Shown: in pieces, positions 1-64,000 of the stretch
Position numbering within the stretch: the first letter of the stretch is position 1
How the letters are laid out: each line of letters opens with the position of its first letter
Assembly (NCBI GenBank): GCA_029204225.1
Contig: CM055103.1
Location: 43,658,604-43,722,603, forward strand
Reading direction: 5' to 3'
Source of the DNA: Diphasiastrum complanatum
Taxonomy: Eukaryota > Streptophyta > Lycopodiopsida > Lycopodiales > Lycopodiaceae
DNA length: 64,000 nt
Program-made: the position numbers and the translations under genes
Notes under the pieces: generated by a model
The model's input: only the letters and a program-made list of their open reading frames with translations
What the model was told of the DNA's origin: nothing
The model's database searches: none

Positions 1-760
1 TCTCAACTTGATTATTGTGGGACAATCAATGACATCCTCGAAGTTGGATTTAGACAATTCAGCTTTTTCATATTTGATGTCAAATGGTTCAAAGTTATTT
101 GCAATGGTCCCAATGCAACTGTCATGAAAGATGAGAGTGGTTATTTTGCCATTGACTCTACCAAGCTTTGAACAAATCAAAGCGATGCATTTGTTTTTCC
201 TGAACAATGTGAATAGGTACATTTCTTTTATGTCTTCAAGATGTCTATGCTCTTTTGTTGTCAATCAATCGATTTTTAGTTTACTGCAAAAAATGTATAT
301 TGTGTATACTAATACCCAAGCAACTGTAACATAGCTACAAATACTAACTACGAGTCAACGTTTATGGTAACATCGATCAATTACAGGTGGTCTTTGGTGG
401 TACGTGATTCAAGTCGCTCCTCGAAGTAAAAGAATTTTTGCAAATAGAGATGTCGTGGAAGACATGGCGTTGCCAGCTGATGCACCTCATGAATAAGATT
501 GTGATGACGGATTCGATGACACATTTTCGGAGGATGATCATGTGCAAGCTTCACAAGCTAATGATGACTTGAGCGTGATGCATCATCATCGGATAGTTCG
601 ATGACACACGACACACCTTCTCGATCTCACTCGTCATCACCATCGCCATTAGCCTTTGAAGATCAACTTATTAATGATGAAGCTATAGGAGATATTTGGG
701 TAGAATTAGAGATAGACTCATTTGGTAGGCTTATACCAACGTCAACCTCGGTATACTCCT
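1..760 (+). pseudogene. C-terminal remnant of CACTA (En/Spm) TNP2-type transposase, DUF4216 region
   Basis: Frame 1 from base 1 reads through a DUF4216-like block (DYCGTINDILEVGF, then FFIFDVKWFKV), the conserved tail of plant CACTA transposases. After an apparent intron the block continues near 390 with LWWYVIQVAPRSKRIF, which matches the equivalent WWYVIQL stretch in the CACTA element at about 17660. An acidic, Ser/His-rich tail follows to about 700. The copy is dead: a stop replaces the expected residue after DSTKL (about 171), another stop follows PEQCE at about 214, and a third follows ADAPHE at about 495. The rest of the gene lies upstream of the window. Residual function is unlikely. 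Confidence 0.7.
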
Positions 761-959
761 CAAATTAGCTTCAGTATTCCGATGTATGTTCTGAGGCCCT
801 CCAGTGGATTTATAACCCTCTCTATATCCCTCTCTATAAATGTTTCAAAACCAACTTCAAATTTGGTAGGCTTATTCCAAGGCCAAACATCGGACCTGAG
901 GCTCGAGCATTCCTCTCCTCCCATGACTGATTTTAAAAGCTATCTTTTAAAGAAACGCT

Positions 960-2075
960 CAAAAAAAGCCTTGAAAATCGCCCATCCTCTTGTAGTGGGA
1001 GAAAACTATAGGAGGAGCCAAATATTTCATCACCTTGACTGATGATCGATCCAGGTATACCTGAATGAAAACACTGAAGGAAAAATTTGATGCGCTATCA
1101 GCATTCAGAGAGTATGTGAGCACCTGTAAGTAGACACTTGAGAAAGCTCCTAGAGCCATCAGGACAAACAACGAGAGTGAGTATTGCAGCAGAGAATTCA
1201 CTGCATTTTGTCAACAAGAGGGAATCAAACACCAAACCACTTGTCCTTACAATCCACATCAAAATGGGGTGAGAGAGAGGCTAAATAGGACATTGCTTAA
1301 CAGCGTGAGATCCATGATCCAATTGAGGAATATGCCTAAATCTTACTGGGCTGAGGCGATGAACACATCATTTGCACAATTGTTTGCCCATGGAGAAGTT
1401 GGGGTGGAAAACCCCAATAGAAATATGGAGCGAGAATAAGCCAGATCTCAGTTACCTGAGGATGTTTGGATCATTATGTCATGTCCTCATGCTTGAATAT
1501 GAAAAACGAAAGCTGGACCCGAGGTCAAGGAGATGAGTCTTTGTTGGATATCCAACATCCCAAAAGGGATATAGGGTATACATACTTAAATAAAAAAGGA
1601 CGGTAACTAGTCGAGATGTTGAGTTTCAGGAGGATCAGAGTTACTATGAATCCAAAAGTGTGCAAAATCGGGGGCAACAATCGTCATTTCTGCAATTGAC
1701 ATTTGCGAATTCAAGCTTGGAGGGTGATGTGGCCGAAGGAACAACAGCACTGAGGGAAGTCAAGGAATCAAAGTATTGGCCTGAATGGAAAAAGGTCATG
1801 GAGGAGGAAATTCACTCCACGGACAAAAACCATGTTTGCAATCTGGTAGAGTTGCCGAGCAACAAAAGGGCCATAGGGTGCAAGTGGATTTTCAAAATAA
1901 AGTTGAATTTTGACGGAAGTGTGGATAGTTTTAAGGCCAGGTTAGTGGCACTAGGTTGCAGCTAGATTGAGGGTGTCAATTTCTCTGAAACATACGCTTC
2001 GGTGGTAGGGATTGTGAGTATTTGAATAATGCTGGCAATAGCGACACACAATGGATGGCAAGTAGGGTAGGCAGA
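960..2075 (+). pseudogene. Ty1/copia pol remnant (integrase to start of reverse transcriptase)
   Basis: Broken frames translate to copia integrase (ITLTDDRSRYT near 1035; HQNGVRERLNRTL near 1260; YWAEAMNTSF near 1345), the post-integrase LRMFGSLCHVL and VFVGY blocks near 1460-1540, and the start of the RT domain (WPEWKKVMEEE, then GCKWIFKIKLNFDGSV near 1880). It stops abruptly after a degenerate NGWQVG block at about 2070, with no RT core, RNase H or LTR downstream. Several in-frame stops and frameshifts show it is an old fragment. Gag and protease are also missing upstream, so both ends are truncated. Confidence 0.75.
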
Positions 2076-4403
2076 TTTTTTGCTTTGGGTAAGCCTCCTC
2101 GTGGGGGGAGGATGCAACCCATAGAGCTGTGACTGGGCTGAATTCCTAGTGGGGGATTCCGTAAGGCTTTTTCACAATTGACGAAATGTATATTCGCTTT
2201 AATTAACTGTTGTGGGCAATCGAGAACATGAGTTCTTGGATTTTTTGACCAAGGTGTCAGAATCGGACACGGCTAAAAATGGCCCAGAAGCCTACGATGG
2301 AAACTGAAATGGAACGAAAAAGTTGTTTCTTGATATGATTGAAGCCGTGGGCATACCAACACTATTTGTTGTTAAGAACAAGAAAAAGCCGGTTCATTCT
2401 TCCCCATTTTTTAATCTGTCACTCAAGGCATGTATACTTTGATCCTTTTAGTGAGCGTAAAGATTGTGAAGAGAGGCAAAAGAATGTATGATTTGTAGTT
2501 GTTTTATGAAGTTGGCATTTGTTTTTGATTCCCAAGAATTTCATATACTTGTATTATTTTGACACTTTGATCAGGAAGTGGAGGGCCTTCATGGACGAAG
2601 AACCTATGGTATGGGACGCAGGCAATTCCCAAATGAAGATATGAAACTAACTAGATCAGTTGACCATAGTATGGCCATAAGTCTTAGTGATGCCAAATAC
2701 TATCGGTCATAAAACGGGTGTTTTGTCAGAAATTTGAGATATTGGTCATGACCCCTTTTTGGATATCTCAAATTTACAAAATCGGAAATCCGGCAAGCTA
2801 TTTCTTTATAAAAGAATATATTGCTAGCATGAATTAACCCGCTTTTTTGTGATTCCTTGGAAGGTAATTCTGATTACCCGCTTACCATGGACGATTTTAC
2901 AGAAATGGTTAATGAAACCATTTTCTAAATTTGTTTTCTCTACTTGAATCTTCAAGTAATCCTTTTCTGATTTACGGGTCAATTCTCAAGCTTGGTAATA
3001 TCGAAGATATATTGTTAAAGTCATTGTGTTGGGACATCATTGGTATTTACTTAGAATGATGCAACACTTCTTTTGGCTTTCAAGATTTTCTTAAATCTCT
3101 TCTTAGACTCTTCTCCTAGGCAAATCTCGATTGATCTGCACCCCTTAGAAACTCGGGTCGTTTCTTGTTAAAAAGGGGGAGAAGTAGGAAGAGAAGAGAA
3201 TTATCAAGGAGAAGCATTTGTCAGAGAATCCAGGAGGAATCGGACCTGTTTTAGGAATCAGAAACGATAGGATATTCAGATACTACAAAAATCCTTTAAG
3301 GATTATAGTAGATATCTAGTTTAAAGATTTAAGAGAGGGAAATTTAGAAAGCACTCTTGTGGTAGATAAGTGGCTGATTACAAATCTGATTGATTTGTGT
3401 CAGAACTAGAAAAATCTATTGCAAGATGGGGGTTTGTTGAAATCTGTTCCTTGCTAGCAATAGTCAACTTGATCCATGGGTTGATGCAAGGGAGGAAATT
3501 CATGCTAGCAATATATTCTTTTGAGTTAATCTTCGATTGAGATTTTGAGGTGAAATAGCACTCTTTGAGAAATATTCTCTCTTAGAGGATAACCAAGTTA
3601 CAGGATTCCCGGTTATGAAAGTGTTGTGTACAGATCAGGAGTTATCTGTAGAGATATGCTATGTAGTGAATCTTTGTGGGATAATTAAAACCTTTTGTAC
3701 AAACTTTTAATCCTTTGGATCTACAAAGTATTCCATGAACTAAGTTTATTTGCATGCATAAACTAGTTGTTGGTACATAGGCATATTGATGAGAATTGTG
3801 TTCAAGACAATTTCTCGCTGGGTTATAGTAATTTCTCATTGAGAATTGCTTATTGACCTAGAATTGATTTAGAATTAGATTAAATGCAGTGTTTTGGTAC
3901 CACACCGAGACATTTAAACATTTTCTTAATCCAATACAGCTAACCGCATTACTTCGGAGTTAGTTGTGGAAAACCAACAATATAATCTTACTTATGGATA
4001 TCGTTGTTGAAATGTATTGCTTATAAGTCACAACATTTATGAGTCGTTTTGGATTCATTTACAAATGGGTGTGCATAGAATACACGAAAACTTTTGGCAC
4101 TTATCTTTTCCCATTCAGAAAGGATGGAATGCTATTTTGGAAGACTCGGGAGAGTTGGATAATTGTTTGCCAAAAGTTAGAACTTCATGTAATGAGGTTC
4201 TAGTAAATCTTAAGTTATTTTAGATTAGAACTTTAGACTGTCGATAACTCAATTGTCATTAAGAGAGAGATATTGTGCTGTGGAAATCAATTCTCTGATA
4301 CCGAAACAAATTGATTCAAACTGAAGAATAATTTGATATCACAAAAGATATCAAGTATAAGAGCTTACGCTCTGATATACTATTAGGCCTTGAAAAATCA
4401 ATA
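2076..4403. other. Stretch without a recognisable gene
   Basis: No ORF here shows recognisable domains. A purine tract (aaaaagggggagaag) near 3172-3186 resembles the polypurine-like run near the 3' end of plant copia elements. Three imperfect tRNA-Met primer-site complements lie at 4293-4303, 4370-4378 and 4404-4414. I read the 3' part of this stretch as the decayed interior of the minus-strand LTR element whose LTR starts at 4415. A perfect 26-bp inverted repeat inside it is listed separately. Confidence 0.4.
2810..3522. repeat. Perfect 26-bp inverted repeat, arms 2810-2835 and 3497-3522
   Basis: The left arm (2810-2835, containing ATATTGCTAGCATGAATT) is the exact reverse complement of 3497-3522 (AATTCATGCTAGCAATAT at its start). 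The spacer is about 660 bp with no coding signal. Similarity does not obviously extend outside the arms. Confidence 0.6.
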
Positions 4404-4414
4404 CTCTGATACCA
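4404..4414 (-). promoter_or_regulatory. Retroelement primer binding site (tRNA-iMet)
   Basis: Read on the minus strand this is TGGTATCAGAG, the plant initiator-Met tRNA primer site. It directly follows an LTR end (CCAGCA) at 4415-4420. It sets the orientation of the LTR above it as minus. Confidence 0.7.
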
Positions 4415-6600
4415 TGCTGGAAAGAGGTCTGTAGAAGATAGGTCGAGATTCGAAAAGAATTCGAACAAATAAAATTCGAATGAAAAGAATTCGAACGACA
4501 AGAAAAAAAAACCTTATCGTGCACAGCGAAATAAACTATCTTCCTCTTTCTTCATGCATGACCACGCCTATTAATTTCGAACAAAACAATAGTGATAGAA
4601 ATCACATTCGATCTTATAGTAACTAGCTTTGAGATCATCAATACTACAGTGATTACGTAGCCAAACAATAATGCATTGAATTATCAGACAAATAATTAGT
4701 CGCAAAAAACTATAGAAATGCATACATTCTGAGACAAACTTGAATGCAATAAAAGATAGTATTGATTCAGTATGAAAGCGAAACAAAAGTAAATGAGTAC
4801 AACTTGTTGCGGATCAAAGCCACATACTCTAAGCTATCTCTGAGTGGCTAAAATGAGAGTCTGAATTAAGCACAATGCTGATAAGTAGTAAGCGCAATAA
4901 CAATCTCTAAACAACTCTAAGAAGTGAGCTAGAATGCTCAGGAGTGTTCAAGCTCGCAGGCTTGAGAGAGAGAGAGAGAGCTAACTATTCAATGTTTGCT
5001 GATCTATTGATCACAACTTCAATGCTTAAAATGTAGGAAAATGAGCAGCGATTTATACTAAGCTACGGCAACATCCAATAGTAGGACGACTAATTACGTC
5101 GTCAATCATAATGGATAGTAAGCTGGCATCCATCCAGTTGAATCTTCCCGAAAATTCAGTAGCTTCAATTAAGGCAAACAATAAATTTTCTTTGCCTTGA
5201 CAAGGTATTTGTCAAACCATGCCCGAACGTTTATAAGTCGGATCCACCTGTGAGTGATTCCCGAGAACGGATGGAGATGGTAGCAACGATGGAAATGTGG
5301 TCTCGATGGGTGGATGGAGATGGTTGCGAAGTGATGCGATGGGAGGGTAGGTGTTGCGATGGTATGCAATTGGTGTAATGGAGTGTTGTTAGTTGTGGTG
5401 GTGAGGAACTGCTTCTGTCTAGAATGGATAGAATTGCATCGGTTGAGATGTGAAGCAGATCTCGTCAGTGGAGATCTGAGCGACTTCCTTCGGTTGAGAT
5501 CTAACTGATGGGCGTCGGTCGAGATTCCAAAGAAGCGCATCGGTTGAGATTTAAGAAAAGCGCTTCGATTGAGATTTGATGCAATACCGTCGGTTGAGAT
5601 GTGAGAGTAGGTCATTGGTTGAGATTTGACTGAAGGGTCGTCGGTCTAGATGGTCATCGATTGAGAGCTAATGTAGGACCGTCGGTCCAGATGGTCGTCG
5701 GTTGAGATCTAACATAGGACCGTTGGTCGAGATGGTTGTCGGTTGAGATCTAACGTAGGGCCGTCGGTCCAGATGGTCGTCGGTTGAGATCTAATGTAGG
5801 ACCGTCGGTTGAGATGGTCATCGATTGAGATCTAACGTAGGGCCATCGGTTGAGATCTAACGTAGGACCGTCGATCGAGATGGTCGTTGATTGAGATCTA
5901 ACGTAGGGCCGTCGGTCCAGATGGTTGTCGGTTGAGATCTAACATAGGACCGTCGGTCGAGATGGTCGTCGGTTGAGATCTAACGTAGGGCCGTCGGTCG
6001 AGATGGTCGTCAGTTGAGATCTAACGTAGGACCGTCGGTCCAGATGGTCGTCAGTTGAGATCTAACGTAGGGCCGTCGGTCCAGATGGTCGTCGGTTGAG
6101 ATCTAACGTAGGGCCGTCGGTCCAGATGGTCGTCGGTTGAGATCTAACGTAGGGCCGTCGGTCCAGATGGTCGTCGATTGAGATCTAACGTAGGGCCGTC
6201 GGTCCAGATGGTCGTCGATTGAGATCTAACGTAGGACCGTCGGTCCAGATGGTCATCGGTTGAGATCTAACGTAGGGCCGTCGGTCCAGATGGTCGTTGG
6301 TTGAGATCTAACGTAGGGCCGTTGGTCTAGATGGTCGTCGATTGAGATTTGAGCGAAAACCGTCGGTCGAGATTTCAATAGATTGCGTCGGTCAAGATGT
6401 AACGGATGACCGTCGGTTGAGATCTGAGAGAGAGTGTGTCGGTTGAGATGCGATAGAATACGTCGGTTGAGATTGGACACGAGCTCTATGGTTGAGATTT
6501 CAACACAGGGGGGGCTCCGGTTGAGATGTGATTGTGAGGGGACGGGCGGAGCATGGACAAGGTTGCGGGTTTCTAATGTAGAAGGTGTTGAAGTTCAATG
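4415..6600 (-). mobile_element. Minus-strand LTR (5' LTR) with U3 minisatellite; start not resolved
   Basis: The low-coordinate end is fixed by the CA terminus abutting the primer site at 4404-4414. A TATA-like motif (TATAAAT on the minus strand) sits at about 5052-5058, the expected place for a U3/R boundary. A large tandem-repeat block lies upstream of it at about 5440-6535. The high-coordinate end is not seen, so the limit of 6600 is an estimate. The layout (terminus, TATA, then tandem repeats in U3) resembles the 1.4-kb LTRs at 47555-48999 and 56700-58089, whose U3 repeats share a CGGTTGA core. Confidence 0.45.
5441..6535. repeat. Minisatellite with 25-bp and derived 41-bp units
   Basis: From 5621 to 6343 the sequence repeats with a 41-bp period: about 17 long units and one 25-bp unit. 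Each long unit is a 25-bp segment (starting GAGATCTAACG, ending CGTCGGTC) plus a 16-bp segment (CAGATGGTCGTCGGTT). The flanks, about 5441-5620 and 6344-6535, hold diverged pure 25-bp units that all start with GAGAT and mostly end CGGTT. The 41-bp unit therefore looks like a 25-bp unit plus a partial copy, later amplified in the middle of the array. Neither period is a multiple of three, so the minus-strand ORFs across it are not genuine. Confidence 0.9.
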
Positions 6601-6984
6601 GGCAACGGTGCCAAATGATTGATCAATAAAACACAATAGAATCCAAAACACAATAGAATCCACGTGCACCATTATACTCTTGTTGTTGGGCTTTTGAACA
6701 TTGGCTGCAATAGGACATAGAGAGTTGTTATTCAAAGTTTAACTTAGTTGAAGTTGAGACTTCATTCACCTACCTTCCTTGGATAAAATGGGATGTTTAC
6801 AATACTTTCGAGCCTTGTTTGACAATGTGGGCCCAAAAACTATTGTATTTTTTTTTCGGGGTTTTCGACGTTCCAAAATCCTATTGCTATTGCTACATCC
6901 ATTGCTACATCCTATTGCTATTGCTACATCCATTGTGGTCTATCATTCTTATGTGATGCCAAATCTATGATTCAATTCGTAACA
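6601..6984 (+). mobile_element. Probable copia LTR end plus primer site
   Basis: The sequence ending AATTCGTAACA at 6984 is followed at 6985-6996 by TGGTATTAGAGC, a one-mismatch tRNA-Met primer site. Inside are short tandem copies of CTATTGCTATTGCTACATCC at about 6880-6940. The 5' limit of the LTR is not resolved. The same ATTCGTAAC terminus and a similar primer site recur at 63330-63350, so the two probably belong to one family. Confidence 0.45.
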
Positions 6985-7496
6985 TGGTATTAGAGCACTT
7001 TTTAGGGCATGTGAGGATTATCTTTCTTGGGACTTGCTAGTTTACTTTTGGCGCTTTTCACCAATAATTTGTGATTAGTGATTGTTTATAATTGGTCTAC
7101 CAAGTAGCATGGTCTTCAAGGTTTTTGATTAGTACAATGACCAAGGTTTTCATTTGGTCAAATTTATTTCTATCACAACTAAAGACAAAGGCAAGGAAAG
7201 CAATTTTTAGCATTGTGATATAAGGAAAGCCCTTTTTAGCATTAGACATGTCACATGTTGCACACCATAGCAATATTCATGATATTGAATTTATTTTCTC
7301 TAGCCTCTATAGTCATATGCAAGTTGGTCCTTATGCACTTTATCGATATCATCTTAAAAAAAATTTCATGATATGGGACTTGTGCACTAGAGTTGGCCCA
7401 ATCCACAAGGACTTAGGTCAAAGTAGTAGAATTGGTAGATCATGTGCTGAAAATCCTCTTTCGTTTGTGTGGATTACCTTGGGTGATAGTGGGTGA

Positions 7497-8700
7497 TTGG
7501 GATCCCAAGATGCCATCTTCAACTTGTTGGAGACAAGATTGGCCATAAGCAGCAGGGGAGCTTGGGAATTGGCATCTCAGGTGGATGATGGTGCTAGATG
7601 GTCCATAGATTTGGGTATCACTAGGCACATGACTAGGAAGCATGATTGGTTTGAGAACTTTGCACCAATCCATGATGGGGAGAAAGTCGTGTAGGCCAAT
7701 GGGCAAGAGGCTAGTACAATTTCTAGATGGTTGGATAAAGAACATTTCTAATGTGCTTTATGTATTTGGACTCACTAAGAGCTTGTTTTCTATTGGTCAT
7801 GGTAAATCAACGACTAAAGATTGAATTTATCAAAGATTATTGCTTGATGAAGGGTATGGAACATGATTATAAAGTGGTAGCAACAGGATATCGTGATACC
7901 AATTGCGAACTTTACAAGTTGGATGAGGCCAAAACTTGGAGAATATGGTTTAGTTTCATCAATAGCATCTCAATCTGAATTGTGCATTGTAGAATGGGCC
8001 ATTTAAATTATGGAAGCTTGCAGTTGATGGCCAAGCTGAAGATGGTGAGTGGGTTACCCACAATACAGGATGAACAAAATTCCATTTGTGAAGGATGTGT
8101 GATGGGAAAGCACCCTAGAGAGAAATTCAAGAAGGGGAGAGCCGCTAGAGGAAAAAAGCCACTTGAGCAAATACGTAGTGAATTGTGCAGCCCAATGAAG
8201 ACCATGTTGTTGGGGGGAGCCTACTATTTCATGACATGCATAGATGACTACTCTAGGAGGACATGGATCTATTTTTTGAAGAACAAATCAGATGCATTGA
8301 CTTGCTTCAAAGAATTCAAAGCTTTGGTGGAGAACCAGATGGATGCACACACTAAGGTGCTAAGGTTAGACGGAGGGGGTGAATACAAACCATGTGATTT
8401 TGAAGCATTTTGCAAGGAGCATAGAATCAAGAGGCAATTCACTCAAGCGCACATGCCACATAGAAATGGGATAGCTAAGAGGAAAAACCACACCATTGTG
8501 GAGAGTGCATGATCAAGTATGAAGCAAATGGGCTTACCAAACTTCTATTGGTAAGAGGCGTGTAATGCGACAACCTTCTTGCAAAATAGGAGTCCCACTA
8601 TCGTGGTTCCTAATGTGACTCCTGAAGAGGCACTCATGGGAATGAAGCCAAAGATTGACAAGTTTTGTATTTTTGGGAGCAATCATTATAAATTTTTTAA
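7497..8700 (+). pseudogene. Ty1/copia remnant: protease, GAG-pre-integrase, integrase core
   Basis: Protease-region homology (RWSIDLGITRHMT, in place of the usual DSGAT motif) lies near 7600, with the NVLYVFGLTKSLFSIG block near 7750. A cleaner ORF at 7982-8512 carries a GAG-pre-integrase motif (HCRMGHLNYGSL), a zinc-binding CEGCVMGKHPR, and an integrase core (YYFMTCIDDYSRRTW; LRLDGGGEYK). The usual catalytic DSGGEF-type motif is altered to DGGGEYK. The frame breaks at 8512 and homology fades at about 8690 after the MGMKPKIDKFCIFG block. RT and RNase H are absent. The element is defective. Confidence 0.75.
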
Positions 8701-9500
8701 CACATACCATAATTTCTTATTATAGCAAAATAAATAGATAACATAATACATGCATTCATGCATTAGAGAAAATGAATCCAGTGATTTGCTATGCTCAATC
8801 TTGAACCAAACAAGGACATTGAAATTTAAAGGATTTTAAATCCATTGGAATCTAACATTTGTTAAAAGTCCCATCAATGCTTTTTATGACACTGATATCT
8901 AACGTGGACATCAAAATTCAATGGATGATTAATCTCTCAAATTTCAAAGTTCACTTCAATCATATGTGTGCATAATCTGATGACACATATTCATCAAACT
9001 CAAACACATCTTAAATCCATTGAAGTTTGACTTCTACTTTGAAGTCTCGTCGCCATCAATTTCTATGGGTTGCCAAAGATTTGATTTGGAGCCTATGTTC
9101 ACGGACCTTAGCAAATTTCAATGCATCCCTACTTCGACGAGATTATGAAGCTTGGTTAAATTTGTTTTTATGCCACATCAAAATTGATGCAATATCTTAT
9201 TGTGGATAAATGTCTAAGCTCATTGGCTTCATTTATCAAATGTCCTCCAATTTTCTTAAATTATGGGCCTCATTTCTTCTCTCATAACAATGTCCTGTAA
9301 TTATCTTTCTATTGAAATAAATTCTTTTTTGAAATTGCACATGGAGTAGTTTGTCACACCTTCCAACTTGCTTGCCTCATTCAAAACATTGTCACTCATT
9401 GCAGCCATTTTGAAGAAAATTGCATAAATTGGCTCTCAAACATAGCTCTTGTCAACAATTTAGGACTAAATAGAGACTTGCCCTTATTTTATCAATTAAT
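8701..9500. other. AT-rich stretch without a recognisable gene
   Basis: No supported ORF, repeat array or RNA gene is visible between the copia remnant and the LTR that starts at 9501. Confidence 0.5.
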
Positions 9501-10207
9501 TGTTGGATTTTGATGCTCAGTCACAAATCCATTCAATAATGAGCATCCTAAAAAATTTGTCGAAGTTCGACTTCATCGACTTTGAAGTCATCGACTTTGA
9601 CTTCTCTCATGTAGATATATACATATGTCCAAACTCGACATCGACGTACAGACTTGCTCAACATCAACGTTTTTACTAACTCCAACAAATCTGACTTTAT
9701 CGACTTTTCACCAACCATCAACTAACTGACTTTTATCGACTTTTTTTCATAAGGGAAAAATTTATTCAAATAAACTGCCAGAAGTGGCAGTTGACCAGCT
9801 AGTGTACATACATTTATTGTTACAAGGCAGTTGTAATAAATAGCAGATAGCATTTAATGCTAAAAGATATTTTAAACAAGCAGATATTTAGCAAGTAGAT
9901 ATTTATTAAAATAGATATTTATAAATCAACTGAGAACACACTTAGGAGTATGCAAATCACTAATCAGTCTTCTCAATCAGATTTCTTCCTGTTGCTAGCA
10001 TTATCACGCTCAACTATCAAGCTGAAGTTACAAGCAATCATACTCATTGTTTATACCAATCAGAACAATTTTTGTCTCACTACTGTATTGTTCATTTGTG
10101 CCTATCTCAATCATTCATCTTGAATATTTTGTTGCTAACTGTGGCGCTTCCGATCCTACACCGCCCACTCTCGCTCACGCTTCCATTGCCAGTCATACTC
10201 TCTAACA
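9501..10207 (+). mobile_element. Copia 5' LTR (707 bp)
   Basis: It starts TGTTGGATTTTG and ends ACTCTCTAACA, directly before a primer site. The start matches 11224 onward (TGTTGGATTTGG). Its second half matches 20467-20896, which is the same LTR split by the CACTA element. Repeated TTCGACTTCATCGACTT words lie near 9560. It provides an intact comparison sequence for the CACTA insertion site at about 9770. Confidence 0.85.
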
Positions 10208-10434
10208 TGGTATCAAAGCTCATTTATGATAACCTACCGATTTTTGACATGGTATGAGAGCTCATTTCTGATAACCTACCAAGTTTTGACGTGGTATCAG
10301 AGCGGACAATTCAGTAATTTGCATTTCTACTATGGATTACTAGTCTTGTTTCTATCAAGACATTGTTTTAACAAGCACATAACCAACAATATTTCGATTT
10401 TGTTGTTTCTACCAACAATCTCACTCAAAATAGA
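10208..10434 (+). promoter_or_regulatory. Triplicated tRNA-Met primer-site block and leader
   Basis: Three primer-like words follow the LTR: TGGTATCAAAGC at 10208, TGGTATGAGAGC at about 10251, and TGGTATCAGAGC at about 10293. They are separated by near-identical 43-bp spacers containing ATAACCTACC. Two further copies follow the second LTR at 20897-20985. Only the third copy is a perfect match to the plant consensus. Confidence 0.7.
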
Positions 10435-10995
10435 ATGGATCTGTCTTCTAGTTCATCTCTGATTAACAAACTCGATGAAGATAACTACCATCTTTGGAAG
10501 TTCAAGATGAAGGTCATACTACTAGCCAAAGAACTATGGGACATTGTTGATGGCACAGACTTCAAACCAGAAGGTGATGTAGCCATCATCACCAAATGGA
10601 AACTGAGAGATGGCAAGGCATTTGCCATGATTACTCTCAATATGAAGGATACCCAAATCAGCCATATACGTGTTGTTCAGATTGCTAAGGATGCATGGGA
10701 CATCCTAGCAACTCTCTACAATATCAGGGACGTCACCTCCAAACTCCATTTGAGGAAGAAATTTTTCACCCTGAGAATGTCTGACACAAATAGTGTTTCG
10801 AGTCATCTCAACACTTTTGAAAAGCTTATGGAGCAGATGACTGCAACTAGCTTAGTCATAGAAGATTCTAATGTTGTTATCATTAGAGGAGTTCTAAATC
10901 CAAAAAAGACCCTTTGTAAAGATTCTTTTTATAGTTTTTCTCAATTTTTTCTTACACATGGACCAATCAAAACACTCAATTTGAAATCTACGTAA
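10435..10995 (+). pseudogene. Copia gag fragment (UBN2/retrotran_gag type)
   Basis: The ORF encodes a typical copia gag N-terminus: LDEDNYHLWKFKMKVIL, then LWDIVDGTDFKP, AKDAWDILATLYN and LHLRKKFFTLRMSD. It covers roughly the first 160 residues of gag. After VVIIRGVLNP it runs into unrelated sequence, so the zinc knuckle and all of pol are missing. The internal region resumes only at about 11110 with the very end of RNase H, so nearly all of gag-pol has been deleted. Confidence 0.8.
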
Positions 10996-11104
10996 CGTAA
11001 CTTTTTGAGTCCACATTTTGATTCCACACTAAAAATGGCATAACTTTTTAGTGGTAAGTCTGAGAAAAAGTGCAAAGCAAGGAAGTGTCATTATTTTACT
11101 GTAG

Positions 11105-11223
11105 AACAGATCTAATGGCAGTAGATTACTTCACAAAGGCTTTATCAAAGGAGCACCATCTCAGATTTAATGACATGTTAAATTTGAAGATAAAAAATTG
11201 TTAGGATCCACATTAAGGGGGAG
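11105..11223 (+). pseudogene. Copia pol 3' end and polypurine tract
   Basis: A short stretch translates to AVDYFTKALSKEHH and FNDMLNLKIKNC, the canonical end of copia RNase H. It is followed by a purine tract (ATTAAGGGGGAG) at about 11212-11223 and then the second LTR. Together with the gag fragment it shows a large internal deletion. Confidence 0.75.
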
Positions 11224-11499
11224 TGTTGGATTTGGTTGCTCAACCTCAAATCCATTCAATAATGAGCATCCTGAAAAATCTGTTGAAGTTCGACTTCATC
11301 GACTTCAAAGTCATCGAAGTCATCAACTTTATCGACTTCGACTTCTCTCATGTAGATATATACATATGTCCAAACTCGACATTGACTTCCTCGACATCGA
11401 CGTTTTTACTAACTCCATCAAATCTAACTTTGTCGACTTTTCACCAACCATCAACTAACCGACTTTTTTTCATCAGGGAAAAATCGATCCAAATAAATT

Positions 11500-11995
11500 C
11501 ACCCACCGCGATTTGCGCCGTGTTTTGCGACGTGAATCGTGAGCTTAATTTTTTTGTAATTCGTCACGGACGTCGAAAAAACATGTCGCTATAAGGTCAT
11601 TGGAATCCAACGACTTTAAAACATGTCGCAATCCGACAATCACAACCTGTCGGATTCCACAACCCAAAATCCCAATGATTGAAAGACGTTTCGACGTGGA
11701 CGTCGCAATGCGACGTCCAAAGACATCGCAAAAGGTCCGACATGGACGTTGCATTGCAACGTCCATAAATTCTGTTGGATTTCGACGTCTGTAAATACAG
11801 AATGATGCAAAAATTTGTCCGACGGATGTCCAACGCCCATCCAACGTATAGTTGGATGTCGGATTCCGACATCCCAAATAGACGTCGGATCCTGACGTCT
11901 GTTAACAAAGTGATAAAAAAAAAAAGGTCCGACGTGTGTCCGACGTCTATCTGACGCGTTTGGATGTCGGATTCCGACGTCCCAAATTAGGTAAA
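11500..11995. repeat. Left subterminal repeats of the CACTA element
   Basis: Repeated near-palindromic words built on GTCGGATTCCGAC (for example at about 11853 and 11963), with GTCCGACGTG and GACGTC variants, fill the left end. The right end at 20090-20463 carries the same words. In En/Spm elements such subterminal repeats bind the TNPA-type protein. That role is inferred here. Confidence 0.7.
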
Positions 11996-12531
11996 ATAAA
12001 AAATGCGTAAAAAACAACGCGTGCATTTTTATCGGGCTGTTCTTGGAGTTGAGTTCTTGGAGAAGCGATGTTCGTGAATTGTTTTTAAAACAATATTTTT
12101 GAGTTGCATTCAACATTTGGATCAAACAACAAACTAAGCATTAGGTACTTTTCATTCTTAAATTACTTTTTATTTTATATTTTATTGCATTACTTCATGT
12201 CCATTATGAATGACAATACTTTATTGCATTGCTTTGTGCAAATCATAAATTTCATTTAGATTTCTATATATGATATTGATTGTTGTTTTGAAATCCGACA
12301 TTGCACATGGTTTTAATTTCTTAGTTGGTTATTATGTCAATCCACATCTCTAAATTTGACATTGCAATTTTTGAAAAAAGAACATTGCACATATAAAAAC
12401 AATGGCAATATAGCACGATCATTTGCAATAATAATATTTTCATAATATGAATCAATGTATTACAAAATTGGAGCTTTAATGTCGCATGAGTCTTTCTAGA
12501 TCTAACATCAACTAGAATTTATAAACCTTAT
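11996..12531. other. Intergenic part of the CACTA element
   Basis: AT-rich sequence between the left subterminal repeats and the accessory gene. No further feature is seen. Confidence 0.5.
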
Positions 12532-13525
12532 CTACTCGTCGTCGTCGTGACGTCCAATCTGCATGAACACAAGCAAACAAACTACATTAATATTCAATGC
12601 TTAATCATATTAAATTAAATAGAATTGACGTCGAAATACAAACCACATTAGTATGAATACAAAAACTAGTACTTACATTTGGAGGATGACCCTCGCTCTT
12701 TCGTTTGTCGACTAATGCATCGTACGATTCCTTGTAGGCAAATTCGTATTCCTCCTTAGTTGGTAGACGTCCATAGTCCGCCAACTATCCATGCATTTAA
12801 TTTAAGTTGAGATTAATTTAGGGCTACGTTGAAGCAGCTAGTCATAATGCATATTAAAAAATAAAAGCATATGAAATCAAAGATAAACTATAAGAGTAGT
12901 GTAAGTTCACTTACCATGCTTGCTTGCAATCCTGCCTTTCCACTCGAGCCCAACCTAGGATTGCCTATCCCATGCATCCTAGCGGCCGCAGCATCTTTTT
13001 GAATCTTGTATTTATCTGGTGTTCGTTCATCCGCTTTTACATGGTTCCAATCATTTTTTGAACACCAAGAAGGCTTGGATTGCCCGTCCCTATAAACTCG
13101 TCGTGCCATATCATGACGATGCCTAATCCATAAGCTCATATGCTTATGAATTTCCTTCTCCTCGAATTTCTCTTCTTGTTGGAAGTTGTCATGAAGGGTA
13201 CCAATAACCTGTCGTTTATCGGCGGTAGGTTGTTCGGTCCATTTACTAAATAATTTGTCGCCAAAACGGCGTTGGCATAAAGAATAGAGCCGGTCCAAGA
13301 CCACTCTCCCTTTTCTATTGGCATTCATATTACCTTGAGGATCCACGTCATAATAAGGATTTGTGGATGACTCTCGGTGGGGGTGGGAGCCGCGGCCGCT
13401 TGTGAGGGACCACCATCATCTCTACTAAGCATACTTTGCAATTGTGTTTTTTGCTCAGGAGTTAATGATTCATATAAATTTGTAACATAGTCTCCTGAGC
13501 TTTCACCCTTGCCTGACCCCGACAT
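12532..13525 (-). pseudogene. CACTA accessory gene, Ptta/En-Spm plant transposase family (Transposase_24-like)
   Basis: There are three exons on the minus strand: 13525-12915, 12784-12677 and 12558-12532, with GTAAGT donors and in-phase joins. The product starts MSGSGKGESSGDY and has a Gln/Ala-rich N-terminus. A conserved basic core follows (RRFGDKLFSKW; SLWIRHRHDMARRVYRD; KPSWCSKNDWNHV), then a C-terminal EEYEFAYKESYDALV block and a short acidic end. This is the family that accompanies TNP2 in plant CACTA elements and is thought to bind element DNA. A single-base frameshift near 13385, in a C-rich run between the N-terminus and the core, breaks the first exon. It could be real decay or a sequence error. 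The gene is divergently oriented to the transposase. Confidence 0.7.
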
Positions 13526-13799
13526 GATTACTACATTCATAGACATACAATACATTACAATAAACCTAATATATTGAAATGAAGTAGAAAAAAAAATCGA
13601 TTACAGAACTTTAATGCATATTGGAGTGGGATTTTCATACCTGTATTAACAAAAGAAGAGAGATATGCGTGTAGAGCCTACACCAAGATGCAAAAGAATC
13701 ATATAAGCGACAATGTATAAGAATAGTACTATCTAAAAATTGAAATATTAGAATCATACAATAATTTTATGTTATTTGTGTTTTGTACTTGTGCATATA

Positions 13800-16700
13800 T
13801 GCAATTTATCACAACGAGATGAATTACATTCAGATCAGTCTAGCGATGAAGACACTACTCAAGTTAACAAGGTAAGTAATAAACATGCATGTTTTCTTGT
13901 TCATAAAAACTTTGTTATTATAAGTTAAACTATTGTGCTAAAGTGACATGTACTTGATTTTTGTTTCTCGTAGAGAAATTATTTTCAAAATAAAATATGG
14001 TGCACATGCCTCAAGTGTGATGGACAAAAGATGCGTGAAAGACGCATTGTTGAAAAACATTTGTGGAAGTTTGGACCAAAAAAAGAAGGTCAACCATCGA
14101 ATTTGAAAGACGTTGAGGTTTGTTAACTTTATATGATTGTTTTTTATTATAATCTTCGTCAATCTACATATGTCACTTATGGAATTTGTTTCATGTGTGT
14201 AGCCAATACATCGAATGCGATTCCACGGAGTTGATCCATCCGTGTTTAGTTACAATCAACGTCAAGTTTTGGTAGACATGAGAAAACAAAGAATGAAACA
14301 AATTGAAGAGGCAAAACACAATTGAAAAAAAGAATAATCAACTTGATTTTAATGATTATGATGATGAGGTGCAACACGATGAAGCAATGCACAACATGTT
14401 TGAATCTTACTTTGAAACAAATGAGAATGATGATATTCATGCATCTTTCTAATGAAAATGGAGATCACAAACAATTCGAGATGGATGAAGATGAGATTCT
14501 ATTGCGCAAGGAGGCAGGCACTCCTCTATATCCTGGAGCATCTATTTTGAGACTAGCTACGTCAATTCTTATTCTAAACCTTCAAGCAACATACAAATGG
14601 AGTGATCGTAGCATGACATCTTTATTCGGGTACTTAACGCATAACACACTATTATACTTTATAGAGTATTCACATTAAGTTAATTATTTCTCTTTTCTAA
14701 CAACTCACATTGCTCTTTTATTAGGTTGTTGCATCGAATACTTCCGAAAGAAAATATGATACCAAAAACACAAAAAGAAGCACGAAAGATGATGACCATG
14801 CTTGGAATGCATTATGACACAATACATGCATGTCCAGAAGACCATGTTCTATATAGAGCTGAGCATTCAGAAAAGCTTCAATGTCCAATGTGTAACGCTT
14901 CACGTTTTCGAGATGACGTACAAGGGGATAAAGTGCCACGAAAAGTGTTACGACATTTTTCAATTATCTCATGATTGGAACATTTATTTCAATGTAAATC
15001 TTTGGCACAACTAATGGATTGGCATGTCAAAAATTGATCTACAGATGATGTGATGCGAGTACCAAGTGATTCACCTGCATGGAAACATATTGAAGATCAA
15101 TGGCCCGAGTTTAAAAACGAATATCGTAATTTGAGATTTGGCCTTGCTATGGATGGCGTAAATCCTTTTAGCATTCAAGCGTCAACTTGGTCCACATGGC
15201 CAGTTGTGCTCGTTCATCATAACATACCTCCATGGTTGAGTATTAAAACAGGACACTTGTTATTGGCTTTATTGATTTCATGAAAGTACAAGGCCAAGAA
15301 CATGGATGTATATCTTGCACCTTTGGTCGATGAATTGTGCATTCTTTGGAATGGTATTCACGCTTACGACATCTCGAGACCTTCACAACAACGGAACTTC
15401 GTTGTTCGTGGAATTCTAATGTGGAAGATACATGACTACTCTGGTTTAAGCGAATGTTCAGGTATCTATATAATGAATCTAATCCATTTTAGGGTTTAAC
15501 GTTTGAGTATATTTAACTAAGCTTATGTTTAATTTGGTTTATGAACTATGTAGGTTTAACCACATCGGGTTACAACACATGTTATATTTGTGGACCACTT
15601 TTGGAGGGTCGACATAGCACACATATACTTGTCGCCTGATCATCACAAATACTTGCCGCCTGATCATCCTTTTCGAAGGTTGAATAGGCGATTTTTTGGA
15701 GGGCAAGAAGATAATCCTCTAACCACATCACCACTCCCACGCATGGGAATAGCGGAATGACATGGTAAATGGCTTAAACATCACGACGTTAATTCTTCAT
15801 GGAATGAATCCATTGATGGTATGAAACGGTTGTCTATTTTTCATAAATTACCCTATTGGAAGAATTTTTCGATAAAGCATCTATTGGATCCTATGCACAT
15901 ATTCAAAAATGTTGGTGAATCCTTATGGAACCACATTATTGGCATAAAAGACAACTCCGCAGCTCGTAAAGATCTACAAGCGGCCGATGTGAAAAGACCC
16001 TATTGGATTCAATACACCGAAGGTGGAGATGGGATTCTACCTAGCGTGTCGTGAATTCTTACAAAAGAGCAACTCTCATATGTTAAACATGTCATAAAAC
16101 AAATGAGAACTCCAACAGGCTATGCACATTCTTTATGCAAATCATTTACCAAAGATGGTAAATTAAGTGGATTGAAATCACATGATGGGCATAAGATGTT
16201 GCAATTCATACTTCCACTTTCTATTTGAGGTCTCTTCAACAATGACGTACGAAATATGCTTTACAATTTGCCATCGGTGATTAGGTTTGTATATTTTTTT
16301 AAGCACTTGTATAAATAAGTGTTATTTCAATATTTTTATGTGTTAAACAACCTAATGCACTATCAATCTTGCAGGTGGATTTCCTCAAAAGAAATAAAAA
16401 ATAGTGAATTGGATTCCATGAAAATTCAAATGATCGAAATGGTATGTTTGTTGGAAAGAGATTTTCCAACCTCCTTTTTGGATATACAAGTTCATCTTCT
16501 AGTGCATTTGGTCGAAGAAGTATCAATTGCAGGACCCGTGCACATGAGATAAATGTTCTACCTTGAGCGCTTTATGAAAGTTTTGAAGGGCTTTGTGAGA
16601 CAAAAGGCAAGGCCAGAAGGTAGCATTGTAGAAAGTTGGCTTGTATAGGAATCTTTGTTTTATATCACCGAAATAATCTCACAATTGCATCTTGCAAGTC

Positions 16701-18060
16701 CAAAAATGTGGTGTGAAGAAGAAGATGAACGTGTTAAGGGTGAAGTACCACAAGAAAATGGTGTGCAAAAAAGACTTTCACCTCAACTAAAAGAGAAAAT
16801 TGACACATTCATATTATATAATTGTGGACAAATGGAAAAGTGGATTTCAAGGTATGAAGAAGCCAAAAAGGAAGAAACAAAGAAGAAACATCAATCGAAG
16901 AAGAAGGAGGGCGTTGGAGAATGACGAACCTTTGGAGCCTTTATCTTCAAAATGCTCTCGTGAATGGATTTTTGATACGATGCTAAAAGCATTCAAAAAT
17001 GGAGAAGAAGTGACCGAATTAGAATGGGAATTTGTTCGCAGATGTGGATGGAAGGTTAGTGTAATATTGTTTTTGTGAAGTTTTGTTTTTGTACTACTCA
17101 ATATATGAATAGTATTTCTAATTACACACATTTGTTTTTTTTTTTTTTTGTGTTTTAGTATACATCATACACTGCCATGTGGGCATATGGACACCATTAC
17201 CATGTTGAGAGAGTTGACAACAAGCGACGTACATATGATTGTGGTATAATGGCCAACTTTCAACAAGAGAGTCGTTCTAGTGAGGGACCCTAATGTCATT
17301 TTGGACGACCTAGACTATGTCGGCACATTGCAACATATTTATGAAGTTGATTACGAGACTAATGGCAAATACTTTATTTTTGACGTAAAATGCTTTAAGG
17401 TCATCATCGTGGAAGCAATGCCACGATTAGAAATGATAACTCAAAGTTTTTTCAAATCGACTCAAAAAAATGTATATTGATGGACTCTCATGACACTTTA
17501 GTGTTCCCACGACATTGCGAACAAGTGAGACTCTAAAAATTTAATGTCATTAATATTCGTAATCCAATTATTTATGTTTCAATCTATTAAGACTAACTTA
17601 ATTTTTTTTAATTCTTTGGCAGATTATATTCCATCCAGATCGAATAGACCCAAGATGGTGGTATGTGATCCAACTTAATGCAAGAAAACGACGTGTGTTT
17701 GAAGGAAAAGATATTGTTGAGCTGGATACACATGACGAACCACCACCCAATTTTGGCGACGCTTTGGAAGAACCTGAACAACTCATCCAAACTCCAAATG
17801 ATGTCGAAATGATGGGAGAAGAAGGTCCAAATGGAAATGATGAGATTCCTACGATCGTACAAGGCCAAATTGGGGGTAATTTGAAGCCCCCACGTTTGAA
17901 TGAGATAGAATTAGAAGAAGAGGAGATTGAATATGAGGGTAGCTCACATCATCAAAGAGATACGATCGGAAATTTACGATTATACCTAGACCTAGATTCA
18001 GATGAGTGTCAAGACTTGTGTGATGACAAAAATGATGTAAATGATGAGAATGATCTATGA
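13800..18060 (+). pseudogene. TNP2-like CACTA transposase (TNPD-type), multi-exon, decayed
   Basis: Domain order from 5' to 3' is as follows. A transposase-associated Cys-containing domain (IWCTCLKCDGQKMRERR at about 13997) follows an exon start at about 13971. Then come the acidic linker, the Transposase_21 core at about 14726-15480 (CPEDHVLYR; CPMCNASRF; NLRFGLAMDGVNPF), and SIKHLLDPMHIFKNV near 15855. The DUF4218-like block is at 16390-16560 (LLERDFPTSFLDIQVHLLVHL), and DUF4216 is at about 17280-17700 (YFIFDVKCFKVI; RIDPRWWYVIQL). A long acidic tail ends at the stop at 18058-18060. Donor and acceptor sites such as GTAAGT at 13872 support introns. In-frame stops near 14322, 15033, 15283, 15638, 16054 and 16551, plus small frame changes, mean it cannot encode full transposase. 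Confidence 0.8.
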
Positions 18061-18700
18061 TTATCTATCATTTTTTTTTATCGCAATAGTTTTTAGGTAT
18101 ACTTTTATAGATAGAGTTGAATGTGATAATTATAATACCCGAACCTTGCGGTTATGTCCTATTTCAGAATGTCACCACATATTCCCTACCTGCGGCGTGT
18201 AGGTTTTTCCATGCAAGTTGGAAAGATTAGAACCTTGCCTTTAACGGGAGAAAAGTAAGGGCTACACACCTTCCTAGGATTGGGGATTTTAATTATCTAC
18301 ATTTCACCTTTGCATATTAATTAATTGCTAGTGTAAGAGGTAAAATATGATATTGCTTTGAACAAAATGAAAATTATGAATAACATTAAATTTCTCACTA
18401 TGTTAGATAACGTATTCTAATAATAAAACAAATTAAAACAACATAAACTCACCAGTAAACTCACTCGAAGCTTAAGTGCAAACGTGCAATTGCTTGCTCT
18501 TTAAATGCTTGCTCTCTTTTTTTGAATATTTTTGTCACATGCACAAGCAATTAAAAAATAACACTATATTACACAATTGAACCATTATTACAAACAAATT
18601 CAAACATACAATTACCATCAAACACTATCTAGTCATCTACTACTCTATCAAACACTATTTATTTATCTATCCACTCTTAAATACCCTAAACTAATGCATA
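18061..18700. other. CACTA interior without a gene
   Basis: AT-rich sequence between the transposase stop and the microsatellite block. A phrase with GAACCTTGC motifs near 18145 and 18231 repeats loosely. Nothing else is seen. Confidence 0.4.
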
Positions 18701-19850
<1,150 letters not shown>

Positions 19851-20059
19851 ACTCTCTATCTCTTCTTAAAACAAACAAACAAACACCAACCTCAAACAAA
19901 CAAACAAAAATCAAGCACCAACCTCAAACAATGATCTTCAAGCACTGATCTTGAAGCACCCTCAAGCATTGATCTTCAAGCCCTCAAGCACTGGTCTTCA
20001 ATCGCCCTCAATCGCTCCAAAGACGCTCCAACCTGCAAAAAAACAAAGTGAGAGAGAAG

Positions 20060-20463
20060 GCGTTGGATCGCGCGAATTCGACGATTGAAACAGATGTCGG
20101 ATTTTGACGTCCTCCAAACACGTTGGAATTCAAAGTTTGTGCTTACTCAGGCCCGGACAACAGGTGCCAGATGTCGTCGACAGGCTTTATGAGTTGCCGA
20201 CGTGGACGTCGGATTACACATATTTTTTTTTGAAAAACTATGGCAAGTCATATCCATGTCTGAATGTCGGAATCCGACATGTCGAATTTCGACGATGTGC
20301 CTTTCAAAAATTGGTTGCTGCCCATATTTCCCGATCGCCGGACTCTGATTTTTGGATTTTTTACTGGGACGTCGGACTTCGACGTGTCGGATTGTGACGG
20401 ATTATGAAATTTTCAAACATACGTCGGATGCCCACGTCGGAATCTGCGCGATATGTTATTGTG
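20060..20463. repeat. Right subterminal repeats of the CACTA element
   Basis: The region has the same GTCGGAATCCGACAT and GGACGTCGGACTTCGACG words as the left end, up to the GTG terminus at 20461-20463. The 97-codon ORF across it follows the repeats and is not supported as a gene. Confidence 0.7.
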
Positions 20464-20896
20464 ATTGTCAGAAGACTTTATGGTAGTTCACCAGCTATTG
20501 TACATACATTTATTGTTACAAGGCGGTTGTAATAAATAGCAGATAGCATCTAATGCTAAAAGATACACAAGCAAATATTTAGCCAGTAGATATTTATAAA
20601 TCAACTAAGAACGCACTTAGGAGTATGCAGATCACTAATCAATCTTCTCAATCAAATTTTTTTCTGTTGCCAGCGTTATCACACTCACTATCAAGCTGAA
20701 GTTATCACTTCAAGCAATTGTACTCATTGTTGATACTAATCATAGTGCAATTTTTGTCTCACTACTGTATTGTTCATTTGCACTTATCTGAATCATTCAT
20801 CTTGAATATTTTTCCAGCTAATTGTGGTGCTTCCGATCCTACACCGCCCACTCTCGCTCAAGCTTCCGCTGCCAGTCATACTCCCGAAATCCGACA

Positions 20897-20985
20897 TGGT
20901 ATCAGAGCTCAATTCTTATAACCTACCAATTTTCGACATGGTATCATAGCTCATTTTTTATAACCTACTGATTTTTGACATTAAT
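20897..20985 (+). promoter_or_regulatory. Second primer-site/leader block after the split LTR
   Basis: TGGTATCAGAGC at 20897 and TGGTATCATAGC at about 20940 are separated by the same ATAACCTACC spacer as at 10208-10300. Similarity to the first leader ends at about 20985, so only the start of an internal region remains. Confidence 0.65.
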
Positions 20986-22940
20986 GCCTCCAAATTTTGA
21001 TGGATATGTAAATCCTTGAGAAAGAACTATAAGACTTGAGGATTCAACTTGAGGAGCTACAATAGGGGCATAGATGAAGAAGAAAAAGGAGGTCATCCAT
21101 GTGGCCTATCAAGGGGATAGCAAAATACTCACAAGGAGGCAACAAAGTTGACACCTAGGGAGGGTAGCTTTTGTGAGGAGAGGATAACTAGTAGATATAT
21201 TTGTTTGCAAATTCATTTTAGCTTCCTTTTTTGAGTTTTTGAAGAGACCGATAAGCGACTTACATTTTTCAAGATCAACTTGTAAGCCAATTCTATGAGT
21301 AATAATAGGTGTATGAATAATATTAGTGTGCAACCTTTGGTAAGAGCTCTCTCTAAGGATAAGACGTGAGTTTGCATTGTGTAATTATCTTCTTTAATGA
21401 GCATTATGCCTATGAACCATCCTACCCACAACATCATAACATACCATGTGTAGCAGCATGCAAACAAGTGTGATATGCATTTTGCTCACCAAACATACAC
21501 ATGCTTACCAAGTAATGATCATGTCTTAGTCGAACAACATTTGCACATAGGAAATTCATCACTTAAGAATCTAAAAACATGTTTGCATATTGTTTATTCC
21601 TTGAAACCATTTTCTTTGAATGCGCTTAGGCTCATATATATTTGAGTTGCAACCTCTTTTTCATCAAAGTGTATATATAACAATGAAGATATTTGAGAGA
21701 CTTCATAAGAAAATCCTCATAAATGTAATGTAATGTTGCAAATGGAAGTGACTTTCCTTTGTCATATTTGTCAAGAAAAAAAATGCATGAGAGACAGAAG
21801 TAACCATAATAGTCATGTTTAAAAAATACGGAGTAAATTTTGTCGAGGATATTGATGGCAAATTTGAGAATTAGTCGGCCATTGTATTCCTGTACGTAAA
21901 AAAAACTCATTTTTTTTTCAACCATTGCGCATTGCTGCAACATGCAATCATGTGCATTTGTCAACCATCTAAATGCATCTTTGTGCACTTTAAAGGTTCA
22001 CATTATGAACGGAAGTGACAAGTTGCTTACCTTACATTCAACTAATAATTCAGCAAGGTCGTGTGCTAAGTTTATGATCACCATATTCGAAGGTAACTGA
22101 ATTCTCTAAAAATCAAGGTTGTTAAGTCTTTCGAAAACTAATTTTCTAATGAATGTCTTGCATATAAAAGCTAGACTATTAGGTGCTTTGTCTAATCCAA
22201 ATATATAGAAAAAATTTGTGAGTCTTACTTTCTCTTGATAGATCTAACAAGTAAACAATATTGCGAGTCAGGATTCTATTCATAGCCCTGGTGAATTTTT
22301 CAAGACCAATATATTTAAATAGTAACATAACATTATCATCCAAGAGAATAGGATTAACAATGGAAGCAAAAGAGATCCAAACTATTTCTAGTTCAGTCAT
22401 AACATCTTGAATCCTTGGCCTCTTAGCAAAGATATAATTTAATCCGACATTAATGATGTCAATGTTAGGAGACACTACACGACACCATTTGTTAGATATA
22501 AACAATAGGAACTTATGATCAAAGTTTCAAATACAATCCTCAATACAAATCGGTTTAAAGTTGCAAAAAACATCTTTGGGTTCGTAGAGGAATTTCATTA
22601 CGTTTTGAGTGAAATACCGACCAAACATTATGTTATCCCATATCTTGCTTGATATGACAATTAACCAAAGTAGTAACCTCCTTGAACAAATATTCAATAC
22701 GAAAAGTATCCATAATCTTGTTTACAAATAGTACATGAAAAAATAACTCTGACTTTTTTCTAGATATGCTAAGACACGTCCTTCCATTCACCTTCAAAGT
22801 GAATGTCTTAAAATATAAGGGTACCTGCACACAAAGCTTTGCCATATTATTGAGGACTGTATTGCAAGAACCTGGTCCTTTACATGCACCTCTATATGTA
22901 AGTAACAAAAAATTCATGTCCCTCTCCTTTTCTTGCATGC
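20986..22940 (-). pseudogene. Unidentified coding-like remnant
   Basis: Several minus-strand reading frames look protein-like rather than random. 22938-22633 contains FKTFTLKVNGRTCLSISRKK. It is followed without obvious loss of coding character by GRYFTQNVMKFLYEPKDVF (near 22600), one stop, and 22505-22179 (NYIFAKRPRIQDVMTELEIV). Further frames lie at 21988-21632 and 21467-21213. Amino-acid use is unlike the nearby retroelements. I do not recognise the family. It may be a decayed host gene or an unfamiliar transposon protein. The stops argue against an intact gene. Confidence 0.3.
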
Positions 22941-23100
22941 ATCCACATGCTTTAGATGCACCTCTATATGTAAGTCATAAATAGCAAAAGAATTCATGTC
23001 GCTCTGATCTATTTTCCTTGCATGCATGCCCACACTTTAGATGCACCTCTTCATGTCCCTCTATTTTGGCACGCATGCCCATGTTTTAGATGCATCTCAC
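22870..23100. repeat. Degenerate tandem repeat of about 60-80 bp
   Basis: Three to four loose copies contain TGCATGCATCCACATGCTTTAGATGCACCTCT-type words, of which GATGCACCTCT and CATGTCCCTCT are the best conserved. The plus-strand ORFs across it follow the repeat. Confidence 0.5.
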
Positions 23101-23868
23101 AAGGAGTTCTTTACTTCTTTGGTCACTTATGATGGAGCCAAGAAAGCAATTCACATGGCCAGATTGGCCAGCTGTTCTATGAGTGTGGCATTCCATTTGC
23201 GGTTGCAAACACTTGGATCTTTATGTCTCTCTCTTATTCTTGCATGTATTCCTAGGCTCTTAACCTGTGTGACACACCATCAACAATAATCAAATAAAGA
23301 TTATCTATTTGTATCACAAAATCAGTTCATGAAAAAATTTTATATGCACACATTTTGAATCGGAGTTCAATCCTTGAGGTAAGAAAATGAAACACTCACC
23401 ATTATGCCACAGTTCCAAGACAACTAGGATTTGAAAACAGCTAAATTACCTTGCATCCAATCATAGGCAATGACATTTTTGCTCAAGGAATTTGTGGCAA
23501 TGCCTTTGTGGTATACCACAATGTTCTTGTTTTTGGTCTTTCTTCATAAAGTCGACTCGGGCTGCTTCAAACTTGCTGCCGAGCTTTCTTGAACTTTCTA
23601 GTATTGTTTTAGGGGTGGGTATTTGGGAAACATATAGCACTTAAAAGATGCTTTGAAAAGGTGCTTAAAAAATAATACAAATTCCAGATTGTCTACGGAG
23701 TTTTCCACAACCCAAAATGCCATCGCTTGAATCCCAGTTTCCCTTATCATTGGTCCCTTGCCAAGGCCTATCGTGGATCTAAAGTCTTTATCCACTTGGT
23801 ACATATATGCACTACTATGTTGACACAACGATGAAAGCAAAAAACTCGAACTTTTATACGATCTAAAG

Positions 23869-23876
<8 letters not shown>
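23101..23876. other. Stretch without a recognisable gene
   Basis: Short ORFs on both strands show no recognisable domain. No repeat is seen until the (GT)n tract at about 23877-23924. Confidence 0.4.

Positions 23877-23935
<59 letters not shown>
23877..23935. repeat. (GT)n tract followed by short GTAT repeats
   Basis: An uninterrupted (GT) run at about 23877-23924 grades into TATG repeats directly beside the first Helitron-like mini-element. Confidence 0.9.
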
Positions 23936-23938
<3 letters not shown>

Positions 23939-24142
23939 AGTATAAAACTATTTTAGAGAGAGAATATGTGAGGTGCCGTAAAAAATATCACGCTTTGCCG
24001 GCAAAAAATGTCACCCATTTGCAAAAGGAAAAGCTAAATAGGTTTTAAAAAATTGGTAAAAAAAATACAGCCTCCAAAAATATATAAACACTTTTTGTGG
24101 GTAAATGCCCATTGCCCGTCATCGATGGGCACAAGCAACTAA
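23936..24142 (+). mobile_element. Helitron-like mini-element 1 (uninterrupted)
   Basis: About 207 bp, from TATAGTATAAAACTATTTT to a 3' end with a hairpin (stem 24113-24120 with 24124-24131, loop ATC), seven bases, then CTAA at 24139-24142 followed by T. A 3' hairpin followed by CTRR and insertion before T are the signature of Helitron ends. No protein is encoded. A second copy starts at 24163 in the same orientation. The 5' terminus is obscured by the adjoining GTAT repeats. This copy is the empty site for the insertion in copy 2. Confidence 0.6.
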
Positions 24143-24356
24143 TATATATATATATTTATATATCCATATAGTATAAAACTATTTTGGAGAGAGAATGTGT
24201 GAGGTGCCGTAAAAATGTCATGCTTTTGCCAGCAAAAATGTCACGCTTTGTCGACAAAAAATGTCACCCATTTTCAAAAGGAAAAACTAAATATGTTCCC
24301 ACAATTTTGAAAAAATTGTAGTCCACCAATTTGCGCTTGACACGGAAATGGTGTAC

Positions 24357-24540
24357 ACACCACTGGCCAGTATGTGCACGACATTTGTCTCGCCACATCA
24401 ACATGTTTCAACACACGTGTCTAAGTTTTTTGTAAGCACACCACCGGCCAGTATGTGTCAGCACACCACCGGCCAGTATGTGCACGACATGTGTCTCACC
24501 ACATCAGCATGTTTCAACACATGCTGCACGACACATGTCT
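24357..24540 (+). repeat. Iteron-like repeats upstream of the HUH gene
   Basis: The word ACACCACCGGCCAGTATGTG (or a one-base variant) occurs at about 24358, 24438 and 24461. The first and last copies continue with CACGACATGTGTCTC, then CACATCAGCATGTTTCAACA. Two long copies and one short copy lie head-to-tail. Unit B has two matching long copies at about 27845-28010. Direct repeats just upstream of a Rep gene are typical binding sites for HUH initiators. Binding here is inferred. Confidence 0.6.
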
Positions 24541-24576
24541 AGTTTTTTTGTCAGCCATACTGACACGTGTCCGACA

Positions 24577-24636
24577 GAGGGTATGGCCCACATCTGGCTA
24601 TGCATTGTCACGTTGCAACATGTGTCAATTGGGCCA

Positions 24637-24643
<7 letters not shown>
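24577..24643. promoter_or_regulatory. Perfect 14-bp inverted repeat, candidate Rep recognition or origin hairpin
   Basis: GAGGGTATGGCCCA at 24577-24590 is exactly complementary to TGGGCCATACCCTC at 24630-24643, with a 39-base loop. The (CT)n tract begins immediately after it. Unit B keeps the structure (27733-27797) with about one mismatch. Confidence 0.65.

Positions 24644-24716
<73 letters not shown>
24644..24716 (+). repeat. (CT)n tract in the HUH gene 5' region
   Basis: An uninterrupted CT run between the inverted repeat and the coding region. Units B and C carry longer, interrupted versions at the same place. Confidence 0.95.
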
Positions 24717-24719
<3 letters not shown>

Positions 24720-24803
24720 TCTGTGTTTCCTATCTTTCTATGCATGTTCTATGTCTTTGTCTCTGATTTGAACTACTCTGTCAAAACATTTTCTTTCTTC
24801 TGA

Positions 24804-25778
24804 ATGCAGAATACACATATGGACGCCGGAAGCACATCCAAACATCCAGGTCGTGGGCGTGGGAGGCCACCATCGAAGGTGAATTCGCCAAACATGAAGT
24901 ATCTGGAACTTAGCATCACCGTTGGCTGTGGAGGGGGTGACGTTGACGTTCGCTTGCTACCTTTGCTGCAACAATTTCTGACAGATAAATGTGTAGCTGG
25001 GGTGTGTGCTTTGGAGAGGGGAGGCACACTGCTGCACTTGCATTTTCAAATGACATGTCGAATCATGGCCACCAGTGCCAAAACCGTGAACTTGCAGATT
25101 AAGCACCAGTTGGGTTGGGATGTGCAAGCACCAACAGGAGCTCTGGTCATGTGCAAGACACTCACACAGAAGGGTTTGCATACATTCCATGGTATGGTAG
25201 GCTATTGTTTGAAGGATTTCGGAAAGTCTCATTTCCAAGTTGCATTGCACAATGTTAAAACTGACGATCTCGAGCTTGGGAAAGAGCTTTATGCGAAGTT
25301 GGGATCTTCTGAAGTGAAGAACAGAGTCTGCTTGACTCCGTGCAACGTGTTTGAAAGGGCGTTCATGTACAATCTGTTTTATGGAAAGCGCTACTTGGGC
25401 CAATTTTTCGTAGCTTGTTTGTTGTCGATGTTAAGAACCGCAAAGTATTTTCCTTCTGCAGCTTGGGTTACACCTTCAAAAGGTCTTGGTATGGATGTAG
25501 AGCGAGCAGCATCAGTGTGGCGGGCGATGTTGGTTCCTAGCTTGGTAACGCTGGAAGATGTTCATAACATCTTCTTTGCAAGACAACATGCACATGGACG
25601 ATACTTTGGAGCAAGAACACGAAGCATTGATCATAGCATTCACAGTGCAAATCCAAATGCAAACACGCTGACTGATACGTCCACACCAGAGACGCCTCTC
25701 TCACCACTTGTTGATGAAGACGCTACATATATCCATGTCGATCATGACGTCATCGATAGGAAAACTGTCTTCGGATAG
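24804..25778 (+). CDS. AT-hook plus single-tyrosine HUH endonuclease (Rep-like), 324 aa
   Basis: Likely nicks and joins single-stranded element DNA during replicative transposition. Residues 17-25 (RGRGRPPSK) form an AT-hook. Residues 32-43 (KYLELSITVGCG) sit where Rep motif I is expected. Residues 78-82 (HLHFQ) are the metal-binding HUH motif, preceded by ERGGTL as in many Rep proteins. Residues 133-138 (GYCLKD) are a YxxK catalytic-tyrosine motif with one Tyr (Y134), 54 residues after HUH. No Walker A/B or helicase segment is present, unlike Helitron Rep/helicases of over 1000 residues. The C-terminal 120 residues are unfamiliar, ending in a Ser/Thr/Asp-rich tail. A TGCAG splice-like site overlaps the first codons, so translation may instead start at Met 6 (24819). 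The broken copy in unit B keeps both motifs. Best guess: a Replitron-type Rep. A captured CRESS-virus-like Rep is less likely. Confidence 0.75.
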   Translation: MQNTHMDAGSTSKHPGRGRGRPPSKVNSPNMKYLELSITVGCGGGDVDVRLLPLLQQFLTDKCVAGVCALERGGTLLHLHFQMTCRIMATSAKTVNLQIKHQLGWDVQAPTGALVMCKTLTQKGLHTFHGMVGYCLKDFGKSHFQVALHNVKTDDLELGKELYAKLGSSEVKNRVCLTPCNVFERAFMYNLFYGKRYLGQFFVACLLSMLRTAKYFPSAAWVTPSKGLGMDVERAASVWRAMLVPSLVTLEDVHNIFFARQHAHGRYFGARTRSIDHSIHSANPNANTLTDTSTPETPLSPLVDEDATYIHVDHDVIDRKTVFG

Positions 25779-26127
25779 TGATCTTCTGTTGTTGTATTTA
25801 TGTACATAGTCTGTGTACGGATGCATGTTCCAGCTTTGTTTGCCTTTTAGGTTGAGCTATCTATTGTCACAGAGTACGCTCAAAAACGTTTATGCATCCT
25901 TCAAATGCTACTCCAGCAGTTTTGTAAATATAAATACAACGAGCAACCTTACTCTTCTTCTGTGTGCTCCGTATTCTTAGCTAATAATTGGCATTTTGCT
26001 GCATTTCTTTTTTTGGTTTTATTTTTCAGTTAACCAGTAATTATGCATGAATTTTCCCTGCAAAACCAGCTTCCCAACGATCTACTATATGCTTCGATTC
26101 AGCATGTTTGTGCGCACGTATGATTTT
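25779..26127 (+). other. 3' region of HUH unit A
   Basis: Non-coding sequence conserved in all three units near its end: TTAACCAGTAATTATGCATG, then CGATCTACTATATGCTTCG, CATGTTTGTGCGCACG and TATGATTTT. It contains the palindrome GTGCGCAC. In unit C the gene is missing and this region follows the 5' leader directly, so it is likely required in cis. Confidence 0.6.
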
Positions 26128-26164
26128 CAAAATTGTGGAAATATATTGGCTTAAAATATTTCAA
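26128..26164. other. Centre of the HUH-unit palindrome
   Basis: This 37-bp spacer separates the inverted arms. On the minus strand it reads as the terminal sequence of unit B (GAAATATTTTAAGCCAATA) followed by the first 20 or so bases of another unit start, ending inside the start hairpin. It then switches into the reverse complement of unit A's 3' end. GAAATAT and ATATTTC within it can pair. Confidence 0.6.
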
Positions 26165-26509
26165 AAAATCATACGTGTGCACAAACATGTTGAATCAAAG
26201 CATATAGTAGATCGTAAGCTAATTTTGCAAGGAAAATTCATGCAGAATTACTGGTTAACTGAAAAATAAAACCAAAAAAAGAAATGCAGCAAAATTTCAA
26301 TTATTAGCTAAAATACGGAGCACACAGAAGAAGAGCAAGGTTGCTTGTTGTATTTATATTTACAAAACTGCTGGAGTAGCATTTGAAGGATGCATAAACG
26401 TTTTTGAGCGTACTTTGTGACAATAGATAGCTCAACCTAAAAGGCAAACAAAGCTGGAACATGCATCCGTACACAAACTATGTACATAAATACAACAACA
26501 GAAGATCAC

Positions 26510-27367
26510 TATCCGAAGAATCAGTCGGCGTGTTTGCATTCGGATTTGCACTGTGAATGCTATGATCAATGCTTCGTTTTCTTGCTCCAAAGTATCATCC
26601 ACGTGCATGTTGTCTTGCAAAGAAGATGTTATAAACATCTTCCAGCGTTACCATGCCAGGAACCAACATCGCCCGTCACACTGATGTTGCTCGCTCTACA
26701 TCCATACCAAGACCTTTTGAAGGTGTAACCCAAGCCGCATAAGAAAAATACTTTGTGGTTCTTAACATTGACAACAGACAAGCTACGAAAGATTGACCCA
26801 AGTAGCGCTTTCCATAGAACAGGTTGTACATGAACGCCCTTTCAAACACATTGCATGGAGTCAAGCAGACTCTGTTCTTCACTTCAGCAGATCTCAGCTT
26901 CACATAAAGTTCTTTCCCAAGCTCAAGATCGTCAGTTTTAACATTGTGCACTGCAACTTGGAAATGAGACTTTTCGAAATCCTTCAAACAGTAGCCTACC
27001 ATACCATGAAATGTATGCAAACCCTTCTGTGTGAATGTCTTGCACATGACCAACTGGTGCTTAATCTGCAAGTTCACGGTTTTGGCACTGGTGGCCATGA
27101 TCGACATGTCATTTGAAAATGCAGGTGCAGTAGTGTGCCTCCCCTCTCCAAAGCACACACCCCAGCTACACATTTATCTGTCAGAAACTGTTGCAGCAAA
27201 GGTAGCGAGTGAACGTCGACGTCACTCCCTCCACAGCCAACGATGATGCTAAGTTCCAGATACTTCATGTTTGGCGAATTCATCTTTTTCACCTTCGATG
27301 GTGGCCTGCCACGCCCACGACCTGGATGTTTGGATGTGCTTTCGGCGTCCATATGTGTATTCTGCAT
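26510..27367 (-). pseudogene. Broken HUH endonuclease gene of unit B
   Basis: It matches the unit A protein and retains the AT-hook (RGRGRPPSK), HLHFQ and GYCLKD. It is inactivated by a one-base frameshift just after the HUH motif (about 27108), a deletion of roughly ten codons before the tyrosine motif, a Trp-to-stop change at the start of the C-terminal third (about 26677), and a deletion of about 90 bp near the 3' end. It has four extra bases-worth of Lys/Met codons after the AT-hook. The encoded fragments cannot form one protein. Confidence 0.8.
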
Positions 27368-27439
27368 TCAGAAGAAAGAAAATGTTTTGACAGAGCAGTT
27401 CAAATCAGAGACAGAGACATAGAACATGCATAGAAAGAC

Positions 27440-27461
27440 AGGAAACACAGACAAAGGGGGG

Positions 27462-27547
<86 letters not shown>

Positions 27548-27660
27548 ACAGCGAGCAGCAGAGAAGGCAGACAGAGCGTAGTAGCAACAGCAACCCAGGG
27601 GAGCAAGAGGAGACAGAGGGAGAGAGAGCGCGCGCCAACCAAAGGCAACAGCCTAGGGGG

Positions 27661-27735
<75 letters not shown>
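27440..27735. repeat. (GA)n arrays of unit B with GC-richer spacer
   Basis: Arrays at about 27464-27542 and 27661-27733 flank a spacer rich in GCAGCAG and GGAGCAAG words. The same spacer type recurs in unit C. The LSLSLS reading frames are artefacts. Confidence 0.9.
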
Positions 27736-27737
<2 letters not shown>

Positions 27738-28064
27738 GGACCAATTGATATATGTTGCAACGTGACAATGCATGGCCAGATGTGGGCCATACCCTCTGCC
27801 GGACACATGTCAATATGGTTGACAAAAAATTTAGACACGTGTCGCACAGCATGTGTTGAAACATGCTGATGTGGCGAGACACATGTCGTGCACATACTGG
27901 CCGGTGGTGTGCTGACAAAAAATTTAGACGTGTCGCGCAACATGTGTTGAAACATGCTGATGTGGCAAGACAGATGTCATGCACATACTGGCCAGTGGTG
28001 TGTACACCGTCTCCGTGTCAAGCGCAAATTGGTGGACTACAATTTTTTCAAAATTGTGAGAACA

Positions 28065-28606
<542 letters not shown>

Positions 28607-28611
<5 letters not shown>
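28607..28611 (+). repeat. 5-bp target duplication AAATA of the HUH cluster (other copy 24289-24293)
   Basis: Mini-element 1 reads CTAAATAGG at 24034-24042. In mini-element 2 the sequence is CTAAATA before the insert and AAATAGG after it, so AAATA is duplicated around 24294-28606. Confidence 0.6.
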
Positions 28612-28713
28612 GGTTTTTAAAAAATGGTAAAAAAAACACAACCTCCAAAATTATATAAACACTTTTTGTGGGTAAGTGCCCATTGCTCGTCATCGACGAG
28701 CACAACCAACTAG

Positions 28714-28735
28714 TATATGTGTGTGTGTGTGTCTA

Positions 28736-28823
<88 letters not shown>
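28714..28823. repeat. (GT)n then (GA)n microsatellite
   Basis: A GT-rich run from about 28718 to 28750 passes into (GA)n to about 28823, just outside mini-element 2. Confidence 0.9.
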
Positions 28824-28827
<4 letters not shown>

Positions 28828-29084
28828 GAATATATCCAATTTCACAAATTTGATTTGAGAAGTTAGTGATGTCATAAGGTAAAGCTTAGAAAAAACATAT
28901 ATGCAACCAAAAAGTAAAGATTAGGCCAGAACTAGATTTCATTACCATATATAAAATAATTTGTCCTTCAAGCTTCAACTCTTGCTTAAATAATTTGCAT
29001 ATTCTTTCTAGGCCATGACTATGCAGGACATGATTTTTTCTTCAAGTATTTCCAAGAAACTTGAATTTTTTTTAGCATTCCATA

Positions 29085-29203
29085 CTAGGTTCCGTATTAT
29101 GCTTCTTGGTTTCCAAGGGGAGGCTTGAACCTGAGACCAAAGAAACTTTGGATGTCAAGCTAACCAACTGAGCCAACCCCGTTGGGCTAGGTTCCGTATT
29201 ATG
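29085..29203 (-). mobile_element. tRNA-like short insertion (SINE head or retro-tRNA) with 17-bp target duplication
   Basis: Read on the minus strand, 29186-29102 contains an A-box-like GGCTCAGTTGGTTAGC and a B-box-like GGTCTCAGGTTCAAGCC in tRNA spacing. It is flanked by identical 17-bp copies of CTAGGTTCCGTATTATG (29085-29101 and 29187-29203). The 85-bp insert ends in AACCAAGAAG without a long A tail. A duplication of this length implies LINE-type insertion. The acceptor stem does not pair well, so it is not a functional tRNA. Confidence 0.75.
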
Positions 29204-29641
29204 GAACACCCGGAATGCATAGGGTTTAGCAGATGCAACTTAAGTAAGATACGCATCTATTTCTATATTCTGATCCAAAAGACTTTGATTTAGCAAGTTA
29301 CTCAGGAGCAAAAGAGATACCCTGGTGCATTTATTCATAGAAAAAACTAGTAGGAGCAAAAGAGGATGCTCGGTCCTCGAGAAGTCAAATTAAGAAATGA
29401 CAGTGCATAATAAGATTCTTGGAACTACTAAAAAAGGTAAACTGAAAACACTTATGCAAACCAGGAGTACATTTCCAGATCCTGATATTCAGGCCTTTGT
29501 AATTCATTCAACTACAAAGGGCTCCAATCTTTCTCTCCCTCGTACAATTGAATCTGGCTCATCAACCCAAACAAATTATCAAAAAGCGATTGATAGATGA
29601 GATTGCCTTGGTGGTCGATACTATATCCATCCAACTCAGTA

Positions 29642-30335
29642 CTACATCCATGCAACTGTTTTGAGCACTTGAAGAAGGTTATTGGCGGCAGCAAGCCCAC
29701 TGAGAATGGCACATTCAACACGAGGACCTAAACAATAATCACCACAAGCTACAATTCTTTTTTCTTCAACTAGGATGCATTTCTCCTCTGGTGCAACAAA
29801 TTTAGTTGGAAAAGCACCTCCCCTGTGATCACATAAATTACATTTCTTGCTTGAAACCCGGAAACCTTGAAGCAGGATGAAGCATCATTCTGAAGAAGAG
29901 CATTGATAATCGCATATGCTTCAATTGAGCAATGGGATTGACTATAAGCAAATGGTGAATTGCAAACACAAAATCCTCAAAGGAAGGTACAAAGATCCCA
30001 TTTTCACATTCTATCTTTTGATAGAACCTAAAAAGTGATTAAGCTTACCAGCGGTGCGCCTTGATGAAACAGGGGTCAGGAAGACCAGGGATCACATTTT
30101 GAAACTCTTCAAGTAAATCAAGTGCAATAGAAGCCAATAACTCCTCAGACGGCTTAACCAAGCCCGCTCTGCTGATTACAGTTTCTGCATATTCCACAGT
30201 TGAATGCAGCACCCAACATTCACTGCAGCAAACACATAAATTTCAAAGTAACCCACTAAATAAACTTTATTTCTGATTATGCTATATGCAGGTGTGTAAA
30301 CGTAATCTAATGTCAACAACTACGGACCACTTAGC

Positions 30336-30422
<87 letters not shown>

Positions 30423-32074
30423 CGTTGAAAAATCTTTGTACATATCGCCAACAACCTATCTCCTGTGCTATCCACTTTTCTTTATAAGGTTGTCGTCACT
30501 GGCTCCCCATACTCCTCGTGTACCAACATCATACACATGAATGGTGACCCCACAAAACCCAAGAACTACCGCACTCTCATGATTGGGCATATTTTAGCTA
30601 AGTTTTAAGGGACGACCTTACAGAGTGATGAGCCGTATGATTGAGCCCACAATGTTACATGCTATGGGTCAGGCTGACTTTGGGACTCATCATTCCCATC
30701 TGATTACATTTTCACTCTCAAATCCATCATCAAGGAAGCTAGATCTAGGAAAGAGGTCTTTTCTTGCTTTGCTGACGTCAAGAAAGTCTTCGACTCAGTG
30801 TCATGTCACATGCTTATCAATAGAGAGACCTTGGTTTCTCCACAGATACCATACTAGCAGTCATGGCAGTTTATGAAAGAGTTATGGGTTGCTTCAAGAT
30901 AGATGAGGGGATATCTGAGCAAGTGCATAGCACTATTAGGATTGAACAAGGTTGTTCTCCTTCACCCACACTATTTGGACTATATATTGATGAGTTGGAA
31001 ATGGTGGACAAAGCTGAAGGTTATGCGAAAAATTAATATCTATCCTAGTTTATGCAAATGATGCGATTTTGGTATCCCCGACCAAAGAAGGATTAAAGAG
31101 ACACTTGATAAGTTTATAGACTTTTTGCACTAGATGATGTTTGAAAGTTAATACCAAGAAGACCAAGATCATGGTCTTTAGAGGGTGTCCAACGCCCACC
31201 TCCATCATCATTTTTAGTCTATTTATAGCCTATTTCTCAAATTTGTTTGGAGGTTGTCTAGTGTTCATCTCCACCATTTTTTTTTGTAGCATTTGCAACC
31301 TATTTACAGTCCAATTTCAGATCCGGTTTGAAGCTGCCCTAGCACCCACCTCGATTACCACTTTCAGAGGTATCTGTTGGTTATACATTTTTTCTCATTA
31401 CTCTTTTCATATGTGCCGGTTTTTATATTTCCTTTGCTACTTTTAGTGTTGATTGCCTTAAGCATATTTGGGGTGACGACAAAAGTCCGCTCTCTCTGAT
31501 ATTAAGCTTTTTGTACATCTTTACTTTTTGCATCTTTTCATGGAGCTTCTCCCTCATCTTCCGAGGTTCATCTCCCTTCTTCCACTTACCTTGATGAGGT
31601 GCGCCATGAGTTTCGAGATCACCTACACGAAGCCATGAGTGATGTGCACAGCGATTTACACCTTGAATTACGAGAGACATTCACTACTCTCTCCACCCAG
31701 ATTGCTTCGCTTTCCTTGCAGTCCAGTTTCGCTCCACCATCACCTATTCCACCTATGGCATTTCCCTTCTTATATTTTCCAAGATTGATGTTCAGCGCAT
31801 CCACTTGGCTGCTCTACATCTGGAGGGCCGTGCCGCTACTTGGTGGCGTACGTTTCAGCAGATGACTAGTTGGACAGAGTTTATGACAGCCCTCCGCCTT
31901 GCTATGATCAATGGCTTATTCAACAACACAACGTTTTTTGTAGCCTCACCCACATTGGTGATTTGGCTACTTACCCGACAGCTCTCCTACCTTTTTTCTA
32001 GATATTTCTACATTGGAGCTCATTTTCCACTATGTTGCAGGCTTACGAAGAGCACTCAGCTATGACATTTCTTC

Positions 32075-32126
<52 letters not shown>

Positions 32127-35100
32127 CCATCTCCCTCGCCACCGCTTTGCAACATAAGTATTTTTCCGTGTCATCTTTTGCACGTCCTAAATCCAGTGGC
32201 AGAATACTATTGCATGCGAACTCAACCATTAGGAGGTACTTTTTCCAATCTGACTATCATCTAGAAACATATGCATGAAGCATATCTTCCATTGACTGGT
32301 TGACACGTTCGGTCTACTCACCGAATTCTAGGTGATCCGATGACGAGAGAATTAAGGTAGTTTCCAGTCTTTCAAAGACTGCCTGCCAGAACTTGTCAGC
32401 GAAATTAGAATCACGATCACTAACAATATCGTTCGGCAAACCATACAACCCGAACAACTTTTCAACGAAGAGTTGTGCAAGTTCCGAAGCTTTGACATTA
32501 GTTTTTGTTGGAATAAGCTGGGCCATTTTGGTTAGCTTGTCAACTACTACCCAAATGGCATCGTGACCCTTCCCTAACTTGGGAAGTCCAATCACAAAAT
32601 CCATGGAAATACTTTCCAACTTCTTACTAGGAGTATCCAATGGATGCAACAGACCAGCTGCTTTGATTCTTCCCACTTTATTAACTTGGCATTGTTCACA
32701 CTTTTGAACGTATGCCTCCACATGGCCTTTCATCTTTGGCCAATAAAATTCTCTTTTAACAAGGTCAAGTATACTTTGTATACCAAGATGTCCCGCACTA
32801 GGACTATTGTGACACTCGTGCAGGATTTGGGCCCTAATGCCCACGATGTCTAGCACACACACTTCTCCTCTAAAGAAAAGTAAACCATTCCTAATGGAAT
32901 AATCAGCTGGTGTCTTCTCTTCACGAGACTTCTTGGAATCCTGTTTTCCAAGATTATCTCTCAAAGTAGAGCTTCTTGCTAGGACTTCTTGCCAACTGTG
33001 ACCAAAAAACTCATCGGTCCGACAAAGGTCTCACTGAGAAAAATACAACTTAGATTGGAATTCAGCAAAAAATAACTGATTAACCTCTCCAATCTGGCTC
33101 AAAGCATCAGTGACACAATTTGACGTTGATGAACCAAACGTGTTTCAAACGCGTTTGGAACGTGGGTTTTAGCAAGGCCAAAAATCCCCAGAATCGAAAT
33201 CAAACTCCTGAATGAGTTCTGACCAACGGGACTTATGACCCCTAAGGTCTGAGGCATCACAATTAGACTTAAGAGATTCGTGATCCGTCATAACCACAAA
33301 TTTAGATCCGTACAAATAATGTCTCCAGATCTTTAACGCGTGGATGACAACAAAAGGTTTCTTCTCATAAATAGAGTACCTACTTTGAGCTGGGTCCAAC
33401 TTCTTGCTTTTGAAAGCCACTGGTCTACCATCTTGGTAAAGTACTGGACCCACTGCATAATTAACTAGCATCTGTTTCCACCAAGAAAGGTATGATAGGG
33501 TCCACTATGAGTAAGATAGGGGCGGTAGACACTAACAACTTCAAAGCTTCAAAGCTTTGACTTAATTCATCAGTCCAAACAAGTGAACTGAATTTCGAAC
33601 GCCTTCCGGCTTTCTTCTGATTATCCTTTTTAGTTTTACTTTTGGCTTTCTTCACTCCCTCAAGAAAATTCGTTAAAGGTAATGCAACTAAGGCATAGTC
33701 TTTAATGCCTCGGTTCTCCCTAGCATATATCTCCTGGCTTGTAGATACATCTTGGCAATTGCACGAGCTCTCCATCCACCAACTCTTGGGTAGACTGAGT
33801 GAATGACAAAAGGGAAGTTGTTAGGGACCCAACCCCCTTGGGTCCCAAACCCAGACTTGAGACTGGACGATGACTGGGCCTGTAGACTTGACCGGTGACT
33901 CATGAACCTGTATGGTTGCCACGTGTCATGATCCAGGAGTGCACATGGCTTGGAGTCTCTCTCCTTGGAGGTATACAAGGGGAGGAGGACTCATTTGCCA
34001 TCCATTTTGTCTACCTAGGAGGAGGTGGATGGAGAGCGTGTGCACGGCCAGGATGTATTGCTAGCGTGAGGCAGGAGATGTCTGAGAGCCTAGGCGGTGG
34101 TATGGGACGCCATCTGGGATGGAGGTCGGATCCAGCTTGATAGGGTCACAGGCCAGGGCACGGTGGGTGCACCCGAATTAGGTCCTATGGCGGGGTGGAA
34201 CGTGAATCGTTCAGTCTGTTGTGGTTAACCGACACCTGGAGGTTTGCAGTAAGTGAGATTGTAACAGAAGCCCCACCACTATATAGACATAGCATAGTTG
34301 GTCCCATCAAGCCCATTCCCGCCTGCTGAGAAATCTGGTAAATGTGGAAAGTCCGGGATGATGGACGAACAACGATTTCCTCAGTGCCATACACTGCGCA
34401 TGATCACGCAGGTATGCACAAGAATCATTTGAGTTGCGGAAGCGAAGAGCAAACAAGAGAAAGCGAAGCATGCACATGACATTAATGTGAATGTTGATGA
34501 TACATTGACAATGTATCTACTAAGTCCATAAAAGACATGGAGATAGTAAAGAAGCAAATATCCTCTATATTCGAAATTGCAAATATGGGAGAAGCCAAAG
34601 TTTACCTTGGTGTGCAAATTGAAAAAGAAAACTCTAATTATTTCCTAGATCAATCTCTCTATATTTCAAAGCTTTTTGACAGGTTTGACATGCAGGATTG
34701 CAAAGCGAATATGGTTCCTATGCCTACAGGAACCATATTATCAAAGGATGATTGTCCTACAACTGAAGAGGAAAATAAGCAGATGCCCCTCATTCCCTAT
34801 CAACATCTTATTGAATATATTTAGCAACATGGACTAGACTTGAAATAGCTTTTCCAGTTTTCAGCCTTAGCCAATTCTAATCCAGGTTTGAAACATTGAA
34901 AATTAGCACAACATGTTTTGAAATATCTCAAGCATACTATAAACTATGGATTTCATTTTTCCCATGACAAAAGCATACACGTAATCACCTATACAGATGC
35001 AAGCTGGATGTCCAGGAAGGATGATTCAAAGAGCATCTCTGGATGTATTTGTCTAGTTGCAGGTGCTGCTATTTCATGGGTATGCAAAAAGCAATCAATT

Positions 35101-38100
35101 GTTGCTCAATCATCTTGTGAGTCGGAATATGTGGCAGCGGCAAAGGCATGCAATGAAATCCTATGGATGCAATACATCTCGGACCAGCTTGGAGCTTTTC
35201 AAGAAAATCCTTACTTAATTCTCATGGATAACACTTTGACTATCTTACTAAGCAAGGATTCCATATTTCATCCAAGAACTAAGCACATAGCTATGAGATA
35301 TCATCCCATTAAAGATTTGGTGGAAAAACAAATCATCGAAGTGGAATATGTGCCAAGTGAAGACATGGTAGCCAACATCTTCACCAAACCCTTGGATAAG
35401 AGCTTATTTGAAAAGCATCGAAAAGCATTAGAAGTTATTCATTTAATAGGTTTAAGGGAGAGTTGTTGAACTTATAAACCTAGTCAAATGAATAGTACAT
35501 GCCACATGAACAATAGTTGGGTCCAAGTTTTTAAGGCCCAAATACCTAGGCAAATTTTTTTTAGTTCCAAACTCGTGGAGAAAGCCTTCTTGCATGATGA
35601 TGCCTATGTCCCCACTTGAGTTTGGTAGACCACCATGCACATGTGCATGGGGGAGTACTAGTTAGATTTACATCTAGATGTTGCATGCATGTGACATGCA
35701 AGTGGCATGCAAAAGCATGCATAGGAATTAGACACTTGGCATTTGCATGCCAAACCATTGTACATTTACAAAGTCTATATAATAGAGGCATTCACCCTCC
35801 ACGAGTAAAGTGAGAGAGGGATCTGAAACCAGTTCCATCTTCATTATGTTTTGTGTCTTCTTACTTCATTCTCCATCTTTCTTGTGTAGGAACTCGCTGC
35901 AGGGACAGATATGATTTCTGGTGGATCTCCATCATCACTTATCCAATTCTGGTGGAATCAAGTGCAAATTACTTGTAGGAGGAGGGCGCGAGGGCGCTAC
36001 CAGCCTTAGTACTTCTACTATCATTGCATGCATACTTGGAGCCAGAACAGCCCACTAATCATTGTGATTGGGCGCTGCCTCAGATCTGTAAATTCCATCT
36101 TTTCTCCTTGAATACTTCTTAGAAATTTCAAAAGCATTTGTTTTCTATTAGAAGGGTGCCATCACTAATTGTGAGTAGAGGCCAATTAGAGAATGATTAG
36201 GATCTGATTTTCCAGATCTGGTCCTGCTAAATGGAATGGCCAGCAAGTAGAATTCATTTCCATTTTGATTCATTGGTTTAGCATTGAGTAGAGTTCATAT
36301 AGACTTGAACTAGGATCAAAATTTGGGATCCATAGCTTGCTGGTTTTTCATTTCTACTTGCATGTCAAGATTTCATATTGCATGTTTCATTCCTAGTTAT
36401 GTTAGGCTCAAGTAGTCCTTGAAATCAACATTACTAGGGTCCTGGACTCATTGTCTTAAGCTATTCTTAGCATCATCAATCTACAACAGAAAGTGTTGTG
36501 GACTACAGGCTATAGGCTTACCGAGTTACTTTGCATATATTTTGCAGGCCTTCTTGCATTTACTGCTATTTATACTTTTGTTTCTAGTTATGCATTTTAT
36601 ATTATTCATGTATAGGCCCCTAAGCCTTTTTTTATGCTTATGACTAGCCTTGGGCCTTATTTCTAACATTGGCTGGCTAAGTGCCTTTGCGCATTATGTT
36701 CCCTTCATATTCTTTGCCTCCCGTCATATTTGAATTCCTACATTAGGGTTCATTAGTGGAGTATATAGGTCTTGATTATTCAAGTTATTGATTGGCTTGG
36801 GCTCTTGATGGGAGAACCTATTGTCTTGTGACTTCATGTGATGCTAGTTTGCCATTCTTCGTGGGAGATTGATCAATTAGCCTACACGCTGTCTTTTCAC
36901 GTTTCAATGATGCAAAATCTATGAATTAGATCCTAAAGGTTTTGTTTTAGGCGACATATGCAGGATGCCCAACGTAAGTGCCTACATTTTGAGGCTCTAG
37001 TCACTCCTATAGCCATGTACGCAGTAGATAGTTGGTACATAGGTCCAACGTGAATGGATCAGGCTAGTATCACATGCTTATAGATTACTTACTATGTTAT
37101 CACGTAGAATATAGCCTAAGCCTTTTGTTCCACACCAAATCATCTTAGCTGAGTTTGTAATGTCCTCATTACAAGAGGCTATCTGCACCTATACATAGAG
37201 AGTCACAAAATTTGTAAACGAGGAGATGAGATATCCATATTCGTGGCATTTCCATATCCTACTTCTTGAGGAGACATAGTTGTACATCAAGATATCGTGC
37301 GTACATCCAAAGACTCGAGATTATGGCTACCATGCCCATTTCCTAGAGAGGGATGGAGTAGGGGATCTAATATTTCCTCGATACCTAGATTTTGGATTAT
37401 AGCATAAACTTGGATTACGTTTAGAACCTATATGCAGCGACAGAGTTTTACTTTTGATGGCCAGCCTTTGGAGATTGTATCCTCTTACACATAGTTGGAC
37501 ACACTTTTCACAGGTCCTATTTTTAGCATGAGATAGGCTGCGGCAGCTAGGGTGAGCCAGGGTCTCCTTAGTTAGTCTTGAGCATTTCTGTTTTCGAAAG
37601 GATACTCGGGATGCCCCGAGTAAGAGCAGGCTATTTGACACTATGGTCTCATTACCGTTATGTATGCTACAGAGGTTTGGTGTACAGGGATTCATGAGTC
37701 AGGGTGGGCCAGTATTTCTCGTTTGCAGACTACTACGCTTTCACACATGATCTGGGCTAAGCCTTCAGTTCCACATCAGATTATCTAGGACGAGTTTGCA
37801 GTCATACCTCTCCAAGTTGAGGCTATTTTCAGGACCATTATAATTATTCAAAGACTATTGAGTCTTTTTATGACATCTAATACTTTGGAAGATTATTTAG
37901 AGATATAATGCAGCAAGTACTAACTTGGATGTTTGGAGTCTCGTTCACCTGCTAGAAAAGCCTTTAGCATATTTTTGCTGATTAGAATGTTGTACAAATT
38001 TCTTTGCACCAAACATGTGCTAGTGAACCAGGTGCCAATATTGCAATAAGACCATTTTTAGGGATACAGCATCAAACACAGAAAATAAGGAGATGCATGC

Positions 38101-41100
38101 TATGAGCCATTTAACAGAGATTTTTAAGATGCTGATCAAAAATAGGGCTCGAGTCAACCCATCAATGGACCATAAGGGAGAAAATGTAGATATAAAATGT
38201 ACAGAAGCTAGCATTGTCTGTTAAAACAGGTTGCAAACTTTTACCAATTGCCACCAAGGCTGATCTTGCGATCTGGCTTACTGCTGTCACGTGCTGCCCA
38301 AGCTAGCACTTTAGAGTTGAGAATAGTCAACCCATCCAATGGTATCTGAACACCAAAATGGACTGGCAATTCAGGTCATCTCAATGACGAAATGGACTGG
38401 CATTTAGGGACTCCATTTTAAGAACACTGCAAAACGATATCAGACTTAGAACTTTTGTGCAGCTAAAAGAAAAGAAAGTATGCCTCAACTACGCGGTTCT
38501 TACTGTAGTAAGTGATTCATGGAATGCCAACATAGCTGCAAAGCAAGGAACTACGCTGACTGTGGCAACTCTTGAACTCAGGCTTGGTACTTCAGCGTCC
38601 CCTGTTGACAAGTCTCAGGCTTCTGGTAGACACGTTTAAAGACTATGTAGGCTAATGCAATTCACAGAGAAAAGCATGAATCAAATTTAGCCACCCAAAT
38701 AAGCTCTAACTATTATCACGATTTCGCTAAGATTCGATTTAAGATTTACTCAACTGATTTTATGAAAGAAGCACAGCAAATGACAATTCATGGCCAGAAT
38801 TTCTATATAACAAAGCTAAAGTACAGGCAGAGACAAATATCCAATATGATCTTATTGTTATGTGCTAATCTAGCCACCAAGAAGCATGGACCTCTCTGCA
38901 ATGATATAAGAGGCTACTTGGAGTGAAGTATTGATGTCAACAACGATGTACCCAATGGTGGGGCCAGGCCAGTTTGACCAGTAAAGCGGGCTGAAGCAAG
39001 GCTTTTATCTGCTATAACTAAGGCACAAAACTCTCCAGCAATTTGTCCATTTTTGCTTTTCAACTGCCAATAGCCTTCTTCTTCCCTCCATTCAACTTTT
39101 GTCACAGTGGTACCAAATTTCGACTCAACCCCTGTCTCAGGCAGTGCACTCAATCAAAAAAACTCTTTGACAATGTTTAAGACTCTTTATAAAGTTTGTC
39201 ATCATTTCAGGTCTTACCAGATTTGCAAAAGCTTCTAGATAACCAAATAGCCACTACCAATTTCTCGAAGATACTGAGAGATAATTAGAAAATTGCTTAC
39301 AAATTGTAAGACTGTTTTTACCCTAAATTCCTGCCACACAGATCACATGGTACAGAATATTCAGATGAGTCGTCCACTGACATACCAATAGTGATAAACA
39401 AGTATGTTTTCATGTTCAAGAGGAACACACCAAGTTTAGATGATAAAGCCTTGCAGATTGCATTCATCCCTGGAACACCCACATATCGCTTTTTTCCTGA
39501 GTCCTTCAAAACAGTAGATGAAAAGCCAGGTGCTCTCTTTAGAACAAATGAGAATAGAATCCTGAATTGGATAAATTGCTTACTGAAATTTCATATTAAG
39601 TGCACTGGAGTCTATTTATAGGTTCACGTATCTAGATTTTGAATCAGCATAGCTATATTTGAAGCCAAAGAATATTACAGCTTGTGAGAAGACTTAATCA
39701 ATTTCAAATCTTCCATTTCTAAGTTAACAGTGCTTTATACAGAAAATGTCGTCAATTGTCTAGCAATACCATTGTCCTAATAGCTGACTGACTACCAAAT
39801 AACTTTTTTCAGGGAATGACATTGATCGTTCATTACACGAAGGTCACAATAATAAGAAATTAGGCCTCATTCTCCAAAACTGTGTAGAAACTAAGATCCT
39901 CAAGACCAGCCATATGGTGTCATCCTTGAAGTCACGATGAGTTGATCAAGAATAATGCCCTTTACTAAGCAATGCAGGTAGTGGAACTCACTGTTTCTTC
40001 CATAAATGTCCTGCTGGTAATGTCTAAAGCACCAAAGTGGCCCAACCATTCTTTCACAGTGCCAGCCATTTTCCACTTCTCAACAAGTTGTAGAACAACT
40101 GGATCTTCTACTGTGAAATACTGTGCACCGTGATCAAAGCAAAGAGTTTGACCTTCAGCTGTTGACTCTCTTGCAAAGTGATCCCACCAAGTATAAGTCA
40201 GTATGACCAATTCTAATGCAGACCCTTTTGTCTTAATTTCTTACAAAAATAATCCTCTTGAAATCATCATATCTTCTGAAGAGAAGTACTATGCATGTTA
40301 ACCAAGTTCTCAAGCTTTGAGAAAAGTTTATGAATGTAGTCCTGAGCGAGGTTAAATTAACAGCTTAAAAATAAAATTAGCGTGATAATTCTTATCCTAA
40401 AGTGTCTTCCAAGATGCTGATAAATCATGTCTTCTCTGACTTGATTCAAGACCTCTTAGAGCACTGAAATGCAAACTTTCAAGCTGTCAAACATCAGAAG
40501 TTGCCAAATCAATAAGTTGGCATTGAATCCCAACAAGATCAAAAGGCTGACGGTCACACATCACTAGGTTAACATTGCAAACATGATTGACCAGACTCTT
40601 GTAAACCGCTTAGTTTTGTTAAAGGCTGTTACAGAAGCAATGCAATCAGAACTAGACCATGTCATCCATCCAACCAAAAAATAACAACCCCAAGACTTCT
40701 GACTCCCTTCCAAGGAAAGTCATTTTGCCTTGTGATAGAACAAGATGCAGAATATACTACTGAAGAGAAGAGAAAATGCCTAGGAATGAGCCGTAGAGGT
40801 GTTACAAATCAGCTTGTAAGGAGATTGTAAAAGTGAGGCTCTTCTTTTCAGTTGTTGAGCAGTCTTGGATGTTGATGTTAACACATGAAGCATTTTTATC
40901 TTGTACATTATTGTATACGTAAACACAATTGAACTAAGTTATGAAGAAAGTGCAATTTTGTTCAGCAATCAAAAAATGTAACTTACATACAGGAAACTTG
41001 GATTACCTCCGTTGTGCCATCCGCCCCCCTGAACCACGACCCGCATCAAAGACACACACTTTGAATCCATTGTCAGCTAAAGTTGATGCACAAGTCAATC

Positions 41101-42582
41101 CAGCAACTGATATACCAGCTCCGTTGAACATCCAACGACAGCACATTTTAGCAAAGTTAGGGCTCAAGTTATGGTTGGGGTATCTGCCCTAGCACTCCGG
41201 TTTGATTACAGTACGAAAACATCGAGATATGAAGTGACATTCACTTAAAGTGCAGACCCATGGTCCATATAGAGGTCCGTGTCCTTAAAATTTGGTCTGT
41301 CACATAATGCTTAGCAACAAGACACAAAAGTTTTTACAGCCAACTGAAACGAAGAGCATTTTAGGTCTGGTTAATTATTTTGAATAACAAGAAACGTGCT
41401 CAAGAAGTGTAGCAAACAGTTGCAATTTTACTTCTTGTGAGGATAAATCGATCATTAGTTGTCCCTATCTGTGCTGAAAATTAAATTCCAATAGTAATTA
41501 ATGGTTTGACAATGTTGCATCATCAAATCTCATTCACAAAATGTCGAAGAAAGATAAACAAAATGAAATCTTTGTTTATTCTTAGCCTTCTACAAAGAAA
41601 CATCTTCGGATAAGCCCTTGGCATCATGATTGTTTATTGGAGTTAAAGAATATCGATATAATAAAAATGATCTTGGCATCATAATTAGCATAGCTTTTTA
41701 TTGAAAGGTTTTGAATCATTGTAATTTTTTGGACTCAACCATGTTATTGAGATTCTGGCAACTTCCAGCAAGAGTTAAGATAATCTTCAAAAAATGTCAC
41801 TCTGTGCTGTGGTTTTGGATTCTAGGGACTAAGAGATAAAAGAAAGGGGGTGGTGTCAACAGAAAATTTGATCTAAATGCATCAGTCTTGCTTTTCATAT
41901 ACTTGAATTTATAGCTTGAAATCCTTTGGATGTTTAAGAATCTTTCAAACAGAATTCTATATTTTTTAATCACATTCAGATGTAGCAAAAAAATTTGACC
42001 CCTTCTATAGATATACTCCGCTTCTGTTCCTTTGCTCATCCACACCAGCATTGTTTTACATAAGCTTTGCTCACATTGTCCTATCTCGGAACTGCTCTGA
42101 CAGGTTATACTTTCCTTGAGCAGGATAAAAGTTACAAATCTACAAGCTCATTAATCTAGTGATCCAATTCTACCATAACTGAGCCAGAAACATTCATCTC
42201 AAAGGTTCTATAAGTTGCAAAGAACTTGTACTTGCAGCAAGAATTGAGAATTGCATTGGCCACACAAGCTTTTACAATAAAACACAACCAGTGCAGGAGC
42301 CCGCTCGAAAGAGCAGTTAAGAAAAGGCAATCAGCACATTCAGGAAAACCATATTCACTACCAATTCAGACAACAACAAGCTGAAAGACTCCAAAGCCAT
42401 ATATACATATATGATCCATACAGCAGAGTAAGTGTGACTAAAGTGTGACGACGATCAGATGGCTTACTTCCTGCACCGATCACAGCAATAGGCCTGTCTG
42501 TTGTTGCACCACAAAGAGACCCAGCTGCAGCATTGGTAGCATTGGCAGTAGCAATGCCCGCCGTCGCCATCGCCATCGCCAT
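29642..42582 (-). CDS. FAD-dependent amine-oxidase/renalase-like oxidoreductase, 9 exons, 399 aa
   Basis: Exons: 42582-42468, 41106-41007, 40169-39992, 39503-39431, 39131-38952, 38601-38504, 38345-38245, 30222-30049, 29822-29642. All introns are GT-AG, every phase agrees, and the total is 1200 nt with stop TAG at 29644-29642. The product is a Rossmann flavoprotein of the plant FAD/NAD(P)-binding oxidoreductase family (COG3380-like). GAGIAG at residues 36-41 binds the FAD pyrophosphate, D59 ends strand 2, GGRM lies at 65-68 and FDHGAQYF at 83-90. RYVGVPGMNAICKAL is in exon 4, VPCFAAMLAF in exon 6, VLAWAARDSSKPDR in exon 7 and CWVLHSTVEYA in exon 8. The C-terminal FAD contact ACGDYCLGPRVECAILSGLA is in exon 9. 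The substrate is unknown. The 30-residue Ala/Thr-rich N-terminus (MAMAMATAG) could be a short organelle presequence. Intron 7 is 8.0 kb and full of transposons, yet no coding damage is seen. Confidence 0.88.
30339..30419. repeat. (CT)n microsatellite in intron 7
   Basis: An uninterrupted CT run close to the splice acceptor of exon 8 (about 120 bp away). Confidence 0.95.
30545..31190 (+). pseudogene. LINE (non-LTR) reverse transcriptase remnant
   Basis: Broken frames read NYRTLMIGHILAKF near 30565, RKEVFSCFADVKKVFDSV near 30750, EQGCSPSPTLFGLYIDELE near 30945 (the GxSPxLF block of LINE RTs) and VYANDAILVS near 31045 (the YADD box, here YAND). Stops and frameshifts are frequent. No endonuclease domain or poly-A tail is visible. 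It was inserted in the antisense direction to the host gene. Confidence 0.7.
31560..32065 (+). pseudogene. Ty3/gypsy gag fragment
   Basis: The frame at about 31780-31900 reads KIDVQRIHLAALHLEGRAAT followed by WWRTFQQMTSWTEFMTALR, the conserved retrotransposon gag block. It is preceded by a region with HLHEAMSDVHSDLHLELRET. It ends before a (CT)n tract at 32081-32122. Its direction is opposite to the gypsy pol at 32240-33775, so these are two insertions or a rearranged one. Confidence 0.65.
32240..33775 (-). pseudogene. Ty3/gypsy pol fragment (RT thumb, RNase H, zinc finger, integrase)
   Basis: Minus-strand order is as follows. The RT/RNase H linker is at 33775-33461 (LVWTDELSQSFEALKLLVST, then PFLVETDAS). 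RNase H is at 33471-33169 (GRPVAFKSKKLDPAQSRY). The H2C2 zinc finger and integrase are at 32964-32314 (HLGIQSILDLVKREFYWPKM; CEQCQVNKVGR; ISMDFVIGLPK; DIVSDRDSNF). A frameshifted continuation near 32300-32240 reads TERVNQSMEDMLHAYV. The RT core, protease and gag are missing. Frame breaks near 33465, 33130 and 32330 make it inactive. Confidence 0.8.
33822..34405 (+). mobile_element. Possible LTR or solo LTR
   Basis: It starts TGTTAGGGACCCAACCCCC and has a TATA-like ACTATATAGACATAG at about 34277. It interrupts the boundary between gypsy pol and copia sequences. The right end is uncertain, with CAGTGCCATACACTGCGCA at about 34400 as one candidate. No matching second copy is in the window. Confidence 0.3.
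34520..35463 (+). pseudogene. Ty1/copia RT C-terminus and RNase H
   Basis: Two frames carry ANMGEAKVYLGVQIEKE and LYISKLFDRFDMQDCK, then, after stops near 34822-34900, LKYLKHTINYGFHF and an almost complete RNase H domain (YTDASWMSRKDDSKSISGC; AQSSCESEYVAAAKACNEI; RTKHIAMRYHPIKDLVE; VANIFTKPL) ending at 35469. It runs into a polypurine tract (TAAGGGAGAG) and LTR. The 5' part of the element is missing. It lies antisense inside intron 7 of the flavoprotein gene. Confidence 0.85.
35464..35890 (+). mobile_element. 3' LTR of the intronic copia remnant (right end approximate)
   Basis: It begins TGTTGAACTTATAAACC right after the polypurine tract. A TATA-like TCTATATAATAGAGG lies at about 35773. The right terminus is not certain. 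Confidence 0.6.
35891..38244. other. Intronic sequence without a gene
   Basis: No domain is recognised. Two diverged copies of a phrase (CTAAGCC...GTTCCACA...GAGGCTAT) occur at about 37115-37183 and 37753-37823, suggesting an old duplicated repeat. Confidence 0.4.
41107..42467 (-). other. Intron 1 of the flavoprotein gene
   Basis: The donor GTAAGC follows 42468 and the acceptor TATATCAG precedes 41106. The codon ATT is split 1/2 and restores GAG-I-AG. No insert is recognised inside. Confidence 0.75.
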
Positions 42583-43722
42583 CGCAAACCCACCTCAAAG
42601 AGGACAAATGGGAACCCAGGTTCGAATCCCATCTGTGTGAGGGATAGGGATGCTAAACTACTTGCCCTAATGCTAAGGGCATGTTCCCAATAAGCCATGA
42701 TCATCTTTCCCCCTCCCTCCAACCACCCCACACCACCCCCCACAAGGTGTATCAAGATTCGCGCTTGAGTTTTGGCTCACTCACCCAAGTTAGATTCTCT
42801 GGGATCCCACGTAATATCCAAAAGCTAATAATTACCCACCTAGGATCCCATGACGGAGGAGAAGGGCATCACAAATCATGATTTGAGAATCTCATTCTAT
42901 GGTTAATGAATGTCTTTATAAGTCAGTGGAGCTTGACGCCATGTTTCCCCAAACTCGAGGTCAATATCATGGGTCTCTTCACCAGGATGGGTCAATGAAA
43001 ATGTTACTATAGCAAAAAAAAATTGGAGAGCTTGGAAATAGAAACCCGAGCTCGAATATGGTATGTGCTTGGAATAGGGACTTCTAACCAACCACTATCC
43101 ATGCATGAAGAATAAAAAATGTCTTTTGACCTTGCAATTATTGGTAAGCGAATACTTTTGACCTACCCACTTGATATTGGCCATACGTTTCATTTGCCAT
43201 TAGTAGCTTTATAATTATTTGAAGGCTTAATGAAAATGGCACACTTTCGACAAATTGGATGTAGACCAAAACTCCATAACTCCTTGGGCCTATAGATATG
43301 GATGTGTACAATGTATATATTGTATGCTATGATGCTAATGCTAAGTAATATTGTTGCCCAAAAAAAACACATATAAATACGTGAAGAATAGTAGAAAATG
43401 TTGTCTTCTAGCACTCGCTCAATTAACATAGACATTTATTGACACATCATAACTTTCTGGCCTGCCTACTTGGATGTAACCATGTAATTCATTTGTCCAA
43501 TGCATATATTCAATCCTTCTGATGCATTTTAAACATATAAAACATGCACTTGGATGTCAAGAAATGTTTTGTGTGCAATTGCCATAAATTCAATGACTGT
43601 TGCAAGAGATGTCAAGAATATTTAATCATCCGCAATTGGTCATATTGGATAAAAATAATTAATTATTGCATGGCTAGAGTCCAAGCTGTTGAATTGTTGA
43701 CGTTTGGAGTCTCATGTTTATC
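42583..43722. other. Upstream region of the flavoprotein gene
   Basis: Probable promoter and 5' UTR of the minus-strand gene. A GCGATG run at 42560-42582 makes the MAMAMA start. A tRNA B-box-like CAGGTTCGAATCCC lies at about 42615, but no clear A-box is seen. From 42710 to 42750 the plus strand is C-rich (CCCTCCAACCACCCC). No gene is seen. Confidence 0.4.
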
Positions 43723-44317
43723 TGTTACGATCACCAAGTGAAGATCTCTCAAGATCCTGTCGCATGCAATCAGAAGGACACCTGTGGAGCAAAACCACCC
43801 AACCAATAGGAAACGGAAAGTCAAGTCCCTAACCGCTCCACCTCCGAGCCATGGTGACTGAGTGCAAGAGAAGAGAGGATCCTGGCTTTTGGAAACAAGA
43901 TAATAAATGAGGAGATGGGCGAGCTCCTACCAAGGATATAAACCCCAAAAGAAAACGGAAAGTCAAGTCCCTAATCGCTTCACCCTCGAGCCACGGTGAC
44001 TGAGTGCAAGAGAGGAGATGATCTTGGCTTTTGGAAACAGGAAAATGTATGAGTTTGTCCTCAGAAGTGGAAACTAGGGAAGTTCTTTTTTATGTTTTCA
44101 ACTATTTCCCATTAATCATCATCTTCAGTCGAGAAAACCGGTATAGTTCTCTAGAGATAGGGTGACTACTTGGAATTAACTCAATCGTGTTGTCTACAGA
44201 CTTAGATGGTGGTATACCATGAGGTAATTTAACTGAAAAAACATCTTTAAATTCATCTATGATCTTATTCTTCTCTATTTGCTCCTAATCTAAGTCCACT
44301 GAGTTAAGAATTTTAGA

Positions 44318-45240
44318 CTATTCACAACTACTTAGATGCATTTCCAAAAAATCCAAAATGGGTTTGGCAAACAAAGAATAAGCTTCATACTGTGAATCAA
44401 AAATTTCCATTACATTAGCCATTAAAATCATCCCAGATGGATGTACATATATGTCTCCAAACAGTAGAACTACTTTGTTACCCTCCTGAAATAAGAGCAC
44501 ATGCTTCTCAAAATCAATATCAGGAGATTTACTAAATAACCATTCATATCCTAGAATTATGTCCATATGTGCTAAATCTAAAACATGAAAATTAATTAGC
44601 TCTCTATAGTCTTGATTCCAAAGTGGGAGCTTTGGAACTCTGACATCCCAAGTCTCCAACTCTGCATCTGAAGCTAGATATATCTTATATCTATGATTAT
44701 TGGCTTCAGATGAAATTATAAGTTAAACCATTATCTAACAAAATACTAACTTCATGTCCCTTGACTATGTCTTTTAAACGAAATAATTCATTAGGCAAGA
44801 ACAAAGTAGTACTGAATGAACATTCAGACTCACAATTAATCTTATTAATTTTCAATTTTAGATTTTCTTTACCTGGCATCTCAATAACTTGAGCTACAGG
44901 GAGGACTTCATAACCCATCCAGGCTTGTTCTAGACAAAACACACATTCACCTTCTTAGCCTTTTTCTGGGACATTTGCTTCTTTTTCTTAACTTTTCGAT
45001 GTCATTTGATCAAGTTCATCAAAATATTTGACTTGTTTCTTGTCACGAACTCATTTTTTTCTCCTTTTTTGGGTTGGGTACCGATGGATGAGCCTGAAAC
45101 TGCTTCTTGGATGCCACCACCGTGGAATCATATGCTTTCGTGACTTGTACGACGTCATCAAAAGTCTGAAGCACGTTTCGCTTACATTCATTCAGATAAT
45201 CTGCCGATAGACCTAGGATAAATTGTCAGAAAAACTTGTA
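44318..45240 (-). pseudogene. Gypsy gag C-terminus and aspartic protease
   Basis: A gag-like stretch (TFDDVVQVTKAYD) lies near 45150. 44942-44706 encodes a protease start with ILLDNGLTYNFI, where the catalytic Asp survives in DNG instead of DSG. 44659-44318 continues with LAHMDIILGYEWL, the second conserved protease block. Frames are broken between the pieces. Confidence 0.65.
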
Positions 45241-46267
45241 GGAGGGCGCACTTCTACAAGAAGGAATTCTCAAAAATTCTATCTCAGCCCCACATGACTT
45301 CAATAAGAGATTACAAGCACTCTTCTAAGGTTCATTAGAGAGGCATAGAAGCTTCTAACAAGTCCAGCAACCAAGCATAGGCTCATATCAAGAAAAAATA
45401 GCTTCTATGGAGGGTGCCAACAAGCAAATCTTCAAGACAACGGTGCCTAAGCCTCCCACCACCAAATTGGGTACATGAGAGCTCAAATCAGAGGCAATCC
45501 AACATATCTCTCAAATTGAATAAAGATTTAGAGATTTTAGATCCACTATCAAGAGTTATTCATGCTCAAAAACCACCAAAAATACACTAATTTTTTACTT
45601 TTTGAGGCTCTTAATGGTGTCCGATTCCTACCAAACTTTGTAACAGCCCCTGGAAAGCTTTATTACACATCTGAGAACATGCATGCAAAGTTTTGTTGAA
45701 GAATTTTGAGAAATACTCTAGAAATAGTGAAAAAAAACCACCAAAAACCCTATTTTTTAAAATCGTTTTTGGACTTCTCCAGCATGATTTTGTGGATCTA
45801 ATCCACATGAAAGTGCAATCAGACCTGATCTACTCTAATTTGGCAACATGTAAGCACAAAAAGTTCTGATTCGGATCAATATTGGTTCATATAGTCCATT
45901 TTTGGCATAAAATTGTCAAATTTTGACCAGAAATACTACTTAGATGCAATCATTAGATACTATCATAATGAATGTAAAACAACAAATAAAAACCTGAAAA
46001 GTGTTTAGGAACAGTAGCTTTGACAAATTTAAAGCCAAAACATTGAATACTAGCTCAAAAACCGCAAAAAACCGTCAAAAATCCATAAATTTTCATCATG
46101 TTCTATGGAAGATTTCCCAAATAATGAGTATTAGGCTGGAATCAAAAGTAGAGAAACCACTTACTTGGAGGTCAATTCCACCACCTGGAAGTAAAAAGCA
46201 AGAGATCCTACCAAAAAGCTGCAAAAAGCAAGAATCTCGACTCCACCTTCTGATTGATGCAAGCCTT
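45241..46267. other. Gypsy leader and gag region, no clear frame
   Basis: The expected position of gypsy gag on the minus strand, but no continuous frame or domain is evident. Confidence 0.35.
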
Positions 46268-46520
46268 GCTCTGATATCATCGTTACGATCGCTAAGTGAA
46301 GATTTGTCAAGATCATGTTGCATGCAATCAAAAGGACACATGTGGAGCAAAACCACCAAACCAATAGGAAACAAAAAGTAAAGTCTCTAACTGCTTCACC
46401 CCCGAGCCACAGTGACTAAGTGCAAGAGAGAGGAGGATCCTAGCTTTTGGAAACATGAAAATGAATGAGGAGATGGGCGAGTTCCTACCAAGGATATAGA
46501 CCCCAAAAGCTAAAGAATAC

Positions 46521-47549
46521 TTCCTCTAGGATTCCCCAGGACCATGCAAAAGCAACTTAATTTCCTATTCTTGCACAAAAAGTTGTCAATCACCATGCAC
46601 TAGCCCCATAGGTCCAATTAGAGCATATGGGCCCTCACAAGGTTATTAATTACATTACTGGCCTAGTCCAAAATTATGTGTCGTAACTAATAATCTCGTA
46701 CACTGGAGTACTAGATATCCGTGTCGAGGACTATTTTGAATCCTTTATTGAGGACATGGACGTAACACCATCCTTGAATTGTCTTGACAATGGAGTGTAC
46801 ATAACATAATGATAGTGAAAAGTAACTACCATAGAACAAAAATGCATAGTAAGAGCGGTTTCACAATAGTAGCCCTTTACCTTGCCACCCACTTTTTTAG
46901 CCTTGGCAAGTGAGATGACAAGCAACAAACCAACCCTTTTTCACACTTGGTTGGTAAGTGTTGAATGGACTGTTGCAAGATTATTGGCCATTTTGAATCC
47001 ATGTCATGCCATTGTGAAAAAATACAGATCCAAAACAAATTAGTGGATCAACAAGATCTGGAGCCAATTTGGTTCCACATCTAGAAATAGCTAAAAGATA
47101 GAAATCACTACTTTATGCATGCTATAACTTAGAAATGCACAACTATTTGATCATATAGACTTAGATATGACTTAGTAATGTCCATGTTTGTACAACAGCA
47201 GTAAAGTACAATACTTCACACGTGTGGATCCAAGATCAACCAAGAAATCAACATTCTACACATAGAAAGCTAAGATATCAAGAGAGAAACACATGAGATG
47301 TGGACATAGAAACACGAGAGATGAATTCTCCGCAAAGAAAGAAACTATGATGATTATTTATCCACGCAGGTATAGCTTCCAAAATGTCATTTGGCCACTT
47401 TCCCCAAACTTGACCTAATTTGGAAACTTCTAAACACTTCATAAAAAACCTAGGTTAGTAAAACCACTATTTAGGCCTTTATTGACAAATATGAAACTAT
47501 CTCTAACTTGAAATTTCATTTTGGCCTCCAAAAATGCCAATGAACCAAC
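46521..47549. other. Stretch without a recognisable gene
   Basis: Short ORFs only. No domain or repeat is recognised between the gypsy LTR and the copia target duplication. Confidence 0.45.
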
Positions 47550-47554
47550 AAAAC

Positions 47555-48999
47555 TGATAGGGCGGTAGAACGCGAACGAAGAAGAGAGAAGGAAATAGTT
47601 GCGGAATGACTCTCCCGTTATTATGGGCTGCTACGTTCAAGAACAATCTAAAAGAATGTAAATGCTAAGTTATAGTCACAGCTCAAGTGCTCTTCCCAAC
47701 AAGATCATAAGAAATAAATTCATACTAAAAAACAAATGGATGAATACAGTCCACCGAAGCGATTAGAAATGGTGTGAGGTATTACTGGAAATCAGATTCA
47801 ATAAGAAGTTCAGTTCTAAAAAACTTAGATTGATTATGTGATGAAAAGCGCAAGTTCCTCAGGCGTCAAAGACATCCATCGTCTGATCAGAAACTAAAGA
47901 GTCAAGACGTCTGTGTTTTGATCAAAGTGAGTAAACGAGCATAATCAAACAGAAGCGAAGTACATTCAAATTACAATAAGCATTCATCTACATTATACAC
48001 AAATAGAAAACGAGAATGGTGACATAACTTATTTATACACCGCATCCTTGTATCCAATAAATGTTTGTCATCCAACTGAGTAGTCTATCGCACTTAGGGA
48101 GTAGTTGAACTACGATGACAGTATGACAGTTGTACATTAAATAAATGGTCAAACGACTCATGATCGTTGACGTGGACGAGAACGTCGCATATTTTCTCTC
48201 ACTTCTCACTGCGCATTTTTCGCATAAAAGCCAAAGGTCAGTGAAAACAATTTATTTGTTGAAGTAACTAATTTGTCGCATTTTTGCGAAAAAGACAAAA
48301 ACACAAAAAAGCCGACAAAAAATTTACTTCTTTGAAATAGTTGAAAAGAAATTATTGTCGAGAAATAGTGATTTTCCTGAAGTTGTCGAAGAAGTCGGAC
48401 ACTTCGGTTGATGAACGAAGTTGTCAAAGAAGTAAGAGACTTCGGACATTTTGGTTGATGGAAGAAGTTGGAGACTTCGGTTGATGGAAGAAGTCGGAGA
48501 CTTCGGTTGATGAAAGAAGTCGGATACTTCGGTTGATGAACGAAGTTGTCGAAGAAGTCAAAGACTTTGGTGACTTCAGAGACTTCGGTGTCGAGTGACT
48601 CGATGTTGAAGAAGTCGAGGGTGATCAGGCCTTCGATTTTCTTCATGATGCTTTGACATTCGAATGTAGGATTAGATGGGAATGGATACCCTTTGATGTA
48701 GATTAGCCGGAAAGTCGATGAAGTCGACTTTCAAATAGTTTGACTGATTCGATTTGATTCTGTGTAGAAATTGCAGACTATCGAACTACTTGTAGAAACC
48801 CGTGTATTTTATCAAGCATTGTTCCGCACAAAGAATGAGAGTAATTTTGCATAATAGCAAAGTAGAAAACTTTATGATTCATGCAAGTATAAACCCAAAA
48901 GAGATCTGACCCTAGATCATTGATAAAAAATGTGCAAGAAGAATTTTGGAATAGAAATAGTATTCACCAAGGAGACAACTGTGGACTTAATTTTCAATG
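47555..48999 (-). mobile_element. 3' LTR of the outer copia element (1445 bp)
   Basis: It aligns with 56700-58089 plus 61856-61967. It follows a polypurine tract on the minus strand (TTAAGGGGGAC, 49000-49010). It has a TATA-like TATAAATA at about 48027-48036 (minus) and U3 tandem repeats at 48390-48560. Confidence 0.8.
48370..48610. repeat. U3 tandem repeats of the outer copia 3' LTR
   Basis: Units of about 24-26 bp are built on GAAGTCGGAGACTTCGG followed by TTGATGGAA. The 5' LTR has the matching array at 57560-57790 with a different unit order. Confidence 0.8.
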
Positions 49000-49004
49000 G
49001 TCCC

Positions 49005-50843
49005 CCTTAAGGTCACGCTTGGTGCCTTGGTATCTTCGTCAGGTTCAACATGCTAAACAAATTTTGATGCTTGATCCTAGGAAGCGCTTTGGTGAATATG
49101 CCTACAACCATTTCTGTTGTGGAGCAATATTGAAGAATCACTTGCCCTGAGAAAACTTTCTCCTTGATGAAATGATACTGGATTTCTATGTGCTTAGACT
49201 TGTCATAAAATCTGAGATTCAGCGACAGTGAAATACAGCTCAAATTGTCACACAAAATGGTAGTAGCATTAAACTGAGGGTGATGTAAGTCATGAAGTAA
49301 TAACCTAATTCATATTGTTTCTTTTGAAGCTTGACATGTTGCGATGTACTCTGTCTTTGTCGAAGAAAGCGCGACTGATTTCTACTTTCTTGAGTTCCAC
49401 GAAATCGGCCCCCCTGCCAAATAGAAACAAATCCCAAAGGTAGATTTTATGGAGACTGTTCCTACCCAATCTGAGTTGGAGTAGCTTCAAAGGATGAGTG
49501 GATCGATAGCATTTCCATTATAACATAGAATGTGATCTAAACTTCCCTAAATATATCTCATTACTCTCTTTAATGCTTTCCAATGAGTTATCCTAGGATT
49601 AGTCCTAAATTGACTTAACGTGCTCACAGTGTATGCCAGATCTAGTCTAGTGCATAGCATGGCATACATCATAGATCTGATTAGTGAATGATAAGGGTAC
49701 TTCACTAAGTCAAGTACTTCACTATTGGTCTCAACACAAGAGGGTTTAGTCAGTACTGTACTTGGATCCATTGGTGTATCAACTGGTTTGCAATCAGACA
49801 TATGAAATTGTCTTTTAGATATGTTTGCTAGCTAAGATAGATCTTCTTTTAAAGTCTATTTCTAGTGAATTCCTAACAAAGAATGAACAGCACCTAGATC
49901 AGTCATGTCAAATTTCTTTGACAAATCACTCTTAGTAGTGTGCAGAAGAGAAGTGTCGTTAGACAAAATGAATGCATCATCTACGTAAAGAGCTATGTGA
50001 ACTGAACTGGTGCTTATATGCTTAGAATAAACATTATAGCCAGCTGAATTGCTTGCAAAGCCAAATTGAATGAGATAAGAGTTGATTCGATCAACCCATG
50101 CTCTTACGGCTTGCTTTAGACTGTAGATTGCCTTGTGCAGCTTGCACACTTTGTGCTCTTGGCCTTTGACTTCGAATCCTTCCGGTTGGAAGGTATACAA
50201 CTCCTCTTCGATGTTGCCATCGAGAAACGCTATCTTGACATCCATTTGATGCATTTCAAAGTCTTTTGTGGCTGCTAACGCAATCAGAGTATTGACTGCA
50301 CTTTGACAACAGGACTGAAAATCTCTTGATAATCCACTCCTTGGACTTGAGTGAATTCTTTAGCTACCACCCGTGCTTTCCATTCTGTAATGGAACCATC
50401 AGAGTTGATCTTCTTCTTGAAAATCCACTTGTTGTGAGTGGGAAAGTCGACCAGTGTCCAGGTCGTCAAAAGTGAGTTGTACTCGCTTTCCATATCTTCT
50501 TGCCACTTCACAACATCCTTGGAGTTAATTGCTTCGGTTAGGGTCTCTGGTTATTCTGATGAAGTCTAGAATGATTGAGGTGTATACCTCTCATGAACTG
50601 TTCCGTGAGGATCTGCGAACATGTGGTTGACCAAAATGAGATGGTGCTTTTTCTTGAATTTGTCCAGATTTGCTCGAGCTAGCTAGGTCTAGTCTAGTGA
50701 CAGGTACTTATCAACTGCTCGGCTTCTATAGTTGTAGCTGCAGGTTCTATAGAAGAAACATCATCATTGAAAGATTCTACGATGCAGAAAATAGGATGAA
50801 ATGACACATCATCATTCATTGATGGTTTCTTGAAATCATATAT
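49005..50843 (-). pseudogene. Outer copia pol, 3' part: RT and RNase H
   Basis: On the minus strand, 50511-50284 starts the RT (WIFKKKINSDGSITEWKARV, then AKEFTQVQGVDYQEIFSPVV). 50254-49862 carries the RT core (HQMDVKIAFLDGNIEEELYT; LYVDDAFILSN, the YVDD catalytic box). 49801-49547 continues with SDCKPVDTPMDPSTVL and a later RT block. RNase H survives only in part at 49255-49013 (DKSKHIEIQYHFIKEKV; EMVVGIFTKALPRIKHQ). Frame breaks near 50270, 49850 and 49540 inactivate it. The part between about 50520 and 50843 is the low-complexity linker after the integrase. Confidence 0.8.
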
Positions 50844-51452
50844 GTATGTGTTAGGGGCAGGATTGGAACTTGAGACCTTTGGGATATAACACGTACTTCA
50901 TAACCACTAGCCTCAAAACCATATGGTGATGAGGATGTGTGAGGCATTTCATATATGTTGTATCTTAAGGCTTCCAATCCCCCTAACACTATTTCCCCCC
51001 CATGAAGAAGCGAGTTCCACCGAGCGACCAACTTTTATTGGGTTTATTGCACTTCTCTGGATTCCATTCTCTCATGGGGTTGGCTCAACTCCTTTAGTGG
51101 CTCTCCAAGGGAGATATCTGTAGAGGGCTTCCCAATTATGAATGTCATCTAATGGCCTCAACAATTTTTTTGGGCGAGGTTTTTTTTTTTTCTTTTTTTC
51201 TTGGGATCTGTATGGACTTCCGTGAAACTCGTGGGAGAGATAGACTTGATACTTGCATGTGCTTCATTTCTATGATAGAAGCTAGATCCAAATTCAAGAT
51301 AGATTGATTTTTTCAGTTGTGAGCTGGATCTCACATTCTGTTGCTAGATTTCATAGGTTGGATCAACATTATAAGTGTTAGATCCTAGGTTGAGATGGCA
51401 AGCAACGTTTTCAACTCCATCTTTGTCATTACTAGAATTTCTCAAAGTGAAT

Positions 51453-52733
51453 ATGTCTTCATCTGGTTCACATTTCTTGGAGCATAGTGAGAAATTAACA
51501 TCTTCCAATTATGCAATGTGGAAGATTAGAATGGAATCATTATTGATTCTATAGGATGTAATGGACATTGCAAGTGGAGCTGAAGAAGAACCTGCAGCAC
51601 CTAATGAAGCTGCAACATTCAATAAAAGAATCAGAAATGCTCTTCATTTCATAAAAATGAATGTCACAAATGAAGTGTTAAGAGAGATTAGTACATGCAC
51701 CACTGCCAATGAGGCTTGGGACACTCTCAAAACAATCTATGAAATTAAGAATACTTCTAGATTGCTTACACTTAGAAATCAAATCTTTCTAAGTTATCAG
51801 AGAGTAGATGAGAGTGCTTCATCTTATGTAATGAGAGTAAAGGATCTTCATCAAGAGTTAGCTGGTATTGTTGATGCTCTTAAGAACACTGAACTTGTTC
51901 AAGTAGTCCTTAATGGACTTAGAGATGAGTATGACAATATTGTGCAGACTTATGCTGTCAGGGAGGAACTTCCATCCTTGGAGACACTTAAAGGTGTTCT
52001 CATTGCTGAAGAAAGCAGGCAAGAGAACAAGATGCTGAGGATCAACAAACTTTCATTGAAGGATGGTGGAGATGACAAAGCACTCTTCATTAAGGACAAG
52101 TCAAGAGGCAAGGGCAAAGGTCAACAACACTTCAAGAAGGACAAAGCCAAAGAAAGTAGTGAGGATCAACCCTCACAAGTTGCAACATCCAGTGGCAAGA
52201 AGAAGCTATCAAAGATCAAATATTTCTTTTGTGGCAAGAAGGGCCACTATGCATCAAACTGTTTCAAGAAGAAGGACCAATCCAAGCAAGCTAGCCTTAC
52301 TAATGAGGATGAGTGTGAGGGTATTAAGAGTGAAAGAGAGGATTCTTTAATGATGTCTAGTTTTTCATCTTTTCCTTTCAAGAATGAAGAAATCTGGTGG
52401 ATAGATAGTGGGGCTAGTTCCCATATGTCTAGTTCTAGAAACTCTTTCACAAGTCTCATGCCATATCTAGGTGCAAAAAGATCAATCTATACTGCTAATG
52501 ATGTAGACTGTAGAATTGAAGGAATAGGTAGTATTCCACTGCATGCATCATCATCAAAATATTTTTGTTTGCGTGATGTACTTTATGTATCTAGACTAAC
52601 CAAGAATCTCATTAGTGTAGGACAATTGCTTGATAGTGGATTGGATGTCAAGTTTCATGTTGAGAAATGTATAATCTCAAGAGAAAATGAAGTTATTGCT
52701 AGAGGATCTAGAATTGGAAAGTCTTACAAATAG
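51453..52733 (+). pseudogene. Inner copia gag and protease
   Basis: Gag starts at 51453 (MSSSGSHFLEHSEKLTSSNY), has one in-frame stop at about 51540, and then continues open to 52733. Blocks include NEAWDTLKTIYEIKNTSRL and a CCHC zinc knuckle (CGKKGHYASNCFKK, with the first Cys replaced by FFCG context). The protease (WWIDSGASSHMSSSRNSF) has the DSG catalytic triplet, followed by LRDVLYVSRLTKNLISVGQL. This is a nearly intact gag-protease stretch compared with the rest of the element. Confidence 0.85.
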
Positions 52734-53625
52734 GGAGAGTGCTAACATTTCAGATATTGCTTATGAGACCAAGGTTCATCAGGAGGATCTGTGGCATAAG
52801 AGATTGGGACATCCCAATTTCAAAGCCATGCAGTCTATGGTCAAGGAAGGAAAAGTTGTTGGACTACCAAAGACACTGTCAAAAGGAGCTTCAACCTTGT
52901 GAAGCTTGTGTTTTGGCAAAATCACATAGAAGACCTTTTCCAAGATCAAGTATCAAAACACAACAACCATTTGAACTCGTACACTCTGATGTTCATTTCT
53001 CTTTAACCAAAAGCAAAGGAGGAGTAAATTGCTTTGTTTCTTTTTGAGATGATTATACAAGATATTCTTGGATCTATATGCTATCTTCTAAAGCCATGGT
53101 TTATGATGTTTTCCTTATTTTCAAAGCTTATGTAGAATAGCAAGTTACTTTCAAGTTGAAAGCTTTGAGAAGTGATAGTGGAGGTGAATATACCTCTAAC
53201 AAGTTTAAAGACTTTTGTGAGAAAGAGGGAATACAAAGAGAATTTTCCTCTTCTTATACTCCTCAGCAAAATGGAGTTGCTGAGAGAGAAAATAGAACTT
53301 TGTACGAATGTGCAAAAGCCATTAGGCTAGAAGCATCTCTACCTAAAGAGTTTTGGGGAGAAGCAGTTGCATGTGCAAATTATCTTTGTAATAGACTTCC
53401 TAATCTTGCAATAGAAGGAAGAACACCATTTGAGATGTTGTATAAGAAAAAGCCTAAGGTAGATCATCTTAGGGTCTTTGGTTGTTTATGCTATGTGCAT
53501 GTACCTTTAGAGCCTAGGAAGAAGGATGATCCTAGTGATGTTAAAGGAATTTTTGTTGGATATGCTTTTTTTAAGAAAGCATACAAAGTTATCTTCCCTC
53601 TACTGACAAGAATGTTTTAAGTAGA
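52734..53625 (+). pseudogene. Inner copia GAG-pre-integrase and integrase
   Basis: The GAG-pre-integrase block (LWHKRLGHPNFKAMQ) is followed by a one-base frame change near 52890 and CEACVLAKSHRRPFPRS. The integrase core has DDYTRYSWIYML, then a stop, RSDSGGEYTSNKFKDFCEKE and YTPQQNGVAERENRT. LRVFGCLCYVHVP and GIFVGY complete it. Catalytic D, D and E positions are visible. Stops at 53046 and near 53138 and a frameshift near 53590 inactivate it. Confidence 0.85.
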
Positions 53626-54607
53626 GATGTGATCTTTCATGAAGATCAGAAGTTTAACTTGGATGAAGCAAAGATCAAGGAGTCTCATGCAAGATCTACA
53701 ATCATCAATCTTGATGATATTCAAGAAGTTGTGAGGCTGAGGCTTGAGGAGGAGCAACTTCAAGCACCTACACCAAGAAGATCCACAAGAGAAAGATCCG
53801 AGCCAAGAAGGTTCACTTATGATGAGGGAGGAAGGAAAGTGGAAGGTGAAACTTCCTATTATGCATTCTTCATATCAAATGAAGAGCCTAAAGATGTCCA
53901 AGAAGCACTTCAACCCTTGAGTTTGAGGCCTTGATGTCAAACAACACATGGGAGCTTGTGGAGCCACCAAGCAACATGCATGTCATTGGATGTAAGTGGG
54001 TATTCAGGATCAAGTACAACAATGATGGATCCATCAACAAATACAAGACTTTGTGACAAAGGCTACTTTCAGATCAAAGGTCTTGACTATGAAGACACTT
54101 TTTCACCAGTTGCAAAAATGGTCAGACAGATTGGATAGGAAATCCACAAGTGCTTACACAAATTTTCTTGGAGGGAATCTAGTTTCTTGGCTATCAAAGG
54201 AACAAGCAACTATATCCTTATCATCCTGTGAAGCTGAGTACAAATCTCTTACAACTACAACAAAGGAGGTTTTATGGATCAAAAGGCTACTCTTGGAGCT
54301 CAAGTGTTATGGAGATGGAGACCTTCCAATTATCAAGAATGATAACATCTTCGCTCAGGCTCTTGCAAACAATCCTGTGTTCCATGCAAGGAGCAAACAC
54401 ATCGAGGTAGATCATCATTTTGTAAGAAAAAAAGTTATTGGGAGAGATATCTTATTGGAGGATGTTGGATCTTCAATTTGTGTTGCAGATCTTCTCACCA
54501 AGCCATTGCTCAAGAATGTTTTTATCAAGATGAGGTCTAACCTTGGCCTAATTTCAAAGTCTATGTTGGATAGGAACATATATTTTAAGGAGGAGTGTGA
54601 AGATTAG
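53626..54607 (+). pseudogene. Inner copia RT (mostly deleted) and RNase H
   Basis: 53629-53934 is the linker with PRRSTRERSEPRRFTYD. The RT begins (WELVEPPSNMHVIGCKWVFR, then a frameshift and DYEDTFSPVAKM) and then jumps at about 54125 straight into RNase H (STSAYTNFLGGNLVSWLSKE; SSCEAEYKSLTTTTKEVLWI; RSKHIEVDHHFVRKKV; VADLLTKPL). The whole RT catalytic core including the YVDD box is deleted, so the element cannot copy itself. Confidence 0.85.
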
Positions 54608-55310
54608 TAAAATCATATCTTCCTATCTCGAGTTTTGGGGCCATGCCTATCTTATTTCCATTGTATATTTTATTGTACATAAAGGTATGTGAATTGAGCA
54701 CATAACCTTCTAGAATAGGTTGAGTTTGAGTTAGGTGGGTTCAATCTTGATGTCATGCAAAAGTTTAGATTACATAAAAAGTCATTCAGAGTGCATGCAA
54801 GCAACATGCAATCAGTGCATGCAACACGCAAAGTAGTTTTCATGATCTATACATGTCTAGGTAATTTTGAGAGTTGACATGCAGTACATCCAATATCCAT
54901 GCATGCAGTTTTACATGTGGATCTTTGGTAGTTGAGTTAATTAAGTAAAGTGGACTTTCCGTGCAATTCCATTGTAGGAATTCGAGCCTCTTTGATGTAG
55001 GGAAACTTTGGCTTGTTTTGCCATATTGTGATTATTGAGATTTTGGTGTTTTGGGCTCATTCTCTCTCTACTCGAGTTTTATGTGTTGATTTTCTCTCTC
55101 TACCCGAGAGCAGACTGTTTTTCCCATAGTGAGCACTTAGAATAATTTCTGATATCCATTTCTCATAGTAAGAAGTTAGTTTTTTCAGTCTAATGTATGC
55201 AGATTTTTCAAGTAATCTGTTCATTGATCAATCTTGTGCAATCACAACACCTCATAAAGATCATGTAAGGTGTGTGGCGAAGTTCAGACGTGCTAAAAAC
55301 TTCACAAAGA
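54608..55310. other. Inner copia 3' non-coding region
   Basis: About 700 bp between the RNase H stop and the short 3' LTR. No polypurine tract directly precedes the LTR on the plus strand. Two CTCTCTACYCGAG phrases occur near 55065 and 55100. Confidence 0.5.
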
Positions 55311-55449
55311 TATTAGGGGTGGGATTGAAACTTGAGACCTTTGGGATATATCACATACTTCATAACCATTAACCTCAAACCATATGGTGATGAGTATGTG
55401 TGAGGCATTCCATATACGTTGTATCTTAAGGCTCCCAATCCCCCTAATA

Positions 55450-56699
55450 GTATGTTCTTGGAAAATTACATCCCTAGAGACAAATGCTACATTGGTGGAT
55501 GGATCATAAACTTTGTAAGCTTCATGTTCACCAGAATAACCAATGAAAATACATTTATTTGTCCTATGATCCAGCTTCTTCCTAAGCTGTTTAGGAATGT
55601 GAACAAAACATACACAACCAAAGAATTTTAAATGGTTGACACTAGGCTTGTGCCCATGCCATACTTCATAAGGAGTTTTACTATTGACAACTTTAGTGTT
55701 GGATCTGTTTTGTAAGTAACAGGCTATGGCAATAGCTTTTGCCCAGAACTTCACAAGAAGATGTGATTGGTGTAGCATGGATCTGGCTGAGTTGAGAAGT
55801 GTTCAATTCTTCCTTTCTACAATTCCGTTCTGTTGAAGAGAATAGAAAGTTGTGAACTGTCTTTGAATGCCATGTTCAGCCAGGTAGTCGGACATCTCGT
55901 TAGAGAGGTATTCGTCACCACCATTATTTCGGAGAGCTTTTACTTTTGTAGACGTTTGTGTCTCAGCCATGGCCTTGAATCTTTTGAAGCATTCAAGGGC
56001 TTCTGATTTGTGCTTAATGAACATGATTGTAGACCATCTAGAATAATCATCTATGAAAGTAATAAAATAAATTGCATCTCCTAAGTATGGAGTTGGACCA
56101 CAAAGATCGCTATGTACAAGATCTAGTACATGTTTTGTTTTGACATAATGTGTTTGCTCCTAGAGTGTTTGTCATAGATGCAAGATTCACAGAAGAAAGA
56201 TTTCCTATCTAATGAAGAAGGAAAATACAATCCATCAACTAGATTGTTACAATGCATATAAGTGATCTTGTATTCACGTCTCCAAATCAACTATGCCACA
56301 AAATAGCATTATTGTTTACAATTTCATGAGAGATAGTAGCTAATGCAAATGAATCAGAGAGTACATATAGATTTTCGACTCTAATACATGTAGTCAGAGT
56401 AGTATCTTCATCGAAGATAGTACACTATTTAGAAGAGAAAGTAACAATGTAGCCCTCATCAGTTATCTTGATAACAGGTTCTTTGATAGTTGAGGTACGT
56501 GAAGAACATTGGGAGCACAAATAGAAAGATCATTGTTGAACGTGATCTTGATTGTCCCTTTGTCTTCCACGCATTGTAGAAGAGCTTCTTACGCGATCCA
56601 CTTTTCTCAGCTAGAGTATGAGGCTTCTGCTGTTGCTGTTGCACTTGATTCTTGCCAAATAGAACAAACTTAATCTCTCAATTTATTTGAGCTACACTT
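55450..56699 (-). pseudogene. Outer copia protease end, GAG-pre-integrase and integrase
   Basis: Minus-strand frames read a degenerate protease/pre-integrase region (TISHEIVNNNAILW near 56330), the integrase start (IYFITFIDDYSRWSTIMF near 56060), KVKALRNNGGDEYLSNEM (catalytic Asp position altered to NNGGDE) and FYSLQQNGIVERKN. HLLVKFWAKAIAIACYLQNR, HLKFFGCVCFVHIP, CIFIGYS and SRDVIFQEH follow before the inner element interrupts at 55450. Gag is absent between this and the 5' LTR at 56700. Confidence 0.8.
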
Positions 56700-58089
56700 T
56701 GATAGGGCGGTAGAATGCGAATGGAGAAGAGAGAATAGTTGCGGAATGACTCTCCCGTTATTATGGGTGCTAGCTACAAGAACAATCTAAAAGAATGTAA
56801 ATGCTAAGTTAAAGTCAAACTCAAGCGCTCTGCCCAACAGGATCTCAAGAAATCAATTCATACTAAAAAACAAATGGATGAATACAATCCACCGAAAAGA
56901 TTAGAATTGGTGTGAGGTATTATTGGAAATCAGATTCAATAAGAAGTTCAGTTCTGGAAAACTTAGATTGATTGTGTGATGAAAAGTGCAAGTTCCTCAG
57001 GCATCAAAGACAACCATCGTCTGATCAGAAACTAAGGAGTCGTAGACATTCATGTTCTAATTAGAGTGAGTGAACGAGCATGATCAAACAAAAGTGAAGT
57101 GCATGTAAATCACAATAAGCATTCATCTATGTTATACACAAATAGAAAACCAGAATGGTGACGTAACTTGGAGGCTCAAAATCATTCGTCTCATGGACGA
57201 AGCATTATTGAGAATATGTGAGAAAGACATATTTATACACTGCATCCTTATGTCTAATTACAATAAATGTTTGTCATCTAACTGAGTAGTTTGTCGGACT
57301 CAGGGAGTAGTTGAACTACGATGATAGTTGTACACTAAATACATGGTCAGGCGACTTGGAATCGCTGACATGGATGAGAACGTCACATATTTTCTCTCAC
57401 TTCGCATTTTTCGCGAAAAAGCCAAAGGTAAAAAAAGTTCATTTGTTGAAGTGACTGTTTTGTTGCATTTTTGCAAAAATGCGAAAAAGTCGACAAAATG
57501 TTTACTTCTTTGAAATAGGTGAAAATAAGTTACTGTCGAGAAATAGTGACATTCTAGAAGTTGTCGAAGAAGTCGGACACTTCGGTTGATGAATGAAGTT
57601 GTCGGAGACTTCTAACACTTCGGGCACTTAATGGAAGAAGTCGGACACTTCAGTTGATGGAAGAAGTCAGAGACTTCGGTTGATGGAAGAAGTCGGACAC
57701 TTTGGTTGATGAAAGAAGTCGGACACTTTGGTTGATGAATGAGGTTGTCGAAGAAGTCAGAGACTTCGGTGACTTCGGAGACTTCGGTGTCGAGTGACTT
57801 GATTGCTGAAAAAGTCGAGGGTGATCATGCCTTTGATGTTCTTCATGATGCTTTGACATTTGAATGGAGGATTAGATGGGAATGGATACCCTTTGACATA
57901 GATTAGTCAGAAAGTTGATGAGGTCTACTTTCAAATAGTTCGGCTTATTCAATTCAATTCTATGTAGAAATTGCAGGTTGTCGAACTGCAGCAGAAACGA
58001 GTGTATTTTACCAAGCATTGTTCTGCACATAGAATGAGAGTAATTTTGCAGAATAGCAAAGTAGGAAACTTTATGATTCTTGCAGGTAT
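56700..58089 (-). mobile_element. 5' LTR of the outer copia element, larger piece
   Basis: It matches the 3' LTR (47555-48891) over its length, including TATAAATA at about 57229-57238 on the minus strand and U3 repeats at 57560-57790. Similarity breaks at about 58089 and resumes at about 61856, where the first roughly 110 bp of the LTR lie. Confidence 0.8.
57560..57790. repeat. U3 tandem repeats of the outer copia 5' LTR
   Basis: Units of about 24-26 bp based on GAAGTCGGAGACTTCGG and TTGATGGAA, as in the other LTR. Confidence 0.8.
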
Positions 58090-60357
58090 CAGATGAGCAG
58101 ACATAGAACCCACCCAAAATGTTAAAATTGGCAAAAGCTAACTTGATCAAATCTTGTAAATACCATAATGACTTGTACCTATCATCATTAGACATGTGTT
58201 GAGCCTGTTCCCACGTGTGAAATATATGCTTAAGTCATTTAGATAGATCATATAGGTTGTACATCTCATTTAATTTGAGATCTTGTGGCTAAAATGGCCA
58301 AAATCTAGTTTTCTAGCTATATGCCACTTGGCATCAATTTATTGGTAGGAAATGCTATTTCACATGGGTAGGAGTGATCTCCCATGTGCTAAGGATTGCT
58401 CACATGTGTGTAAACATTAGTAGTAGTCTAGATCCAACTTGTAGTAGATATTTGTGCAAGTCCCTATAAATTAGGAAAATTGCCTAAAATCAAGGGAGCT
58501 GGCTATCAGTTAGAAAACTTGGTCCATGTGCCATAATGATGATCATTGGTGGACCCTTTGATGAGTAGGCACTCTCACATGTGCCAAATTAGCTGAGTAA
58601 GCATCAGCTCTTGTGTATATATAGTGGCTCATTTAACCATAATCAACAAGAAAGCTACCATTCTCTGCTGGTAGTCCGTACTCTGACAGGTTTTCACACG
58701 TGTGAAACCAGCAAGTACAAGTTTTGATCATATTTGATTGTTCTTGTTAGATTTGTTGATGTAGATTTGATCTAATGCTATCTAATCTTGTGTAGATTGG
58801 TAGATCAATCTAATCTAACACCCAATCACACTTGTGGATCTGATTTTTGAGCTTCATACACCCAATTTTGAGTCAATTTGGTGCATTTTTCAAGCTTTCA
58901 CTTGTATTGCTTCTATTCCATTGATTTGTTCTTGGTTTAGATCAATCATATAGTTGATTTGAGCTTGATTACAGCACATTAAAGTTGATTCTCTAATGTT
59001 TTGAGTGTGCATTGAAGTTGAGAGAGAAAGATTGCCAAAAACTATAGATTAAGGAGTGATTTTGCAAGTGTGAGACTAAAATCTATAAATCCATCATCCG
59101 AGATTTGTTCAAGAGTGATAGCATAGAGTCTACAAGCTTTCAATTGCTAGAAGACACTATAGATTTAGATCTCTACGTGAAACCATAAAGAGTTTCAAGT
59201 GCTTTTTCACTAAAAATGGCATAAATGAGTGATTTGCTAGGAGAGTGATTGAAATCCATTATACCTTCATTCTAGATTTGTTCAAGAATGAAAGGGCCGA
59301 GTCTAGAAGCATCTAAATGCTAGAAGACACTTTTGGATCAGTCCTCCAAGTGAAATCTTAGTGAATCTCTAAAGCACAAACACTCATATAGGCAAAATCT
59401 ACCAATACAAGGTTACAGGAATTGTTGGCAAGTTCTAGGAGAAAAAATTGAGATCCAAGTCACATTGTTCACCCCTACTCAAGTGTGTGAGTGTGTTTTT
59501 GGCTTGAATTAAAGTCATAAAGTGAGTGAGACATATGTGTTGTGGTTGATCCAAAATTTTCAAGAGATCCTTCTTTTGTAGAGGGCAAGAACTAGTAACT
59601 CAATTCTTGACTTTGGTGGAAAAATTGTCTTATTCATTTTGATCAAATCTTGCTAAGTGGCATTAGCTCTTTGTAAGCACATATCTTAGTGAGAGAGAAG
59701 CATCACATTTCTGAAAATTTGAATTTCATTCCAACTCTAAAGAGATAGAGTCATTGGTACTTGGTGGAGTCCAATAGGGGTCAATGAATTCAATTTTTTG
59801 AGCAAAATTTTGATATTATATGTATGAAACTCAAATAAATTCTATTCAACTCTCTTTGTGAGAGTGTAAGGGTCAAGTTGTGATCCCATTGGGAGTCTAG
59901 AATAGGGAGGAGTCCATATTTGAGTGTTCATGCATGGATTGGATCTTTGTGAATCTCTAGATGTCTAATTGTTAAGCTTGGTGAAGTGAGATTATTTGGG
60001 TCAAGAGTGAGTCCAAAATAAGTGATTAAGTTTTATTTTCAAGTATTTGAAACAAAACCCATCCTTTGTTCGAGAATATCAAAAGTTGAGTGAACTAGTC
60101 AAGAGAAAAGGAAAATCTAAGTGTCAAATCTTTTCAAATCCATTCCAACTCTCAAAAGGAAGAGTCATTGGTGTTTGTTGAGTCCAATAGGAGTGTTTGG
60201 GTCTCATTTTTGTGATTTGATAGAGTGCTTTTGTCTTAGTGATCAAAGCAAAGCTTAGGTTCCAATTGACTAGGTTGAAAAGAAATATGATTCAAAATCT
60301 GTGGTCTAGATCTTGTGTAGGTCCTTCTAGATTGTTGAATGTGTTGCACCACTAAAT

Positions 60358-61190
60358 GTGGACTCTAATGTTGTCTATGAAATGAATATGCTAGGAAATG
60401 CACCTTCAAGAGAGATGTATTTGTGTGCTCGAAGATCTCGTCAAAGGCAAGAGGACCTTGTGAATATATGGCACGGAAGTGTACAAGACATGAAAGTTGG
60501 TACCATGGCTGCTACTCTTGTTGATGATGATCCACTTGGTCATTCTTTCTGGTTGTGCAAAGTTCTTAATTTATCAAAATCATTAAATGGAGAACTTTTG
60601 AGAGTCACAAATTACATTTTGGAAAGTCATATCACAAGGTTTTACTTCCTCATCATGGCATCAATAGGTGGCAACCTATTGGAGGCAAGTAAGGATCCTA
60701 AATGCAACCTTTGTGGCAAGAGAGATCATTTTGAAGATACTACAAAAAGAAGACCAATCCATCCAAGGAGAACCAAAGCAAGGGGGCCGAGGTGAAGGAT
60801 GGAGCTTCAAGTTCAAAGTGCAAAGGCAAGAAGGACAAGTCCATGGAAAGGTGTTTCCTTTGTGGAAAGATGCATGAGGCTTAGAGCCTCACAAGGACTT
60901 ACAAGATTTGTCTTCAAAAGTCCATCATCACACATTTCAAACCTTTAGAAGTTTTTCATTTGGAAGTGAATTATTTGGTTCAAGATGCAAAGATAAATGT
61001 CACTTTCATTAATGTCACTTGGATTTATTTCATGTCCTTGGAAAGCACTTTGCTTGGAACTTTAGATAAGCTCAAATTTATTAAGGAGGAGCAATCACAA
61101 AATGAAAATAGTTTCATTTATGCTCTCATGACATCTTATGAAGAACTATTCAGATTTTTGTATCTTAAAGGTGGATTAAGGCAATACTAG
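60358..61190 (+). pseudogene. Retroelement gag-like remnant with degenerate zinc knuckles
   Basis: The frame at 60358-60795 ends with CNLCGKRDHFEDTTKRR, a CCHC-like knuckle in which the last Cys is Thr. A shifted frame near 60850 has a second knuckle-like CFLCGKMHEA. Upstream, SFWLCKVLNLSKSLNGELLR resembles no gag I can name. 60960-61190 may be a downstream continuation. It is probably the gag of the inserted element, without pol. Confidence 0.4.
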
Positions 61191-61380
61191 TTGAGTGTGA
61201 TGCCTTAATAGATAGCAAAGCATGTTTTCCTTGTAAACTTACATTGAATATGAAGTCAAGGAAATGGAAATGTCTTCATAATGTATTTTCTTTTTGTTTC
61301 AATAAGATCATGAATGATGTGTTCATTCATAATGTTGAAGATTGTAATTTTCAATTTTAAAGGCAAGTTGTAAACTTCTT

Positions 61381-61617
61381 ATGAGAATAAGTGAAGAATC
61401 CAAAGTGGACACTTACATCCATAAGCAAGTAGTTAGCCTTATTGAGATGGAAATGCTTCTTGATTTCAATATTAGAAAAATCATGCCAAGTTGTGGTGAT
61501 TTTTGGACTTATGTTTCTAGCATAAGTAATGTTGATGATCTTATGAAGTGCACATTATATGATCATGTTTGTTGTGATCATTTTGAGACATGGAGGTCTC
61601 GGATTTCCAGTTTCTAA
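61381..61617 (+). pseudogene. Short unidentified ORF next to the second direct repeat
   Basis: A 78-codon frame (MRISEESKVDTYIHKQVVSL) ends just before the direct repeat at 61631. It has no recognisable domain. It may belong to the inserted element. Confidence 0.2.
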
Positions 61618-61855
61618 GCTTAGTGTACTTCATTCTCTGTTGGTAGTCTGTACTCTGACAGATTTTCAAACATGTAAAACTAACAAGTACAAGTTTTGAT
61701 CATATATGATTGTTCTTGTTAGATTTGTTGATGTAGATTTGATCTGATGCTATTTAATCTTGTGTAGATTGGTAGATCAATCTAATCTAACACCCAATCA
61801 CACTTGTGGATCTGATTTGGATCCATTATTGGTCCCTTTTTTTGTTGTACTTTCA

Positions 61856-61967
61856 CACAAAAGAGGTTGCATCTGAACCTAGATCATTGATAAAAAAATG
61901 TGCAGGAAGAACCTTGAAATAGAAATAGTATTCACCAAGGAGAAAACTGTGGACTTAATTTCCAACA
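61856..61967 (-). mobile_element. 5' LTR start of the outer copia element, detached piece
   Basis: It matches 48894-48999 of the 3' LTR (shared CCTAGATCATTGATAAAAAA and ATAGTATTCACCAAGGAGA). It begins TGTTGG on the minus strand at 61967 beside the AAAAC duplication. Confidence 0.8.
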
Positions 61968-61972
61968 AAAAC

Positions 61973-62448
61973 TAGTTGACAATTTTTCATAGCCATTGGT
62001 CCATGTTTTTTTAAGTTGTCTCTAATCATTCAAAATGCCAAGCGAGGGTCTTGGCGAGTAATCATGTGTGATAAAGCACCCTTGATAAACTATGCAAGCA
62101 TCCATAGTGCTCCAATTCATCAATTAAGTTGCGAGACTCTGAGGCATAGAGAAAATAAAGAACAAGCTTCAATATTAAGGCTAAAGTTCAAAATGATGTG
62201 AGTACATGATGCATGGTCCTTAATGTTAAATATAGTAAGCCCAGTTTATTTCAGAGTCTAATGTACATTTTCAGTTTTAGTAGCTTTTTGACATTTGCTT
62301 ATGTGATAGTTGCATGTGCCTTGTAAACGACACGTATAGATATTGAGTGTTTTGAATAATATACAGTTTCTAAGAGTTGCTTGGGTGGTGGTGCACTATT
62401 TTCCTTCTGTTTACATCTAATAACTAATTGCAAGATTGATCCTCTGCA
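61973..62448 (+). mobile_element. Possible LTR end before a primer site
   Basis: CCTCTGCA ends at 62448 and is followed by TGGTATCAAAGCAGAG at 62449, a near-perfect tRNA-Met primer site. The left end of the LTR is not resolved, and no gag follows. Confidence 0.4.
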
Positions 62449-62464
62449 TGGTATCAAAGCAGAG

Positions 62465-63340
62465 TTGAAAGCTGGTACAACGATTAACTAAAATTTTTTA
62501 GTCTTTTCTATCTATAGTTTTATGTTCTTGAAATTCGACTGGGCAGTGAAAAACCATTTGATTGAGTAATAATTGCTATCAGTATGTCTTTTTGCTGCCC
62601 ATGAAACATACTTCTATGGATAAATTGCATCAGTGCTTTCCAAGATTTGCATGTCATGAGTCATATCATGATTAGCTATAACTTTTGATTAGTACATCAT
62701 AATGCAAAACTAACTACACCACCAGAAAGAGGATTCCAAGAGCTTTCCAACGCATGCCATATTGTCATAGTTCTACCAATGAACAAGAAAGTTATAAGCT
62801 TTCTAAAAATGGGATATATATTCAGAGCACCCGTGTTCATTTGCAAGATGTCACATGGCACTCTTGCGTGATGAATAGATATTTCCATTTTTGGTAAGCT
62901 ATTATAATTTTTTTTTGTTTTTTTGGTAAAACTATGACAATATGAGTTATGGAATCGGCTCATTACATTCGCCATGTCCATTTACATTTACATTTACATT
63001 TACTGTATGCATAAGCAGGCCTTGGGCTCTTTTTTATTCATTATTGACACTTGGGCCTTATTATTCATTTTTTGGACATTTGGACATATTACTGGAGAGT
63101 GGGGGCCTTCTTGGAGGGCACACTATTATTCCTCCCAGTTGGGCCCTAACCACTGGAAACTTCCTTTTAGGGTTTTCTTTAGGCTATAAGTAGGGAATTT
63201 GTGTCATTTGTTACTCAGCTGATGATATTGATCTCTCTCTTTAGTCTCCTTAATCTCTCTTTCCTGCTTTCTAGGGTTAAGTCTTGTTTATGTGATACTT
63301 TCATAACTTAGCTCTAGATCAGTTGTGGTTGCATTCGTAA
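62465..63340 (+). mobile_element. LTR-like region ending at a primer site
   Basis: A TATA-like GGCTATAAGTAGGG lies at about 63182. The sequence ends GCATTCGTAAC before TTGGTACCAGAGCAC at 63340, resembling the LTR terminus and primer site at 6976-6996. The left boundary is unknown. Short TTTACATTTACATTTAC repeats lie near 62981. Confidence 0.45.
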
Positions 63341-63369
63341 CTTGGTACCAGAGCACTTTCCTATGCACC

Positions 63370-64000
63370 CACTTTTTTAGATTTAGTAGAGGCTGTTGTC
63401 CAGCGCCCTACTAACCCATCACTTTTGTCGATTTTTTCATCAGATTTTCATCATTTTTTCAGATTTAGTAGAGGCTGTCCAGCGCCCTACTAACCCATCA
63501 CTTTCATCAATTTTTTCATCAGATTTCTATCAATTTTTTAGATTTGGTAGAGGCTAGCCAACGCCCTACTACCTTGTCACTTTCGTCGATTTTCTCCACC
63601 GATTTGCGGCCCATTCATGGATTGATTGGAGATTGTCTAGCGCCCTACTTCATCACCATTTTTAGCAGTTTTTTCCATTTTTTTTCAAGTTATGTGCAAA
63701 TTTGGTAGTTGCTGCCCAGCGCCCTACTTCATCACCATTTTTAGCGATTTTTCTCTATTTTTTTTCAGGTTATGTGCGGATTTTGGTAGCTGTTGCCCAG
63801 CGCCCTACTACCTTGTCATCTTCGACGAATTTCTCCACCAATTTGCTGTCCATTTTGTTGATTGTTTGGAGGTTGTCCAGCACCCTACTTCATCACCATT
63901 TTCAGCAGTTTTTTCATCATTTTGCAGGACATTTGTGGATCTTACTAGCTGCTGCCCAACATCCATTTTCAGCTTGGATCTTCAACATTTTCAGCTTGGA
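63370..64000 (+). repeat. Tandem-repeat leader after the primer site
   Basis: At least seven imperfect units share a core CCAGCGCCCTACT followed by CATCACC or TTGTCA, then TTTTYATC-rich filler. Spacing is about 75-115 bp. The array continues to the end of the window. It lies where the untranslated leader of an LTR element would be. Confidence 0.75.

Follow-up and report, generated by a model that had tools for sequence, protein, structure and literature searches.

The locus at 24804-25778 raises two questions: what kind of protein is encoded by an uninterrupted frame of 324 codons, and how its gene came to be part of an inverted pair of 3.8 kb, in which a decayed copy forms the opposite arm. 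Here we report an analysis of this locus within a window of 64,000 nucleotides, the window being the whole stretch of DNA that was analysed. The gene is the following feature:

24804..25778, plus strand: probable Replitron transposase gene of copy 1, intact, 324 aa (from the open reading frame, Pfam and motifs)

The frame starts with ATG and has no internal stops. Its length is above chance, since the longest ATG-started frame in 300 mononucleotide shuffles of 23801-27000 (six frames) had a median of 76 and a maximum of 163 codons. The open frame and the motifs named in a preliminary description, which had been made from the sequence alone, were all found at the residues given there: an AT-hook-like RGRGRPPSK with the core GRGRP (residues 17-25), HLHFQ (residues 78-82), in which the HUH motif spans residues 78-80 with the histidines H78 and H80, and GYCLKD (residues 133-138), in which a single tyrosine, Y134, stands in YCLK at the YxxK position. 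The first ATG is overlapped by the splice-acceptor-like TTCTTCTGAATGCAG near 24808, and translation may therefore start at M6 instead; every motif would still be included.

Frame length alone only beats chance, and the gene's identity as that of a Replitron protein comes from the Pfam matches. Replitron_HUH (PF21859) matched residues 46-163 (E 2.3e-16, 60.7 bits vs. a cut-off of 28.5) and Replitron_C (PF21860) residues 205-258 (E 7.1e-11, 42.8 bits vs. a cut-off of 27). No helicase family was found in the 324-aa frame in a Pfam scan up to E 10, as the preliminary description had held, and none of the PHROGs families matched. The assignment to Replitrons, which that description had offered as an inference, is borne out by the two Replitron-specific families; its proposal of a new lineage is unsupported, as the protein falls in both of the Pfam families known for Replitrons. 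A phylogenetic tree could still place the window protein in a separate subfamily. We consider it very likely that the product of 24804-25778 is a transposase, namely the single-tyrosine HUH endonuclease of a Replitron about 1.9 kb long, a further member of a group that is already known. Judged by its sequence, the Replitron appears to be autonomous and would use a helicase-less, single-tyrosine chemistry.

The search for relatives covered approximately 5.8 billion proteins and scored 1720 candidates among them. With E values up to 10 admitted, one match was obtained, a Diphasiastrum complanatum protein of 325 aa that is annotated as hypothetical and has 51% identity to the window protein over 82% of the query; a profile built from the two aligned sequences retrieved the same protein and nothing else. 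Both searches can find a protein only if it has exact 5-residue words in common with the query and a suitable length, and distant Replitrons may therefore well have been missed. A sequence search of the PDB with the alignment gave no matches. The Diphasiastrum relative has both Pfam domains, Replitron_HUH and Replitron_C, and keeps LLHLHFQM, but it carries GRCLKD in place of GYCLKD, with arginine at the position of the catalytic tyrosine, and may be a dead copy. The expectation that the active-site residues are conserved among homologues was thus borne out for both histidines, which are kept in the one database homologue (1/1), but not for Tyr134 (0/1). The AT-hook of the preliminary description likewise stands in part: the motif is present, with its GRGRP core visible by eye, but the Pfam AT_hook model scored 11.2 bits, under the curated cut-off of 17.4, and the core is missing from the single relative found.

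The gene belongs to a cluster of three copies of the element, a setting that the preliminary description had overlooked. The copies have the following positions:

24298..26123, plus strand: copy 1, with a putative 5' end at CCCACAATTTTG and a 3' end truncated at the palindrome centre
26148..28060, minus strand: copy 2, inverted and tail-to-tail with copy 1, about 1.9 kb, gene broken (from alignment; ends putative)
26676..27173, minus strand: longest listed frame of copy 2, 165 aa, with a match to Replitron_HUH (E 8.2e-8; 164 residues scanned)
28069..28606, minus strand: copy 3, head-to-tail with copy 2, with a closely matching 3' end (28069-28192), without a gene and without a 5' end (from BLAST and alignment)

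BLAST of 23501-29500 against the window placed 24290-26127 in inverted orientation relative to 26163-28068, and copy 1 aligned with the reverse complement of copy 2 from AATATGTTC-CACAATTTTG through the common 3' region. The element length of about 1.9 kb is that of copy 2 between its putative ends. Copy 2 has lost 1 nt and 33 nt in two deletions and 82 or 91 nt in a third, whose size varies with the alignment; it has gained 9 nt by an insertion and shows two stops when read in the frame of copy 1. Despite this decay, it retains the codons for both histidines and the tyrosine and those for RGRGRP. At the 3' end of copy 3, 28045-28192 is 88% like 26124-26266, and its leader, which is mostly CT repeat, is 67% like that of copy 2. 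When the protein was compared with the window by tblastn, only copies 1 and 2 were found (three matches at E up to 1). More unusual than the gene itself is this arrangement of inverted and tandem copies, which may have arisen by independent insertions, by recombination or as a replication product.

Aligned with each other, copies 1 and 2 are identical at 88.6% of 325 sites in the 5' part, 94.7% of 850 sites in the gene and 96.2% of 340 sites in the 3' part. Over 284 codons, dN was 0.051 and dS 0.133 (ratio 0.39; p 0.0013 for the contrast in a Fisher test on rounded counts). At the 29 amino-acid differences between the copies, the relative sides with copy 1 in 13 cases, with copy 2 in two and with neither in 14. 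Of the 13 cases, two are stop codons in copy 2, and a further one belongs to the final six differences (289-297), which adjoin the large deletion and could be misaligned; without these three sites, 10 vs. 2 remain in favour of copy 1. These values suggest that purifying selection acted on the protein in the past, and they are explained most simply if copy 1 stems from a lineage of functional elements and copy 2 has decayed.

An intact copy 1 beside a decayed partner, with substitutions that look constrained, would also suit a domesticated host gene, i.e., a former Replitron protein that the plant retained for a DNA-binding role, and the Diphasiastrum relative, which lacks the tyrosine, stands in the databases as a hypothetical gene product. 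We nevertheless regard domestication as quite improbable, since copy 1 still lies inside an element with repeat-bearing ends and beside two further copies, and its protein has kept all of H78, H80 and Y134.

The preliminary description had also expected an HUH fold, and the predicted structure leans weakly towards Rep proteins. The models, which are of low confidence, gave the order strand-helix-strand-strand(HUH)-helix-strand-helix(Tyr), which is the order in Rep HUH domains. In a Foldseek search of the PDB with the HUH part, the papillomavirus E1 DNA-binding domain ranked at the top (E 7.5e-3), and circovirus, geminivirus and pMV158 Rep were among the best 50; of the 50 matches listed from the viral library, 12 bore names, all of them Rep, parvovirus NS or papillomavirus E1/helicase. 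With these low-confidence models, Rep-like matches lead the Foldseek results for the HUH part, but neither those for the whole protein nor those of VIA-align.

With viral Reps among the nearest named structures, the gene could be an endogenous fragment of a Rep from a CRESS-type DNA virus or plasmid. The window protein shares the predicted order of strands and helices and the HUH and YxxK motifs with the Reps of CRESS-DNA viruses (circovirus, geminivirus). In the viral proteins, however, a superfamily 3 helicase domain follows the HUH domain, whereas the window protein has Replitron_C in its place; the match to both Replitron-specific families, HUH and C-terminal, together with the lack of any helicase family, superfamily 3 included, led us to reject a virus-derived Rep. 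Two peptide patterns run against the IMG/VR viral contigs gave 186 pattern matches and no relatives. A viral or plasmid origin is very improbable. Helitrons are likewise eukaryotic HUH transposons, in which Rep is fused to a helicase, but the window protein, at 324 aa, is much smaller, has one tyrosine at the YxxK position and matches no helicase family, and we rejected this assignment.

The gene would still be that of a Replitron if the inverted pair were an assembly artefact derived from a fold-back read. Near-palindromes are a known fault of long reads, but the arms differ by several indels and by the substitutions behind the identities of 88.6, 94.7 and 96.2% given above; because the arms have diverged, unlike those of a fold-back read, we give an artefact hardly any credence.

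The junctions of the cluster, on which the reading of the Replitron's ends and target site is based, have the following letters:

24300..24313, plus strand: element-end repeat CACAATTTTGAAAA, 14 nt, at the 5' end of copy 1
28045..28058, minus strand: the 14-mer CACAATTTTGAAAA at the junction of copies 3 and 2
26124..26137, minus strand: the 14-mer CACAATTTTGAAAA past the 3' end of copy 2, at the palindrome centre
24289..24297, plus strand: AAATATGTT, left half of a candidate target duplication
28607..28615, plus strand: AAATAGGTT, right half of the candidate target duplication
28061..28068, minus strand: AATATGTT between copies 3 and 2
26140..26147, minus strand: AATATATT past the 3' end of copy 2
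23936..24166, plus strand: unit A, an uninterrupted relative of the host repeat (from BLAST and junction reading)

The 14-mer CACAATTTTGAAAA occurs three times in the window, each time at a putative end or junction, and is preceded by the 8-mer AATATGTT at the 5' end of copy 1, again by AATATGTT at the junction of copies 3 and 2, and by AATATATT at the centre. Because these 8-mers are frequent in the window (AATATGTT with four occurrences on both strands, two of them within the cluster, and AATATATT with six), they are weak evidence on their own, and the weight lies on the adjoining 14-mer and the match to the host repeat. A second unit of this repeat is apparently split by the cluster into a left piece (24167-24297) and a right piece (28607-28718): the left flank matches unit A through AAATATGTT, and the same repeat resumes on the right at AAATAGGTT. 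At the cluster edges, AAATATGTT and AAATAGGTT overlap by 9 nt, of which eight are alike, and they resemble a target duplication that encloses the cluster as a whole. The host repeat on either side of the cluster (24075-24160, 28640-28710) has a hairpin (z -2.5, left copy) and could be an element in its own right.

Copy 1 stops at TTTT at the palindrome centre and there overlaps the end of the 14-mer on the opposite strand; we infer that the two sides were joined here at 4 nt that they have in common. As read from this one cluster, the putative ends of the element are CCCACAATTTTG...TTTTAAGCC, and no terminal inverted repeats were seen there by eye. A perfect 8-bp inverted repeat, ACAATTTT-GAA-AAAATTGT, is present at the element end (24301-24319). 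Its DNA fold is no stabler than that of shuffles (z -0.32), and we therefore make no claim of an end hairpin. The strong folds at the palindrome centre (z -9.7 and -7.6) arise because the palindrome arms pair and reflect nothing further.

The activity of the element, with cleavage at its putative ends and strand transfer, can be modelled on the HUH/Rep superfamily. H78 and H80 would bind a divalent metal, and Y134 would attack one strand at the element end and remain covalently attached to the 5' phosphate. As the protein itself carries neither, a helicase and a polymerase of the host would peel off or copy the strand, and the single-stranded end would be joined to a short AT-rich target, which would give rise to a short duplication. 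The AT-hook may help to grip the AT-rich ends. The tandem copies 2 and 3, which are separated by an element-end repeat and a target-like 8-mer, could stem from read-through past the end or from repeated insertion at the same site.

The tail-to-tail pair might even be a product of Replitron replication, in which the displaced strand folds back at its 3' end and primes itself, and the palindromic dimer integrates with one target duplication; the rolling-hairpin replication by parvoviral HUH Reps is a model for such self-priming. We consider this origin unlikely. For two copies of which one is dead, the dN/dS ratio is low, so some of the divergence may predate the meeting of the copies, which would count against a fold-back origin, but the data are too few to decide.

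Other parts of the window also contain remains of mobile elements. Those of a Copia-type retrotransposon lie at 51561-54607 (plus strand), with an open gag frame (51561-52733, 390 aa; Pfam Retrotran_gag_2 and Pol_BBD) whose best relative is from Diphasiastrum complanatum (51% identity over 60% of the query). As the best hit of the Replitron protein comes from this species too, the host is probably a lycophyte. A retrotransposon integrase fragment at 32314-32964 (minus strand) matched Integrase_H2C2, with rve under its cut-off. The frames at 30678-31036 (plus strand) look like a remnant of a LINE reverse transcriptase; the piece at 30824-31033 had no Pfam match. Two exon-like frames at 29642-30242 (minus strand), one with GDYCLGPRVECAILSGLAAANNLL and the other with CWVLHSTVEYAETVI, resemble a plant FAD/NAD-dependent oxidoreductase of the renalase type, and neither piece had a Pfam match. 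A tandem array at 5610-6348 repeats a 41-nt unit (12.3 copies over its best stretch), and long CT microsatellite arrays occupy 18790-19863 (longest row 447 bases, 80% matches), where the GC skew is -0.67 (18001-20000). The window yielded no tRNAs and no Rfam matches at gathering scores.

Replitrons (Craig 2023, PNAS) are described in a review (PMC10741241) as elements of 0.9-4 kb with short direct terminal repeats of 5-11 nt, no terminal inverted repeats and a target duplication of 2-8 nt. Compared with known Replitrons, the window element agrees in its Replitron HUH and C-terminal domains without a helicase, its length of about 1.9 kb, the lack of terminal inverted repeats by eye, its putative direct end repeat, its candidate short target duplication and its likely non-seed-plant host. 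It differs in the N-terminal AT-hook-like motif of its protein, in an end repeat of 14 nt vs. the 5-11 nt given there, and in the arrangement of its cluster as a tail-to-tail pair plus a head-to-tail remnant.

Replitrons were named in 2023, and among 5.39 million open papers searched, three use the word. An intact and apparently constrained transposase is a candidate for biochemistry in land plants, and the inverted and tandem copies with their readable junctions lead to specific predictions on end recognition and strand transfer by a eukaryotic HUH transposon without a helicase. The arrangement of the copies may hint at the element's way of moving; if the pair were indeed a fold-back product, Replitrons would have a hairpin route besides simple transfer.
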